From contig NZ_MKVA01000005.1 in NCBI RefSeq assembly GCF_001899075.1, forward strand, positions 1,054,001 to 1,118,000: a stretch of 64,000 bases of DNA, given 5' to 3'. Source of the DNA: Devosia sp. 67-54. Lineage in GTDB: Bacteria; Pseudomonadota; Alphaproteobacteria; Rhizobiales; Devosiaceae. A program made the position numbers and the translations under genes. This document shows, in pieces, positions 1 to 64,000 of this stretch. The stretch's first letter is position 1. Every line of letters begins with the position of its first letter. The notes under the pieces were generated by a model. That model was not told where the DNA came from. It ran no database searches and saw only the letters and a program-made list of their open reading frames with translations.

Positions 1-399
1 GACGCGATGCAGGCGGAACTCCTCGAAGCCGAGGGTCACCACCGCCTTCACCGCCTCGGAGGCATAACCCTTGTTGCGGAACAGCGGTCCGATGGCGAAG
101 CGGATTTCGCCCTGCGCGGCGGTGGAGTCGGTGTAGCGCAGCGACACGTGCCCCATCACCTTGCCGTCGGATTTGCGCACGATGGCGAGGGTCAGCACTT
201 CACCCGGCCGGGTGAGGCGGGTCTGCTTGCGCATCGATTCGAAGGCCGCCTTGGCCTCCGATTTGTCGCGCGCCTTCCAGTCGAGGTAGCGCTGCACGTC
301 GGGCAGCGAATAGTAGCTCAGCACCCCGTCGAGATCGGATTTCTCGAAGGGCCGCAGGATCAATCGTTCGGTTTTGATGGTCTGGTCAGATATAGCCAT
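1..399 (-). CDS. GNAT family N-acetyltransferase (partial, runs off the left edge)
   Basis: The minus strand from an ATG at 399 reads without a stop to the window edge (133 codons). The start 'TERLILRPFEKSDLDGVL' is the classic beginning of a RimJ/RimL-type GNAT enzyme. 'EIRFAIGPLFRNKGYASEA' further on is GNAT motif A, the acetyl-CoA pyrophosphate-binding loop. The C-terminus lies outside the window. Such enzymes acetylate protein N-termini or small amines; the substrate cannot be read from sequence. It lies just downstream of a second, similar GNAT gene on the same strand (gap about 75 bp), so the two may be paralogues in one unit. Confidence 0.85.
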   Translation of the reverse strand, partial: MAISDQTIKTERLILRPFEKSDLDGVLSYYSLPDVQRYLDWKARDKSEAKAAFESMRKQTRLTRPGEVLTLAIVRKSDGKVMGHVSLRYTDSTAAQGEIRFAIGPLFRNKGYASEAVKAVVTLGFEEFRLHRV

Positions 400-475
400 T
401 GGCGCCCTCCGCTGCGCGCTAAGCCCTGACCACAAAACGTGACCCGCGACGGCCCAGTTCCGGCCGCCATCTGAA

Positions 476-1108
476 CTAAATTTTCGTGATCGTCACAAAT
501 CCGTCGCAGCGCTGCGCGCCGCCCCACTCGCGATCGAGGATGGCGAAGATTCGCTCCTCGTCCCAGCGCCCCTTGAAATGCGCATGCTCGCGAAAATGCG
601 CCTCCTGGCGCATGCCCAGCCGCTGCATGACGCGGAACGAAGCGGTGTTGCGGGCGTCGCAGCGCGCGTAGACGCGGTGCATGCCGGCATCGGCGAAGGC
701 GAACGCCAGCAGCCCGCACGCGGCCTCGGTAGCATAGCCCCGGCCGTGCACGTCGGGGTGGAAGATGTAGCCGATCTCGGCCTGCCGGTCGGCGACGCTG
801 CGCCAGATCAGCGACACCTCGCCGATCAGCCGGCTGTCGTCGCGGCGCTCCACGGCCAGGAGGATCTTGTCGCCCTCCCCCGAGAACGCCACCTGCGTGG
901 TGCGGGCCCGCACCGCTTCGGCGCATTCCTCGTGGTTCATCGGCTCGTCGAACAGATATTCGGCCACGTCCGGCCGGCTGCGGTAGGAATAGACGGCGTC
1001 GACGTCGCCGCGGTTGAACGGCCGAAGCCGCAGCCGCGCCGTCTCGATGGGGTAGCGCGGCACGTAGAGGACGGCGGCCGGGATAGGAAGCGGCTGGCTC
1101 TGGCTCAT
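476..1108 (-). CDS. GNAT family N-acetyltransferase (RimJ/RimL-like)
   Basis: A 210-residue protein. 'PIETARLRLRPFNRGDVDAV' near residue 20 is the family's N-terminal strand-helix. 'AEIGYIFHPDVHGRGYATEA' is the acetyl-CoA loop (motif A) with the expected G-x-G-x-A pattern. 'ARCDARNTASFRVMQRLGM' is motif B, with the N-x-x-S and LGM hallmarks. The open frame continues upstream to 1603, but that part opposes the GFA gene and has no family similarity, so I use the ATG at 1108, which begins MSQSQPLPIP. Substrate unknown. It probably forms a pair with the partial GNAT gene downstream. Confidence 0.88.
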   Translation of the reverse strand: MSQSQPLPIPAAVLYVPRYPIETARLRLRPFNRGDVDAVYSYRSRPDVAEYLFDEPMNHEECAEAVRARTTQVAFSGEGDKILLAVERRDDSRLIGEVSLIWRSVADRQAEIGYIFHPDVHGRGYATEAACGLLAFAFADAGMHRVYARCDARNTASFRVMQRLGMRQEAHFREHAHFKGRWDEERIFAILDREWGGAQRCDGFVTITKI

Positions 1109-1186
1109 GGCTGGCCGGAGGTAAGCCCGTCGCGCCGGCAAATCAACCGCTTGCGGCGCAACGTCCGCCGGTGCAGCCTCCGGCGC

Positions 1187-1636
1187 ATGGACCGCGCGCC
1201 CCGCCCTGTCGTCGACCTTACGGCCCGCTGCGCCTGCGGCGGCGTTTCGCTGCACTTTGCCGGCAAGGTGCTGTCGATGTTCCTGTGCTCGTGCGAGGAC
1301 TGCCAGCGCGCCACCGGCACCGGCCATGCCGCCATCGTGCTGGCGCGGCGGGCCGATGTCAGCGTCACCGGCGAAACGCGCAGCTTCAGCCGTCCCGCCA
1401 ATTCCGGCGCGACGCTGACCAGCAGCTTCTGCCCCGATTGCGGCACGCCGCTGTTGGCGCAATCGAGCCGGGCGGCGGAGCTCGCGATGCTGCCGGTCGG
1501 CCTGTTCGGCGCCGCGGCGGCGGCGTGGTACGCGCCCAACCAGCTGATCTTTGCGCGCAGCCACCGCGAGTGGGATGTGATCGACGCCGCCCTGCCGCAG
1601 CACCAGACCTATCGCGACGGCGGAGCGATGATGTGA
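1187..1636 (+). CDS. GFA family (glutathione-dependent formaldehyde-activating enzyme-like) zinc protein
   Basis: A 149-residue protein with the GFA/CENP-V fold signature: 'ARCACGGVSLHF' at the start, 'CSCEDCQRATG' in the middle and 'SSFCPDCGTPL' later. Together these supply the paired cysteines that bind two zinc ions. Family members are named for formaldehyde-glutathione adduct formation, but most have unproven activity. The ATG at 1187 is chosen because the upstream open frame is antisense to the GNAT gene. The stop overlaps the GTG start of the next gene (GTGA at 1633-1636), so it is probably co-translated with the two TfoX-domain genes. Confidence 0.85.
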   Translation: MDRAPRPVVDLTARCACGGVSLHFAGKVLSMFLCSCEDCQRATGTGHAAIVLARRADVSVTGETRSFSRPANSGATLTSSFCPDCGTPLLAQSSRAAELAMLPVGLFGAAAAAWYAPNQLIFARSHREWDVIDAALPQHQTYRDGGAMM

Positions 1637-1962
1637 CCGCCGCCTCAGATGCGCTCGCCGTGCGGCTCCGGCCGTTGCTGCCCAAGGGGCTGGCCGAAAA
1701 GGCCATGTTCGGCGGCATCGGCTTCATGCTGGACGGCAACATGCTGGTGGCGACCACGGCCAACGGGGATTTGCTGGTGCGGATCGATCCCGAAAAGATG
1801 GAGGCGGCGCTGGCGCGGCCCGGGACGTCCCGGATGCAGATGGGCTCGCGGACGATGAGCGGCTTCGTCGCGGTCGATCCGGACGCCCTGCCCGACGCCG
1901 CCGCGCTCAAGGACTGGATCGCCACCGCCCGCGCCTACGTCAGGAGCCTGCCGCCAAAATGA
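1633..1962 (+). CDS. TfoX/Sxy N-terminal domain protein (first of tandem pair)
   Basis: A 109-residue protein consisting only of a TfoX N-terminal domain. The diagnostic 'KAMFGGIGFMLDGNMLVATT' occurs at about residues 22-41, followed by 'DLLVRIDPEKMEAAL' and a C-terminal helix. The DNA-competence C-terminal domain of full TfoX is absent, as is common in alphaproteobacteria; the role of these short forms is unknown. The start is a GTG at 1633 overlapping the GFA stop, and the stop overlaps the ATG of the second TfoX gene, so the three genes form one tightly coupled unit. Confidence 0.85.
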   Translation: MTAASDALAVRLRPLLPKGLAEKAMFGGIGFMLDGNMLVATTANGDLLVRIDPEKMEAALARPGTSRMQMGSRTMSGFVAVDPDALPDAAALKDWIATARAYVRSLPPK

Positions 1963-2363
1963 AGACCGCCGCGAGGAGTTCGACGCTCGACCACCTCGTC
2001 GACCGCATCCGCCTGCTGCTCGAGGGCGATCCGCGGATCAGCGAAAAGCAGATGTTCGGCGGCCTGACCTTCCTGCTCAACGGCCACATCCTGGTCGGCT
2101 GCAAGAAGGACGGCCGCATCCTCCTCAGCGTCGGCCGCGAGCACAATGACGCGGCGCTGGCCCGGCCCGGCGCCACGCAGATGATGCATCGCGACCGGCC
2201 GATGACCGGCTTCGTGTGGATCGACGCCGACGCCATCGAGGACGACGACGACCTGGCCGACTGGGTGCGCACCGCCGAGCGCTGGGTGGCGCAGATGCCG
2301 ATCGAGGCGCCGAAGCCGGCCAGGCGGGCGGCTAAACCGCGGAAAACACCAGCGACGCGTTGA
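1959..2363 (+). CDS. TfoX/Sxy N-terminal domain protein (second of tandem pair)
   Basis: A 134-residue paralogue of the gene just upstream, with the same layout: 'KQMFGGLTFLLNGHILVGC', then 'GRILLSVGREHNDAAL' and 'RPMTGFVWIDADAI'. It ends in a lysine/arginine/proline-rich tail (KPARRAAKPRKTPATR) that the first copy lacks. The ATG start overlaps the preceding stop (ATGA at 1959-1962). The last 32 bases overlap the end of the convergent fabF gene on the other strand. The basic tail could contact nucleic acid, but that is inference. Confidence 0.84.
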   Translation: MKTAARSSTLDHLVDRIRLLLEGDPRISEKQMFGGLTFLLNGHILVGCKKDGRILLSVGREHNDAALARPGATQMMHRDRPMTGFVWIDADAIEDDDDLADWVRTAERWVAQMPIEAPKPARRAAKPRKTPATR

Positions 2364-3600
2364 CGCCGCCGAAGCCGAAGGAGTTGCTGAGCGCGTGCTT
2401 CAGTGTCTTCGGCTTGGCCTCGAGCGGCACCAGGTCGAACTGTTTCGCCACCTCTTCCGGGTCGTGCAGGTTGAGCGTGGGCGGCAGCATCTGGTGGCGG
2501 AGCGCGAGGATGGAGAACACCGCCTCGATGGCGCCGGCGGCTCCCAGCATATGGCCGGTGGCCGATTTGGTCGAGCTCACCGCCAGCGATTGGCCACGGT
2601 CGCCGAACACGGCGCGGATGCCGTTGATTTCGGCGTTGTCGCCGACCTCGGTGGAGGTGGCGTGGGCGTTGACGTAGCCGATATCGTCGGGGCGGAGGCC
2701 GGCGCTGCGGATCGCCTGGTTCATGGCGACCTGGGCGCCGGCGCCGTCGGGCGAGCCGGCGGTCAGATGGTAGGCGTCGGCCGAGGTGCCGTAGCCGGCC
2801 GCGATGGCGAGCGGGGTGGCGCCGCGGGCGAGCGCGTGGCTCAGCTTTTCGATGACGATGACCGCGGCGCCCTCCGACAAAACGAAGCCGGCATGGCCCT
2901 TGTCGAAAGGGCGCGAGGCCTCGGTGGGGGTGTCGTTGTGGCTGGTGTCGAGGGCGCGGCTCGCGGCGAAGCCGCCGATCGAGATGGGATCGACCGAGCC
3001 CTCGGCGCCGCCGCACACCATCACTTCGGCCTCGCCGGTGCGGATCAGCCGCATGGCGTCGCCGATGGCCTGGGCCGAGGCGGCGCAGGCGGTGACCGGC
3101 GCGCCGATCGGTCCCTTGAAGCCGTATTTGATGGAAATCCAGCCGGCCGCGAGGTTGGCGAGGAAGCTCGGCACGGTGAACGGCGACAGCCGCCGCGGCC
3201 CCTTGTCGTTGATGATGTTGACCGCCTCGGCCATCACCGGCGAGCCGCCGACGCCCGAGCCGATGATGGTGCCGGTCACCGCCTGCTTTTCCGGCGTGTC
3301 GGCCACCCAGCCGGACTGCGCCAGCGCCTCGGCCGCGGCGCCCAGCCCGTACTGGATGAACAGGTCCATCTTCTTGATGTCCTTGGGATCGATGACTCGC
3401 GTCGGGTCGAAGCCGTCGGGCTGCTCCTTGCCGGGCACCAGCCCCGCGATCTTGCAGGCGAATTCGGTGGTGTCGAAACGCGTGTTGACGACGGTGCCGC
3501 TGCGGCCCGCCATCAGCGCCTGCCAGTTGGCGTCGACGCCAACCCCCAGCGGCGAGACGGCGCCCATGCCGGTGACGACAATCGGATCGGAATCGGCCAT
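2332..3600 (-). CDS. fabF: beta-ketoacyl-ACP synthase II (FabF-type)
   Basis: A 422-residue protein of normal length for KAS II, the elongating condensing enzyme of type II fatty acid synthesis. The active-site cysteine is C172 in 'VTACAASAQAIGDAMRL'; the catalytic histidines are H313 ('NAHATSTEVGD') and H350 ('KSATGHMLGAAG'), and K345 is in place. The cysteine context ACAAS differs slightly from the usual ACATG. The gene is alone with a MarR regulator 13 bases upstream rather than beside acpP/fabG. This suggests a secondary, conditionally expressed FabF. It could equally serve a special acyl chain. Confidence 0.9.
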   Translation of the reverse strand: MADSDPIVVTGMGAVSPLGVGVDANWQALMAGRSGTVVNTRFDTTEFACKIAGLVPGKEQPDGFDPTRVIDPKDIKKMDLFIQYGLGAAAEALAQSGWVADTPEKQAVTGTIIGSGVGGSPVMAEAVNIINDKGPRRLSPFTVPSFLANLAAGWISIKYGFKGPIGAPVTACAASAQAIGDAMRLIRTGEAEVMVCGGAEGSVDPISIGGFAASRALDTSHNDTPTEASRPFDKGHAGFVLSEGAAVIVIEKLSHALARGATPLAIAAGYGTSADAYHLTAGSPDGAGAQVAMNQAIRSAGLRPDDIGYVNAHATSTEVGDNAEINGIRAVFGDRGQSLAVSSTKSATGHMLGAAGAIEAVFSILALRHQMLPPTLNLHDPEEVAKQFDLVPLEAKPKTLKHALSNSFGFGGVNASLVFSAV

Positions 3601-3613
3601 GTCAAAATCCCTT

Positions 3614-4030
3614 TCAGACTTTGGCGAGACGCTGCAGCATCTTGATGCTGTCGTCGAAGATTGTGGATGAAAGCTCGGCCTGCATGTCGAGTTGCGCCCG
3701 CCGCCACGACGGCAGCACGTCGGCGACCAGCGCCGCGCCCTTGGGCGTCACTTCCGGGATGCGGCCATTGCCGCGGTCGGGGTGCCGGGAGGCGACCAGC
3801 CCCATGGCCTCGAGCTTGTCGAGATTGCGGGTCAGCGTGGTGCGGTCGAAGCCGCGCGCCTCGGCCAGGGCGCTGACGGTGACTCCGGGCATCTCGCCCA
3901 GGCCCCCGAGCAGCGAGAGCTGCGTCGCGGTGATGCCGAACGGCCGCAGATAGGCGTCGTAGCGGCGGGTGACCGCGCGCGCCGCCATGCGCGAATTGGA
4001 CACCAGGCACTGGCTGAAATCGTCCGGCAT
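3614..4030 (-). CDS. MarR family transcriptional regulator, paired with FabF
   Basis: A 138-residue MarR protein. The winged-helix core is visible: 'GITATQLSLLGGLGEMPGVT', recognition helix 'LAEARGFDRTTLTRNLDKLE' and wing 'VASRHPDRGNGRIPEVTPKG'. It is the first gene of a two-gene unit with fabF (13-base gap). A palindrome sits exactly between the -35 and -10 of its apparent promoter, so autorepression of marR-fabF is likely. The ligand could be a fatty acid or acyl compound given the partner gene; that is inference. Confidence 0.88.
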   Translation of the reverse strand: MPDDFSQCLVSNSRMAARAVTRRYDAYLRPFGITATQLSLLGGLGEMPGVTVSALAEARGFDRTTLTRNLDKLEAMGLVASRHPDRGNGRIPEVTPKGAALVADVLPSWRRAQLDMQAELSSTIFDDSIKMLQRLAKV

Positions 4031-4037
4031 GGGGCGA

Positions 4038-4065
4038 GAGATAGCGTGTATCTACACGGTGTCAA
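4038..4065 (-). promoter_or_regulatory. marR-fabF promoter with embedded palindromic operator
   Basis: Reading the minus strand, TTGACA (complement of 4060-4065) and TATCTC (complement of 4038-4043) form a -35/-10 pair with a 16-base spacer. The perfect palindrome GTGTA-TC-TACAC at 4046-4057 fills most of that spacer. This is where a MarR dimer would exclude RNA polymerase. The ATG of marR is at 4030, only a few bases downstream of the -10, so the leader is very short. Confidence 0.6.
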
Positions 4066-4190
4066 GGTCGGCTCGGCTGCGCTGTCTCCATCCGGGCAGC
4101 CTCGGCAGACGGCGTCGAGGCCGCCTAGTCCCCTTCTCCGCTTGCTGTTTCGTGCTATAGCGCGCCGCAGCATTCCCTGAGGAGACCTCT

Positions 4191-5402
4191 ATGTCCAAGA
4201 TCAAAGTCGCCAACCCTGTCGTCGACCTCGACGGCGATGAGATGACCCGCATCATCTGGCAGGCGATCAAGGACAAGCTGATCCTTCCCTATCTCGACCT
4301 GCCGATCGAATATTACGACCTCGGCGTCGAGAACCGCGACAAGACCAACGACCAGGTGACGATCGACGCCGCCAACGCCATCAAGAAATACGGCGTCGGC
4401 ATCAAATGCGCGACCATAACGCCGGACGAGGCGCGCGTCGAAGAGTTCAAGCTCAAGAAGATGTGGAAGTCGCCCAACGGCACCATCCGCAACATCCTGG
4501 GCGGCGTGATCTTCCGCGAGCCGATCATCTGCAAGAACGTGCCGCGGCTGGTGCCGGGCTGGACGCAGCCGATCATCGTCGGCCGCCACGCCTTCGGCGA
4601 CCAGTACAAGGCCACCGATTTCGTCGTTCCCGGCAAGGGCAAGCTGACGATCAAGTTCACCGGCGAGGACGGCAAGGTGATCGAGCACGACGTGTTCGAC
4701 TATCCGGGCGGCGGCGTGGCGATGGCGATGTACAACCTCGACGACTCCATCCGCGACTTCGCGCATGCCTCGTTCAACTACGCCATCAACCGCAAGGTGC
4801 CGTGCTACCTCAGCACCAAGAACACCATTCTCAAGGCCTATGACGGGCGCTTCAAGGACATCTTCCAGGAGATCTACGACAGCCAGTACAAGGCCAAGTT
4901 CGAAGAGCTGAAGATCTGGTACGAGCATCGGCTGATCGACGACATGGTGGCCTCGGCGCTGAAGTGGAGCGGCGGCTATGTGTGGGCCTGCAAGAACTAC
5001 GACGGCGACGTGCAGTCCGACACCGTGGCGCAGGGGTTCGGCTCGCTCGGCCTGATGACCTCGGTGCTGATGACGCCCGACGGCAAGATCGTCGAGGCCG
5101 AGGCGGCGCACGGCACGGTGACCCGCCACTACCGGCAGCACCAGCAGGGCAAGGAAACCTCGACCAATTCCACCGCCTCGATCTTCGCCTGGACCCGCGG
5201 CCTCGCGCACCGGGCCAAGCTCGACCACAATATCGAGCTGGGCAAGTTCGCCGATACGCTCGAGAAGGTCACCGTGGCAACCATCGAGGAGGGCAAGATG
5301 ACCAAGGATCTGAGCCTGCTCGTCGGTCCCGACCAGCAATGGCTCAGCACGCTGGGGTTCCTCGATGCGATCGACGCCAACCTCAAGACGGCGATGGCCT
5401 GA
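4191..5402 (+). CDS. icd: NADP-dependent isocitrate dehydrogenase
   Basis: A 403-residue enzyme of the eukaryote-like homodimeric NADP-IDH type that converts isocitrate to 2-oxoglutarate in the TCA cycle. '[20 protein letters not shown]' is the family N-terminus; '[14 protein letters not shown]' and '[13 protein letters not shown]' form the substrate-binding region. '[11 protein letters not shown]' is near the NADP adenine-binding region, and '[20 protein letters not shown]' also matches the family. Full length. A strong GAGGAG ribosome-binding site precedes the ATG. Transcribed alone or with the DUF2807 gene that starts one base after its stop. Confidence 0.96.
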
Positions 5403-5403
5403 C

Positions 5404-6141
5404 ATGGCGCGCCGCCGGGTTCCACGCGATCCCGGCGCCGGCCGCCGGCTGGAACGGCGGTCCATCGGCGCGAGCCTCTTGGCGCTGGCGATGCTGGCGC
5501 CGGCCATGGCGGGCGCCGACGACAAGCGCATCGACGCCCCGGCCTTCACCGCAATCGAGGTTTCCTCCGACATCGCCGCGGTCGTCCATACGGGCGGCGC
5601 CATTTCGGTGGTGGCGCATGGCGATGCGCCGGGGCTCGCTGCGCTGCGCACCGAGGTCAAGGACGGCATTTTGCGCGCCTGGATGGAGACGAAAGCGCTC
5701 GATGCCGGAAAGCATCGGGTGACGCTCGACATCGGCGTGGCAGAGCTCGGCGCGATGCTTGCCAGCGGCGGCGCCTCCATCGACATCTCCAACTGGACCG
5801 GCGAGGCGCTGAGCGCGGAAGCCGACGGCGGCGCGTCGATCACGGCGCACGAGGCGCGCGGCACCGCCTTCGTGCTGCGCGCCAATGGCGGCGGCAGCCT
5901 GGTGATTTCGGGCGCCTGCGACAGCGCCGACGCCAGCTCCAGCGCCGGGGGGCGCCTCGACGCCGTGGCCCTCGCCTGCGCCGACGTGGTGGCGCGCGCC
6001 ACGGGCGGCGCGGCGCTCGGCATCGGCGCCAGCCGCTCGGTCGATGCCGAGGCCAGCAACGGCGCCAGCATCACCGTGCGCGGCAGGCCAGCGCGCACCC
6101 ATACCGTGTCGAAGAACGGCGGCAGCATTCGCGTCGAGTAG
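5404..6141 (+). CDS. DUF2807 (head GIN domain-like) secreted protein
   Basis: A 245-residue protein. A basic N-terminus (MARRRVPRDPG) is followed by a hydrophobic signal segment at about residues 20-37 ending 'APAMAGADD', suggesting export. The rest is repeating beta-rich sequence ('GGASIDISNWTGEALSAEA', 'GGASITAHEARG', 'GASITVRGR') typical of the DUF2807 auto-transporter-like beta-helix fold. No catalytic residues are evident. The ATG lies one base after the icd stop. Function unknown; a periplasmic or surface structural role is the usual suggestion. Confidence 0.75.
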   Translation: MARRRVPRDPGAGRRLERRSIGASLLALAMLAPAMAGADDKRIDAPAFTAIEVSSDIAAVVHTGGAISVVAHGDAPGLAALRTEVKDGILRAWMETKALDAGKHRVTLDIGVAELGAMLASGGASIDISNWTGEALSAEADGGASITAHEARGTAFVLRANGGGSLVISGACDSADASSSAGGRLDAVALACADVVARATGGAALGIGASRSVDAEASNGASITVRGRPARTHTVSKNGGSIRVE

Positions 6142-6202
6142 CGGCGGCCGCCATGTCCTCGCCACATAGCTTGCGCATCCGAGGTGGAGGGCGGAGGGCA
6201 GC

Positions 6203-7177
6203 ATGATCAAGCGGATTCTCGTCGGGCTGGTGGTGGTCATCGGCGCGATCTATTTGTGGAACGCGTCGTGGCTGGCGCCGGCGCCGGACGGCGGCATCCG
6301 CCTCATCGCGCATCGCGGCATGCACCAGGCGTTCGACCTTGCCGGCGTCAAGAACGACACCTGCACGGCGACGCGCATCCGCGAGCCGATCGTGCCCGAG
6401 ATCGAGAACACCCTGCCGGCGATGCAGGGCGCCTTCGCCGCCGGCGCCTATGCCGTGGAGCTCGACGTGCATCCGACCACCGACGGGCATTTCGCGGTGT
6501 TCCACGACTGGACGCTCAACTGCCGCACCGAGGGCACCGGCGAGACGCGATCGCACGACCTCGCTTATCTCCAGACGCTCGATGTCGGCTACGGCTACAC
6601 CGCCGACGGCGGCAAGACGTTTCCGCTGCGCGGCACCGGCGTGGGCATGATGCCGTCGCTGGAGGAGGTGATGGCGGCGATGCCCGACAAGCACTTCATC
6701 ATCAATTTCAAGTCCAAGGAGCAGCGCGAGGGCGACATGCTGGCCGATTTCGTGGCCGCGCATCCGGAGTGGACGTCGGCGGTGTGGGGCGCCTATGGCG
6801 GCGACGCGCCGGTGTTCGAGGCCAAGGCCAAGCTGCCCGACATCAAGGCCTGGGGCGGCAAGCAGATGATCGGCTGCGTAACCCAATATCTGGGCTATGG
6901 CTGGACCGGCATCGTGCCGGCGCCGTGCCGCGACACCATGGTGATGGTGCCGATCAACTTCGCCTGGCTGCTGTGGGGCTGGCCCAACCGCTTCATCGAC
7001 CGCATGCAGGCGGCCGGCTCGGAGGTGATCCTGATCGGCCCCTACAGCCCGGGCGACGCCGGCACCTCCGGCATCGACACGGCCGCCGAGGCCGCGGCCA
7101 TCCCGGCGGACTTTTCAGGCTACATCTGGACCAACGAGATCGCGACGATCGCGCCGCTCCTCAAGGCCCGAAACTGA
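6203..7177 (+). CDS. glycerophosphodiester phosphodiesterase family protein
   Basis: A 324-residue protein. Residues 1-20 are an N-terminal membrane anchor or signal. The GDPD active site is recognisable: 'IAHRG' (H37, R38), 'EIENT' (E68), 'VELDVHPTTDGHFAVFHD' (E86, D88, H101). These residues bind the metal and hydrolyse glycerophosphodiesters to glycerol-3-phosphate and alcohol. It is probably anchored at the inner membrane facing the periplasm. A 50-residue stretch between H37 and E86 is longer than in minimal GDPDs. The substrate may be a lipid head group rather than a deacylated phospholipid. Confidence 0.85.
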   Translation: MIKRILVGLVVVIGAIYLWNASWLAPAPDGGIRLIAHRGMHQAFDLAGVKNDTCTATRIREPIVPEIENTLPAMQGAFAAGAYAVELDVHPTTDGHFAVFHDWTLNCRTEGTGETRSHDLAYLQTLDVGYGYTADGGKTFPLRGTGVGMMPSLEEVMAAMPDKHFIINFKSKEQREGDMLADFVAAHPEWTSAVWGAYGGDAPVFEAKAKLPDIKAWGGKQMIGCVTQYLGYGWTGIVPAPCRDTMVMVPINFAWLLWGWPNRFIDRMQAAGSEVILIGPYSPGDAGTSGIDTAAEAAAIPADFSGYIWTNEIATIAPLLKARN

Positions 7178-7252
7178 CATGTCAGCCATCGACGCATCCC
7201 GCCGCCGAGCGTATAGGTAGCCAAGCTCCCACCCCGAGTCCTCGAGTTCCAG

Positions 7253-8251
7253 ATGCCTCCCGGCGTCCTTTTCGCCCTTAGCGCGTATGCGCTCTATTCG
7301 TGCTGCGACGCCATCATCAAGGGCCTGGGCAGCGGCCTTTCCGTCTACGAGCTGGCCTTCTTCACCACGCTGTTCTCGCTGATCCCGGTGATCTTCACCA
7401 CGCCCAAGGGCGAAAGCTGGTGGCGGCTGTTCCACCTCAAGCATCCGTGGCTGCTCAACATGCGCGGCGTCAGCGGCATGCTGGGCAACCTCTGCATCAT
7501 CTACGCCTTCGTGACGATTCCGCTGGCCGAGGCGTATTCGCTGGCGTTCCTCGCGCCGGTGTTCATCGTGTTCATCTCGGTGTGGCTGCTGGCCGAAAAG
7601 GTCAGCGTGCCGCGCTGGGCGCTGCTGGCGGCGAGCTTCATCGGCGTGCTGATCGTAGTGCGGCCGGGCTTCCGCGAGCTGCATCTGGGGCACCTCGCGG
7701 CGATCATGGCGGCGGTCTGCGGCGCCGTCACCACCAGCGTGCTGCGGCGGATCGCCAAGGAGGAGCAGCGGATCAGCCTGATCGGCGTCGCCTCGCTCTA
7801 TATCCTTGTGGTCAACGGCGCCATGATGGTGATCACCGGCGCCTTCCACCTGCTGGACCTGCGGCAGCTCGCGCTGCTGCTGACGGTGGGGGCGCTGGGC
7901 GGCACCGGCAACATGCTGTTCATCGCCGCGACGCGGCATGCGCCGGCGAGCCTCGTGGCGCCGATCCAGTACAGCCAGATCTTCTGGGCCATCCTGTTCG
8001 GGGCGGTGTTCTACTACGAATATCCCGACGGCATCGCCTATATCGGGCTGGCCGCGATCGTGGTGGCCGGCATCTTCAACGTGCTCGACGACCGCACGCG
8101 CATCCGCTTCCTGCCGCATCTGTCGCAGGGCGGCGAGGGGCCGTCGGTGCTGCGCGAGTCGACGCGGCCGCTGCGCGCCATCGACGAGGAAGGCGCGGTG
8201 CTGGAGGCGCCGATCGCCGGCGCCGCCGAGGCGACGTCGTCGGAGCGCTGA
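7253..8251 (+). CDS. DMT superfamily EamA-type transporter
   Basis: A 332-residue polytopic membrane protein with ten predicted hydrophobic segments arranged as two EamA repeats. The first runs to about residue 140 ('LAEAYSLAFLAPVFIVFIS' is the typical fourth-helix motif), the second from 'HLAAIMAAVCGAVTTSVLRR' to 'IGLAAIVVAGIFNVLDD'. A roughly 45-residue hydrophilic C-terminal tail follows. Family members export amino acids, nucleosides or other metabolites; the substrate cannot be assigned. Single gene, convergent with alaS across a short repeat. Confidence 0.87.
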   Translation: MPPGVLFALSAYALYSCCDAIIKGLGSGLSVYELAFFTTLFSLIPVIFTTPKGESWWRLFHLKHPWLLNMRGVSGMLGNLCIIYAFVTIPLAEAYSLAFLAPVFIVFISVWLLAEKVSVPRWALLAASFIGVLIVVRPGFRELHLGHLAAIMAAVCGAVTTSVLRRIAKEEQRISLIGVASLYILVVNGAMMVITGAFHLLDLRQLALLLTVGALGGTGNMLFIAATRHAPASLVAPIQYSQIFWAILFGAVFYYEYPDGIAYIGLAAIVVAGIFNVLDDRTRIRFLPHLSQGGEGPSVLRESTRPLRAIDEEGAVLEAPIAGAAEATSSER

Positions 8252-8280
8252 GTCGGCCGCCACGGCTGGAGGCTTCCCTA

Positions 8281-8326
8281 TTTGCTCTGGCCGATCGGCC
8301 GCGAGAGCGTCCGCTCGGCCAACCGC
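8281..8326. repeat. dispersed palindromic repeat, family B (copy 1)
   Basis: A segment 'TTTGCTCTGGCCGATCGGC' followed by 'CGCTCGGCCAACCGC' lies between the convergent DMT transporter and alaS genes. It closely resembles two further copies at about 63598-63642 and 63652-63696, which share GCTCTGGCCGA and, in one, GCTCGGCCAACCGC. The two halves are imperfect inverted repeats, as expected of an extragenic palindromic element that may also end transcription. Confidence 0.5.
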
Positions 8327-8336
8327 GGGGGTGGGG

Positions 8337-10976
<2,640 letters not shown>

Positions 10977-11098
10977 GGCACGTCTCGTCACAAGAAAAAG
11001 GGCGGCTCAATGCCGCCGCAACGTCAGGAAAGGCCTTCTATCGCGGGGCTTGCGGCTATGTCCACTGCGATGAGGGCGGCGGCGCGCGGGAGGCTCCC

Positions 11099-11306
11099 GC
11101 ATGCCGGTGCCGTCCCTGCGACAGCGGGGAGCCAATTCGGGGCCGGCGCTGGGGGGCATGGGTCCCCGCGTTGGCGAAGCCCATGCCGCCTGGATGAGCG
11201 TGCAGACCGGCGTCGGCTCGGCTGTCGTCCCTGCGAAAACAGGACCCACGCCACTCCTGGCGCCAATGTCGGGTTGGGTCCCCGCTGTCGCGGGGATGGC
11301 ACGGGT
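11099..11306. repeat. cluster of REP-like hairpin units between alaS and recA
   Basis: This part of the 466-base alaS-recA spacer holds no credible gene but several related short hairpin units. 'TCCCTGCGACAGCGGGGA' lies at about 11113-11130, 'TCCCTGCGAAAACAGGACCC' at 11228-11247 and 'GGTCCCCGCTGTCGCGGGGA' at about 11277-11296. A degenerate unit 'GGTCCCCGCGTTGGCGAAG' is near 11161. The outermost units are inverted relative to each other. They match the general 'TCCC(C/T)GCGAAAGCGGGGA' type of dispersed alphaproteobacterial palindrome. Confidence 0.65.
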
Positions 11307-11333
11307 GGATGAGGCTGTTCCCTAGCTCCCACA

Positions 11334-11367
11334 CCCATCGGGTGTGACGCACCTCACACCCGATGGG
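11334..11367. repeat. perfect 14-bp inverted repeat downstream of the recA terminator
   Basis: CCCATCGGGTGTGA (11334-11347) and its exact reverse complement TCACACCCGATGGG (11354-11367) flank the six-base loop CGCACC. There is no T-run on either side, so it is not a typical intrinsic terminator. It lies just past the recA terminator. It may be another extragenic palindrome, a protein-binding site, or a transcript-stabilising hairpin. Confidence 0.6.
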
Positions 11368-11372
11368 AGGCG

Positions 11373-11411
11373 TAAAAAACAACAAGGGCGACGGGGGTGA
11401 CCCGTCGCCCT
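11373..11411 (-). terminator. rho-independent terminator of recA
   Basis: On the minus strand about 30 bases after the recA stop, an 11-bp perfect stem (AGGGCGACGGG, 11385-11395, with its complement at 11401-11411) and a five-base loop are followed by a T-rich tract (complement of 11374-11383). Confidence 0.85.
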
Positions 11412-11442
11412 CTGACCGAACCCCGTGACAGGTTCGAATGGG

Positions 11443-12519
<1,077 letters not shown>

Positions 12520-12592
12520 AGAGATTCTCCTTATTCCATGCCGGAGGACGGGCGGAAAGCGCGTCGGTACGTGCGGTGTATGTGCCTACTTT

Positions 12593-12607
12593 GTTCTCAT
12601 TTTGTTT
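12593..12607 (-). promoter_or_regulatory. SOS box (LexA site) upstream of recA
   Basis: GTTC-N7-GTTT at 12593-12607 (plus-strand reading) differs in one base from the alphaproteobacterial LexA consensus GTTC-N7-GTTC. It lies 74-88 bases upstream of the recA ATG, where LexA would be expected to act. On the recA strand it reads AAAC-N7-GAAC. The surrounding 20 bases are AT-rich compared with the rest of the window, as for a promoter. Confidence 0.65.
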
Positions 12608-12784
12608 CCAAATCGTCAAGAGGCATTTCGCGTCTTTTGTCACCTGCGCCAGCCGCGTCATGACGCCAGGAAGTCACGTCCGATAGGCCGGATTGCGGGG
12701 CTGTGCGCCGTAAAATCATACTTATGACGCTTGCGTTTTGGGTGTGGTCTGGCACTAGTGCGCGCCAGCGCGGAGGAGCGGACG

Positions 12785-13777
12785 ATGAATTTGATCCAGT
12801 TCACCAAGGACAATGGCGGCCGGGCGGTCGGCGCGATCGACAAGGGCAAGGCGCATGTCGTGAAGGGCGCCGACAGCGTCTACCGGCTGGCGCTCAAGGC
12901 GGCGGCGGATGGGGTGAAGCTCAAGGCGCTGGTCGGCGACAAGGGGCTGGGCAAGGCCATCGATGCGGCGGCGATCCTCAAGGAAGGCCGCATGCTGCCG
13001 CCGATCGACCATCCCGATCCGGCGCATCTTTACGTGACCGGCACCGGGCTCACGCATCTGGGCTCGGCCTCGACGCGCGACGCCATGCACAAGGCGAACC
13101 AGCAGGCGGCCGAAGCGCCGCTCACCGATTCGATGAAGATGTTCCGCATGGGGCTCGAGGGCGGCAAGCCGGCCAGGGGACAGGAGGGCGTGCAGCCCGA
13201 ATGGTTCTACAAGGGCAACGGCACGATCGTGGCGGCGCCGGGCGCGCCGATCCCCTCCCCCGCCTTCGCCAAAGATGCAGGCGAGGAGCCCGAGATGGCC
13301 GGCATCTATGTGATCGACAGGAAGGGCCGGCCGTTCCGGGTGGGCTTTGCGCTCGGCAACGAGTTTTCCGACCACGTGACCGAGCGGGTGAACTATCTGT
13401 GGCTCGCCCACTCCAAGCTGCGCTGGTGCTCGTTCGGGCCGGAGCTGAGGCTCGGCGCCCTGCCCGGCAATGTCAGCGGCACCTCGCGCATCCTGCGCAA
13501 GGGCAAGGTGGTGTGGGAAAAGCCGTTCCTCAGCGGCGAGGACAACATGTCCCACAGCATCGCCAATCTCGAGCACCACCACTTCAAGTACCGGCTGTTC
13601 CGGCAGCCGGGCGACGTGCACGTGCATATGTTCGGCACCGCGACGCTGAGCTTTGCCGACGGCATCACAACCCAAGCCGGCGACGTGTTCGAGATTTCGG
13701 AGCCGCAGTTCGGCTTGCCGCTCCGCAACTCCGTGGCATGGGACAAAGCCGAGGCGGTGAAGATACACTCGCTGTGA
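12785..13777 (+). CDS. AraD1 family protein (GguC-like, fumarylacetoacetate hydrolase superfamily)
   Basis: A 330-residue protein resembling the AraD1/GguC family, which includes L-2-keto-3-deoxyarabonate dehydratases. Recognisable parts are 'HPDPAHLYVTGTGLTHLGSA', 'PEWFYKGNGTIVAAPGAPI', 'EPEMAGIYVIDRKGRPFRVG', 'GNEFSDHVTERVNYLWLAHS' and 'HVHMFGTATLSFADG', which fit a FAH-like metal-binding fold. The ATG at 12785 is preceded by a GGAGGA-like site (GGAGGAGCGGACG). The stop shares a base with the next gene's ATG, so it is co-translated with a nucleoside hydrolase. A pentose-acid dehydratase role is likely but unproven. Confidence 0.8.
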   Translation: MNLIQFTKDNGGRAVGAIDKGKAHVVKGADSVYRLALKAAADGVKLKALVGDKGLGKAIDAAAILKEGRMLPPIDHPDPAHLYVTGTGLTHLGSASTRDAMHKANQQAAEAPLTDSMKMFRMGLEGGKPARGQEGVQPEWFYKGNGTIVAAPGAPIPSPAFAKDAGEEPEMAGIYVIDRKGRPFRVGFALGNEFSDHVTERVNYLWLAHSKLRWCSFGPELRLGALPGNVSGTSRILRKGKVVWEKPFLSGEDNMSHSIANLEHHHFKYRLFRQPGDVHVHMFGTATLSFADGITTQAGDVFEISEPQFGLPLRNSVAWDKAEAVKIHSL

Positions 13778-14745
13778 TGGCACAGAAGATTCTCTACGAT
13801 ACCGATCCGGGCGTCGACGACGCGATGGCGCTGCTGCTGCTGGCGCGGCACCCCGAGGTCGAACTGGTCGGCATCACGTCGGTGTTCGGCAATGCCCCGA
13901 TCGAGACCACGACGCGCAACGCGCTCTACCTCAAGCAGCTGTTCGGCATCGCGGCGCCGGTGGCGCGCGGCGCCGCCAAGGCGCTGGGGTCGGCGGAGAT
14001 GCCGGCGGGGGCGGCGTTCGTCCACGGCGACAACGGGCTCGGCAACATCCCGATCCCCGAGGTGACGGCCAAGGCCGATCCGCGGCCGGCGGCGCAGTTC
14101 ATCGTCGACATCGTGCGGGCGCATCCGGGCGAGGTGACGATCGTCGCGGTGGGGCGGATGACCAACCTCGCCGAAGCGCTGGCGCTCGACCCCGGCATCG
14201 CGCCGCTGGTCAAGGCGGTGTCGGTGATGGGCGGGGCGTTCGGGCGCAACGGGCATTTCGGCAACGTCACGCCGGTGGCCGAAGCCAACATCATCGGCGA
14301 TCCGGTGGCGGCCGACATCGTGTTCGGCGCCCGCTGGCCGATGACCATCGTCGGGCTCGACGTGACGCATGAATCGGTGATGACCGACGCCTATATGCGG
14401 GCGCTGGCCGCCGAGGCGGGCACGGACGGCGCCTTCCTGTGGGAGGTGTCGCGCTTCTATGCGGGGTTCTACACGAAGAGCCAGCAATACCTCGACGGCT
14501 TCGCCGTGCACGATTCGAGCGCCGTGGCGGCGGTGCTGCACCCGGAATTCTTCACCTATGCGCGCGGGCCGGTGCGGGTGATCGCCGACGGCATCGCCAG
14601 CGGGCAGACCATCCTCAGGCCCGAGGGCTATTACGACCGCGCCAGGGACTGGGACGGCAGGCCGTCGTGCAACGTGGCGGTGACGGTGGATGCCGCGGCG
14701 TTCCTCAGATTCTACCGCGATACCATCATCGACGGCGCGCGCTGA
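13777..14745 (+). CDS. nucleoside hydrolase (inosine-uridine preferring type)
   Basis: A 322-residue enzyme that splits the N-glycosidic bond of ribonucleosides. The calcium-binding fingerprint 'DTDPGVDDAMALLLL' is at residues 8-22. 'VSVMGGAFGRNGHFGNVTPV' and 'EANIIGDPVAADIVFGA' form the substrate pocket, and 'FAVHDSSAVAAVLHPEFF' supplies the last aspartate ligand. The start overlaps the previous stop (TGATG) and its own stop overlaps the next ATG. This is part of a four-gene unit with AraD1, an ABM protein and an EamA protein, consistent with sugar/nucleoside salvage. Confidence 0.92.
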   Translation: MAQKILYDTDPGVDDAMALLLLARHPEVELVGITSVFGNAPIETTTRNALYLKQLFGIAAPVARGAAKALGSAEMPAGAAFVHGDNGLGNIPIPEVTAKADPRPAAQFIVDIVRAHPGEVTIVAVGRMTNLAEALALDPGIAPLVKAVSVMGGAFGRNGHFGNVTPVAEANIIGDPVAADIVFGARWPMTIVGLDVTHESVMTDAYMRALAAEAGTDGAFLWEVSRFYAGFYTKSQQYLDGFAVHDSSAVAAVLHPEFFTYARGPVRVIADGIASGQTILRPEGYYDRARDWDGRPSCNVAVTVDAAAFLRFYRDTIIDGAR

Positions 14746-15038
14746 TGTACGGGCTGATCGGCCGTATCCGGGCGGTGCCGGGCCAGCGCGCCGCGCTGGC
14801 GGCGGTAATGGTAGAGGACGGCGCGATGCCCGGCTGCCTGAGCTACGTCGTGGCCGAGGACCCGGCCGATGCCGACGTGCTGTGGGTCACCGAAGTGTGG
14901 GTGGACGAGGCGGCGCACAAGGCGTCGCTGGCGCTGCCGCAGGTGCAGGCGGCCATCGCCAAGGGGCGGCCGCTGGTCGCCGGGGTCGACAGCCACGTCG
15001 CGACGCGGGTGCTCGGCGGCATCGGGCTCAAGGGATAG
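14745..15038 (+). CDS. antibiotic biosynthesis monooxygenase (ABM) domain protein
   Basis: A 97-residue single-domain dimeric alpha-beta barrel protein. 'GLIGRIRAVPGQRAALAAVM', 'MPGCLSYVVAEDPADADVLW' and 'VTEVWVDEAAHKASL' give the beta-alpha-beta pattern of the ABM/YgiN family. Members range from quinol monooxygenases to heme oxygenases; no residue here fixes the function. The ATG overlaps the nucleoside hydrolase stop (TGATG). Confidence 0.83.
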   Translation: MYGLIGRIRAVPGQRAALAAVMVEDGAMPGCLSYVVAEDPADADVLWVTEVWVDEAAHKASLALPQVQAAIAKGRPLVAGVDSHVATRVLGGIGLKG

Positions 15039-15042
15039 CGCG

Positions 15043-15477
15043 GTGAACCCGTTGGCGAGCTGGCAGTTCTGGGCGCTCGGCTCGGCGGTGTTCGCGGCGC
15101 TGACGGCGATCCTCGCCAAGGTGGGCGTCGAGAACGTCAATTCCGACTTCGCCACCTTCATCCGCACCATCGTGATCCTGGCGGCGGCGGGCGCCATGGT
15201 GCTGGTCACCAAGCACTGGCAGGCGCCAGCGACGGTGACGCCCAAGACCTGGACCTTCCTGATCCTGTCGAGCATCGCCACGGGGCTGAGCTGGATCTGC
15301 TATTTCCGCGCGCTGAAGCTCGGCAACGCGGCGCAGGTGGCGCCGATCGACAAGCTGAGCGTGGTGCTGGTGGCGATCATCGCGGCGCTGTTGCTGGGCG
15401 AGAAGCTGTCGCCGATCAACTGGGCCGGCGTGGCGCTGATCGGGGTCGGCGCGGTGCTGGTGGCGCTGCGGGTGTAA
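15043..15477 (+). CDS. short EamA-domain membrane protein
   Basis: A 144-residue protein with five hydrophobic segments forming a single EamA repeat, half the size of a usual DMT transporter. It ends with the typical 'IDKLSVVLVAIIAALLLGEK' and 'GVALIGVGAVLVAL' helices. It would have to dimerise to transport. The GTG at 15043 lies four bases after the ABM stop, making it the last gene of the AraD1 to EamA unit. Confidence 0.83.
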   Translation: MNPLASWQFWALGSAVFAALTAILAKVGVENVNSDFATFIRTIVILAAAGAMVLVTKHWQAPATVTPKTWTFLILSSIATGLSWICYFRALKLGNAAQVAPIDKLSVVLVAIIAALLLGEKLSPINWAGVALIGVGAVLVALRV

Positions 15478-15483
15478 GACGAT

Positions 15484-15636
15484 GGTGCAGTCGGACCCTT
15501 CTCCCGCTTGCGGGGGAAGGTGGCGCCGAAGGCGACGGAAGGGGGGAGCCGCTTGCGCCGATGCTTGGGGCCGCCCCCTCCACCAGCTTCGCTGGTCCCC
15601 CTCCCCCGTAAACGGGAGAGGAGCGCTGACTGCAGG
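15484..15636. repeat. dispersed GC-rich inverted-repeat element, family A (copy 1)
   Basis: A gene-free element between the convergent EamA and CFA-type genes. It starts with TGCAGTCGG, continues with a CTCCCGCTTGCGGGGGAAGG hairpin, and ends with the inverse arrangement CTCCCCCGTAAACGGGAG followed by GACTGCA. The ends are therefore inverted repeats of each other. Related units with the same GCAGTCGG box and C/G-run hairpin occur at about 46927-46970 and 51976-52025. Confidence 0.6.
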
Positions 15637-15637
15637 C

Positions 15638-16873
15638 TCAGACCGGCTTCTTGTACTGGTAGATGCCGACGTCGATGGAGCCTTCGGCGAAGCCGGCTTC
15701 GCAGTAGCTCAAATAGTAGACCCATTTGCGCTTGAAGGTCTCGTCGAAGCCGAGCTTCTGGATTTCGTGCCAGCGCTCGAGGAAGCGTTCGCGCCAGAGC
15801 GCCAGGGTGCGGGCGTAGCTCAGGCGGAAATTCTCGACGTTTTCGAGCATCAGGCCGACGCGCCTGCCCTGCTCGCGCATGGCCGTCTTGGTCAGCAGCA
15901 TGCCGCCGGGGAAGATGTAGCGCTGGATGAAATCGGGGGTGGAGCGGTAGCCCTCGAAATCGGCCTCGTTGATGGTGATGGCCTGGATGGCGGCGGTGCC
16001 GCCGGGCTTCAGCCGGTCGAACACGGTCTGGAAATAGCTCGGCCAGTGCTCCTCGCCCACCGCCTCGATCATCTCGATGGAGCCGATGTGGTCGTACTGG
16101 CCCTCGGTGTGGCGATAATCCTCGAAATGGAAGGTGGCGAGGTTGTCAAGCCCCTGCCGGGCGATGCGCTGCTGGGCGTAGGCGAGCTGCTCGCGGCTCA
16201 GCGTGATGCCGTAAACCGAGGCGCCATAATCCTTGGCCACCGTTTCGGCGAACCCGCCCCAGCCGCAGCCGATCTCGAGCACGCTGTCGCCGGCCTTGAC
16301 GCCGGCGGCGTCGGCGACGGCACGGTATTTGGCGTGCTGGGCCGCCTCCAGCGCCTGGTCGTCGGACGAAAACAGCGCGGAGGAATAGGTCATCGAAGGG
16401 TCGAGCCACTGGGCGTAAAACTCGTTGCCGAGGTCGTAATGCTCGGAGATGTTCTCCTTGGATCCGTCGACCGTGTTGGCGCGGCTCAGATGGTAGGCGA
16501 TGTCCTGGGTGGCGCGGCCGAACCAGCCGGCGCCCTTGGGCTGGAACTCGTTGCGGTTCTGCAGGAAATAGCGGAACAGCGCCGTCAGATCCTCGACCTC
16601 GACGTCGCCGCGCATATAGGCGTTGGCAAAGCCCACGGTGCCGCGGCGCAGCGTTTCCGGAATCATCGAGAAATTGTGGACGACGAGCTTGGGGTGCTCG
16701 CCGGTGCCGGGCCGCCCGAAGGTCTTCGACCGGCCGTTGGGAAAGGTGATGGTCACGGCGCCGCGCTTCGGGCGGCCGATCAGCCGTTCCCCGAACCAGG
16801 CGGCGACGCCCGAGGTCAGATGGTTCCAAAGCGTCGGACCACGCAGGCTGCGCTCGTCGGCAAGCTTATCCAT
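15638..16873 (-). CDS. cfa: cyclopropane-fatty-acyl-phospholipid synthase family methyltransferase
   Basis: A 411-residue SAM-dependent enzyme. The C-terminal two thirds match CFA synthase: 'ENISEHYDLGNEFYAQWLDP' with 'MTYSSALF', SAM-binding motif I 'VLEIGCGWGGFAE', 'YDHIGSIEMIEAVGEEHWPS' and 'RYIFPGGMLLTK'. Such enzymes add a methylene bridge to unsaturated phospholipid acyl chains at the inner membrane. The N-terminal 110 residues are the usual lipid-binding region. Related paralogues act on other lipids, so the exact product is not certain. Monocistronic. Confidence 0.9.
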   Translation of the reverse strand: MDKLADERSLRGPTLWNHLTSGVAAWFGERLIGRPKRGAVTITFPNGRSKTFGRPGTGEHPKLVVHNFSMIPETLRRGTVGFANAYMRGDVEVEDLTALFRYFLQNRNEFQPKGAGWFGRATQDIAYHLSRANTVDGSKENISEHYDLGNEFYAQWLDPSMTYSSALFSSDDQALEAAQHAKYRAVADAAGVKAGDSVLEIGCGWGGFAETVAKDYGASVYGITLSREQLAYAQQRIARQGLDNLATFHFEDYRHTEGQYDHIGSIEMIEAVGEEHWPSYFQTVFDRLKPGGTAAIQAITINEADFEGYRSTPDFIQRYIFPGGMLLTKTAMREQGRRVGLMLENVENFRLSYARTLALWRERFLERWHEIQKLGFDETFKRKWVYYLSYCEAGFAEGSIDVGIYQYKKPV

Positions 16874-17125
16874 AGTTCATCGATCCAGAAATCTGCCGCC
16901 AGCGCCCCCCGCGCCGGCCGCTCACGCCTTCAGCCGCTGGTTGGGCGGTCGATCCGCCGTCCATCGGCTGTCGCCGATAATTTAGCGGCCACAATGCGAT
17001 ATGCAAGCCGGAGCGCGGCTGCAAGTGCGCAGTGTGGGTGGTTTGCCACGATCGGCGCGCGCCAGCCCTGACTGAGGCCACGGCGGACGGCGCGCCTGGA
17101 AAGATGTCGTCAGTCCTCGCGCCGG

Positions 17126-17227
17126 TCAGCGCATGAACTTGCAGGTGATGAGCGTCAGCGTCGAAGCAGCCAGCAGCATCGGCAGCAAGAAGATCGCGGC
17201 GTCGATGTAGTCGAGAAGGTTGAGCAT
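17126..17227 (-). CDS. possible 33-residue single-span membrane peptide
   Basis: A small frame from ATG 17227 to TGA 17126. An AGGGAG ribosome-binding site lies eight bases before the start, embedded in 'GAGGGAGTTAACAAATG'. The peptide begins MLNLLDYIDAAIFLLP, continues with leucine/alanine/threonine-rich sequence that could span the membrane, and ends TCKFMR. It fills an otherwise empty 460-base gap between the CFA-type gene and recJ. I recognise no family. The good initiation region is the main argument that it is real. Confidence 0.45.
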   Translation of the reverse strand: MLNLLDYIDAAIFLLPMLLAASTLTLITCKFMR

Positions 17228-17332
17228 TTGTTAACTCCCTCATTGGGCAGCTCTTTCGGCCGCCTCCATTGAACAGATGCTGGAGCGGGAGTTCATCCGG
17301 CGTTCACGCGCCGGAAATAGCGGCGATCAGCG

Positions 17333-19120
17333 TTAAGCGGGACTTTCCGCGGCGTCGGTGACGCGCAATTGCACGCTGGTCTGGCCCTGGTAGTGGTCGA
17401 GGCTCAGCGTGCCGGCGACGTGGAGTGGCCGGTCGTCGCCCGCGGCGAGCAGCGCCTGGCCGAGCGGCGTGGTGGCGGCGCGGAAGGCGATGGCCTTGAG
17501 CCGCGCGCCGTCGCCGGAATTGAGCTGGAAGCTCACATGGCCCCCTGCCCCCACCACCTGCGGGAACTTCACGCGATGGGCGGGAAAGGCGAAGACCGGC
17601 TGCGGGTTGCCGGCGCCGAACGGTCCGGCCCGCTCGATGTCCTCGACGAAATCGACGGTGGCGCCGCGGGCGCTGAGCGCGGCATCGATCCTGAGATCGG
17701 TGAGCGCCCGGGCGGTGCCGACAGCGCCGCGCAGCGCGTCGCTCATGTGGGCGCGGAACGGGCCGAGCTGGCCCGGCTTCAGGGTGACGCCGGCCGCCAT
17801 GGCGTGGCCGCCACCCTTTTCGATGATGTCGGCCTCGACGGCGGCGATCACGGCGCGGCCGAGGTCGACGCCGGGCATGGAGCGCCCCGAGCCCGTGCCG
17901 GTGCCGTCGGGATAGAGCGCGATGGCGAAGGCCGGGCGCTCGAAGCGCTCGCGCAGGCGGGCGGCGACGAGGCCGACCACCCCGGCATGCCAGTTGGCGG
18001 AGGCGAGCACCAGCACCGGCGGCCCCTCGCCGTCGCCGATCTCCTCCTCGGCGACGCGGGTGGCCTCGGCGACCGCGTCGAGCTCGATCTTCTGGCGTTC
18101 GGCGTTGAGCTCGTTGAGGCGGGCGGCGATCACCAGCGCCTCGTGCTCGTCGTCGAGGGTGAGCAGCCGGGTGCCGAGCGCCGCATCGCCGATGCGGCCG
18201 CCGGCGTTGATGCGCGGGCCGACCAGATAGCCCAGATGGTAGGGATTGAGCGGGCCGGTGACGCGGGCGGCGAGCGCCAGCGCGCCGATGCCCCGGTTGG
18301 CCGCGTGGCGCGCCACGTCGAGGCCGCGCACGACGAAGGCGCGGTTGAGGCCGGTGAGTGGAACGACGTCGCAGACGGTCGCCAGCGCCACCAGGTCGAG
18401 CAGTTGCATCAGATCGGGCTGGCCGGTGTCGCCGCGCTGGCGCAGCAGCCGGTTGGCCGCGACCAGCACCATGAAGGTGACGCCGGCGGCGCAGAGGTAG
18501 CCGAGGCCGGAGATATCGTCGGGCCGGTTGGGGTTGACGATGGCGAGCGCGGCATCCGGCAGGCCGTGGTCGCTGAGATGGTGGTCGATCACCAGCACAT
18601 CGGTGCCGCGGCCTCTGGCGTGGGCGATCGGCCCGGCGCTGACGGTGCCGCAATCGAGGGTGACGATGAGCGTGGCGCCGGCGTCGATCAGCTTGTCGAT
18701 GGCGGCGACGTTCGGGCCGTAGCCCTCGAAGATGCGGTCGGGGATGTAGACCTCGGGATCGAGGCCGAAATGCCTGAGATACCGGCTCATCAGCGCGCAG
18801 GCGCTGGCGCCGTCGACGTCGTAGTCGCCGAACAGCGCAACCTTCTCGTTGTTGGTGATGGCCGTCACCAGACGGGCGGCCAGCCGGTCCATGTCGGCCA
18901 TGGTGGACGGGTCCGGCATCAGGTTGCGGATCGTGGGGTTCAGGTACTCCTCGGCGCCCTCGATGGTGACGCCACGACCGGCAATGATCCGCGCCAGGAT
19001 TTCACTGACGCCCAGACGCTGCGCGATCGCCTGCGCGATACGCGTCTCGGCGTCCCCGAGCCGGTCCACCCAGGCGCGGCCGGTGATCGATTTCATGACG
19101 TTGAGGAAGGGCTCGGCCAT
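17333..19120 (-). CDS. recJ: single-stranded-DNA-specific exonuclease RecJ
   Basis: A 595-residue 5'-3' ssDNA exonuclease of recombination and mismatch repair. The DHH catalytic core shows 'FGDYDVDGASACALMSRYLR', 'VTLDCGT' and 'VLVIDHHLSDHGLPDA'. The DHHA1 domain has 'GRSMPGVDLGRAVIAA' and 'KGGGHAMAAGVTLK'. The C-terminal OB fold is present ('RPLHVAGTLSLDHYQGQTSV'). Full length. It belongs to a run recJ-glpX-hom-alaC on the minus strand, but is separated from glpX by plus-strand genes. Confidence 0.95.
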   Translation of the reverse strand: MAEPFLNVMKSITGRAWVDRLGDAETRIAQAIAQRLGVSEILARIIAGRGVTIEGAEEYLNPTIRNLMPDPSTMADMDRLAARLVTAITNNEKVALFGDYDVDGASACALMSRYLRHFGLDPEVYIPDRIFEGYGPNVAAIDKLIDAGATLIVTLDCGTVSAGPIAHARGRGTDVLVIDHHLSDHGLPDAALAIVNPNRPDDISGLGYLCAAGVTFMVLVAANRLLRQRGDTGQPDLMQLLDLVALATVCDVVPLTGLNRAFVVRGLDVARHAANRGIGALALAARVTGPLNPYHLGYLVGPRINAGGRIGDAALGTRLLTLDDEHEALVIAARLNELNAERQKIELDAVAEATRVAEEEIGDGEGPPVLVLASANWHAGVVGLVAARLRERFERPAFAIALYPDGTGTGSGRSMPGVDLGRAVIAAVEADIIEKGGGHAMAAGVTLKPGQLGPFRAHMSDALRGAVGTARALTDLRIDAALSARGATVDFVEDIERAGPFGAGNPQPVFAFPAHRVKFPQVVGAGGHVSFQLNSGDGARLKAIAFRAATTPLGQALLAAGDDRPLHVAGTLSLDHYQGQTSVQLRVTDAAESPA

Positions 19121-19247
19121 GGCCCGGAGGTAAGCGCAATTGCGCGCGCCGTCGAGGCGGGCAAAAGCGACATCGTCGCGATTTCAAGGTCTAACACGCA
19201 GATTTTTGGCCCCCATATCTTCGCCATCTTTCACGATGGGGACCAAG

Positions 19248-20210
19248 ATGCTCCGTTCTCGCTGGTTTCGACTTTCGGCGCTGTTCGCCGTGCTGCTGAC
19301 GGTGTTTTCGCTGTCGGCGGTGAGTACGGCCGAGGCGCGGTTCGGCGGCAGCTTCGGCAGCCGCGGCATGCGCACCTACCAGACGGTGCCGGCGACGCCG
19401 ACAGTGCCGGGCGTCACCGGGCCGGTGCAGCGCTCGATGACGACGCCTGGCTACAACAACGCCGGCGGCCTCGGCGCGCCTTACGCGCGAACCGGCGGAC
19501 TGTTCAGTGGCATGGGCGGCTGGCTGCTCGGCGGCCTGCTGTTCTCGGGCCTGTTCGGCATGCTGTTCCATGGCGGGCTGATGGGATTCGGCGGCTTCGG
19601 CGGCATCTTCAGCCTGATCATCCAGGTGGCGATCCTGTACTTCGTGCTGCGCTGGGTGTTCCGCCGCTTCGGCTGGGGCCAGCAGCCGGCGGCGAGTGGC
19701 CCGGGCTATGGCGGCAATGGCTACAATTATTCCGCGCCGCGCCAGGACTGGCAGCCGTCCGGCGGCGGCTATGGCTCGGGTGCCGGTGGCAGCCGCGGCG
19801 GCAAGGACGAGATCGGGGTCACCAATGCCGACCTCAACGTGTTCGAGCAGCGGCTGAGCCAGATGCAGGATGCCTTTTCCCGCGAGGACCATGACGCGCT
19901 GCGCCGGATCACGACGCCGGAGGTGATGAGCTACCTCAGCGAGGAGCTGGCGCAGAACGCCGCCAAGGGCCTGCGCAACGAGGTGTTCGACGTCAAGCTG
20001 CTGAGCGGCGACATCGCCGAGGCCTGGCGCGAGGGAACGGACGAGTATGTAACGGTGGCCCTGCGCTACGAGAGCCGCGACGTGATGCGCAACCGCGCCA
20101 CGGGCGAGCTGGTCTCGGGCATCGACGGCCTCGACCAGCACTCGGAGGTATGGACCTTCGTCCGCCACAACCGCGGCGAGTGGCTGCTGAGCGCGATCCA
20201 GGGGGCGTAA
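19248..20210 (+). CDS. Tim44-like domain membrane protein
   Basis: A 320-residue protein. A signal or anchor segment spans about residues 6-25 (ends 'VSTAEARF'). A glycine-rich region with hydrophobic stretches follows ('GGWLLGGLLFSGLFGMLFHG', 'IFSLIIQVAILYFVLRWVF') at about 85-145. The Tim44 domain follows from about 190 ('ADLNVFEQRLSQMQDAF') to the end ('RHNRGEWLLSAIQGA'). Bacterial Tim44-like proteins are linked to membrane protein insertion, but the function is unproven. I chose ATG 19248 over 19236 because GGGGAC sits at the right distance before it. Confidence 0.82.
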   Translation: MLRSRWFRLSALFAVLLTVFSLSAVSTAEARFGGSFGSRGMRTYQTVPATPTVPGVTGPVQRSMTTPGYNNAGGLGAPYARTGGLFSGMGGWLLGGLLFSGLFGMLFHGGLMGFGGFGGIFSLIIQVAILYFVLRWVFRRFGWGQQPAASGPGYGGNGYNYSAPRQDWQPSGGGYGSGAGGSRGGKDEIGVTNADLNVFEQRLSQMQDAFSREDHDALRRITTPEVMSYLSEELAQNAAKGLRNEVFDVKLLSGDIAEAWREGTDEYVTVALRYESRDVMRNRATGELVSGIDGLDQHSEVWTFVRHNRGEWLLSAIQGA

Positions 20211-20281
20211 GCCCTGGGACCGGGGATTGGCGCGGGCGACCGAGGGGCCGCCCGTTTGCATTTTGGCGCAACTGCGCCCAG

Positions 20282-20304
20282 ATATACATTCAGACAATGT
20301 ATAT
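20282..20304 (+). promoter_or_regulatory. palindromic operator of the first VapBC-type module
   Basis: A perfect inverted repeat, ATATACATT (20282-20290) and AATGTATAT (20296-20304) with a five-base spacer CAGAC, ends 13 bases before the antitoxin ATG. The left arm contains a plausible -10 (TACATT) 16 bases after TTGGCG. Toxin-antitoxin complexes typically autorepress at exactly such sites. It also holds an alternative in-frame ATG (20297), which I reject as the start because the CGGAG ribosome-binding site lies after it. Confidence 0.7.
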
Positions 20305-20317
20305 CCGGAGCGATGAC

Positions 20318-20548
20318 ATGCGTGTCGCAAAGTGGGGCAACAGCCTGGCAATCCGACTTCCCTCGGGTGTGGTCGACGCGCTGGAGATCAAGGAGGGCGA
20401 CGAGATCGAGCTTCACGCTATTGACAGCCGGGAGTTCGACGTCGCCAAAAAGCCGACCCGGAACGAGCTGATCGCTCGCCTGCGCAAATATCGCGGCCTG
20501 TTGCCTGCGGACTTCAAATTCGACCGCGGCGAGGCCAATGAGCGCTGA
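20318..20548 (+). CDS. AbrB/MazE-type antitoxin (VapB-like)
   Basis: A 76-residue protein with a SpoVT/AbrB swapped-hairpin DNA-binding domain at its start: 'MRVAKWGNSLAIRLPSGVVD' then 'ALEIKEGDEIELHAI'. The C-terminal half ('PTRNELIARLRKYRGLLPAD') would bind and neutralise the toxin. Its last 11 bases overlap the toxin gene. It lies on the plus strand between two minus-strand housekeeping genes (recJ and glpX), with visibly lower GC than they have, suggesting acquisition. Confidence 0.9.
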   Translation: MRVAKWGNSLAIRLPSGVVDALEIKEGDEIELHAIDSREFDVAKKPTRNELIARLRKYRGLLPADFKFDRGEANER

Positions 20549-20933
20549 CTTCCTCGACAGCAACGTCGTTCTTTACCTCGCCTGGACAGATGAACAGAAG
20601 GCGCTCACCGTCGAGGATCTGCTGCGAGGTAAGCCGCTGATCAGCGCGCAGGTTCTCAACGAGGTCACCAACGTGCTGCTGAGGAAACGGCGGCTGGACT
20701 GGGCGGTCATCAACGGCTTTGTCGACGGGCTGCTGTCCGTAACAACGGTGCTGCCGATCGGCGAGCCCACCAATCGGAACGCCAGGACTCTGGCGGCGCG
20801 CTACGGCTTCGCGTGGTATGATGCGGTTATCATCGCGTCCGCCCTCGAAGGAAACTGCACACGCCTGTTCAGCGAAGATATGCAGCATGGCCAGCAGGTC
20901 GGTGAGCTGACGATCGTCAACCCCTTCCACTAA
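20538..20933 (+). CDS. PIN-domain ribonuclease toxin (VapC-like)
   Basis: A 131-residue PIN protein. The acidic metal ligands are visible: D7 in 'ADFLDSNVVLYL', E43 in 'SAQVLNEVTNVL', D95-type in 'YGFAWYDAVIIASAL' and D113-type in 'LFSEDMQHG'. VapC toxins are Mg-dependent RNases that cut specific tRNA or rRNA sites. The start overlaps the antitoxin end by 11 bases, so the two are co-translated. Confidence 0.9.
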   Translation: MSADFLDSNVVLYLAWTDEQKALTVEDLLRGKPLISAQVLNEVTNVLLRKRRLDWAVINGFVDGLLSVTTVLPIGEPTNRNARTLAARYGFAWYDAVIIASALEGNCTRLFSEDMQHGQQVGELTIVNPFH

Positions 20934-21032
20934 CCCTGGTGGCATCGAGGCCGAAGTGACGGCAAGCGGTCTGCAACGATGCTGCGGAAGCAGGAACAGC
21001 GGATCGTGGCCGGGTGCGCCACCCTCCATCCT

Positions 21033-22016
21033 TTACCGGTGATGTTCCGCCGTGATCCAGCGGACGGTCTGGCTCCAGGAGCGCATGACGACGGTGGCGG
21101 TGCGGACGGCGTTTTTCTTGTAGCGGACACCGCTCAGCAGGCTGCCGTCGGTGACGCCGGTGGCGGCGAACAGCACGTCGCCCGAGGCGAGCTCGTTGGT
21201 GGCATATTTGCGGTTGGGATCGGTGATGCCCATGCGGCGGGCGCGCTCGCGCTTTTCCTCGCTGTCGAGCATCAGCCGGCCCTGCATCTGGCCACCGATG
21301 CAGCGCAGCGCCGCCGCCGCCAGTACCCCCTCGGGCGCGCCGCCGGAGCCGATATAGATGTCGATGCCGGTGTCCTCGGTGTTCACGGCATGGATGATGC
21401 CGGCGATGTCGCCGTCGCTGATCAGCTTGATGGCGCAGCCGGTCGAGCGCAGTTCCTCGAGCAGCGCGCCGTGGCGCGGGCGGTCGAGCATGCAGGCGGT
21501 GATCTCGCTGACCGGCACGCCCTTGGCGCGGGCCAAAGATTCGATATTTTCGCGCGGGCTCATGTCGAGGTCTACGGTGCCGGCGGCGTAGCCGGAGCCG
21601 ATGGCGATCTTCTGCATGTAGACGTCCGGCGCGTTGAGCAGCCCGCCGCGCTCGGCCATGGCCAGCACGCAGATCGAGTCGGGCTGGTTCTTGGCGCAGA
21701 GCGTGGTGCCCTCGAGCGGATCGACGGCGATGTCGACCTGAGGGCCGTTCCTGCCGCCGACCTCCTCGCCGATGAACAGCATCGGTGCCTCGTCGCGCTC
21801 GCCCTCGCCGATGACGATGCGGCCATCGATGCGGACGTTGCCGAGCTCGTTGCGCATGGCTTCGACCGCGGCGTGGTCGGCCGCCTTCTCGTCGCCCTTG
21901 CCGCGCCAGCCGGCGGCCGCGATGGCGGCCCGCTCGGTGACGCGGACCAGCTCGAGGGTCAACGAGCGGTCGATGATGGCCGTGGCGGCGCCGGTCTCGG
22001 TCTGGGTCAGCTTCAC
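21033..22016 (-). CDS. glpX: fructose-1,6-bisphosphatase class II
   Basis: A 327-residue GlpX-type phosphatase of gluconeogenesis. The lithium-sensitive phosphatase signature is present: 'GEGERDEAPMLFIGEEVG' and 'DIAVDPLEGTTLCAKNQPDS'. 'YIGSGGAPEGVLAAAALRCI' is the substrate region. Length is typical. It follows hom on the same strand after an 80-base gap, the conserved alphaproteobacterial hom-glpX order. Confidence 0.95.
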   Translation of the reverse strand: MKLTQTETGAATAIIDRSLTLELVRVTERAAIAAAGWRGKGDEKAADHAAVEAMRNELGNVRIDGRIVIGEGERDEAPMLFIGEEVGGRNGPQVDIAVDPLEGTTLCAKNQPDSICVLAMAERGGLLNAPDVYMQKIAIGSGYAAGTVDLDMSPRENIESLARAKGVPVSEITACMLDRPRHGALLEELRSTGCAIKLISDGDIAGIIHAVNTEDTGIDIYIGSGGAPEGVLAAAALRCIGGQMQGRLMLDSEEKRERARRMGITDPNRKYATNELASGDVLFAATGVTDGSLLSGVRYKKNAVRTATVVMRSWSQTVRWITAEHHR

Positions 22017-22096
22017 GTCGGGCGTCCTCGGTTCAGTGCTGTCGATGTGCCGCCATTCCGCGCCGGCGAGCCGTCGCCGACTGTCCTCGACAGGCG

Positions 22097-23605
22097 CTAG
22101 AGACTCTCGATCCGGATGAGCTGCGGCTGGCCGACTATGAAGCCGTCGGCGGCGATCAGCGCAAGCGCTTCCCGCACGGACTGTTCCAAAGTCGAATGGG
22201 TCAGCAGCACGATGGTCCGGATGCTGGCGTCGGCGGGCCCGGCGTCGGTGACCCGCAGATCCGGCCGCTGGATGACGCTTTCGAGCGAAATGCCGGCGGC
22301 ACCCATGCGCGAGGCGATGGCGGCGAAGGCGCCGGGCACGTCGCGGGCGTTGAGGCGGATATAGTAGCCGCCCTCATGCGCCTTCATCGGCGCCTGCCGA
22401 TACGGTACCAGCTCCTGGCTCGGCACGCCCAGCGGCGGCACGCGGTTGCCGCGGGCGATATCTAGGATGTCCGAAAGCACCGACGAGGCGGTGGGCGGAC
22501 CGCCGGCGCCGGGGCCGGCGAGCAGCAGCTCGTGCACGTGGTCGGTCTCGAGCGCCACGGCGTTGAGCACGCCGTCGACGCCGGCGATGGCCGAGGATTT
22601 GGACACCAGCGTCGGATGGACGCGCTGCTCGATGCCTTCGGGCGAGCGCTGGGCGATGCCGAGCAGCTTGATCTTGTAGCCGAGGTCGCCGGCGACCTTG
22701 ATGTCGGCCTGGGTGATCGAGGTGATGCCTTCGACGAAGATCTCGTCGGGGGCGATCTCGCAGCCGAAGCAGAGCGAGCTCAGGATGGCGAGCTTGTGGG
22801 CGGTGTCGAAGCCGCCGACGTCGAAGGTCGGGTCGGCCTCGGCGTAACCCAGGCGCTGCGCGTCCTTGAGGCAATCGTCGAACGAGATGACCTCGTTGCC
22901 CATGCGGGTGAGGATGTAGTTGCAGGTGCCGTTCATAATCCCGTAGACGCGGGCGACACGGGCCGAGCCGAGGCCCTCGCGCAGCGTCTTGATGACGGGA
23001 ATGCCGCCGGCGACGGCCGCCTCGAAGCCAAGCTGGGCCGCGTTCTCCTCGGCCAGCCGCGCCAGCGCCACGCCGTGGCGGGCGAGGAGCGCCTTGTTGG
23101 CGGTGACCACTGGGCGGCCAATCTCGAGCGCCGCGCGCACGGCGGCGAGCGCCGGGCCGTCCTCGCCGCCGATCAGCTCGACGAACAGGTCGATGCCGTC
23201 GGATTTGGCGAGCGCCACCGGATCGTCGAACCAGGCGAGGCCGGAAATGTCGATGCCGCGGTCCTTGCTGCGGGACCGCGCGGCGACGGCGGTGACGACC
23301 ACCGAGCGGCCGAGCTTGCGGGTCAGCTCCTCGCCGTCCCGCTGCAGGATGCGCACCAGGGTGGCGCCGACATTGCCGAGGCCGGCGACGCCGATGCGCA
23401 GCGGCGGGGCGGGCGGGGCCTCGGCGGCGTCCTGCATGGCCTTGAGGATGCGCTGGCGGGTTTCCGAGCGCGGCTCCCGGCCCTCGCGCAAATCGAAGAC
23501 GAACAGCGGGTCGCCGGCGATCTGCCGGCCGAAGCGCGTCGGGGTCCAGCCGCGCGCGGCGATGAAGGATTCGATGGTGTCGCGGAAGGACTGGATATCG
23601 GACAT
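22097..23605 (-). CDS. hom: homoserine dehydrogenase with an N-terminal HTH-like extension
   Basis: A 502-residue protein. Residues about 70-500 are a complete homoserine dehydrogenase: NAD(P) loop 'IGVAGLGNVGATLV', 'VVTANKALLARHGVAL', 'YGIMNGTCNYILTRM', 'GYAEADPTFDVGGFDTAHKL', and a C-terminal ACT domain from about residue 420 for allosteric control. It reduces aspartate semialdehyde to homoserine for Met/Thr synthesis. Residues 1-60 ('IESFIAARGWTPTRFGRQIA', 'FVFDLREGREPRSETRQRIL') resemble a small helix-turn-helix family seen as separate proteins in alphaproteobacteria. Usual length is about 430-440. M57 would give a normal-sized protein, so dual or mistaken starts must be considered. Confidence 0.93.
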   Translation of the reverse strand: MSDIQSFRDTIESFIAARGWTPTRFGRQIAGDPLFVFDLREGREPRSETRQRILKAMQDAAEAPPAPPLRIGVAGLGNVGATLVRILQRDGEELTRKLGRSVVVTAVAARSRSKDRGIDISGLAWFDDPVALAKSDGIDLFVELIGGEDGPALAAVRAALEIGRPVVTANKALLARHGVALARLAEENAAQLGFEAAVAGGIPVIKTLREGLGSARVARVYGIMNGTCNYILTRMGNEVISFDDCLKDAQRLGYAEADPTFDVGGFDTAHKLAILSSLCFGCEIAPDEIFVEGITSITQADIKVAGDLGYKIKLLGIAQRSPEGIEQRVHPTLVSKSSAIAGVDGVLNAVALETDHVHELLLAGPGAGGPPTASSVLSDILDIARGNRVPPLGVPSQELVPYRQAPMKAHEGGYYIRLNARDVPGAFAAIASRMGAAGISLESVIQRPDLRVTDAGPADASIRTIVLLTHSTLEQSVREALALIAADGFIVGQPQLIRIESL

Positions 23606-23674
23606 GACGCGCTCCGGAATGCGCGAGCGTCATGCTAGGCATTTGCCTATTCGTCAATAGGATTGAAGCGATGT

Positions 23675-23689
23675 GATAGCATTGCTATC
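23675..23689 (+). promoter_or_regulatory. palindromic operator of the second VapBC-type module
   Basis: GATAGCA-T-TGCTATC is a perfect 7-1-7 palindrome 38 bases before the antitoxin ATG. It is followed by further imperfect symmetry in 'TTGATTGCATCGATATCAA' at 23690-23708. The site lies in the 122-base divergent space shared with hom, so binding here could also affect hom transcription. Confidence 0.6.
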
Positions 23690-23727
23690 TTTGATTGCAT
23701 CGATATCAATGCAGACAGGAGGCTCAA

Positions 23728-23982
23728 ATGGCTGCTTTGACGATCCGAAACATCGACGAGACGCTCAAGAGAGAGCTGCGCAAGCGGGCCGCTGCCAATG
23801 ATCGGTCTATGGAGGAAGAAGCGCGAACGATCCTCCGAAAGGCGCTCTCGAGACCAACCGCCGCCGATAAAGGCCTAGGGACCGCGATACGCAAGCTGGT
23901 GGAGGAGCATGGCGGCGGCTTCGAACTCGATCTGCCCCCGCGCGGACCGGCGAGGCCTCTGCCTGATGTCTTCGACGAATGA
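23728..23982 (+). CDS. FitA-type ribbon-helix-helix antitoxin (VapB-like)
   Basis: An 84-residue protein. The N-terminal 'AALTIRNIDETLKRELRKRA' with 'NDRSMEEEARTILRKAL' is the Arc/FitA ribbon-helix-helix DNA-binding domain. The proline-rich C-terminus ('FELDLPPRGPARPLPDVFDE') is the toxin-wrapping tail. AGGAGG stands six bases before the ATG. The stop overlaps the toxin ATG (ATGA). It lies on the plus strand between minus-strand hom and alaC, with lower GC than either. Confidence 0.92.
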   Translation: MAALTIRNIDETLKRELRKRAAANDRSMEEEARTILRKALSRPTAADKGLGTAIRKLVEEHGGGFELDLPPRGPARPLPDVFDE

Positions 23983-24392
23983 TCATCGTCGATACCAACG
24001 TGCTCGGCGAGCTCGTGCGGCCACACCCGAATGCAGATGTCATTGCCTGGATGGACCGGCAGGCGGCGAGCGAACTGGTGACGACGGCGATCACCGTTGC
24101 CGAGATGGAATTGGGCATCGCAAAAATGGCCGAAGGCAAGCGCAGAACCCAACTTGTCGCGCTCAATGCCGCCATCCTCGGGCGGCTGGCAGCTGTCCTG
24201 CCGTTTTCCGCGGACGAGGCAGTGAGCTACGCTTATGTCGTGAACAAGCGCCAGCGGCTCGGGCGCCGGATCGAACCACTCGATGCCCAAATCGCGGCGA
24301 TCGCCCTGTCGCATAAGGCGGTCGTCGCCACGAGAAACACCAAGGACTTCGACGACACCGGCCTCGACCTCATCAACCCCTGGGAAGCCTGA
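23979..24392 (+). CDS. PIN-domain ribonuclease toxin (FitB/VapC-like)
   Basis: A 137-residue PIN protein of the FitB subgroup. The start is 'MIIVDTNVLGELVRPHP' (D5), E42-region 'TTAITVAEMELGIAKM' follows, then 'PLDAQIAAIALSHKAVVATR' and 'NTKDFDDTGLDLINPW', giving the conserved acidic set and the TRNxxDF motif. The stop is immediately adjacent to the end of alaC on the other strand (24392/24393). Confidence 0.93.
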   Translation: MIIVDTNVLGELVRPHPNADVIAWMDRQAASELVTTAITVAEMELGIAKMAEGKRRTQLVALNAAILGRLAAVLPFSADEAVSYAYVVNKRQRLGRRIEPLDAQIAAIALSHKAVVATRNTKDFDDTGLDLINPWEA

Positions 24393-25613
24393 CTACTTCG
24401 CGCTGGCGAGTTGCACCACGTTGCCCTGCCCGGCCTGGTGGCCGCTCAGGAACTTCTTGATGGTGCGGGCGGCCTGGCGGATGCGCTGCTCGTTTTCGAC
24501 GAGGGCGAGGCGGACATACTGGTCGCCATATTCGCCGAAGCCGACACCGGGGGCGACGGCAACGCCGGTCTCCTGGATCAGCAACTTGGCGAATTCCAGC
24601 GAGCCCAGATGCGCATACTGGTCCGGAATGGGCGACCAGATGAACATGGTCGCCTTGGGCGACGGCAGGCGCCAGCCGGCGCGGGCGAAGCTCTCGACCA
24701 TGACGTCGCGGCGCGCCTGGTAGATGTCGCGGACTTCGGCGATGACTGAATCGTCGCCGTTGAGCGCCGCCGCGGCAGCCACCTGGATGGGGGTGAAGGC
24801 GCCATAGTCGAGATACGACTTCACCCGGGCCAGCGCCGCGATCAGCCGCTCGTTGCCGACGGCGAAGCCGACGCGCCAGCCGGGCATCGAATAGGTCTTG
24901 GACATCGAGGTGAACTCGACGGAAATGTCCATGGCGCCCGGCACTTCGAGCACCGAGGGCGGCACCTCGCCGTCAAAATAGATCTCGGAATAAGCGAGGT
25001 CGCTGAGGATGAAGATGCTGTGCGCCTTACAATAGGCCACGACCTCCTTGTAGAAATCGAGCGTCGCCGTATAGGCCGTCGGATTGCTGGGATAGTTCAG
25101 CACCAGCGCGATCGGCTTGGGGATGGAGTGGCGGACGCCGCGATCCAGCGCGCGCATGAAATCCTCGCCCGGCTCGGCCGGCATCGAGCGCACCACGCCG
25201 CCCGACATGATGAAGCCGAAGGAATGGATCGGGTAGGTCGGGTTGGGCACCAGCACCACGTCGCCCGGCGCGGTGATGGCCGACGCCATGTTGGCGAAGC
25301 CTTCCTTGGAGCCGAGGGTGGCGACGACCTGGGTGTCGGGGTTGAGCTTCACGCCGAAGCGGCGGCCGTAATAGCTCGCCTGCGCCTTGCGCAGCCCGGG
25401 AATACCGCGCGAGGTCGAATAGCGGTGGGTGCGCGGGTCCTTCACCGTCTCCTGCAGCTTTTCGACGATGTGTGCCGGCGTCGGCATGTCGGGATTGCCC
25501 ATGCCGAGGTCGATGACGTCGACGCCGTTGGCGCGGGCCTTGGCCTTGATCGGATCGATGTGCGCAAAGACGTAAGGCGGCAGGCGGCGGATGCGGTGGA
25601 AATCGTCGTTCAT
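24393..25613 (-). CDS. alaC: class I/II aminotransferase (AlaC-like)
   Basis: A 406-residue PLP enzyme very like E. coli AlaC (glutamate-pyruvate aminotransferase): 'RIRRLPPYVFAHIDPIKAKA', 'DLGMGNPDMPTPAHIVEKLQ', 'THRYSTSRGIPGLRKAQASY', and the PLP lysine in 'FTSMSKTYSMPGWRVGFAVG'. The family is often annotated as LL-diaminopimelate aminotransferase in alphaproteobacteria. The frame extends to 25670, but ATG 25613 is preceded by GAGGA at six bases and fits the family. It normally precedes hom; here the second toxin-antitoxin pair separates them. Confidence 0.88.
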   Translation of the reverse strand: MNDDFHRIRRLPPYVFAHIDPIKAKARANGVDVIDLGMGNPDMPTPAHIVEKLQETVKDPRTHRYSTSRGIPGLRKAQASYYGRRFGVKLNPDTQVVATLGSKEGFANMASAITAPGDVVLVPNPTYPIHSFGFIMSGGVVRSMPAEPGEDFMRALDRGVRHSIPKPIALVLNYPSNPTAYTATLDFYKEVVAYCKAHSIFILSDLAYSEIYFDGEVPPSVLEVPGAMDISVEFTSMSKTYSMPGWRVGFAVGNERLIAALARVKSYLDYGAFTPIQVAAAAALNGDDSVIAEVRDIYQARRDVMVESFARAGWRLPSPKATMFIWSPIPDQYAHLGSLEFAKLLIQETGVAVAPGVGFGEYGDQYVRLALVENEQRIRQAARTIKKFLSGHQAGQGNVVQLASAK

Positions 25614-25889
25614 GGGATCCTCGCGGGAGGTGCGATGGCTGCGGCGCGTCGGCGCACTGTCGGCAGGCATTATCGCGGAATTATGGTTTGGGCCCGGTTA
25701 AGCCCGGCTCGGTCGGTTCCGCTCTCTCCAGTCGCCCGGCGACCCGTGGAGAGAGCTAGCGAGCGGGGGCGGCCGCTGCCGGCGCGGCAGTCGTCACCCA
25801 AATCAGCCGGATGTACTTCCGAAGGACCATGCTTCGCTCATACGGAGGCATGATGCGATTGTCCAGCCGGGGTGGCTGGCGCCCTGCCC

Positions 25890-26528
25890 TCATTTGCGAT
25901 GGGCGAGGCGGTAGCTAAAGAGGGTGGCGACGAGGATGGGGACGATCACGCCGATGGCGGTGGCGGTCAGCAGGATCGCGGGCTGGCCGGAGAGCAGCGC
26001 GGTGCAGGCCATCAGCAGGCCGCCGAGCAGCATCAGCCAGCCGCCGAGGCGGTTGGTGGCCTGCCAGTTGGCGGCGTCGGCGAGGGTCCAGGGCAGGCGA
26101 ATGCCGACCACGCCGTTGGGCTGGGTCTTGGGCATGATGTTGCCAAGGACGACGAACACGACCCCGAGCGCCAAGACGACGATGCGGACCATGTCGACGG
26201 CGATGCCGACGCCGATCATCACGATGGCCGTCTGCACCACGACAAACAGGCCGAGCAGCACCGACATGGCGGTCGTCAGCGCCTGACGCCCGCCTGCCGC
26301 CGCGGCGCTGCGGCGGACCCAGACCAGCAGCCCCAGCACCAGCACGGCGATGGCCGGCAACAGCAGCAGGGCGAGATCACGCGGCAGGAAGCCGTCGGCC
26401 GCGCCGGTCACGCCCCAATGCACCGGCAGGTCGACGCCGGCCGGCACCAACACGAAGCCGGCGATGCTGGCGACGGCCAGCGCCACGGCAAGGACGAGGT
26501 TGAACGGCGTTGCGACGGGATGGGTCAT
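25890..26528 (-). CDS. SdpI family membrane protein (DUF1648 + SdpI domains)
   Basis: A 212-residue protein with about six transmembrane helices. The N-terminal DUF1648 signature 'GVDLPVHWGVTGAADGFLPR' is in the first periplasmic loop. The C-terminal SdpI domain has 'GNIMPKTQPNGVVGIRLPWT' and 'WQATNRLGGWLMLLGGLLM'. In Bacillus, SdpI gives immunity to the SDP killing factor and signals with SdpR; elsewhere its role is open. Co-transcribed with the ArsR-type regulator upstream (ATGA overlap). Confidence 0.88.
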   Translation of the reverse strand: MTHPVATPFNLVLAVALAVASIAGFVLVPAGVDLPVHWGVTGAADGFLPRDLALLLLPAIAVLVLGLLVWVRRSAAAAGGRQALTTAMSVLLGLFVVVQTAIVMIGVGIAVDMVRIVVLALGVVFVVLGNIMPKTQPNGVVGIRLPWTLADAANWQATNRLGGWLMLLGGLLMACTALLSGQPAILLTATAIGVIVPILVATLFSYRLAHRK

Positions 26529-26794
26529 TGGTCACGCTCCCTGAAGGCGAGGAGGCCCGACAGCGCTTCCTCGAGGATGGACATGTTGAGGTGATAGACG
26601 AGGGTGGTGCCCTGCCGTTCCACCACCACCAGCCCGGCGTCGCGGAGCTTGGCGAAGTGGGCCGAGAGCGTCGGCTTGCTGAGCGGAAAATGGCCGGCCA
26701 ATTCGCCGGCGCTCATCGGCCGCTGCCGCAGCAGCGCCAGGACCTGCCGCCGCACCGGATGGGCAAGGGCTTCGAAGACGGCGTTGATCGGCAT
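26525..26794 (-). CDS. ArsR/SdpR family transcriptional regulator
   Basis: An 89-residue winged-helix protein: 'VFEALAHPVRRQVLALLRQR', then 'MSAGELAGHFPLSKPTLSAH' (recognition helix) and 'AGLVVVERQGTTLVYHL' (wing). There are no cysteine metal ligands, so it is an SdpR-type autorepressor, not a metal sensor. It overlaps SdpI by four bases. An inverted repeat 30 bases upstream is the likely operator. Confidence 0.9.
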   Translation of the reverse strand: MPINAVFEALAHPVRRQVLALLRQRPMSAGELAGHFPLSKPTLSAHFAKLRDAGLVVVERQGTTLVYHLNMSILEEALSGLLAFRERDQ

Positions 26795-26823
26795 GGGCAG
26801 AGCTTCTTTCGTCGCTCTGCTAA

Positions 26824-26839
26824 TTAGTCAATCTACTAA
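26824..26839 (-). promoter_or_regulatory. inverted repeat upstream of sdpR-like gene
   Basis: TTAGT (26824-26828) and ACTAA (26835-26839) separated by six bases, in an AT-rich patch between the DUF1648 gene and the ArsR-type gene. Size and position fit an SdpR/ArsR operator. Confidence 0.5.
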
Positions 26840-26854
26840 ATATCGTCAAGCTGC

Positions 26855-27208
26855 CTAATGGGCCTGGAAGAACGGCAGCGCCACGCCGGCGCCGAGCAGC
26901 ACGATCACCAATTGCAGCAGCAGGAACAGGGTGGTGAGGCCGGGCAGGATCAGCCGCAGGGCGGCCGCGGCGCCGGCCCCGCGCCCGGCATTGCCGAAAC
27001 GGCTGATGACCGCGACGACCAGCCAGACGGCGGCGGTAGCGATCGGCATCTGGAGGAGGGCGAGATTGCGCGGCAGGGTGGCGTCGACATGGCCGTCGAG
27101 CCCCCAATGCACCGGCAGCGGCTTGCCGTCGGGGATCAGCAGGACACCGGCGATGGTGGCGACGACCAGCACCGCGAGCAGGACGAGATTGACGGGGTTG
27201 CGCAGCAT
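26855..27208 (-). CDS. DUF1648 membrane protein (SdpI N-terminal domain only)
   Basis: A 117-residue protein with three to four hydrophobic helices and the DUF1648 loop 'GKPLPVHWGLDGHVDATLPR'. It closely resembles the first half of the SdpI protein encoded 330 bases further on (both have NLVLxxxLxVATIAG and LPVHWG), but has no SdpI C-terminal domain. It is probably a shortened paralogue. Its ATG shares a base with the stop of a 33-codon frame upstream. Confidence 0.8.
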   Translation of the reverse strand: MLRNPVNLVLLAVLVVATIAGVLLIPDGKPLPVHWGLDGHVDATLPRNLALLQMPIATAAVWLVVAVISRFGNAGRGAGAAAALRLILPGLTTLFLLLQLVIVLLGAGVALPFFQAH

Positions 27209-27309
27209 CAGGCGGTCACGGGCGGCAGGAAGGCGCTGTCGGAAACGCCGAACAGGCTGAAGATCCGCTCGGACCCGGGCGTGGAGACGACGGCACGATC
27301 GAAGGGCAT
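27208..27309 (-). CDS. possible 33-residue coupled small frame before the DUF1648 gene
   Basis: A short frame 'MPFDRAVVSTPG...' ends in 'AFLPPVTA' with its TGA sharing the A with the DUF1648 ATG (TGATG). GGAGCC is a possible ribosome-binding site seven bases before its ATG. It lies between the rpsI terminator and the DUF1648 gene. It could be a translated leader that couples initiation of the next gene. No family is recognised, and it may be chance. Confidence 0.3.
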   Translation of the reverse strand: MPFDRAVVSTPGSERIFSLFGVSDSAFLPPVTA

Positions 27310-27336
27310 GGCAGGCTCCGATGCTGGTCTCGCCGG

Positions 27337-27370
27337 CGCAAACAAAAAGGCCGGGAGTGCTCCCGGCCTT
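27337..27370 (-). terminator. rho-independent terminator of rplM-rpsI
   Basis: A perfect 11-bp stem AAGGCCGGGAG / CTCCCGGCCTT with a two-base loop (27347-27370) is followed on the minus strand by a T-rich run. It starts 19 bases after the rpsI stop. Confidence 0.9.
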
Positions 27371-27388
27371 GTAGCATCGATCCGAAGC

Positions 27389-27871
27389 TCAGCGCTTGGA
27401 GAACTGGAAGGAGCGGCGGGCCTTGGCCTTGCCGTACTTCTTGCGCTCGACGACGCGGCTGTCGCGAGTGAGGAAACCGCCCTTCTTGAGCACGGCGCGC
27501 AGCTCGGGCTCGTAGTGGGTGAGCGCCTGGCTGATGCCGTGGCGCACGGCGCCGGCCTGGCCGGAGAGGCCGCCACCGGAGACGGTCGCGACCACGTCGT
27601 ACTGGTCCTTGCGGGCCGCGGCGACGATCGGCTGCTGCAGGATCATCTGCAGCACCGGGCGGGCGAAGAACAGGTTGAAGTCCTTGCCGTTGACGGTGAT
27701 CTTGCCGTTGCCGGGCTTCACCCACACGCGGGCGATGGCGTTCTTGCGCTTGCCGGTGGCGTAGGCGCGGCCTTCCTTGTCGAGCTTCTGCACGTGCACG
27801 GGGGCGGCCGGCTGGGCGCTGGCGGCCGAGGTGGTGCCGAGGTCTTCGAGCGAATTGATGGTCTCGGCCAT
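27389..27871 (-). CDS. rpsI: 30S ribosomal protein S9
   Basis: A 160-residue S9. The first 35 residues are a variable N-terminal extension; the core '[20 protein letters not shown]' and the C-terminus '[17 protein letters not shown]', whose last residues contact tRNA in the P site, are intact. It overlaps the rplM stop by one base (TAATG), the universal L13-S9 pair. Confidence 0.97.
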
Positions 27872-36663: not shown

Positions 36664-38181
36664 ATGTTCCGCCTCGATCCGACCCAAGCCGTTCTCAGCC
36701 ACGTCGCACGCAAGGGCGCCGCGGGCCCGGCGGAGCTCAGCGCCGAAGCGCGGCAGATCATCGCCACCCCGATCGAGCCCAGCTTTTCGTCGACGGTGAT
36801 CGTCGGCCTCGCCCAGGGCGTCGAGGCGTTGCTGCTGGCCACGCTCGGCTTTGCGGTGTTCGCCAGCTACATCGACAGCAGCCAGGGCTTCATCTACCTG
36901 CCGGCGATCGCGCTCGGCACGCTGTTCGCCAATATCCTGTTCAATGCGGCGCGGACGCACCGCATCGCCGCCTATCGCACGCTGGTGCAGCAAACCGGCC
37001 GGGTGCTGGCGGCGTGGTCGGTGATGTTCATCACGCTGATGAGCCTGATCTTCCTGCTCAAGGGCGCGGATCTCGTGTCGCGCGTCTGGCTGGTCGGCTG
37101 GTATCTGAGCGGCGCCGTGGTGCTGGTGGCGTTCCGGCTGTCGCTGCGGGCGCTGGTGCTGCAGTGGACGCGCGAAGGCCGGCTCAAGCGCCGCACGGTG
37201 ATCGTCGGCGGCGGTCACGATGCCGAAGTGCTGGTCGAGCAGATCAAGCGCTCGGACGGCGCCGATGTGCGCCTGCTCGGACTGTTCGACGACCGCAACG
37301 ACGAACGCTCGCCGGAATCGGTGGCGCAGGTGCCCAAGCTCGGGCGCGTCGCCGACCTGCTCGAATTCGCGCGCCAGACGCGCGTCGACCTGGTGATCGT
37401 GTCGATGCCGCTGAGCGCGGAAACGCGGGTGCTGGAAATGCTGACGCAGCTCTGGGTGCTGCCGGTCGACATCCGGCTCAGCGCGCATATGAGCAAGCTG
37501 CGCTTCACCTCCAAGGCGTATTCCTATGTCGGCGACGTGCCTGTGTTCGACATGGTCGACCGGCCGATCTCGGACTGGAACCTCGTTTTCAAATGGCTGT
37601 TCGACAAGATCGTGGCGGTGGTGGCGCTGATCCTGCTGTCGCCGGTGATGCTGGTCACCGCCATCGCCATCAAGCTCGACAGCAAGGGGCCGGTGTTCTT
37701 CAAGCAGAAGCGGCACGGCTTCAACAACGAGCTGATCGAGGTCTACAAGTTCCGCTCGATGCGCACCGACATGGCCGACGCCACGGCCAGCAAGCTGGTG
37801 ACCAAGGGCGATCCGCGCGTCACCCGCGTCGGCCGCTTCATCCGCAAGACGTCGATCGATGAGCTGCCGCAGTTCTTCAACGTGCTGACCGGGCAGCTCT
37901 CGGTGGTGGGCCCGCGCCCGCATGCGACGCAGGCCAAGGCCGACAACCTGCTCTACTACGAGGCGGTGGAGGGGTATTTCGCCCGCCACAAGGTGAAGCC
38001 GGGGATCACCGGCTGGGCGCAGATCCACGGCTGGCGCGGCGAGACCGACACGGTCGACAAGATCATGCAGCGGGTGCAGCACGACCTCTATTACATCGAG
38101 AAATGGTCGATCCTGCTCGACCTCTACATCGTGCTGATGACCCCGGTGTCGCTGTTCTCGAAATCCGAGAACGCTTACTAA
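36664..38181 (+). CDS. undecaprenyl-phosphate sugar phosphotransferase (priming enzyme, WcaJ/ExoY type)
   Basis: A 505-residue polyprenyl glycosylphosphotransferase. Four N-terminal transmembrane helices (about 45-165) precede a Rossmann-like domain ('[20 protein letters not shown]'). A fifth membrane segment follows ('[20 protein letters not shown]'), then the catalytic domain: '[20 protein letters not shown]', 'KFRSMRTDM', '[20 protein letters not shown]' and '[14 protein letters not shown]'. It starts repeat-unit assembly by moving a phosphosugar to undecaprenyl phosphate. The ending '[19 protein letters not shown]' is typical. Confidence 0.93.
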
Positions 38182-38182
38182 G

Positions 38183-39472
38183 ATGGCGATGACGGCGGCG
38201 GCCCCGGCGCTCGACCTCGCGCGGCGCCGCGCCGACGGACGCTCGTACATCCGGGCGAAGTTCACGACGCTGCTCGACTGGGCGGTGGCGGTCTGGATCT
38301 TCGCGGGCAGCGTGGTGATCACCGAGCCATCGCCCTACGAGCTTGTCTTTTTCGTCGTGCTCGGCATTTCGCTGCTGGCGGGCAGCTTTGCCTTCCACCG
38401 CTCGACGCTGGGCTTGATCGTCCTGTGGGGCAGCCTGATCCCGTTCGCGGTGATCGCGGCATTCCAGCCAAAATTCAGCACCATCCCGACGGCCCTGCAG
38501 TTCGAAGCAGTGACGATCTTTCTGTTCTTCACCAGCTTCTGGGTGGCGAACTACGTCGCCGACGCGCCGCAAAAGCACATGCGGATCATCGTGGGCGCCT
38601 ACATCCTGACGGCGACGATGTCGGCGGCGCTGGGCACGGTCGGCTATCTGGGGCTGATCCCGCACGGTCACGACCTGCTGACCAAATACGATCGCGCCAA
38701 GGCGCTGTTCAACGATCCCAACGTCTACGGGCCGTTCCTGATCCTGCCCGCCTGCTACGCGCTGCAGCGCATCCTGCTCGACCATCCCAGGCGGGCGGCC
38801 ATCGCCGGCGTCGCCTTCGGCATCCTCTGCATTGGGGTGTTCGTGAGCTTCTCGCGCGCCGCGTGGGCACATCTCATCGCCTCGTGCCTCGGGGTGTATT
38901 TCCTCTGCTTCTTCGGCGTCGCCAACGCCAGGGAGAAGGTGCGCATGCTGGTGCTGCTGCTCTTGGGCATGCTGATGATGGTGGTGGCGCTGGGCGGCAT
39001 GCTGTCGATCCCCTCGGTGCAAAAACTGTTCGAAACGCGCGCCTCGGCACAGAACTACGACGAGGGCGAAACCGGGCGCTTCGGCCGGCAGGGCTTCGCC
39101 TTCGAGCTGGCGCTCAACCATCCGTGGGGGATCGGGCCGCTGGAGTTCCGCAATCTGCGCGTCAAGGAGGAGCCGCACGACGCCTATGTCAACGTGCTGC
39201 ACGTTTATGGCTGGGGCGGCGGATTGGTGTTCTACCTGTTCATCGGCATCACCATCTGGCGCGGCGTCAGCTTCGTGCTGCGCCGCTCGCCCAACAAGCT
39301 GCTGCTGATCCCGCTGATCTCGACCTTCATCCCGCTCTGCGTCGAGGCGGCGATCATCGACCTCGACCACTGGCGGCACTTCTATCTGCTGGGCGGGCTG
39401 ATCTGGGGCGTCACCGCCGCCTACAACAAGGTGCTGCCGGGCGAAGACAAGCGCCTGTCGGCGCTGGTGTAG
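38183..39472 (+). CDS. O-antigen polymerase/ligase-like membrane protein (Wzy/WaaL family)
   Basis: A 429-residue protein with ten or more hydrophobic helices. The large loop with 'RFGRQGFAFELALNHPWGIG' and 'EEPHDAYVNVLHVYGWGGGL' matches the Wzy_C signature, where the conserved H-(D/N)-x-Y-V motif is catalytic. It probably polymerises the repeat unit at the periplasmic face. It starts one base after the priming transferase stop. Confidence 0.88.
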   Translation: MAMTAAAPALDLARRRADGRSYIRAKFTTLLDWAVAVWIFAGSVVITEPSPYELVFFVVLGISLLAGSFAFHRSTLGLIVLWGSLIPFAVIAAFQPKFSTIPTALQFEAVTIFLFFTSFWVANYVADAPQKHMRIIVGAYILTATMSAALGTVGYLGLIPHGHDLLTKYDRAKALFNDPNVYGPFLILPACYALQRILLDHPRRAAIAGVAFGILCIGVFVSFSRAAWAHLIASCLGVYFLCFFGVANAREKVRMLVLLLLGMLMMVVALGGMLSIPSVQKLFETRASAQNYDEGETGRFGRQGFAFELALNHPWGIGPLEFRNLRVKEEPHDAYVNVLHVYGWGGGLVFYLFIGITIWRGVSFVLRRSPNKLLLIPLISTFIPLCVEAAIIDLDHWRHFYLLGGLIWGVTAAYNKVLPGEDKRLSALV

Positions 39473-39473
39473 C

Positions 39474-39992
39474 TCAGCGCGCGGTGCAGTCCGCCGCTGC
39501 GATCACCTTGATGTCGTCGGCGGCATGCGGATCGTAGACATAGGCGAAATAGCGGGCGTCGGTCACCGCCACCAGGGTGACGCCGTCGCCGAAGAGGTTG
39601 GGCGCGATCCGGAGTTCGGTGGCCGGCGCCGCGAGGCAGACGCGCGCCGCCGCGAGGTCGGCGGCCGCCTGCTCGGGCACCGCGACGGTGGAAAACCCCT
39701 CGGCCGCCAGTTCGGCGGCGATCGCATCGCGGAGCGGTGGAAACACCCCGTCGCGGGCGAAATAATTGCCGTGCGCCAGGGCGTAGGCAGCAGCCCCGGT
39801 ATAGGCGGCACGCACCGCGCGCTCGAGCTCGGCATCGCTCAGGCCCGCCGCCGGCAGGGGCGACGGCTCGGACGACGGCGCCTCGGGCGACAATGAAGAC
39901 GCACTGGCCGACGAAACGTCCTGCGCCCAGGCCGGCGTCGTGGCCACGGTCGCGCCCAGTATCACGATCAGCGTCCGCCAGATCATCGCCAT
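39474..39992 (-). CDS. secreted hypothetical protein
   Basis: A 172-residue protein with a clear signal peptide (MAMIWRTLIVILGATVATTPAWAQ, cleavage after AWA). A serine/proline-rich linker follows, then a domain with 'LERAVRAAYTGAAAYALAHG' and two late cysteines ('ARVCLAAP', 'ADCTAR') that could form a disulphide. Ends one base from the end of the Wzy-like gene on the opposite strand. No family recognised. Confidence 0.75.
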   Translation of the reverse strand: MAMIWRTLIVILGATVATTPAWAQDVSSASASSLSPEAPSSEPSPLPAAGLSDAELERAVRAAYTGAAAYALAHGNYFARDGVFPPLRDAIAAELAAEGFSTVAVPEQAAADLAAARVCLAAPATELRIAPNLFGDGVTLVAVTDARYFAYVYDPHAADDIKVIAAADCTAR

Positions 39993-40049
39993 CCTCCCGC
40001 TGATGTCACTTGACCATGACGGCGGGCGGAGGAAAATCCTCTCCCGGAC

Positions 40050-40060
40050 CTGTCAGACAG
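40050..40060. promoter_or_regulatory. GntR-like palindrome upstream of the sugar ABC operon
   Basis: CTGTC-A-GACAG (40050-40060), extended to CCTGTCAGACAGAC, is a perfect short palindrome 150 bases before the substrate-binding protein ATG. The TGTCNGACA form is typical of GntR-family operators. No GntR gene lies in the window. A TTGACA-like -35 occurs 35 bases further on ('TATTGACAG', about 40096). Confidence 0.4.
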
Positions 40061-40211
40061 ACTTTTCGTCATGTTTGCTCGAAAAGCCGATCGTATTGAC
40101 AGCGGCGACGCCATTGTGGACGTTCGTAACCGGATGGTGACTTAGCGCTCCGGAACGGACGGGTTGCCTCAGGCTCGGGAGGACGAGCCGACACAGCAGG
40201 GAGGATTAAAC

Positions 40212-41516
40212 ATGACAATCAGCCTCGACCGCCGGAAGTTCCTGATGGGATCGACCGCGCTCGCCGCCGCCGGCGCAATGGGCGGGCTCACGCCGGCCCA
40301 GGCTGCCGACGTGCATCTCAGGCTCTACTGGTGGGGCGGCCAGGCCCGCGCCGACCGCACCAATGCGGTGAGCGATCTGTTCGCCAAGGCCAATCCGGGC
40401 TTCACCTACGACAAGGAATTCAACGCCTTCAACGACTACTGGCCGAAGCTGGGCACGCAGGTGGCCGGCGGCAACGCCCCTGACGTGTTCCAGATGGATT
40501 ACCGCTATATCGTCGAATACGCCAAGCGCGGTGCGGTGCAGGCGCTCGACGAGTATATCGGCAAGGGGCTGGACCTCAGCGATTTCGACGAGGACCAGAT
40601 CGAAGGCGGACGCGTCGACGGCAAGCTCTATGCGATCAGCCTGGGCGCCAATTCGGTGGCCATGATGGTCAACACCAAGGCGTTCGAGGACGCCGGCGTG
40701 GACCTGCCGACCCGCGACTGGAGCTATGACGACTACAAGGCCAAGGCCGACGCCTTCAACTCCAAGTCGAACGGCATGCGGCTCCTGGCCGATGGCAGCC
40801 AGGGCGGCGATCCGCCGCTCGAGAACTGGCTGCGCGCCCGCGGCAAGGCGCTCTATACCGCCGACGGCAAGCTCGCCTTCGAGGCGGACGACCTCATCGA
40901 ATGGTTCAAGATGTGGGACGATCTGCGCAAGGCCAATGTCTGCGTCGGCCCCGACGACCAGGCGCTCGACGCCACGGCGGCCATCGACACCACGATGATC
41001 ACCCTGGGCAAGGCGGCGACCACCTATGCCAACTCCAACCAGCTCATCGGCTTCCAGGCGGTCAACAAGAACCCGCTGACGATGATCAACTTCCCGCGCC
41101 CCAAGGCCGGTGTCGGTGGCGGCCATTACCGCAAGCCGAGCCAGTTCTGGAGCGTCAATCCGAAGTCGGCGCACCTCGACGAGTCGATCAAATATGTGAG
41201 CTTCTTCATCAACGACGTGCCGTCGGGGCTGATCCTGGGCGTCGAGCGCGGCATCCCGTGCGCCAAGCACGTGCGCGACGCGCTGGCGCCGACGCTGAGC
41301 GCGCCGGACCAGCTGTCGCTCAACTTCGTGTCGAACCTCGGCGACCTCCTGGGCAAGCTGCCGCCCTCCCCGCCCGCCGCGGCGGGCGAAGTGGCCACGC
41401 AGCTCAACACCACCGCCCAGTCGATCGCCTTCGGCCAGACCACGCCTGAGGACGCCGGCGCCGCCTTCATCAAGGAAGCGCAGGACATCCTCGACCGCGC
41501 GGCCAAGAAGGCCTGA
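40212..41516 (+). CDS. sugar ABC transporter, substrate-binding protein
   Basis: A 434-residue periplasmic binding protein of the carbohydrate family 1. The twin-arginine-like N-terminus 'LDRRKFLMGSTALAAAGAMG' ends 'PAQAAD', suggesting Tat or Sec export. 'VHLRLYWWGGQARADRTNAV' and 'KLGTQVAGGNAPDVFQMDYR' are typical of this family. First gene of a seven-gene unit (binding protein, two permeases, two dehydrogenases, ATPase, cupin). GGGAGG precedes ATG 40212. Confidence 0.93.
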   Translation: MTISLDRRKFLMGSTALAAAGAMGGLTPAQAADVHLRLYWWGGQARADRTNAVSDLFAKANPGFTYDKEFNAFNDYWPKLGTQVAGGNAPDVFQMDYRYIVEYAKRGAVQALDEYIGKGLDLSDFDEDQIEGGRVDGKLYAISLGANSVAMMVNTKAFEDAGVDLPTRDWSYDDYKAKADAFNSKSNGMRLLADGSQGGDPPLENWLRARGKALYTADGKLAFEADDLIEWFKMWDDLRKANVCVGPDDQALDATAAIDTTMITLGKAATTYANSNQLIGFQAVNKNPLTMINFPRPKAGVGGGHYRKPSQFWSVNPKSAHLDESIKYVSFFINDVPSGLILGVERGIPCAKHVRDALAPTLSAPDQLSLNFVSNLGDLLGKLPPSPPAAAGEVATQLNTTAQSIAFGQTTPEDAGAAFIKEAQDILDRAAKKA

Positions 41517-41521
41517 ACCCT

Positions 41522-42469
41522 GTGACCGCGCGCTCCGTCGGCGCCGCGAGCGATCCGCCGGGTCGCGCGGTCACTCCTTCTTTCTGGTCCCGCATCTGGA
41601 CCGAGAACGGTCCGGGCTATCTGTTCCTCTTGCCCTGGTTCATCGGCTTCTTCGGGCTCACGATCGCACCGATCCTGAGCTCGCTGTATCTGAGCTTCAC
41701 CAATTTCGACATGCTGACGCCACCGCAATGGGTGGGCATGGACAACTACGTCCGCATGTTCACGAACGACCCGAAATTCTACCAGTCGATGCGGGTGACG
41801 CTGCTGTTCGTGGCCTTCTCGGTGCCGCTGAAGCTGGCCTTCGCGCTGGCGGTGGCGCTGCTGCTCAACCGCGGCATGAAGGGCCTGCCGATCTATCGCG
41901 CGGTGTTCTATCTGCCATCGCTGCTTGGCGCCTCGGTGGCCATCGCGGTGCTGTGGCGGACGCTGTTCGCCGGCGACGGCTTGGTCAACCAGGGCCTGGC
42001 GCTGATCGGCATCCAGGGGCCGGCCTGGATTTCCAACCCGCGCTATTCGCTATGGACGCTGGTCGCGCTGGCGGTGTGGCAGTTCGGCTCGCCGATGATC
42101 ATCTTCCTCGCCGGGCTCAGGCAGATTCCGCAGGACGTGTACGAGGCCGCCAGCCTCGAAGGCGCCGGGCGCTGGCGCATCTTCTGGAAGATCACGCTGC
42201 CGCTCCTGACACCGGTGGTGTTCTTCAACGCCATCATCCAGACCATCGAGGGGTTCAAGAGCTTCACGCCGGCCTTCATCATCTCGGGCGGCACCGGCAA
42301 CCCGGTCAACTCGACGCTGTTCTACACGCTCTATCTCTACCAGGAGGCGTTCGCCTTCTTCCGCATGGGCTACGCCTCGGCGCTGGCCTGGGTGCTGCTG
42401 ATCATCGTCGCCGTGTTCACCGGCATTTCGTTCCTCTCCAGCCGCTACTGGGTGCACTATGACAACTGA
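41522..42469 (+). CDS. sugar ABC transporter permease (MalF type)
   Basis: A 315-residue inner-membrane protein with six helices. It starts 'NGPGYLFLLPWFIGFFGLTI'. The cytoplasmic EAA loop is 'DVYEAASLEGAGRWRIFWKI' with 'TLPLLTPVVFF', which docks on the ATPase. The GTG at 41522 lies five bases after the previous stop. Overlaps the second permease by 11 bases. Confidence 0.93.
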   Translation: MTARSVGAASDPPGRAVTPSFWSRIWTENGPGYLFLLPWFIGFFGLTIAPILSSLYLSFTNFDMLTPPQWVGMDNYVRMFTNDPKFYQSMRVTLLFVAFSVPLKLAFALAVALLLNRGMKGLPIYRAVFYLPSLLGASVAIAVLWRTLFAGDGLVNQGLALIGIQGPAWISNPRYSLWTLVALAVWQFGSPMIIFLAGLRQIPQDVYEAASLEGAGRWRIFWKITLPLLTPVVFFNAIIQTIEGFKSFTPAFIISGGTGNPVNSTLFYTLYLYQEAFAFFRMGYASALAWVLLIIVAVFTGISFLSSRYWVHYDN

Positions 42470-43340
42470 CACCGGCCTGACGGTGGTGCGCAGTGCGACC
42501 CCGGCCTGGCGCCGGCGGCTCGGTTCGGTGATCGCGCATGTGCTGCTGATCGGCGCCTCGGTGCTGATGCTCTATCCGCTGCTGTGGATGCTGTCGGCGT
42601 CGTTCCGCCCCGAAAGCGAAATCTTCAACTCGCATTCGCTGATCCCGAGCTCGGTGAGCCTGCACGGCTACATCAGCGGCTGGTTCGGGCTGAGCCGCAG
42701 CTTCGACACCTTCTTCCTCAACTCGCTGACCATCTCGCTGTTGTGCGTGGCCGGCAATCTCGCGGCCTGCTCGCTGACCGCTTTCGCCTTCGCGCGGCTC
42801 GAGTTCAAGGGCAGGAACTTGTGGTTCGCGCTGATGCTGGGCACGCTGATGCTGCCCTACCAGGTGACGCTGATCCCGCAATATGTGCTGTTCCTCAACA
42901 TCGGCTGGGTGAACACCTTCCTGCCGCTGGTGGTGCCGAAATTCCTCGCCGCCGACAGCTTCTTCATCTTCCTGATGGTGCAGTTCTTCCGCGGCCTGCC
43001 GCGCGAGCTGGACGAGGCGGCAATGATGGACGGCTGCTCGCCGTGGCGCATCTACTACAAGATCCTGCTGCCGCTGTCGCTGCCGGTGCTGACGACGGCG
43101 GGCATCTTTACCTTCATCTTCACCTGGGACGACTTCTTCGGGCCGCTGATCTATCTCAACAGCATCTCGACCTACACCGTGACGATCGCCCTCCGGACGT
43201 TCGTCGACTCCACGGCGGAATCGAACTGGAGCGGGCTCTTCGCCATGTCGATCCTGTCACTGGTGCCGATCTTCGTCATCTTCCTCTTCTTCCAGCGCTA
43301 CCTGATCGAGGGTATCGCAACGACAGGCATGAAACGCTGA
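42459..43340 (+). CDS. sugar ABC transporter permease (MalG type)
   Basis: A 293-residue six-helix permease. 'YPLLWMLSASFRPESEIFNS' is the typical start, and the EAA loop is 'ELDEAAMMDGCSPWRIYYKI' with 'LLPLSLPVLTT'. It partners the preceding permease in the transport channel. The ATG overlaps the preceding gene by 11 bases. Confidence 0.93.
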   Translation: MTTDTGLTVVRSATPAWRRRLGSVIAHVLLIGASVLMLYPLLWMLSASFRPESEIFNSHSLIPSSVSLHGYISGWFGLSRSFDTFFLNSLTISLLCVAGNLAACSLTAFAFARLEFKGRNLWFALMLGTLMLPYQVTLIPQYVLFLNIGWVNTFLPLVVPKFLAADSFFIFLMVQFFRGLPRELDEAAMMDGCSPWRIYYKILLPLSLPVLTTAGIFTFIFTWDDFFGPLIYLNSISTYTVTIALRTFVDSTAESNWSGLFAMSILSLVPIFVIFLFFQRYLIEGIATTGMKR

Positions 43341-43344
43341 TCTA

Positions 43345-44361
43345 ATGACCATCAAATTCGCCGCCATCGGACTGACCCACAATCACATCTACGGGCAGGT
43401 GGACTGCCTGCTGCGCGAAGGCGCGACGCTCGCCGGCTTCTGGTCGGACGAGGAGGACGTCGCTGCCCCCTTCGCGGAGAAATATCCGCAGGCCAGGCGC
43501 GCCGCCGACCGGCGCGAGCTGCTCGACGATCCGTCGATCGCGCTGATCCTCACCTCGGCCATTCCGGCCAGGCGCGCCGAGATCGCCATCGCCGCGATGC
43601 AGGCGGGCAAGGACGTGATGAGCGACAAGCCGGGAATGACCAGCCTCGCCCAGCTCGACGAGATCAAGCGCGTGCAGGCCGCGACGAAGCGCATCTTTTC
43701 CGTCTGCTATTCCGAGCATTTCGAGACGCGCTCGACGGTGAAAGCCGGCGAGCTGGTCAAGGCAGGCGCCATCGGACAGGTGGTGAACACGGTGGGGCTC
43801 GGGCCGCACGCGCTCAACAACAACAAGCGGGCGCCGTATTTCTTCGACCGCCAACAGTACGGCGGCATCCTGTGCGACATCGCCAGCCACCAGGTCGAGC
43901 AGTTCCTGTTCTTTTCCGGCAGCGACGATGCCGAGATCGTCTCCGCCTCCGTCGCCAACCGCACGCATCCGCAATATCCGGGACTGCAGGACGTGGGCGA
44001 CATGCACATCGAGGGCCCGACGGCGACCGGCTATGTCCGAGTCGACTGGTTCACGCCGGCGGGGCTCGGCACCTGGGGCGACGGGCGGCTGACCATCGTG
44101 GGCAGCGAAGGCTATATCGAGCTCAGGAAGTACATCGACATCGTCGGGCGGCCGGGCAAGGACCATCTGTTTCTCGTCGACGGCAAGGGCACGCACTACA
44201 TCGACTGCTCGGACGTCGACCTGCCCTACGGCCGGCAGCTCATCGCCGACGTGCTGAACCGCACCGAGACGGCGATGCCGCAGGCGCGGTGCTACAAGGC
44301 GATGGAGCTGGCGCTGACGGCGCAGCGGATGGCGGAACGCGGAACGGTATGGGCGCAATGA
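43345..44361 (+). CDS. Gfo/Idh/MocA family oxidoreductase
   Basis: A 338-residue NAD(P)-dependent sugar dehydrogenase-like protein. The N-terminus 'KFAAIGLTHNHIYGQVDCLL' takes the place of the usual GxGxxG loop, which is atypical. 'AGKDVMSDKPGMTSLAQLDE' is the EKP-type motif with D-K-P. 'GGILCDIASHQVEQFLFFSG' carries the catalytic-region histidine. It probably oxidises the imported sugar or its derivative. Four bases after the permease stop. Confidence 0.88.
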   Translation: MTIKFAAIGLTHNHIYGQVDCLLREGATLAGFWSDEEDVAAPFAEKYPQARRAADRRELLDDPSIALILTSAIPARRAEIAIAAMQAGKDVMSDKPGMTSLAQLDEIKRVQAATKRIFSVCYSEHFETRSTVKAGELVKAGAIGQVVNTVGLGPHALNNNKRAPYFFDRQQYGGILCDIASHQVEQFLFFSGSDDAEIVSASVANRTHPQYPGLQDVGDMHIEGPTATGYVRVDWFTPAGLGTWGDGRLTIVGSEGYIELRKYIDIVGRPGKDHLFLVDGKGTHYIDCSDVDLPYGRQLIADVLNRTETAMPQARCYKAMELALTAQRMAERGTVWAQ

Positions 44362-45433
44362 GCAAGATCTTTACAGTCGCGATCGTCGGCGGCGGTATCG
44401 GCCGCAGCCACATGATCGAGGGCTACGTGCCCAACGCCGACAAGTTCAAGGTGATCGCGATCTGCGATCTCGACCCGGCGCGGATGAACGCGCTGGCCGA
44501 CGAATTCGGAGTCGAGCGGCGCACGGCCAGCTTCGACGACCTGCTGGCGATGGACGATCTCGACATCATCGACATCTGCACGCCGCCGATGGTGCACTAC
44601 CCGATGATCGTGGCCGCGCTCGACGCGGGCAAGCACGTCATCTGCGAAAAGCCGCTGGTCGGCTCGCTCAAGCAGATCGACGAGGTGATCGCGGTCGAAA
44701 AGCGCGCCAAGGGCAAGCTGATGCCGGTGTTCCAGTACCGCTTCGGCAACGGCATCCAGCAGGCCAAGGCGATCATCGACGCCGGCCTTGCGGGAACGCC
44801 GTTCGTGGGCACGGTGGAAACGCTGTGGCGGCGCGAGGCCGAGTATTACGCCGTCCCCTGGCGCGGCAAATGGAAGACCGAGCTCGGCGGCGTGCTGATG
44901 GGCCACGCCATCCATCCGCACGACATGTTCTGCTATCTGATGGGACCGCTGAAATCGCTCTACGGGCGGGTGGCGACGCGGGTGAACCCGATCGAGGTGG
45001 AAGACTGCATCTCGGCCTCGGTGGAGCTCGAATCCGGTGCGCTCGGCTCGTTCACCGCCTCGCTCGGCTCGGCCGACGAGATCACCCGGCTGCGGCTGGT
45101 GTTCGACAACCTCACCATCGAGAGCGACCATGCGCCGTACAATCCGGGCGCCGCGCTGTGGAAAATCCTGCCGCGCAACGACGGCACGAAAAGCGCCATC
45201 GCCGACCTGCTGAAGGACTGGCGAGACGTGCCGCCCCGCTTCACCACGCAGATGGCGCGCTTTTACGATGCGCTGCTCGGGCGCGGCCCCCTGCCCGTCA
45301 CCACCGCGGATTCGCGGCAGGCGCTCGAGATCGTCACCGCCTTCTACTATTCGTCGCTGACGCATCAGGAAGTGGTGTTCCCGATCGGGACCGACCATCC
45401 GAAATATCAAAGCTGGCTGCCGGAGGGATTCGT

Positions 45434-45437
<4 letters not shown>
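44358..45437 (+). CDS. Gfo/Idh/MocA family oxidoreductase
   Basis: A 359-residue protein. NAD-binding 'VAIVGGGIGRSHMIEGYVPN', 'DIIDICTPPMVHYPMIVAAL', the EKP motif in 'AGKHVICEKPLVGSLKQIDE', and 'GGVLMGHAIHPHDMFCYLMG' with the catalytic-type histidines. Typical of inositol or sugar dehydrogenases. The ATG overlaps the preceding stop (ATGA), as part of the transport/catabolic operon. Confidence 0.92.
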
Positions 45438-46515
<1,078 letters not shown>

Positions 46516-46519
<4 letters not shown>

Positions 46520-46848
46520 GCGACGCCCTCACTGCCGCGGCCGATGCCCACCCGTGGGTGACCGTGGCGCCCGGCAACCGGCGGCGCGTGCTGGTGAGCC
46601 AGCCGCAACTGATGCAGGTCGAGTTCGCCTTCGACGAAGGCGCCGTCGGGGCGCTGCACGCGCATCCGCATGTGCAGGCGAGCTATGTCGCCGAGGGTAC
46701 GTTCGAGGTGACCATCGGCGACAGCGTGACGGTGCTGGGCACCGGTGGCAGCTTCATCGTGCCGCCCAATGTGGTGCACGGCGTCAGGGCGCTCAGCGCC
46801 GGCCGGCTGGTCGACTGCTTCACGCCGCGGCGCGAGGATTTTCTGTAA
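46516..46848 (+). CDS. cupin domain protein
   Basis: A 110-residue single cupin. 'GALHAHPHVQASYVAEGTFE' carries the H-x-H and E of cupin motif 1, and 'VPPNVVHGVRAL' gives the motif 2 histidine. A metal-dependent isomerase or sensor-like role in the sugar pathway is likely (compare KdgF-type uronate cupins), but not provable. Overlaps the ATPase gene by four bases; last of the operon. Confidence 0.88.
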
Positions 46849-46879
46849 GCGAGTCTGGCGGCTGTGGCCCCCACCCCCG

Positions 46880-46965
46880 GCCCCTCCCCGCAAGGGGGAG
46901 GGGAGCGATGGAACCGCGTTCTCCGGTGTTGCAGTCGGGCTCCCCTCCCCCTTGCGGGGAGGGGC
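46880..46965. repeat. dispersed GC-rich inverted-repeat element, family A (copy 2), likely bidirectional terminator
   Basis: A perfect 27-bp inverted repeat has arms at 46880-46906 and 46939-46965, with 32 bases between them. The left arm begins GCCCCTCCCCGCAAGGGGG. The element lies between the convergent cupin and dehydrogenase genes and contains the GCAGTCGG box shared with copies at 15484 and 51976. A transcript from either side would form a very stable hairpin. Confidence 0.75.
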
Positions 46966-47004
46966 TGGGGGGGGGCAAAGTGCTCTACTGTTCGCCGCCC
47001 CGGC

Positions 47005-48300
47005 CTATCGCTCCAGCACGATCCCCGCCTTCGCCAGCATCTTGTCGACGTCCACCCGCCCGGCCCCGGCGATCGAGGCGTTGGCGGCGATGCCGGTGAG
47101 GATGGACCAGGCGCCTTCCTTCTGCGTCGAGGCACGGTTGTATTTATCGGCGGGCATGCTGGCCGGCTCGAACAGATAGCCCAGCATCACCGGATCGGCG
47201 CCGCCATGGTCGCCGCTGCCGGCCCACACCGGCACGTCCTCGGGCCGCCTGCCGGCGAGATGCAGCGTCGTGGTCATGTTGTCGCCATGCGCCTTGTCGC
47301 GCTTGCCGCCGAACACGCCGTGCACCTCGATATGCTTGTGCCTGAGCTCGCCCTTGGAGCCGTGGAAGGTGATCTCGAGGCCCTCCCAGGGCGAATAGGC
47401 GCACAGCGTGTAGTTGAGGAACACGCCGTTGGCGTAGGTCGCCTGCACCTGCATGGTGTCCTCGATGGTGATGTCGTCGGCCCACACGCATTTGTCGCGG
47501 TAGTAGCCGTCGGCGTCCTCGGCCTCGAGGTACATGTCGCGCAGGCTCTCGTCAGCCTCGAGGTCGAGCCGATAGTCGCATTTGTCGAACACCGGGCAGC
47601 CGTGGCAGCGCGGCCCGTGGTTCTCGAGGCCGAGCTCTTTGGCCGTTTCGGGCGTGTAGAACACGCGCTTGCCGTTGGCGCTGACGGTCTTGGGCGTCGA
47701 GGCGACCCACCAGTTCATCAGGTCGAAATGGTGCGTGGATTTGTGCACCAGCAGCCCGCCCGATTTGTCCTTGTAGCGGTGCCAGCGGCGGAAATAGTCG
47801 GCGCCGTGCACGCGGTCGAGATACCAGGTGAAATCCACCGCCTGGATGTCGCCGATGGCGCCCGACATCAGGATGTCCTTCAGTTGCGTGCGCGCCGGCG
47901 TGTAGCGGTAGTTAAAGGTGACAGTGAGGTGCCTGCCGCTCGCGCGCTGCGCATCGAGCACCTGCTTGAGCTTGCCGAGGTCGATGGTCATCGGCTTTTC
48001 GGTCATCACGTTGCAGCCGGCGCGCAGGGCGCGGACGATGTAGTCGTGATGCAAATAGTCGGGCACGGTGACGATCACCGTATCGGGCCGCTGCTCGGCG
48101 ATCATCCTGTCGAAATCGGCGGCCTCGTAGGTGGCGATGCCGTTGCCCGGCTGCGGCGGCGCCTCGCTCACCGACAGCGCCAGGCGCTTGTCGTTGACGT
48201 CGCAGAGCGCGACCAGCCGGTTGTCCCTGGGATGGGTCTCGGTGACCGCGCGGCGATACATCTGGTGGCGCCCGCCGACGCCGACGATTGCGTATTTCAC
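47005..48300 (-). CDS. Gfo/Idh/MocA family oxidoreductase with cysteine cluster
   Basis: A 431-residue protein. NAD-binding 'KYAIVGVGGRHQMYRRAVTE', EKP motif in 'GCNVMTEKPMTIDLGKLKQV', 'YRYTPARTQLKDILMSGAIG' and 'GGLLVHKSTHHFDLMNWWV'. An insertion near residue 230 has four closely spaced cysteines ('RCHGCPVFDKCDYRL' plus one more in 'DKCVWADD'), which may bind a metal. It is longer than the two other dehydrogenases and convergent with their operon; probably acts on the same or a related sugar. Confidence 0.88.
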   Translation of the reverse strand: MKYAIVGVGGRHQMYRRAVTETHPRDNRLVALCDVNDKRLALSVSEAPPQPGNGIATYEAADFDRMIAEQRPDTVIVTVPDYLHHDYIVRALRAGCNVMTEKPMTIDLGKLKQVLDAQRASGRHLTVTFNYRYTPARTQLKDILMSGAIGDIQAVDFTWYLDRVHGADYFRRWHRYKDKSGGLLVHKSTHHFDLMNWWVASTPKTVSANGKRVFYTPETAKELGLENHGPRCHGCPVFDKCDYRLDLEADESLRDMYLEAEDADGYYRDKCVWADDITIEDTMQVQATYANGVFLNYTLCAYSPWEGLEITFHGSKGELRHKHIEVHGVFGGKRDKAHGDNMTTTLHLAGRRPEDVPVWAGSGDHGGADPVMLGYLFEPASMPADKYNRASTQKEGAWSILTGIAANASIAGAGRVDVDKMLAKAGIVLER

Positions 48301-48377
48301 TGACAGAATTCCCTTGCCGCCCCGGGGTCGTGCGCGGCGCTCGAGGCCCAGTCTGGCGCGAGGCGGCGGGCCAACTC

Positions 48378-48395
48378 AAGCGCTAGTTTGCGCTT
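48378..48395 (-). promoter_or_regulatory. inverted repeat upstream of the convergent dehydrogenase gene
   Basis: AAGCGC-TAGTTT-GCGCTT is a perfect 6-6-6 inverted repeat about 78 bases before the ATG at 48300. Half-sites AAGCGC/GCGCTT resemble LacI-family operators. No LacI gene lies within the window. Confidence 0.4.
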
Positions 48396-48500
48396 TCCGA
48401 TCAAGAGTTTGAGGCACGGGCCGGAGCTCGGCCCGGCGGCCCTGCCACAAAATCACCCCTTGCCTCCGGGCCCCCGGTTCGCTAGGGCATCCGGCGATGT

Positions 48501-48577
48501 CGGGGTGTAGCGCAGCCTGGTAGCGCATTTGTCTGGGGGACAAAGGGTCGTCGGTTCAAATCCGGCCACTCCGACCA
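48501..48577 (+). tRNA. tRNA-Pro (anticodon GGG)
   Basis: A 77-base tRNA with encoded CCA. Acceptor stem CGGGGTG pairs with CACTCCG (one G-T). The D-arm is AGCGCAGCCTGGTAGCGC. The anticodon arm TTTGT-CTGGGGG-ACAAA places GGG at 34-36. The T-arm contains GGTTCAAATCC. It reads CCC/CCU proline codons. Confidence 0.96.
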
Positions 48578-48600
48578 TCTCTCCCCATCTGGATTTGCGG

Positions 48601-49572
48601 TTACGGCCGGCTGTCGCCGGGTTCCGGATCGGGCAGCAGCCCGTGGCTGCGCAGCCATTCCTGCAGCAATTGCGGCCATTGCGACAGCGACGGGTTGGAG
48701 CCGCCGAGGCCGCTGCCGTGCTGGCCTTTCTCGAAGATGTGCAACTCGGCCGGCACGCCGTTGGCGTGCAGTTCCGTATAGAAGCGCACGACGCTGTCGG
48801 CGGGCACGATGGTGTCTTCGTCGGTGCTGAACAGGAAGGTCGGCGGCATGCCGGGGCCCACCTTGCCGGTCGGCAGATAGCCGGCATAGGCCGCCGGCTC
48901 GCATGGGCCGCCGAGCAGGAATTGCGAATACATGCAGTAGTCGGAATTGCCCTTCGGGTTGAGCTTGGGGCCTTCGACCCAGGGATAGGCGAGGATCAGG
49001 AAATCGGGGCGGTCGCTGACCTTGTCGATGTCGTCCGCCGGCTCGGCGGCAGCGTCGGAGGCTTCGGCGGCGGTGGTCGCCGCAAGATGTCCGCCGGCGG
49101 AAAATCCCAGCATGCCGATGCGCGCGGGATCGATGCCGAACTCACCGGCTTTCGCCCGCACGAAACGCATGGCGCGGGCGCCGTCGAGGAGCGGCAGCGG
49201 CAGGCGGCCGGCCTTGCCGACGCGATAGGTGAGAACGAAGGCGGTGACGCCGCGCGCGGCGAACCAGCTCGCCGGCTCGCTGCCTTCCTGCGCCACCGCC
49301 AGACTGGCGTAGGCGCCGCCCGGCGCGATGATGATCGCCGTGCCGTTGGCCCAGCCGTCGGGCGGACGAACGATGCGCAGCGTCGGACTCTGCGCGGCGT
49401 CGTCGCCGGTGGCGCCGGGCGCGCGCCCGTCCCACAGGCGGAAGGTTTCGGTCTCGGGTGGTGGCGCCAGCGCGCCGCCATCGCCGTCGGCCGCGACGGA
49501 GGCCGAGGCGTGCAGGGCAAAGCCCAGCGCCAGGGCCGCAATGATGATCGCCAGAAGCTTGAGCCTGTTCAC
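48601..49572 (-). CDS. secreted alpha/beta hydrolase (esterase, BD-FAE/xylanase-like)
   Basis: A 323-residue protein with a signal peptide (NRLKLLAIIIAALALGFALH). The fold is recognised from the oxyanion region 'GTAIIIAPGGAYASLAVAQE', the nucleophile elbow 'IGMLGFSAGGHLAATT' (G-F-S-A-G), 'TDEDTIVPADS' (acid) and 'FEKGQHGSGL' (histidine). It resembles acetyl-xylan esterase/lipase-type enzymes acting on sugar esters. The start is uncertain: GTG 49572 gives a clean signal peptide and has GAGG before it; ATG 49590 is the alternative. Confidence 0.87.
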   Translation of the reverse strand: MNRLKLLAIIIAALALGFALHASASVAADGDGGALAPPPETETFRLWDGRAPGATGDDAAQSPTLRIVRPPDGWANGTAIIIAPGGAYASLAVAQEGSEPASWFAARGVTAFVLTYRVGKAGRLPLPLLDGARAMRFVRAKAGEFGIDPARIGMLGFSAGGHLAATTAAEASDAAAEPADDIDKVSDRPDFLILAYPWVEGPKLNPKGNSDYCMYSQFLLGGPCEPAAYAGYLPTGKVGPGMPPTFLFSTDEDTIVPADSVVRFYTELHANGVPAELHIFEKGQHGSGLGGSNPSLSQWPQLLQEWLRSHGLLPDPEPGDSRP

Positions 49573-49691
49573 CGCACCCTCGAGCCACATCGAAGCCGGC
49601 ACTGCGGCTTCCCGAAAATCCCATAGCGCAGGGCGCGGCGGACGAGGATGGTTAATGCAAAGTGTAGTAAAGGCCGGCGCCGCCGCGAGGC

Positions 49692-50291
49692 TCAGGCCTC
49701 GCCGGCGTCCGGCGGCGGGGTGGGCTTCAGGCCCTCCTTGCCCCAATGACTGTAGCGGTCGAGCAGGCGGTCGAAGGTCACAAGCTCGTCCTCGGTCCAG
49801 CATTTGAGGGCGCGGCCCAGCATGCCGCCCTTGCGACGGCGGAATTCCTCGCCGAAGGCCCAGCCCTTCTCGGTCGCCTCCAGCACGATGCGGCGCGAAT
49901 CCGTCTGCGAGGCGACGCGGCGGATATAGCCCTTGTCGACCAGTTCGGAGACCAGCCGGCTGGCCCGCGACGGGTCGATGTGGAGCCGTTCGGCCACGGT
50001 GCCCACGGTGACTTCGCGGCCGGCGTCCTCGAGGTTCTCGGGGTGCCAGTGCGAGACGGCGCCCATCACGTCGAGCAGTTGCAGGTCGATGCCGGCGTCC
50101 ATCTCGCGCAGCACGTCGGCGACGAATTCGCGCTTGCTGATGGAGCGGCGCATGCGCTGCATGGTGGCGTCGATCCTGACGATCGCCGCCGCCGCCTCAG
50201 GGCTGTAGCCGGCCGCGATATAGACTTCGGCAGACTTCACTTCGCTGGAGGTGTCGCGCGCCGGCTGGTGCGTCTTGTCCATCCGATTCAT
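49692..50291 (-). CDS. MarR family transcriptional regulator (divergent to MFS efflux gene)
   Basis: A 199-residue MarR protein with about 60 extra N-terminal residues. The DNA-binding part is 'VTVGTVAERLHIDPSRASRL' with 'VSELVDKGYIRRVASQTDSR' and 'RIVLEATEKG'. It is divergent from a drug-efflux-type transporter 118 bases away, with a palindrome in between, the standard arrangement of a MarR repressor controlling its efflux pump. Confidence 0.9.
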   Translation of the reverse strand: MNRMDKTHQPARDTSSEVKSAEVYIAAGYSPEAAAAIVRIDATMQRMRRSISKREFVADVLREMDAGIDLQLLDVMGAVSHWHPENLEDAGREVTVGTVAERLHIDPSRASRLVSELVDKGYIRRVASQTDSRRIVLEATEKGWAFGEEFRRRKGGMLGRALKCWTEDELVTFDRLLDRYSHWGKEGLKPTPPPDAGEA

Positions 50292-50326
50292 GTGCGCGCC
50301 TTATCACAATTTCATGCATTTAGCAA

Positions 50327-50338
50327 GTACGTGCGTAC
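50327..50338. promoter_or_regulatory. palindromic operator between marR and the MFS gene
   Basis: GTACG-TG-CGTAC, a perfect 12-base palindrome, lies 16 bases upstream of the MFS promoter -35 and 36 bases from the marR ATG. Position suggests MarR binding and joint control of both genes. Confidence 0.5.
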
Positions 50339-50353
50339 ATCACATATATGCTG

Positions 50354-50382
50354 TTGACATACATCTGCAATGAGCAGATAAC
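50354..50382 (+). promoter_or_regulatory. sigma-70-type promoter of the MFS transporter gene
   Basis: A consensus -35 TTGACA (50354-50359), 17-base spacer and -10 GATAAC (50377-50382) lie 26 bases before the ATG at 50409. One of the clearest promoters in the window. Confidence 0.65.
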
Positions 50383-50408
50383 CCGCGCCTCGTTTGAGAG
50401 GCACTCCC

Positions 50409-51926
50409 ATGACTATCGATGCTCAGCTTTCCCGCGCCGAGGCCGGTCCCGACCGCACGACGCTCATTGTCTACCTCGGGGCCCTCACCGCGATGTTCAT
50501 GGGCGTTCTCGACATGAACATCGTCGTGACCGCCCTGCCCACCATCGCGCACGATCTCGGCAATGTGCATTTGCTCGGCTGGGTGGGCGCCGCCTACCTG
50601 CTCTCCACCGGGGCGGCGTCGCCGTTCTACGGCAAGCTCGGCGACATGTACGGCCGCAAGCCGGTGGTGATCTTTGCGGTCACGGTGTTCCTGCTCGGCT
50701 CGCTGCTGTGCGGCTTCGCCTGGTCGATGGAGGCGCTGATCGGCGCCCGCGTGATCCAGGGGATCGGCGGCGGCGGCCTGATGGTGTCGGCCTTCGCCAT
50801 CATCGGCGAACTGTTCGAGCCGCGCGAGCGCGCCCGCTACCAAGGCTATTCGTCGGCGGTGTTCACCCTCGGCTCGGTGCTCGGCCCGGTGGGCGGCGGC
50901 TACCTCACCGACCTGCTCGGCTGGCGCTCGATCTTCCTGGTGAACATCCCGATCGGCCTCGCCGTGCTGGCCATCGTCGCGCTGGGCATGCGGCGCAAGG
51001 CCAATGCAGTGCACCACCGCATCGACATCCTCGGCGGCGTGCTGCTGGCGATCGCCACGGTGGCCGTCGTCTACTGGAGCGACCACGTGCTGGAGCCGAC
51101 CGGCCAGGATGTGTGGACCTATCTGCTGCCGGTTATCGGCGCGGTGGCGGTCGTCGCCTTCGTGCTGGTCGAGCGGCGCGCCGCCGAGCCGATCATTCCG
51201 CTGCGGCTGTTCGCCAACCGCACCATCAGCATGGTGACCATCGTGTCGGTGCTGGGCGGCATGTCGACGCTCGGGCTCTACTTCTACTTCGCGCTGTTCA
51301 TGCAGATGATCACCGGCCTGCCGCCGGGCGAACTGGGCCTGCTGTTCCTGCCGATGTCGGTGACGGTCGCGGTGGTGTCGATCGCCGCCGGGCGGATCGT
51401 CGCCAGCACCGGCCGCTACAAATGGCTGACGGTCGCCGGCATGGCGGTGGGCATCGGGCTGATGCTGTTCTACGCCAACATGGATGCCAACACCCCGCTC
51501 TGGGTGCTGTGCATCGCCTCGATGGCGTTCGGCGTCAGCATGGGGCTCACCATGCAGACGCTGGTGGTGGCGATCCAGGCAGCGGCGCCGCTGCAGGACA
51601 TCGGCGCCGCGACCGGCCTCATCACCCAGGCGCGGACCATCGGCGCCAGCCTCGGGCTCGCGCTCAACGGCGCGGTGATGGTGCTGGGCCTCACCCATGC
51701 CACCGTGGCACTGGCGCCGGACGTGGCGGCGGCGATCCCCGGCGGGCTCGCGGCGATCACCCCGAAATCGCTCGAAGGGCTGGCCGGCCCGGTGCGCGAC
51801 GCGGTGCTGCACGGCTATGCCACCGGCTTCGCGCCGACCTACCTGTTCGTCGGCGGGCTCTATCTCGCCGCCACGGTGCTGCTGGCGCTGCTGCCCGACG
51901 CGCAGATCCCGAAGCGGGCGCATTGA
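50409..51926 (+). CDS. MFS drug:H+ antiporter, DHA2 (EmrB/QacA) family
   Basis: A 505-residue transporter with 14 predicted helices. Motif A in the first cytoplasmic loop is 'GKLGDMYGRKPVVIFAVTVF'. Motif C-like 'GSVLGPVGGGYLTDLLGWRS' and 'FLVNIPIGLAVLAIV' mark the antiporter subgroup. 'LDMNIVVTALPTIAHDLG' is the DHA2 first-helix motif. Exports drugs or metabolites using the proton gradient, probably repressed by the divergent MarR. Confidence 0.92.
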   Translation: MTIDAQLSRAEAGPDRTTLIVYLGALTAMFMGVLDMNIVVTALPTIAHDLGNVHLLGWVGAAYLLSTGAASPFYGKLGDMYGRKPVVIFAVTVFLLGSLLCGFAWSMEALIGARVIQGIGGGGLMVSAFAIIGELFEPRERARYQGYSSAVFTLGSVLGPVGGGYLTDLLGWRSIFLVNIPIGLAVLAIVALGMRRKANAVHHRIDILGGVLLAIATVAVVYWSDHVLEPTGQDVWTYLLPVIGAVAVVAFVLVERRAAEPIIPLRLFANRTISMVTIVSVLGGMSTLGLYFYFALFMQMITGLPPGELGLLFLPMSVTVAVVSIAAGRIVASTGRYKWLTVAGMAVGIGLMLFYANMDANTPLWVLCIASMAFGVSMGLTMQTLVVAIQAAAPLQDIGAATGLITQARTIGASLGLALNGAVMVLGLTHATVALAPDVAAAIPGGLAAITPKSLEGLAGPVRDAVLHGYATGFAPTYLFVGGLYLAATVLLALLPDAQIPKRAH

Positions 51927-51975
51927 GGCACTCGGGCCACAGTCGAACGACCAGGCGCCGTTCGGTCATGATCGC

Positions 51976-52025
51976 GATGGTGCAGTCGGGTTCCCCTCCC
52001 CCTTTGCGGGGAGGGGCCGGGGCGG
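51976..52025. repeat. dispersed GC-rich hairpin element, family A (copy 3, single unit)
   Basis: GATGGTGCAGTCGGG followed by a C-run/G-run hairpin (CCCCTCCCCC and GCGGGGAGGGG) matches the right half of copy 2 and the left end of copy 1. It lies in the gap between the convergent MFS and MerR genes. Confidence 0.6.
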
Positions 52026-52088
52026 CGCGAACCGGCGTCCGGATCAGCTCCACCGAACTAGAACAAAATTCCTGGAACGAGCCCTGCC

Positions 52089-52562
52089 CTATTCGCGCGC
52101 GCGCTCGAGCAGGCGCTTGCACTCCAGCAGGTCGCGCAGCACGGCGTTGAGGCGCTCGCGGTCGGCGGCGTCGAGCGCCGGGCCTGCGCCGGCCAGCATC
52201 GGCGGCATGGGCGCCTCGTCGATCGCCGAGGGCAGGTCGTCCGGCTCGACCGGGTCGGGCGCGACCGGGGGCGGCAGCGCCTCCACCGGGCCGCCATTGC
52301 CGATGGCCGCGACGTGGCGCACGCCCTGATCCTTGAGGATCTTCTGCACGCCCTTGATGGTGAAGCCCTGGTCGTAGAGCAGGTGCCGGATGCCCTTGAG
52401 CAGCAGCACGTCCTCGGGCCGGTAATAGCGCCGGCCGCCGCCGCGCTTCAGCGGCTTGATGGTCGAGAAACGCGTCTCCCAGAACCGCAGCACGTGCTGC
52501 GGCAGGTCGAGTTCGTCAGCGGCTTCTGAGATCGTCCGGAACGCCTCGGGAGACTTGTCCAC
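52089..52562 (-). CDS. MerR family transcriptional regulator
   Basis: A 157-residue protein. The N-terminal winged helix is '[20 protein letters not shown]', '[20 protein letters not shown]' and '[16 protein letters not shown]'. A proline-rich middle and a C-terminal helix ('[20 protein letters not shown]') follow. This MerR type is a fixed partner of ihfA in alphaproteobacteria; its effector is unknown. 23 bases downstream of ihfA. Confidence 0.9.
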
Positions 52563-52585
52563 CCCGAATCCCTTTCAGAAAGGGC

Positions 52586-52897
52586 TTATTTTCCAGAGCG
52601 AACCATAGATTTGTTGATCTTGGATTTCAACACGTTGCTGGGTTTGAACACCAGAACCTGCCGCGGCAGTATGGGGACTTCCTCGCCGGTCTTGGGATTG
52701 CGGCCGATGCGCTGGTTCTTGGAGCGCACCTGGAACGAGCCGAAGGACGAGAGCTTGACGTTTTCTCCCGAGACCAGCGCGTCGCCGATGAGGGCGAGGA
52801 ACCGTTCGACCAATTCGGCCGACTCGGTGCGCGACAGCCCTACGGATTCGTACACGGCCTCGGCGAGGTCCGCGCGAGTGACAGTCTTCTGGGTCAT
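52586..52897 (-). CDS. ihfA: integration host factor subunit alpha
   Basis: A 103-residue HU/IHF-family DNA-bending protein: '[20 protein letters not shown]', '[20 protein letters not shown]' and the DNA-intercalating arm '[20 protein letters not shown]' with the key proline. It bends DNA in recombination and transcription. Follows fabH, as in related genomes. Confidence 0.96.
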
Positions 52898-53022
52898 GCC
52901 TCTCCCCCATTACGCCAAACCGGATCCGCCGCTTCCCGACAGGCGCCCTGCCCGAGAGGCGAAAGATTAGCCCCCACGGGCAATTAAGGCAATCGCGCCG
53001 GTCGGTGCAATTGTTTTGACAG

Positions 53023-53561
53023 TCAGATGCTTAGGGCGCGTCGCGGACGCCCGAAAATGCAGATGGGGCGCTCGTGGTAGTGCGACTGCGCCACCTCGGT
53101 GAAGCCGAGGCGCGCCGCCAGCCGGCGCGAGCGCACATGTTCGGGGTCGATGATGGCGGTGAGCCGCTCGCGCGGCCCATGCTGTTCGGCCCAGGCGAGG
53201 CAGGCGCGCATGGCCTCTTCGGCGAGGCCGCGGCCCTGAAAAGGCCGGCCAGCGCCCAGCCGGCCTCCATGCTGCCGTCGAGGCTGGGCGCCAGGCCGCG
53301 CTGCATGTCCTGGAAGCCGCATTCGCCGGCAAGCGCGCCGGTCGCGCGATCCTCGATGGCCCAATAGCCGAAGCCCAGATGATGCCAGACGCCGACGTGC
53401 CGCATGAAGCGCGCCCAGCTCTGCTCGCGATCGAACGGCGTGCCGCCGAGGAAGCGGACCACCGCGGGATCGGCGAACATCTCGAAATAGGCGTCGAAAT
53501 CCGCAAGGCGGTAGCCCCTGAGGCGGAGCCGGCCGGTCTCGAGCACCGGGATCGCGACCAT
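53023..53561 (-). pseudogene. GNAT family N-acetyltransferase, frameshifted
   Basis: From ATG 53561 the frame reads a good GNAT N-terminus ('PVLETGRLRLRGYRLADFDA') to 'GSMEAGWALAG' and then turns into nonsense. The rest of motif A and the C-terminus ('PFQGRGLAEEAMRACLAWAE', 'TEVAQSHYHERPICIFGRPR') continue in another frame to a stop at 53023. The total of 539 bases is one short of a multiple of three, so a single base is missing near 53241-53250, within a GGCCGGCC context. Either a real inactivation or a sequencing error. It lies between fabH and ihfA, where related genomes often have nothing. Confidence 0.8.
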
Positions 53562-53565
53562 AGGG

Positions 53566-54531
53566 CTACCAGCGGATCAGCGAGGCACCCCAGGTGAAGC
53601 CGCCGCCCATGGCCTCGATCATCACCAGATCGCCGCGCTTGATGCGGCCGTCGCGCACCGCCTCGGTCAGCGCCAGCGGCACAGAGGCCGCCGAGGTGTT
53701 GGCGTGGCGGTCGACAGTGATCACCACCTTTTCGGGCGGGATGTGCAGCTTCTCGCCGGCGCCTTCGATGATGCGGCGGTTCGCCTGGTGCGGGACAAAC
53801 CAGTCCAGATCCTTGACCGTGTACCCCGTCGACGACAGCACGTTCTCGACGACGTCGGTGATCTTCCCCACGGCGTGGCGGAAAACCTCCTTGCCCTCCA
53901 TATGCACAAAGCCGATGGAGCGCGTGGTGGAAGGGCCGCCGGTGGTGTTGAGCTTGTCGGCGTAGTGGCCGTCGGAGCGCAGCGACGAGGCGAGGATGCC
54001 GCGATCGCCGTCGCCGCCCAGTTCCAGCACCGCGGCGCCGGCACCGTCGCCGAACAGCACGCAGGTGGTGCGGTCGGTCCAGTCGAGGATGCGCGTGGTG
54101 GTCTCGGCGCCGATGACGAGCGCCCGGCGGGCGAGGCCGTTCTTGAGGTAGGAATCGGCGGTGACCATGCCGTAGACGAAGCCGGAGCAGACCGCCTGGA
54201 TGTCGAAGGCGGCGCCGTGATGCATGCCGAGCTTCTGCTGCACCAGCGTCGCCGTGGCCGGAAAGGTCAGGTCCGGCGTGCTGGTGGCGAGGACGATCAA
54301 ATCGATCTCGTCGGCGGAGATGCGGGCATCGTCGAGGGCACGGCGCGCGGCATGCAAAGCGAGATCGGAGGTGAACTCGCCCTCGGCGGCGACGTGGCGC
54401 TGCTTGATGCCCACGCGCTGCTGAATCCACTCGTCCGAGGTGTCGATCATGCGCGACAGCTCGTCATTGGTCATGATGCGGGCCGGCAGATAGCTGCCGA
54501 CCCCACGCACGATGGATCGCAACGCACTCAC
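53566..54531 (-). CDS. fabH: beta-ketoacyl-ACP synthase III
   Basis: A 321-residue KAS III that starts fatty acid synthesis from acetyl-CoA and malonyl-ACP. Catalytic triad: cysteine in '[14 protein letters not shown]', histidine in '[14 protein letters not shown]' and asparagine in '[15 protein letters not shown]'. '[11 protein letters not shown]' is the canonical C-terminus. The GTG start at 54531 overlaps the plsX stop (GTGA). Confidence 0.96.
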
Positions 54532-55592
54532 GCGGGATTCGCCTCTCTGTCGGTTTGGGCCGGGGCCGGGAACGCAGGGAACCGCCGCATGCCTTCGGAA
54601 ATCTTGTCGATCAGACGGCTGCGCGCCATCTCGTAGCCGAGGCCGAGCGCCGCCTTGAAGCCGATCTCGTCGGTGCCGCCGTGCGATTTGATGACGATGC
54701 CGTTGAGGCCCAGGAACACGCCGCCATTGACGTTGCGCGGGTCGAGCTTGCGGCGGATGGCGTTGAGCGCCTTGCCGGCCAGCATGGCGCCGAGCATGGA
54801 AAAGACGTCGGCCTTGAGGGCGTTGCGCAGATAGGTGCCGACCTGCCGCGCCGTGCCCTCGGCGGTCTTCAGCGCAATATTGCCGGTGAAGCCCTCGGTG
54901 ACGATGACGTCGACGGTGCCCTTGCCGATGTCGTCGCCCTCGACGAAGCCGTGATAGGTGAAGCCGGCGCCGCTCGCCCGTTGCAGCATGGCGGCCGCCT
55001 CCTTGACCTCGTCGTGGCCCTTCATCTCCTCGGTGCCGACATTGAGCAAGCCGATGGTCGGCAGCTCCTGATCGAACAGGGCGCGGGCGAGCGCCGCGCC
55101 GAGGATCGAGAAATCGACGAGCTGCTTGGCATCGCCGCCGATGGTGGCGCCGACGTCGAGCACCACGATGTCGGCGCGCAGCGTCGGCCAGATGGCGGCG
55201 ATGGCCGGACGCGAAATGCCCTCCATGGGCCTGAGGCAGAAGGTCGACATCGCCATCAGCGCGCCGGTGTTGCCGCCCGAGACGGCAACGTCGGCCTCGC
55301 CATCCTTGACCGATTGCAGCGCGGCCCACATCGACGAATTGCCCCTGCCCTTGCGCAGCGCCTGCGACGGCTTCTCGTCCATCGAGATGACGTTATCGCA
55401 ATGCACGACGCGGCTGACCGGCTTCAATTCGGGGAATTTGTCGAGCAGCGGCGTGATATCGGCCTCGCGGCCGTGAAAGATGAAACTGACGTTCTTGCGT
55501 TCGCGCAGGGCCAGCCACGCACCGTGGATCGCCACCTGAGGCCCGATATCGCCGCCCATGGCGTCGACCGAAATGCGAATGGAATCGACCAT
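54528..55592 (-). CDS. plsX: phosphate acyltransferase PlsX
   Basis: A 354-residue acyl-ACP:phosphate acyltransferase, first step of phospholipid synthesis through acyl-phosphate. '[20 protein letters not shown]' is the family N-terminus. '[20 protein letters not shown]', '[20 protein letters not shown]' and '[20 protein letters not shown]' are conserved. Overlaps fabH by four bases. Confidence 0.96.
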
Positions 55593-55674
55593 CTGTACCG
55601 TATCTGGCCCGCCGCGCAGGCGCGGAGCACCTTAATCAAACGCCTTCGAGGCGCAAGAGCAGGCGAAGGGCCAG

Positions 55675-56217
55675 CTATTCCTCTTTGGGTTTCAACGCCT
55701 TGAGCGCGGCAAAGGGATGGTCTTGGGCGGCATCGGGCGCAAGACCCAGAGCGTCGACGCTTTCGCCGGGCGCCCGTGGATAAAGATCGACCGCGAGCAC
55801 CAGCGTTTCAATGACGAGGTCGGTCAAATCCGCCTCGTTGCCTTCGAAATGGTCGGGAATGTCGTCGCCTTCGAGGTCGACGAAGATCTCGGCATTGGCC
55901 GGGCCGGCATAGGGCTTCTCGCCGCCGGGCAGGAAGATGCGGTCGACCGGCTCGGCGATCTGCTGCGTCAGCGGCTCCAGCGTCACGACCGAAGGCTGCG
56001 TGACGGCCGCCGTGAGCCGGCCCGTGACGCGGATGCCGCCGCGGAATTTCACGGCGTGCAGCTTGACCTCGAGCGCATCCACCGAGGTAACGCCGACGAT
56101 GCGGGCGAGCGCCGCGCGCTCTTCGGCATCGGGCGACACGTCGATATCGCGGCCCGTGGCCGGCATCGAGTCGAGGCGCACGCTGGCGCCGCGCAGATGC
56201 AGCTTCGGGGCGCTCAC
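55675..56217 (-). CDS. YceD/DUF177 family protein
   Basis: A 180-residue protein of the DUF177 family, linked to 23S rRNA/L32 maturation, often encoded before rpmF-plsX. Recognisable by 'VKFRGGIRVTGRLTAAVTQP' and the acidic 'DIPDHFEGNEADLTDLVIET' segment. The conserved cysteines found in some members are absent here. The GTG start at 56217 overlaps the chaperone gene stop (GTGA). Confidence 0.85.
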   Translation of the reverse strand: MSAPKLHLRGASVRLDSMPATGRDIDVSPDAEERAALARIVGVTSVDALEVKLHAVKFRGGIRVTGRLTAAVTQPSVVTLEPLTQQIAEPVDRIFLPGGEKPYAGPANAEIFVDLEGDDIPDHFEGNEADLTDLVIETLVLAVDLYPRAPGESVDALGLAPDAAQDHPFAALKALKPKEE

Positions 56218-56726
56218 GCCGCGGCTCCCGCAGGATGGATCAGCGCGGCCACGGGCTCGGCGGCGAGCCGCTTCGCCTCGTCGAGGAGATAGGCGGCGAG
56301 CGTCGCGGCGTGGGCATTGGCCTCGCCATAGACGTTGCGGGTCAGCACCGCCTCGACCGCCGCGGGCTGGCCGCTGTCGAGCGCCTCGCCGAGCACGCCG
56401 ACGAGGCCGTAGAAGACGTTCCCCATCTTCTTGACCTTGGCCGGCACGCCCAGATCGGTGACCCCCAGCTCGCGCAGCGAGCGGTCCATGTCGCGGAAGA
56501 ACAGGTCGACCAGCGCCTGGCCGAAATCGCGCGCCTCCGATTCTCCCTTGAGGCGGCGTAGCAGCAGCGCGAGGTGCAGCGAGATCATGTCGAAACGGCC
56601 GGTGACCGTGTCCGGAACGCCCCACTCGGCGTAGAACTTCTCCTGCCGGGATTGCGCCACAATAGCGCGATAGGCCTCGAAGGCAGCGTCGGGGGCGGCA
56701 GATTTGCGGAAAAGACTGAAAATCAT
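56214..56726 (-). CDS. ubiquinol-cytochrome c chaperone (CBP3-like)
   Basis: A 170-residue helical protein: 'YRAIVAQSRQEKFYAEWGVP', 'DTVTGRFDMISLHLALLLRR' and 'FFRDMDRSLRELGVTDLGVP' are the family's hallmark segments. It assists assembly of cytochrome bc1. ATG 56726 is chosen because GGAG stands seven bases before it; in-frame ATG 56732 is possible. Divergent from bamE. Confidence 0.9.
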   Translation of the reverse strand: MIFSLFRKSAAPDAAFEAYRAIVAQSRQEKFYAEWGVPDTVTGRFDMISLHLALLLRRLKGESEARDFGQALVDLFFRDMDRSLRELGVTDLGVPAKVKKMGNVFYGLVGVLGEALDSGQPAAVEAVLTRNVYGEANAHAATLAAYLLDEAKRLAAEPVAALIHPAGAAA

Positions 56727-56846
56727 GGACATGCTCCGCGGCACTGCACGGCCGGAGCGGTTCGAAGCCAGCTTGCCAGCCGGCAGGATTGGCAGCTAAA
56801 CAAACCGGCGCCTGACCGCAGGCCCGCGTCTTAGTCGAGAGACCTC

Positions 56847-57317
56847 GTGAAAGTCAAATCCATGCTCCAGCGCAAATCCGCCCCGGTCCTGCTCACTCTG
56901 ACGGCCGCCGGCCTGCTGGGAGCGACGCTGGCGGGCTGCTCGATGGGGTCGGGGCTGGCGCTCTCGACCAACAAGATCCAGGGCTATGCGATTTCGCAGG
57001 ACGCGCTGGCGCAAATCCGGCCCGGCCAGAGCCAGGAGCTGGTGGCCACGGTGCTCGGCTCGCCGCAGACGATGAACGCCTTCAACGAGGGCTCCGCCTG
57101 GTACTACGTGCAGACCAAGGTGAACGAGACGGCGTTCGGGCTGACGACAGTGCAGGACCGCACGGTGCTGGCGATCTATTTCGACAAGAACAAGCGCGTC
57201 GCCGACAAGGCGGTGTACTCGGCCAAGGACGGCAAGGTGTTCACCATCGAGGGCCGCAAGACCCCGTCCTATGGCGAGGACAAGACCTTCGTCCAGTCGC
57301 TGATCGACTCGATCTGA
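56847..57317 (+). CDS. bamE: outer membrane assembly lipoprotein BamE (SmpA/OmlA)
   Basis: A 156-residue lipoprotein. A signal peptide ends in lipobox 'LAGC' (C31). The BamE fold is seen in 'ISQDALAQIRPGQSQELVAT', 'VLGSPQTMNAFNEGSAWYYV' and 'LAIYFDKNKRVADKAVYSAK'. Part of the BAM complex that inserts beta-barrel proteins. GTG start with GAGAG before it; ATG 56862 is an alternative. Convergent with nusB. Confidence 0.9.
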   Translation: MKVKSMLQRKSAPVLLTLTAAGLLGATLAGCSMGSGLALSTNKIQGYAISQDALAQIRPGQSQELVATVLGSPQTMNAFNEGSAWYYVQTKVNETAFGLTTVQDRTVLAIYFDKNKRVADKAVYSAKDGKVFTIEGRKTPSYGEDKTFVQSLIDSI

Positions 57318-57333
57318 GGCGCGCCGCGCCGCT

Positions 57334-57816
57334 TCAGCCGGCGGCGGTCAACTGCCGGGCGATGGTATCGAGCACGGCGTGCACCATGCCGGGCGCGTCG
57401 TCCTCGTAGAACGCCTTGGCAATATCGACATATTCGGTGATCACCACGCCCGGCGGGATGTCGCGGCGGCGCAGCAGTTCGAACGCGGCCGCCCTCAGGA
57501 TGGCGCGCAACGTCGCATCGATACGGCCGACCGGCCAGTCATGACTCAAGGCCTTGTCGATGGTCGGGTCGATGTCGAGCTGGCTCTTGATGACGCCGCC
57601 GACGATCTGGCGGAAGAAGTCGGCGTCGGCGGGCAGATATTGCTCGCCCTCGACCTCGCGGCCGAGCATGTGCGCCGAGAACTGGCTGAGCGTGTCCTCG
57701 AGCGTCTGCCGGCCCACATCCATCTGGTACAGCGCCTGCACCGCGGCAAGCCGCGCCGCCCCGCGCTGGTTGGCGGGCCGCACGGGCGAGCCGGTCGTGA
57801 GAGGCATGGAGGTCAT
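57334..57816 (-). CDS. nusB: transcription antitermination factor NusB
   Basis: A 160-residue all-helical protein: 'RGAARLAAVQALYQMDVGRQ', 'SHDWPVGRIDATLRAILRAA' and 'VVITEYVDIAKAFYEDDAPG' (the conserved EY.DIAK.F). Binds boxA RNA with S10 in rRNA antitermination. ATG 57816 follows, by five bases, the TGA of a duplicated ribD 3' end, showing that nusB was originally directly downstream of ribD or a relative. Confidence 0.94.
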   Translation of the reverse strand: MTSMPLTTGSPVRPANQRGAARLAAVQALYQMDVGRQTLEDTLSQFSAHMLGREVEGEQYLPADADFFRQIVGGVIKSQLDIDPTIDKALSHDWPVGRIDATLRAILRAAAFELLRRRDIPPGVVITEYVDIAKAFYEDDAPGMVHAVLDTIARQLTAAG

Positions 57817-57825
57817 GGAATTCAA

Positions 57826-57910
57826 CGGCGCTCGAGAGTGCGCACCTTATCTTCGCCCAGCGCGCGGCGGTCAACCTGCGAAAATCGCGCTGCGGCAATG
57901 CGGTCGGCGA
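57826..57910 (-). pseudogene. duplicated 3' end of ribD (85 bp, left copy)
   Basis: These 85 bases equal 58332-58416, the last 28 codons of ribD, with one mismatch (57850). In this copy the frame still ends '...[10 protein letters not shown]' with its own TGA just before nusB. It is evidently the original ribD end, cut off when the two-gene cassette entered. Confidence 0.85.
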
Positions 57911-57915
57911 GACGA

Positions 57916-57943
57916 TTGCCGATCACCCGTCGGCTGCTAGAAT
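57916..57943 (+). promoter_or_regulatory. likely promoter of the two-gene cassette
   Basis: TTGCCG (57916-57921), 16-base spacer, TAGAAT (57938-57943) begin just inside the insert, 26 bases before the first ATG. The cassette thus seems to carry its own promoter, pointing against ribD-nusB transcription. Confidence 0.5.
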
Positions 57944-57968
57944 GTGGATGCTGCATCGGGGGAGCAGA

Positions 57969-58205
57969 ATGTCGACGGAAGCAGACAAGGAGCGACTCAA
58001 GCTCACGGCCAACCTGCTCAACGCCTTGGCCTCCGGCACCATTCTCAGCGCGCTGATCGCACCCTATGTGGCGATAGGCTTGGGAAATTTACCGGCGAAC
58101 GCTTCGCCCGTAAACCTGCTCGGGCTGAGCACGTTTGGCCTGGCTCTCGGCGTTGTGCTACATTTGGTGGCGCGTCGACAGTTCAATGGACTGGATCGCC
58201 TATGA
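57969..58205 (+). CDS. unknown 78-residue membrane protein in the ribD-nusB cassette
   Basis: Begins 'MSTEADKERLKLTANLLNAL' and has two hydrophobic spans ('ASGTILSALIAPYVAIGLGN' and 'LLGLSTFGLALGVVLHLVAR'), with a basic end (RRQFNGLDRL). GGGGGAGC precedes the ATG. The GC content is lower than the neighbours. The stop overlaps the next ATG (ATGA). Both genes lie between the two 85-bp repeats. No family recognised. Confidence 0.72.
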   Translation: MSTEADKERLKLTANLLNALASGTILSALIAPYVAIGLGNLPANASPVNLLGLSTFGLALGVVLHLVARRQFNGLDRL

Positions 58206-58327
58206 CGACACTGATCCTCTGGCTTTGGGCGCCCTTCGTGGTGGGCGTGGTGATCGCCGTGGCGAGCTATCTCTCCTGGCGAGACAGGCGTCGCGACGGC
58301 GGCCGGCATCGCAGCGCAGCGGAATAG
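58202..58327 (+). CDS. unknown 41-residue single-span membrane protein in the ribD-nusB cassette
   Basis: Begins 'MTTLILWLWAPFVVGVVIAV', one membrane span, then a strongly basic tail (SWRDRRRDGGRHRSAAE). It overlaps the 78-residue gene by four bases, and its TAG abuts the ribD stop on the other strand (58327/58328). The pair resembles a small two-component membrane complex, but no family is known to me. Confidence 0.65.
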   Translation: MTTLILWLWAPFVVGVVIAVASYLSWRDRRRDGGRHRSAAE

Positions 58328-59419
58328 CTAGCGGCGCTCGAGAGTGCGCACCTTGTCTTCGCCCAGCGCGCGGCGGTCAACCTGCGAAAATCGCGCTGCG
58401 GCAATGCGGTCGGCGAAGCTGCCGAGCAGCGCCGCGGGCACGCCGGAACGGCCCAGCTCGACCGGCGTGTCGATGATGTGCAGGCGATCGACCAGCTCGC
58501 CGGCGATGAAGGATTCCGCCAGCCTGGCGCCGGCTTCGACGAACAGGCGGTTGATGCCGCGATCGCCCAGGATCGACAGGACCTGCCGCAGGTCCGGGCG
58601 GCCGTGGCGGCCTTCGACCGCTATCACCTCGACGCCGGGACGCAGGGTCAGCGGCCGCTCCGGCGTGGTGAAGACGACAATGGGAATGCCCGAGACGGCT
58701 GCGAACAACTCGCGCCGCAGATCGATGTCCCGCGCGCCGGCGAGGATGACGCGAAGCGCGCCCCTGCCCTCGAGGCCATCGAGGTGGATGCGCAGGTCAT
58801 TGTCCTCGATCTCGGCCCGGGCGGCGCCCGAAAGGATCGCGTCGGCGGCGGCGCGTTCGCGCTCGATGAAGCGCAGCGCCTCGGCGCCGAGCAGGGTGTC
58901 GCTGCCGGGCGCGGCATAGCCGACCATGCCGTCGGCGCTCAGCGACAGCTTGAGGGTGACGAAGGGCCGGCCCTTGGTGATGCGCGTCGTGTAGCCCTCG
59001 TTCAGCAGCCGCGACGGGGCATGATCGAGATGCACGGCCTCAATGCCCGCTTCGGCGAGCGCGGCGAGCCCCTGCCCCGCGCGCTGCGGATCGGGATCGA
59101 GCATGCCGGCGACGACACGGCCGATGCCGAATTCGAGGATGGCGTCGGTGATGGGCGCATGGCTGGTGTAGTGCGCCGCCGGCTCGAGCGTGACGTAGAG
59201 CGTGCGGCCCTCCGTCATGCCTCTCGCCTCGGACAGCGCCAGCAGCTCCGCCGGGTCCGAGCCGCGGGGCGGCGTCGCGGCGCGGCCGAACAGCAATTGC
59301 CGGCCGGGATCGACGACCAGCGCGCCGACGGTGGGCGCCGCGCCGGTCGAACCGAGCGCACTGCTCGCGAGGCGCGCGGCGGCATCGAGCCAGCGCCGGT
59401 CGGACGCGCCGTCGGTCAA
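58328..59419 (-). CDS. ribD: RibD-like protein with degenerate deaminase domain and RibD_C reductase domain
   Basis: A 363-residue protein with the domain order of RibD (deaminase, then reductase of riboflavin synthesis). All three zinc ligands of the deaminase are replaced. The HAE motif is 'SDPAELLAL' (P56 for His), and the two cysteines of LEPC...C are A81 and I90 in '[18 protein letters not shown]'. The reductase part is recognisable ('[18 protein letters not shown]', '[20 protein letters not shown]') with some unusual residues. The deaminase is probably dead. Overlaps nrdR by four bases. The last 28 codons occur again at 57826-57910. Confidence 0.85.
58332..58416. repeat. 85-bp direct repeat, right copy (functional ribD 3' end)
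   Basis: 84 of 85 bases equal 57826-57910, in the same orientation, 506 bases apart. Together they bracket the two-gene cassette (57911-58331). Confidence 0.9.
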
Positions 59420-59898
59420 TCGTCGTCTTCGCCCAGCGTGGGCAGCTCGCCGTTCCTGAGCTCGCTCAGGAACGAGCGGAAGTCGTCGGCCTTGCCGAAG
59501 TTCTTGTACACCGAGGCGAAGCGCACGAAGGCGACGTCGTCGAGGTTCTTGAGCCCTTCCATGACGAACTCGCCGATCTGGTCGGAGGTGATCTCCACCT
59601 CGCCCAGGCTTTCGAGCTGGCGCACGACGCCGGAGATCAGGCGCTCGACCCGCTCGGGCTCGACAGCGCGCTTGCGCAGCGCCGTGTTGACCGAGCGCGC
59701 CAGCTTGTCGCGATCGAAGGGGACCTTGCGGCCCGACTTCTTGATCACCGTCAGCTCGCGCAGCTGCACGCGCTCAAAGGTGGTGAAGCGGCCGCCGCAA
59801 CTGGGGCAGATGCGGCGGCGGCGAATGGCGCTCGAATCGTCGGTCGGACGGCTGTCCTTGACCTGCGTGTCGTCATTTCCGCAGTAGGGGCAGCGCAT
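59416..59898 (-). CDS. nrdR: transcriptional repressor NrdR
   Basis: A 160-residue regulator of ribonucleotide reductase genes. The N-terminal zinc ribbon is '[20 protein letters not shown]' with '[20 protein letters not shown]' (four cysteines). The ATP-cone follows ('[20 protein letters not shown]'). Lies eight bases after glyA and overlaps ribD. Confidence 0.97.
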
Positions 59899-59906
59899 CT
59901 ACCGGC

Positions 59907-61211
59907 TCAATCCTGATAGATCGGGAAGCGCGCGGTGAGCGCCCGCACCTTGTCGCGCACCGCAGCTTCGACGGCGGCGTTGCCGTCGTCGGAGTTGGCC
60001 TCGCGCAGGCCGTCCAGCACCTCGACGATGTACTGGCCGATGAGGCGGAACTCGGCTTCGCCGAAGCCGCGGGTGGTGCCGGCCGGAGTGCCGAGGCGCA
60101 CGCCCGAGGTGACGAACGGCTTTTCCGGGTCGAACGGAATGCCGTTCTTGTTGCAGGTGATGTTGGCGCGGCCGAGCGCCGCCTCGGCGCGCTTGCCGGT
60201 GGCGTTCTTGGGCCGCAGGTCGACCAGCATCAGGTGGTTGTCGGTGCCGCCCGAAACGACGTCGAGGCCATGCTCGATCAGCGCCGACGACAGCGCCTTG
60301 GCATTGGCGACGACCTGCCGGGCATAGGCCTTGAACTCGGGCTGCAGCGCCTCCTTCAGCGCCACCGCCTTGGCGGCGATGACGTGCATCAGCGGGCCGC
60401 CCTGCAGGCCGGGGAACACCGCCGAGTTGATCTTCTTGGCGATATCCTCGTCATTGGTGAGGATCATGCCGCCGCGCGGGCCGCGCAAGCTCTTGTGCGT
60501 GGTGGTGGTCACCACATGGGCGTGCGGCACCGGCGAGGGATGGACGCCACCGGCGACGAGGCCGGCGATGTGCGCCATGTCGACCATCAGGTAGGCGCCG
60601 ATGGAGTCGGCGATCTCGCGGAAGCGCTTCCAGTCCCAAATGCGCGAATAGGCGGTGCCGCCGGCGAGGATCAGCTTGGGCTTGTGCTCGTGCGCCTTGC
60701 GCTCGACCTCGTCCATGTCGAGCAGATGGTCGTCCTTGCGGACGCCGTAGGAGACGACCTTGAACCATTTGCCCGACATGTTGACCGGCGAGCCATGCGT
60801 GAGGTGGCCGCCGGAATTGAGGTCGAGGCCCATGAAGGTGTCGCCCGGCTGCAGCAGCGCGAGAAACACCGCCTGGTTCATCTGGCTGCCGGAGTTCGGC
60901 TGCACGTTGGCGAACCCGGCGCCGAAGAGCTGCTTGGCGCGCGCGATGGCGAGATTTTCCGCGACGTCGACGTATTGGCAGCCGCCATAGTAGCGCTTGC
61001 CGGGATAGCCCTCGGCATATTTGTTGGTCATGATCGAGCCCTGCGCCTCGAGCACCGCCTTGCTGACGATGTTCTCAGAGGCGATCAGCTCGATCTCGTG
61101 CTGCTGGCGGCCGAGCTCGTTGCGGATCGCTTCGGCGATCTCGGGATCGGACTCGGCAAGGGTCGCTGAAAAGAAGTTCGGAAACAGCGGAAGTGACGCG
61201 GCGGCGCTCAT
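59907..61211 (-). CDS. glyA: serine hydroxymethyltransferase
   Basis: A 434-residue PLP enzyme that makes glycine and 5,10-methylene-THF from serine. '[20 protein letters not shown]' is the N-terminal signature, and the PLP lysine is in '[20 protein letters not shown]'. '[20 protein letters not shown]' is conserved. First gene of glyA-nrdR-ribD. I saw no riboswitch in the 376-base gap upstream (61212-61587), which holds only a poor candidate frame and GC-rich spacer. Confidence 0.97.
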
Positions 61212-61587
61212 GGGCGTTCCCCGTGGTGAGAGGGCGGACAGGTCCGGCGAGTGCCCGGCTTTATCATGTGCCGAGCGGCGATTCCAAGGCCGGCGGCAGC
61301 CTCAAAAAGTGGGGGGATGATGGCTGGCATAGGGCTCCCTTCAGGTTCGAGTGGGTGCCCAGGCGAGCGGCGGAAACCGTTCGCGTTCCCCGATGGTGGC
61401 CCATCTTTCTCGCCAGTCGCGCGAACCGGCCGATTATGGACGAAACCGGGCTGCGGCGGAAGGCCTCGCCCCGGAACGATGCGGCGGCTTGCGAGTTAGC
61501 GACGACATCAGGTGACGCAAGGCCGCCCGACGCGCGGCACGCCGGGCTCGGCTCTGCCAAACCAACAAGAAAACCAAGGAGATCACA

Positions 61588-61824
61588 ATGTTCGTATCCC
61601 CCCTCGTGGCCGCCCTGCTGATCGGCAGTTTCTGGACCGGCATCGGGACAGCGGCCGTGGTCAGCAACTCGGACGTCTGGGACCACCATCGCAGCGACGT
61701 GGTGATCAGCGCCCAGGCCACCGATCACGACACCGCCTGCGCGGCCAAGTACCGCTCGTACAATCCCGATACGGGAATGTATCTGAGCAGCCGCGACTAC
61801 AAGTGGCACGATTGCCGGCTCTAA
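61588..61824 (+). CDS. BA14K family protein
   Basis: A 78-residue secreted protein: a signal or anchor segment (MFVSPLVAALLIGSFWTGIG) and the BA14K motif 'CAAKYRSYNPDTGMYLSSRD' ending in a second cysteine ('YKWHDCRL'). Brucella BA14K is a lectin-like immunoreactive protein; here the protein is unusually short. AAGGAG precedes the ATG. Confidence 0.88.
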   Translation: MFVSPLVAALLIGSFWTGIGTAAVVSNSDVWDHHRSDVVISAQATDHDTACAAKYRSYNPDTGMYLSSRDYKWHDCRL

Positions 61825-61842
61825 GCCGGTCGCGTCCAGCTC

Positions 61843-61870
61843 AAGGGCCCGCTTCGGCGGGCCTTTGCTT
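61843..61870 (+). terminator. rho-independent terminator of the BA14K gene
   Basis: AAGGGCCCGC-TTCG-GCGGGCCTTT forms a 10-bp stem with a TTCG tetraloop and one G-U pair, followed by T-rich sequence, 18 bases after the stop. Confidence 0.85.
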
Positions 61871-61879
61871 TTCGCCGGC

Positions 61880-62089
61880 CTAAGCGTCGCGCTGCAGGCG
61901 CCGCCTGAGCTTGGCCAGCGCCAATTGCTGCATCTGGATTTGCGTGGCGGCCAAAGGCGCGATGACGATGACCTCGATGCCGGTGCGGGCATCGATGGCG
62001 GCGACGCGCATCTGGCCACCGATCTGGGTGAACTCGAAATAGATTTCGCCCTCGCCGGAAGCGCTGCCGCTGCCGCCTCCGGGCGCCAC
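61880..62089 (-). CDS. small conserved protein (DUF6898-like)
   Basis: A 69-residue protein starting with GTG two bases after the transpeptidase stop. 'GEIYFEFTQIGGQMRVAAID', 'ARTGIEVIVIAPLAATQIQM' and 'QQLALAKLRRRLQRD' resemble a small alphaproteobacterial family I believe is DUF6898. The family match is from memory and uncertain. Probably co-transcribed with the L,D-transpeptidase. Confidence 0.65.
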   Translation of the reverse strand: MAPGGGSGSASGEGEIYFEFTQIGGQMRVAAIDARTGIEVIVIAPLAATQIQMQQLALAKLRRRLQRDA

Positions 62090-62090
62090 C

Positions 62091-63359
62091 TCAGGCGGTG
62101 GTGGTGTCGATCAGGCCCCGGCTGTCGAACTGGTAGACGTCGTCGCGGAAGCTGACGATGCCGTTCCGGTTGGCCCAGGCGCTGACATAGGTGGTGTGGA
62201 TCGGGGTCGCCTGCTTGAGGTTCACGTCGAGCCGCTCGTTGGAGTTGAACACCGCCTCGACCGCCGTCTCGTCCCAGCCGCCATTGGGGCCGAGCAGCCA
62301 GGTCACCAATTCGTCGACGCCCTCGACGCGCACGCAGCCCGACGAATGGAAGCGCGCATTCTCGGCGAACAGCGATTTCGACGGGGTGTCGTGCAGATAG
62401 ACGTCGAACTTGTTGGGGAAGTTGATCTTGCAGTGCCCCATCGAATTCTCGGCGCCCGGCTCCTGGCGGAACATGTAGTTCACCGCCTCGTCGGTGTGCC
62501 AGTCGATGTCGGTCGGCTGCAGCTCGTTGCCCTTGCTGTCGTAGATATGGATCTTGAACTTGGTCAGGTACTGCGGATCGTCGTTCATGTACTTGATCAG
62601 GTCCTTTTCGATCAGGCTCTTGGGGACGTGCCAGTACGGATTGAAGTTGATCTGCTGGATCTTGGAATCGAGGATCGGGGTCGGGCGGTCGATGCGGCCG
62701 ACCACGGCGGTGTGGCGCTGGGCCACCTGCCCCACCTCCACCGCTTCGATCGAGGCCGCGGGGATGTTCACCACCACATAGCGGTCCGAGGTCAGGCTGC
62801 CGGCGGTCTGCTGCACGCGCTGCAGGTTGAGCTGCAGCTGGCTGAGGCGCTGCTGGGCGGTCACCTGCAGCGCGTAGAAGGTCGGCTCGTCGATCTTGCC
62901 GTTGGGAATGATGCCGTGGCGCACCTGGAACTTGCGGACGGCGAGATCGAGGTCGTCGCCGAAGCTGGTGTCGACGCGCTTGGCGTTGGGCATGTCCCCG
63001 ACCAGGATCAGATGGCGCTTGAGGTCGATGACGGCGCGGCCGTCCTTGCCCAGCGACAGGCCGAAGGTCTGGCGCGACGGCTGCTCCCAGCCGCCCTGCT
63101 GCACCACCTGGGTGTAGTAGGCGATGGCGTCCTGGATGTTGTTGGCAGTGTCGAAGCTGAGGATCGGCTCGGGCGTATCGATGGCCGCCAGCGCCGCCGC
63201 GGTGTTCTTGTCGACATCGACCGATTTCATCCGCGCATTGCGGGCGAGGATATCCCAGATCGAGTCGGAATCCCCGTCGGCGCGGGCAGCCGGGGCGAAG
63301 GCGGCGGCCACGCCAAAGGCGGCGGCCGAGGACAGAAGCTTGCGCCGGGTCAAAGTCAT
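62091..63359 (-). CDS. L,D-transpeptidase (YkuD family)
   Basis: A 422-residue periplasmic enzyme. The N-terminal 'MTLTRRKLLSSAAAFGVAAA' has a twin-arginine-like signal ending 'APAARADG'. A peptidoglycan-binding domain is near 125-170 ('DDLDLAVRKFQVRHGIIPNG'). The catalytic domain has 'FDVYLHDTPSKSLFAE' and 'RFHSSGCVRVEGVDELV' with the H...S-x-G-C nucleophile motif. It cross-links peptidoglycan or attaches lipoproteins. Regulated probably by the LdtR-like gene 345 bases upstream. Confidence 0.93.
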   Translation of the reverse strand: MTLTRRKLLSSAAAFGVAAAFAPAARADGDSDSIWDILARNARMKSVDVDKNTAAALAAIDTPEPILSFDTANNIQDAIAYYTQVVQQGGWEQPSRQTFGLSLGKDGRAVIDLKRHLILVGDMPNAKRVDTSFGDDLDLAVRKFQVRHGIIPNGKIDEPTFYALQVTAQQRLSQLQLNLQRVQQTAGSLTSDRYVVVNIPAASIEAVEVGQVAQRHTAVVGRIDRPTPILDSKIQQINFNPYWHVPKSLIEKDLIKYMNDDPQYLTKFKIHIYDSKGNELQPTDIDWHTDEAVNYMFRQEPGAENSMGHCKINFPNKFDVYLHDTPSKSLFAENARFHSSGCVRVEGVDELVTWLLGPNGGWDETAVEAVFNSNERLDVNLKQATPIHTTYVSAWANRNGIVSFRDDVYQFDSRGLIDTTTA

Positions 63360-63521
63360 ACGATCACCAATTCATTCACGAGGGCAGCCGTCCGCGGGCG
63401 GCAAAAATACCACCCTCGCCGCTTCGGCCACAACACAATGTGCCGTGAACCTCGGATACGCCAAACGCAATGAACCGGCCGGAGGGGACGCCGCGACGAC
63501 GGAGTTTCTAAGGGGCTTTGC

Positions 63522-63559
63522 GGCACAAATAAGAAACGCCGGCGCATTGGCCGGCGTTT
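63522..63559 (-). terminator. terminator downstream of the ldtR-like gene
   Basis: Perfect 10-bp inverted repeat AAACGCCGGC / GCCGGCGTTT with a six-base loop (63534-63559). It is followed on the minus strand by a T-rich run (TTCTTATTTG). It separates ldtR from the transpeptidase gene. A second perfect hairpin, AATGTGGCCC-GA-GGGCCACATT (63568-63589), lies just before it. Confidence 0.7.
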
Positions 63560-63597
63560 GCTGGGCGAATGTGGCCCGAGGGCCACATTGCTTGCCT

Positions 63598-63696
63598 GCG
63601 CTCTGGCCGACCGATCCCAAGAAGGCTCGCTCGGCCAACCGCTGTGTGTTTGCGCTCTGGCCGACCGATCCTAAGGGATTGGTCGGCCAGACGCTG
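63598..63696. repeat. tandem dispersed palindromic repeats, family B (copies 2 and 3)
   Basis: Two units begin GCGCTCTGGCCGACCGATCC, at 63598 and 63652. The second forms a 16-bp stem (TCTGGCCGACCGATCC with GGATTGGTCGGCCAGA, one wobble) around a TAAG loop. The first ends GCTCGGCCAACCGCTG like the copy at 8281-8326. They fill the 345-base gap between the transpeptidase and the regulator; no gene is seen there. Confidence 0.65.
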
Positions 63697-63704
63697 TATG
63701 TGTA

Positions 63705-64000
63705 TCAGAGCTTGTAGAGGATCTGGTCGACCCAGAAGCGCTCCAGCCGGCCCAGCGCCTTGTTGAGGCTTTCGAAGGCGCCCTCGTCGAGGCCGCCGAC
63801 CTTGTCGATCGACTTGAGGTGGCGCTCGTAGAGCTCGTCGATGACTTCGGCGACTTCTTCGCCCTTGGGCGTCAGACGAATGCGGACGGAGCGGCGGTCT
63901 GCGCGAGAACGTTCCTGAAAGATGTAGCCGGTTTCCACCAGTTTTTTCAGGTTGTACGAGACGTTGCTGCCCAGGTAGTAGCCGCGCGAACGCAGCTCGC
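63705..64000 (-). CDS. ldtR: MarR family regulator LdtR-like (partial, runs off the right edge)
   Basis: The visible C-terminal 98 codons read 'ELRSRGYYLGSNVSYNLKKL', 'VETGYIFQERSRADRRSVRI' and 'RLTPKGEEVAEVIDELYERH', the recognition helix and wing of a MarR protein. This strongly resembles LdtR of rhizobia and Liberibacter, which controls the neighbouring L,D-transpeptidase. The N-terminus lies outside the window. Confidence 0.8.
   Translation of the reverse strand, partial: ELRSRGYYLGSNVSYNLKKLVETGYIFQERSRADRRSVRIRLTPKGEEVAEVIDELYERHLKSIDKVGGLDEGAFESLNKALGRLERFWVDQILYKL

Follow-up and report, generated by a model that had tools for sequence, protein, structure and literature searches.

Results

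Organization of the ribD locus

The window examined in this study is a stretch of 64,000 nucleotides from Devosia sp. 67-54, in which the 3′ end of ribD occurs twice beside nusB. Positions 57826-57910 and 58332-58416 form direct repeats that are identical at 84/85 bases and spaced 506 bp apart. The 421-bp insert between them carries two small genes, hereafter gene 1 and gene 2, which run opposite to the ribD strand and overlap each other by 4 bp (ATGA). The features are as follows.

57334..57816, minus strand: nusB, whose ATG follows the ancestral ribD stop at a distance of 5 bases (Pfam, NCBIfam)
57826..57910, no strand assigned: left direct repeat, a leftover ribD 3′ end that still adjoins nusB (84/85 identity; empty sites in three congeners)
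57911..58331, plus strand: insert (cassette) of 421 bp, the interval between the repeats, missing at the same junction in L006, L007 and L008
57916..57943, plus strand: promoter-like site TTGCCG-16-TAGAAT upstream of gene 1 (9/12 consensus matches; shuffles average 0.1)
57969..58205, plus strand: gene 1, 78 aa, predicted two-helix membrane hairpin (motif NERxKLxA...P...LHxxARxxL; model)
58135..58164, plus strand: predicted internal promoter for gene 2, TTGGCC-18-TACATT, inside gene 1 (codon scan, strict-pattern test)
58202..58327, plus strand: gene 2, 41 aa, predicted single membrane helix and cationic tail ending AAE (4-bp overlap with gene 1)
58328..59419, minus strand: ribD, intact, its stop codon now inside the insert (Pfam, NCBIfam)
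58332..58416, no strand assigned: right direct repeat, the 3′ end of the working ribD

The left repeat, on reading, retains the ancestral ribD stop TGA 5 bases before the ATG of nusB. On the right, the replacement stop TAG (58328-58330) comes from the insert, and the C-terminal residues of RibD are unchanged. The insert has a GC content of 0.618 versus 0.671 for the window. Its repeat pair scored 165, the best of 1050 control intervals reaching 95 and the best of 698 cross-pairings 37. A preliminary description had claimed 85-bp repeats of the ribD end around a 421-bp insert, a left repeat keeping the ancestral stop, two overlapping small membrane-protein genes of 78 and 41 residues on the opposite strand, and a -35/-10 of the insert's own; sequence comparison and reading confirm the first three, and the last is present as a consensus match. 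It had further held that the insertion regenerated the ribD end and brought no integrase. Both points are borne out by the new stop with the same C-terminal residues, by the empty sites in congeners, and by an insert that consists of two small genes only.

Eighteen congeners were searched with the left repeat plus insert as the query, and the ribD-nusB junction was readable in three of them (G005, G004 and G018). All three have the empty site that the preliminary description proposed to look for: the ribD end occurs once and runs straight on into nusB, with no insert in between. Another congener (G007) has ribD and nusB separated, with a riboflavin-synthase-like gene (by eye) after ribD, and G010 gave a 32-bp match alone, neither ribD nor nusB being in its locus; the remaining 13/18 had no ribD-end match to this query. 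Over the 85 bp of the ribD end, the three readable congeners diverge by 10-13%, and at the single mismatch between the repeats the left copy shares its base with L006 and L008.

The 78-aa protein of the window found no match in the 18 congeners (single-sequence search, E <= 0.001), and a profile search placed family members in 4/18, at other sites. The closest aligned relative of the window gene 1 is L021 (57%), with others in its group at 46-58%, and these relatives occupy another locus; L021 and L029 match the Devosia records L111 and L110, respectively, with full-length identity, so that their genus, g15, is Devosia. Since the three readable congener junctions are empty, the single-sequence search found nothing in congeners and the closest relatives sit elsewhere, the cassette at ribD likely came by horizontal transfer. 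An assembly artefact is a negligible explanation of the repeat and insert: the insert encodes a member of a conserved family, the locus lies inside a 1.2-Mb contig, and repeat plus insert are shorter than the span of ordinary paired or long reads.

Two small proteins of an apparently undescribed family

The predicted model of the gene 1 product has a mean pLDDT of 93, with helices at residues 4-38 and 47-77, and that of the gene 2 product is one helix with a pLDDT of 82 and 54-61 in the tail. We compared 177 distinct copies of the family, 161 of them with a gene 2, a small hydrophobic open reading frame directly after gene 1. Gene 2 was present in 90 of the first 94 copies; the 4-bp overlap is seen in 51 of these 90 gene pairs, and the gene 2 product ends in GE in 25/90 and in AE in 24/90. 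Median dN/dS, calculated over 56 pairs for gene 1 and 52 pairs for gene 2, is 0.20 and 0.27, respectively. Both genes are thus under purifying selection and behave as real proteins.

Pfam, NCBIfam and PADLOC searches with 20 gene 1 members gave no family that matched more than two members. Taken one member at a time, the strongest matches were to DUF5337 (E 2.2e-4, 1/20), MscL (E 0.0036) and PDC-M35B (E 0.0054); PADLOC returned three families, one member each, with a best E of 0.0054. For gene 2, Pfam on 31 members gave no convincing family (best CcmH, E 1.4e-4, single member), and PHROGs, searched with the two window proteins only, gave no convincing match (best E 0.027). Hence, none of Pfam, NCBIfam, PADLOC and PHROGs provided a convincing match to a recognised toxin, antitoxin or defence family. 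A sequence search of the PDB gave two matches only (best E 0.5). Fold comparison with gene 1 gave 184 matches at E <= 10 and none at E <= 0.001, which is uninformative for a helical hairpin. Long open frames read for fusions of gene 1 to upstream genes yielded no sensible fusion by eye, and Rfam had no match at E <= 0.1 near the ribD locus.

SLATT proteins are helical hairpins with long ends outside the membrane. The gene 1 model resembles them in being a predicted hairpin of this kind; it differs from SLATT and other two-helix effectors in that no significant sequence or fold match was obtained and no nucleotide sensor is linked to it in the insert. The search for homologues proposed in the preliminary description found dispersed homologues by profile and no convincing named family. 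The two-protein family is apparently undescribed, no description having been found in the open-access literature, which is weak evidence. All the same, a considerable fraction of the sampled alphaproteobacterial genomes contain members.

Distribution and genomic contexts

Using profile A1, built from four members, we found matches in 37/136 genomes of the host family (E <= 0.01) and in 51/397 genomes sampled in the host order (E <= 0.001). The broader profile A4, at E <= 1e-5, matched 13/18 genomes of one further family and 51/248 genomes of family f42, with up to seven matches per genome, some of them fragments. With A4, the phylum sample gave 10/349, nine of them in the order of the window, counting its own genome, and the tenth in the same class. 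Within Alphaproteobacteria, the cassette family has a scattered, patchy and multi-copy distribution. Clustering the 177 copies by upstream neighbour alone, with a simple ORF caller, gave 120 contexts, one of them with no upstream gene. An accessory membrane unit, as the preliminary description had put it, is borne out to the extent that these copies form a dispersed two-gene family.

The upstream gene is co-directional with the cassette in 94 of the 119 scorable contexts (p = 1e-10), and the gap to it is <=10 bp in 28/94 and <=60 bp in 54/94. The copy in the window belongs to the minority that have no co-directional upstream gene, and it has its own promoter-like site. Neighbour names were assigned by eye, among the neighbours listed, except for ribD, nusB, nrdR and bamE, which were identified by Pfam. 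The genome of the window has a second family member (G000:C6:375298-375525; L070, 3001-3231), located after an aspartate-aminotransferase-like gene (by eye), a context common to copies in two congeners (L040 and L045). Six genomes of g15/Devosia (L033, L034, L036, L037, L038 and L105) have the pair between terminase-like and portal-like genes, a setting that looks by eye like a gene transfer agent cluster.

L150 and L174 belong to the same genome; over the module they have 72% of their DNA in common, and no similarity was detected between their flanks. As the two are alike in the module and not in the flanks, the relocating unit looks like the bare gene pair. An active high-copy transposon was rejected, because none of the 26 module pairs whose flanks are dissimilar has more than 80% of its DNA in common, which suggests that movement is rare or old. 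The protein of L034 matched eight plasmid records, five of them typed conjugative, and at 7/8 of these plasmid places the gene table of PLSDB, itself incomplete, has no listed feature. Plasmid records gave no match with the window protein, phage records none with two queries, and viral contigs none with A3. L254, on Novacetimonas hansenii plasmid p1 (4001-4225; typed conjugative), is a family member at a place with no listed feature; a BrnT-type toxin gene and a helix-turn-helix gene follow it at a distance of about 440 bp.

Flanking repeats and the mode of insertion

Clear flanking direct repeats (score >=40) were found in 6/175 copies compared with 6/1050 internal controls (p = 0.003) and 0/698 cross-controls. 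The count covers 175/177 copies, two being too near contig ends; earlier counts were made on 94 and then on 176 copies. Among the copies with high control scores, L072 and L174 have other internal repeats inside them. The six repeats range from about 36 to 128 bp and differ in length and target, and a clean empty site is available only for that of the window.

Window: 85 bp, ribD 3′ end
L004: 60 bp, within a repeat-rich stretch
L204: ~128 bp with gaps, 5′ end of an xseA-like gene (by eye)
L108: 41 bp, terminator
L068: 36 bp, last codons and stop of a gene
L176: 42 bp, weaker

At the L068 site, where five loci were read, L236 and L237 keep gene 2 with gene 1 mostly gone, L235 has both genes decayed and L234 has neither. 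Given the decayed modules in these relatives, the L068 repeat probably stems from an event later than the first arrival of the module.

These counts go against two expectations of the preliminary description. It had likened the ribD end to an att site, and the ~120 gene contexts of the 177 copies provide no constant site. It had also asked whether homologues always sit between duplicated gene ends, which is refuted by the 6/175. The family relatives that have the genes and lack a repeat lie elsewhere, none of them at the ribD site. We accordingly rejected an integrative element at an att site (there is no integrase in the two-gene insert, and no constant site), a fixed insertion site, and repeats as a constant part of the cassette. 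An integron integrase, likewise, is not encoded in the insert. An insertion sequence or MITE does not fit, the duplication being 85 bp and no inverted-repeat pair lying at the insert ends among the 25 listed of 49 inverted repeats found, the other 24 being shorter.

The weaker proposition, that a target duplication accompanied the arrival of the ribD copy, is upheld: the target is repeated on both sides of the insert, and relatives have the empty site. Insertion with long target duplication has been described for restriction-modification systems (Nobusato 2000 and Furuta 2010, as cited in PMC3874152). By analogy, the ribD insertion resembles these events rather than insertion at an att site, with the difference that the cargo there is a restriction-modification system and here two tiny membrane proteins. 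It seems to extend transposase-free insertion with long target duplication beyond restriction-modification systems. A further difference is that long target duplication marks 6/175 copies only in the cassette family; with repeats so rare, it may belong to the ribD insertion and not to the family. We envisage that a horizontally transferred cassette would have been integrated by a process duplicating a long, variable stretch of the target. The genome of the window has two Ku matches above the family cut-off (L256, G000:C8:355093-355620, and L257, G000:C6:82382-82924), so end-joining may be available to the host.

Alternatively, the repeat could go back to a prior tandem duplication of the ribD end, or to a circle of ribD end plus module integrated by one crossover. 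For transposed genes of Arabidopsis, which have flanking direct repeats, the study PMC2869330 favours tandem repeats and circles, the authors preferring circles from tandem duplications. Those repeats resemble ours in matching the empty target and in being mostly genic sequence, the moved genes there being eukaryotic, unlike the cassette. However, 84/85 identity, when the three congeners differ by 10-13%, would require that the donor came from almost the same strain and already had the module beside ribD, and the genomes searched contained no such donor. We consider this route unlikely.

A conserved promoter-like sequence inside gene 1

The family consensus near the end of gene 1 is a sigma70-like TTGGCT-N17-TACATT, about 41 nt before the gene 1 stop. 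Its elements in the window occupy 58135-58140 and 58159-58164, with a spacer of 18, and gene 2 starts at 58202. The sequence was overlooked in the first, sequence-only reading, and a stricter generic promoter scan does not list the window site. The strict pattern, 35-50 nt before the gene 1 stop, is present in 83/167 copies versus 4/664 stretches of the same size from other parts of gene 1 (p = 2e-61), so that about half of the copies lack the strict form. Under synonymous shuffling the mean score is 10.2 for the real genes versus 8.9 (p = 7e-23), and 84/167 copies beat their own shuffles at p < 0.05. Length filters left 167/177 copies for the strict test and 150 and 148 for the codon scan, and 154/177 could be anchored at codons. 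The second copy in the genome of the window (L070) has TTGGCT-17-TACATA in its gene 1.

Codon usage agrees with this picture. The first codon of the conserved Leu-His near the gene 1 end is CTA, TTA or ATA in 111/154 anchored copies, and CTA plus TTA make up 138/1759 leucine codons elsewhere in gene 1. Across 150 gene 1 sequences, third-base A/T excess peaks at the -35 element and its edge (column 94, z 15.1; column 96, z 7.4) and at the -10 leucine codon (column 102, z 16.4). The only other gene 1 column with an A/T excess above z = 5 is the overlap codon (column 116, z 8.9), which is forced by the ATGA overlap; column 36 deviates in the opposite direction (z -5.1), and no codon column of gene 2 goes beyond z 5. 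Furthermore, one gene 1 column alternates between tryptophan (87), cysteine (29) and glycine (12) with TTG kept nearby in the DNA, which would be expected under selection on the base sequence itself.

A conserved promoter-like sequence in gene 1, placed so that it could transcribe gene 2 alone, is therefore strongly supported at the level of sequence. It offers a compact case of a promoter sequence within a protein-coding region that is kept across divergent members.

Decay of copies

Decay was judged by eye after reading the copies in three frames. Eleven copies have a broken gene 1 followed by an intact gene 2 (L105, L106, L108, L127, L128, L151, L180, L190, L195, L198 and L209), and the reverse holds in two (L086 and L189), p = 0.12 against gene length. 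Left out of this count were L172 and L194 (ambiguous), L078 (both genes broken), L196 (at a contig end) and L220, L235, L236 and L237 (relatives of known sites). Five divergent copies, L096, L199, L202, L109 and L200, have an intact gene 1 with no recognisable gene 2, and counting them as gene 2 losses gives 11 versus 7 (p = 0.74). Decay asymmetry was thus rejected as proof of a toxin, being not significant and vanishing once these copies count. Three relatives of cassette carriers (L220, L236 and L237) retain the gene 2 open reading frame with gene 1 wholly or mostly gone. Nine relatives of the L108 site were read, among 72/75 genomes with a match; L220 has a gene-2-like open reading frame alone, and the others by eye have no module.

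Discussion

Our preferred interpretation, with a probability of about 0.4, is that the cassette encodes a membrane toxin-antitoxin-like pair, in which the gene 1 product may be the effector and the gene 2 product its restraining partner. The separate promoter sequence of gene 2, the patchiness and the multiplicity of copies suggest an effector with a protective partner. The helical hairpin of gene 1 would be a harmful membrane effector, transcribed in most copies from the gene in front, and the one-helix product of gene 2 would bind and restrain it, being made in excess from its own promoter inside gene 1. The mqsRA system, a reverse-order toxin-antitoxin operon, has one or more antitoxin promoters inside the preceding toxin gene (PMC6918082). 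It resembles the cassette in having two small genes with the promoter sequence of the second inside the first, which would allow an excess of the second product. It differs in that mqsRA encodes an endoribonuclease and a repressor protein and its promoters are measured, whereas the cassette encodes predicted membrane helices and its promoter is recognised by sequence. The cassette is a candidate membrane toxin-antitoxin pair that can be tested.

The main rival to this toxin-antitoxin-like interpretation is a helpful accessory function: a beneficial membrane module, for instance in stress, transport or as a helper of respiratory complexes, that is horizontally transferred, gained and lost. The gene 2 promoter would then reflect a wider or larger need for gene 2 than for gene 1. 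Purifying selection on both genes speaks for such a module, as does its position kept in related genomes, e.g., the aspartate-aminotransferase-like context of this genome and two congeners. The persistence of gene 2 without an intact gene 1 in L220, L236 and L237 is in line with it as well. In contrast, within-genus patchiness, several divergent copies per genome and broken copies are a poor fit to a shared housekeeping helper. We regard the accessory module as possible, and as a little less probable than the toxin-antitoxin-like pair.

Whether the toxin-antitoxin-like pair also serves its own spread is a more doubtful proposition. The cassette may be a transposase-free selfish unit of ~400 bp that settles behind genes, borrows their transcription for a membrane toxin and keeps the antidote promoter in the toxin codons. 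If true, it would represent a new kind of selfish cassette spreading in Alphaproteobacteria, sometimes with long target duplication.

A role in phage exclusion or abortive infection, in which the hairpin would damage the membrane upon infection and gene 2 would be the silencer, appears improbable. Two-helix membrane effectors are known in defence, SLATT_1 is matched very weakly by one gene 1 member out of 20 (E 0.24), and 5/8 plasmids with a match are typed conjugative. Yet the three PADLOC families each match 1/20 members, at the E-values given above, the neighbours among those listed are ordinary genes by eye, and a sensor domain is seen in neither protein.

Around L004, in an AT-rich contig, a terminator-plus-promoter-like sequence is repeated at 1371-1426, 1843-1898 and 2270-2338. 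These repeats surround two coiled-coil paralogues and one cassette, and the whole may be an array of small units.
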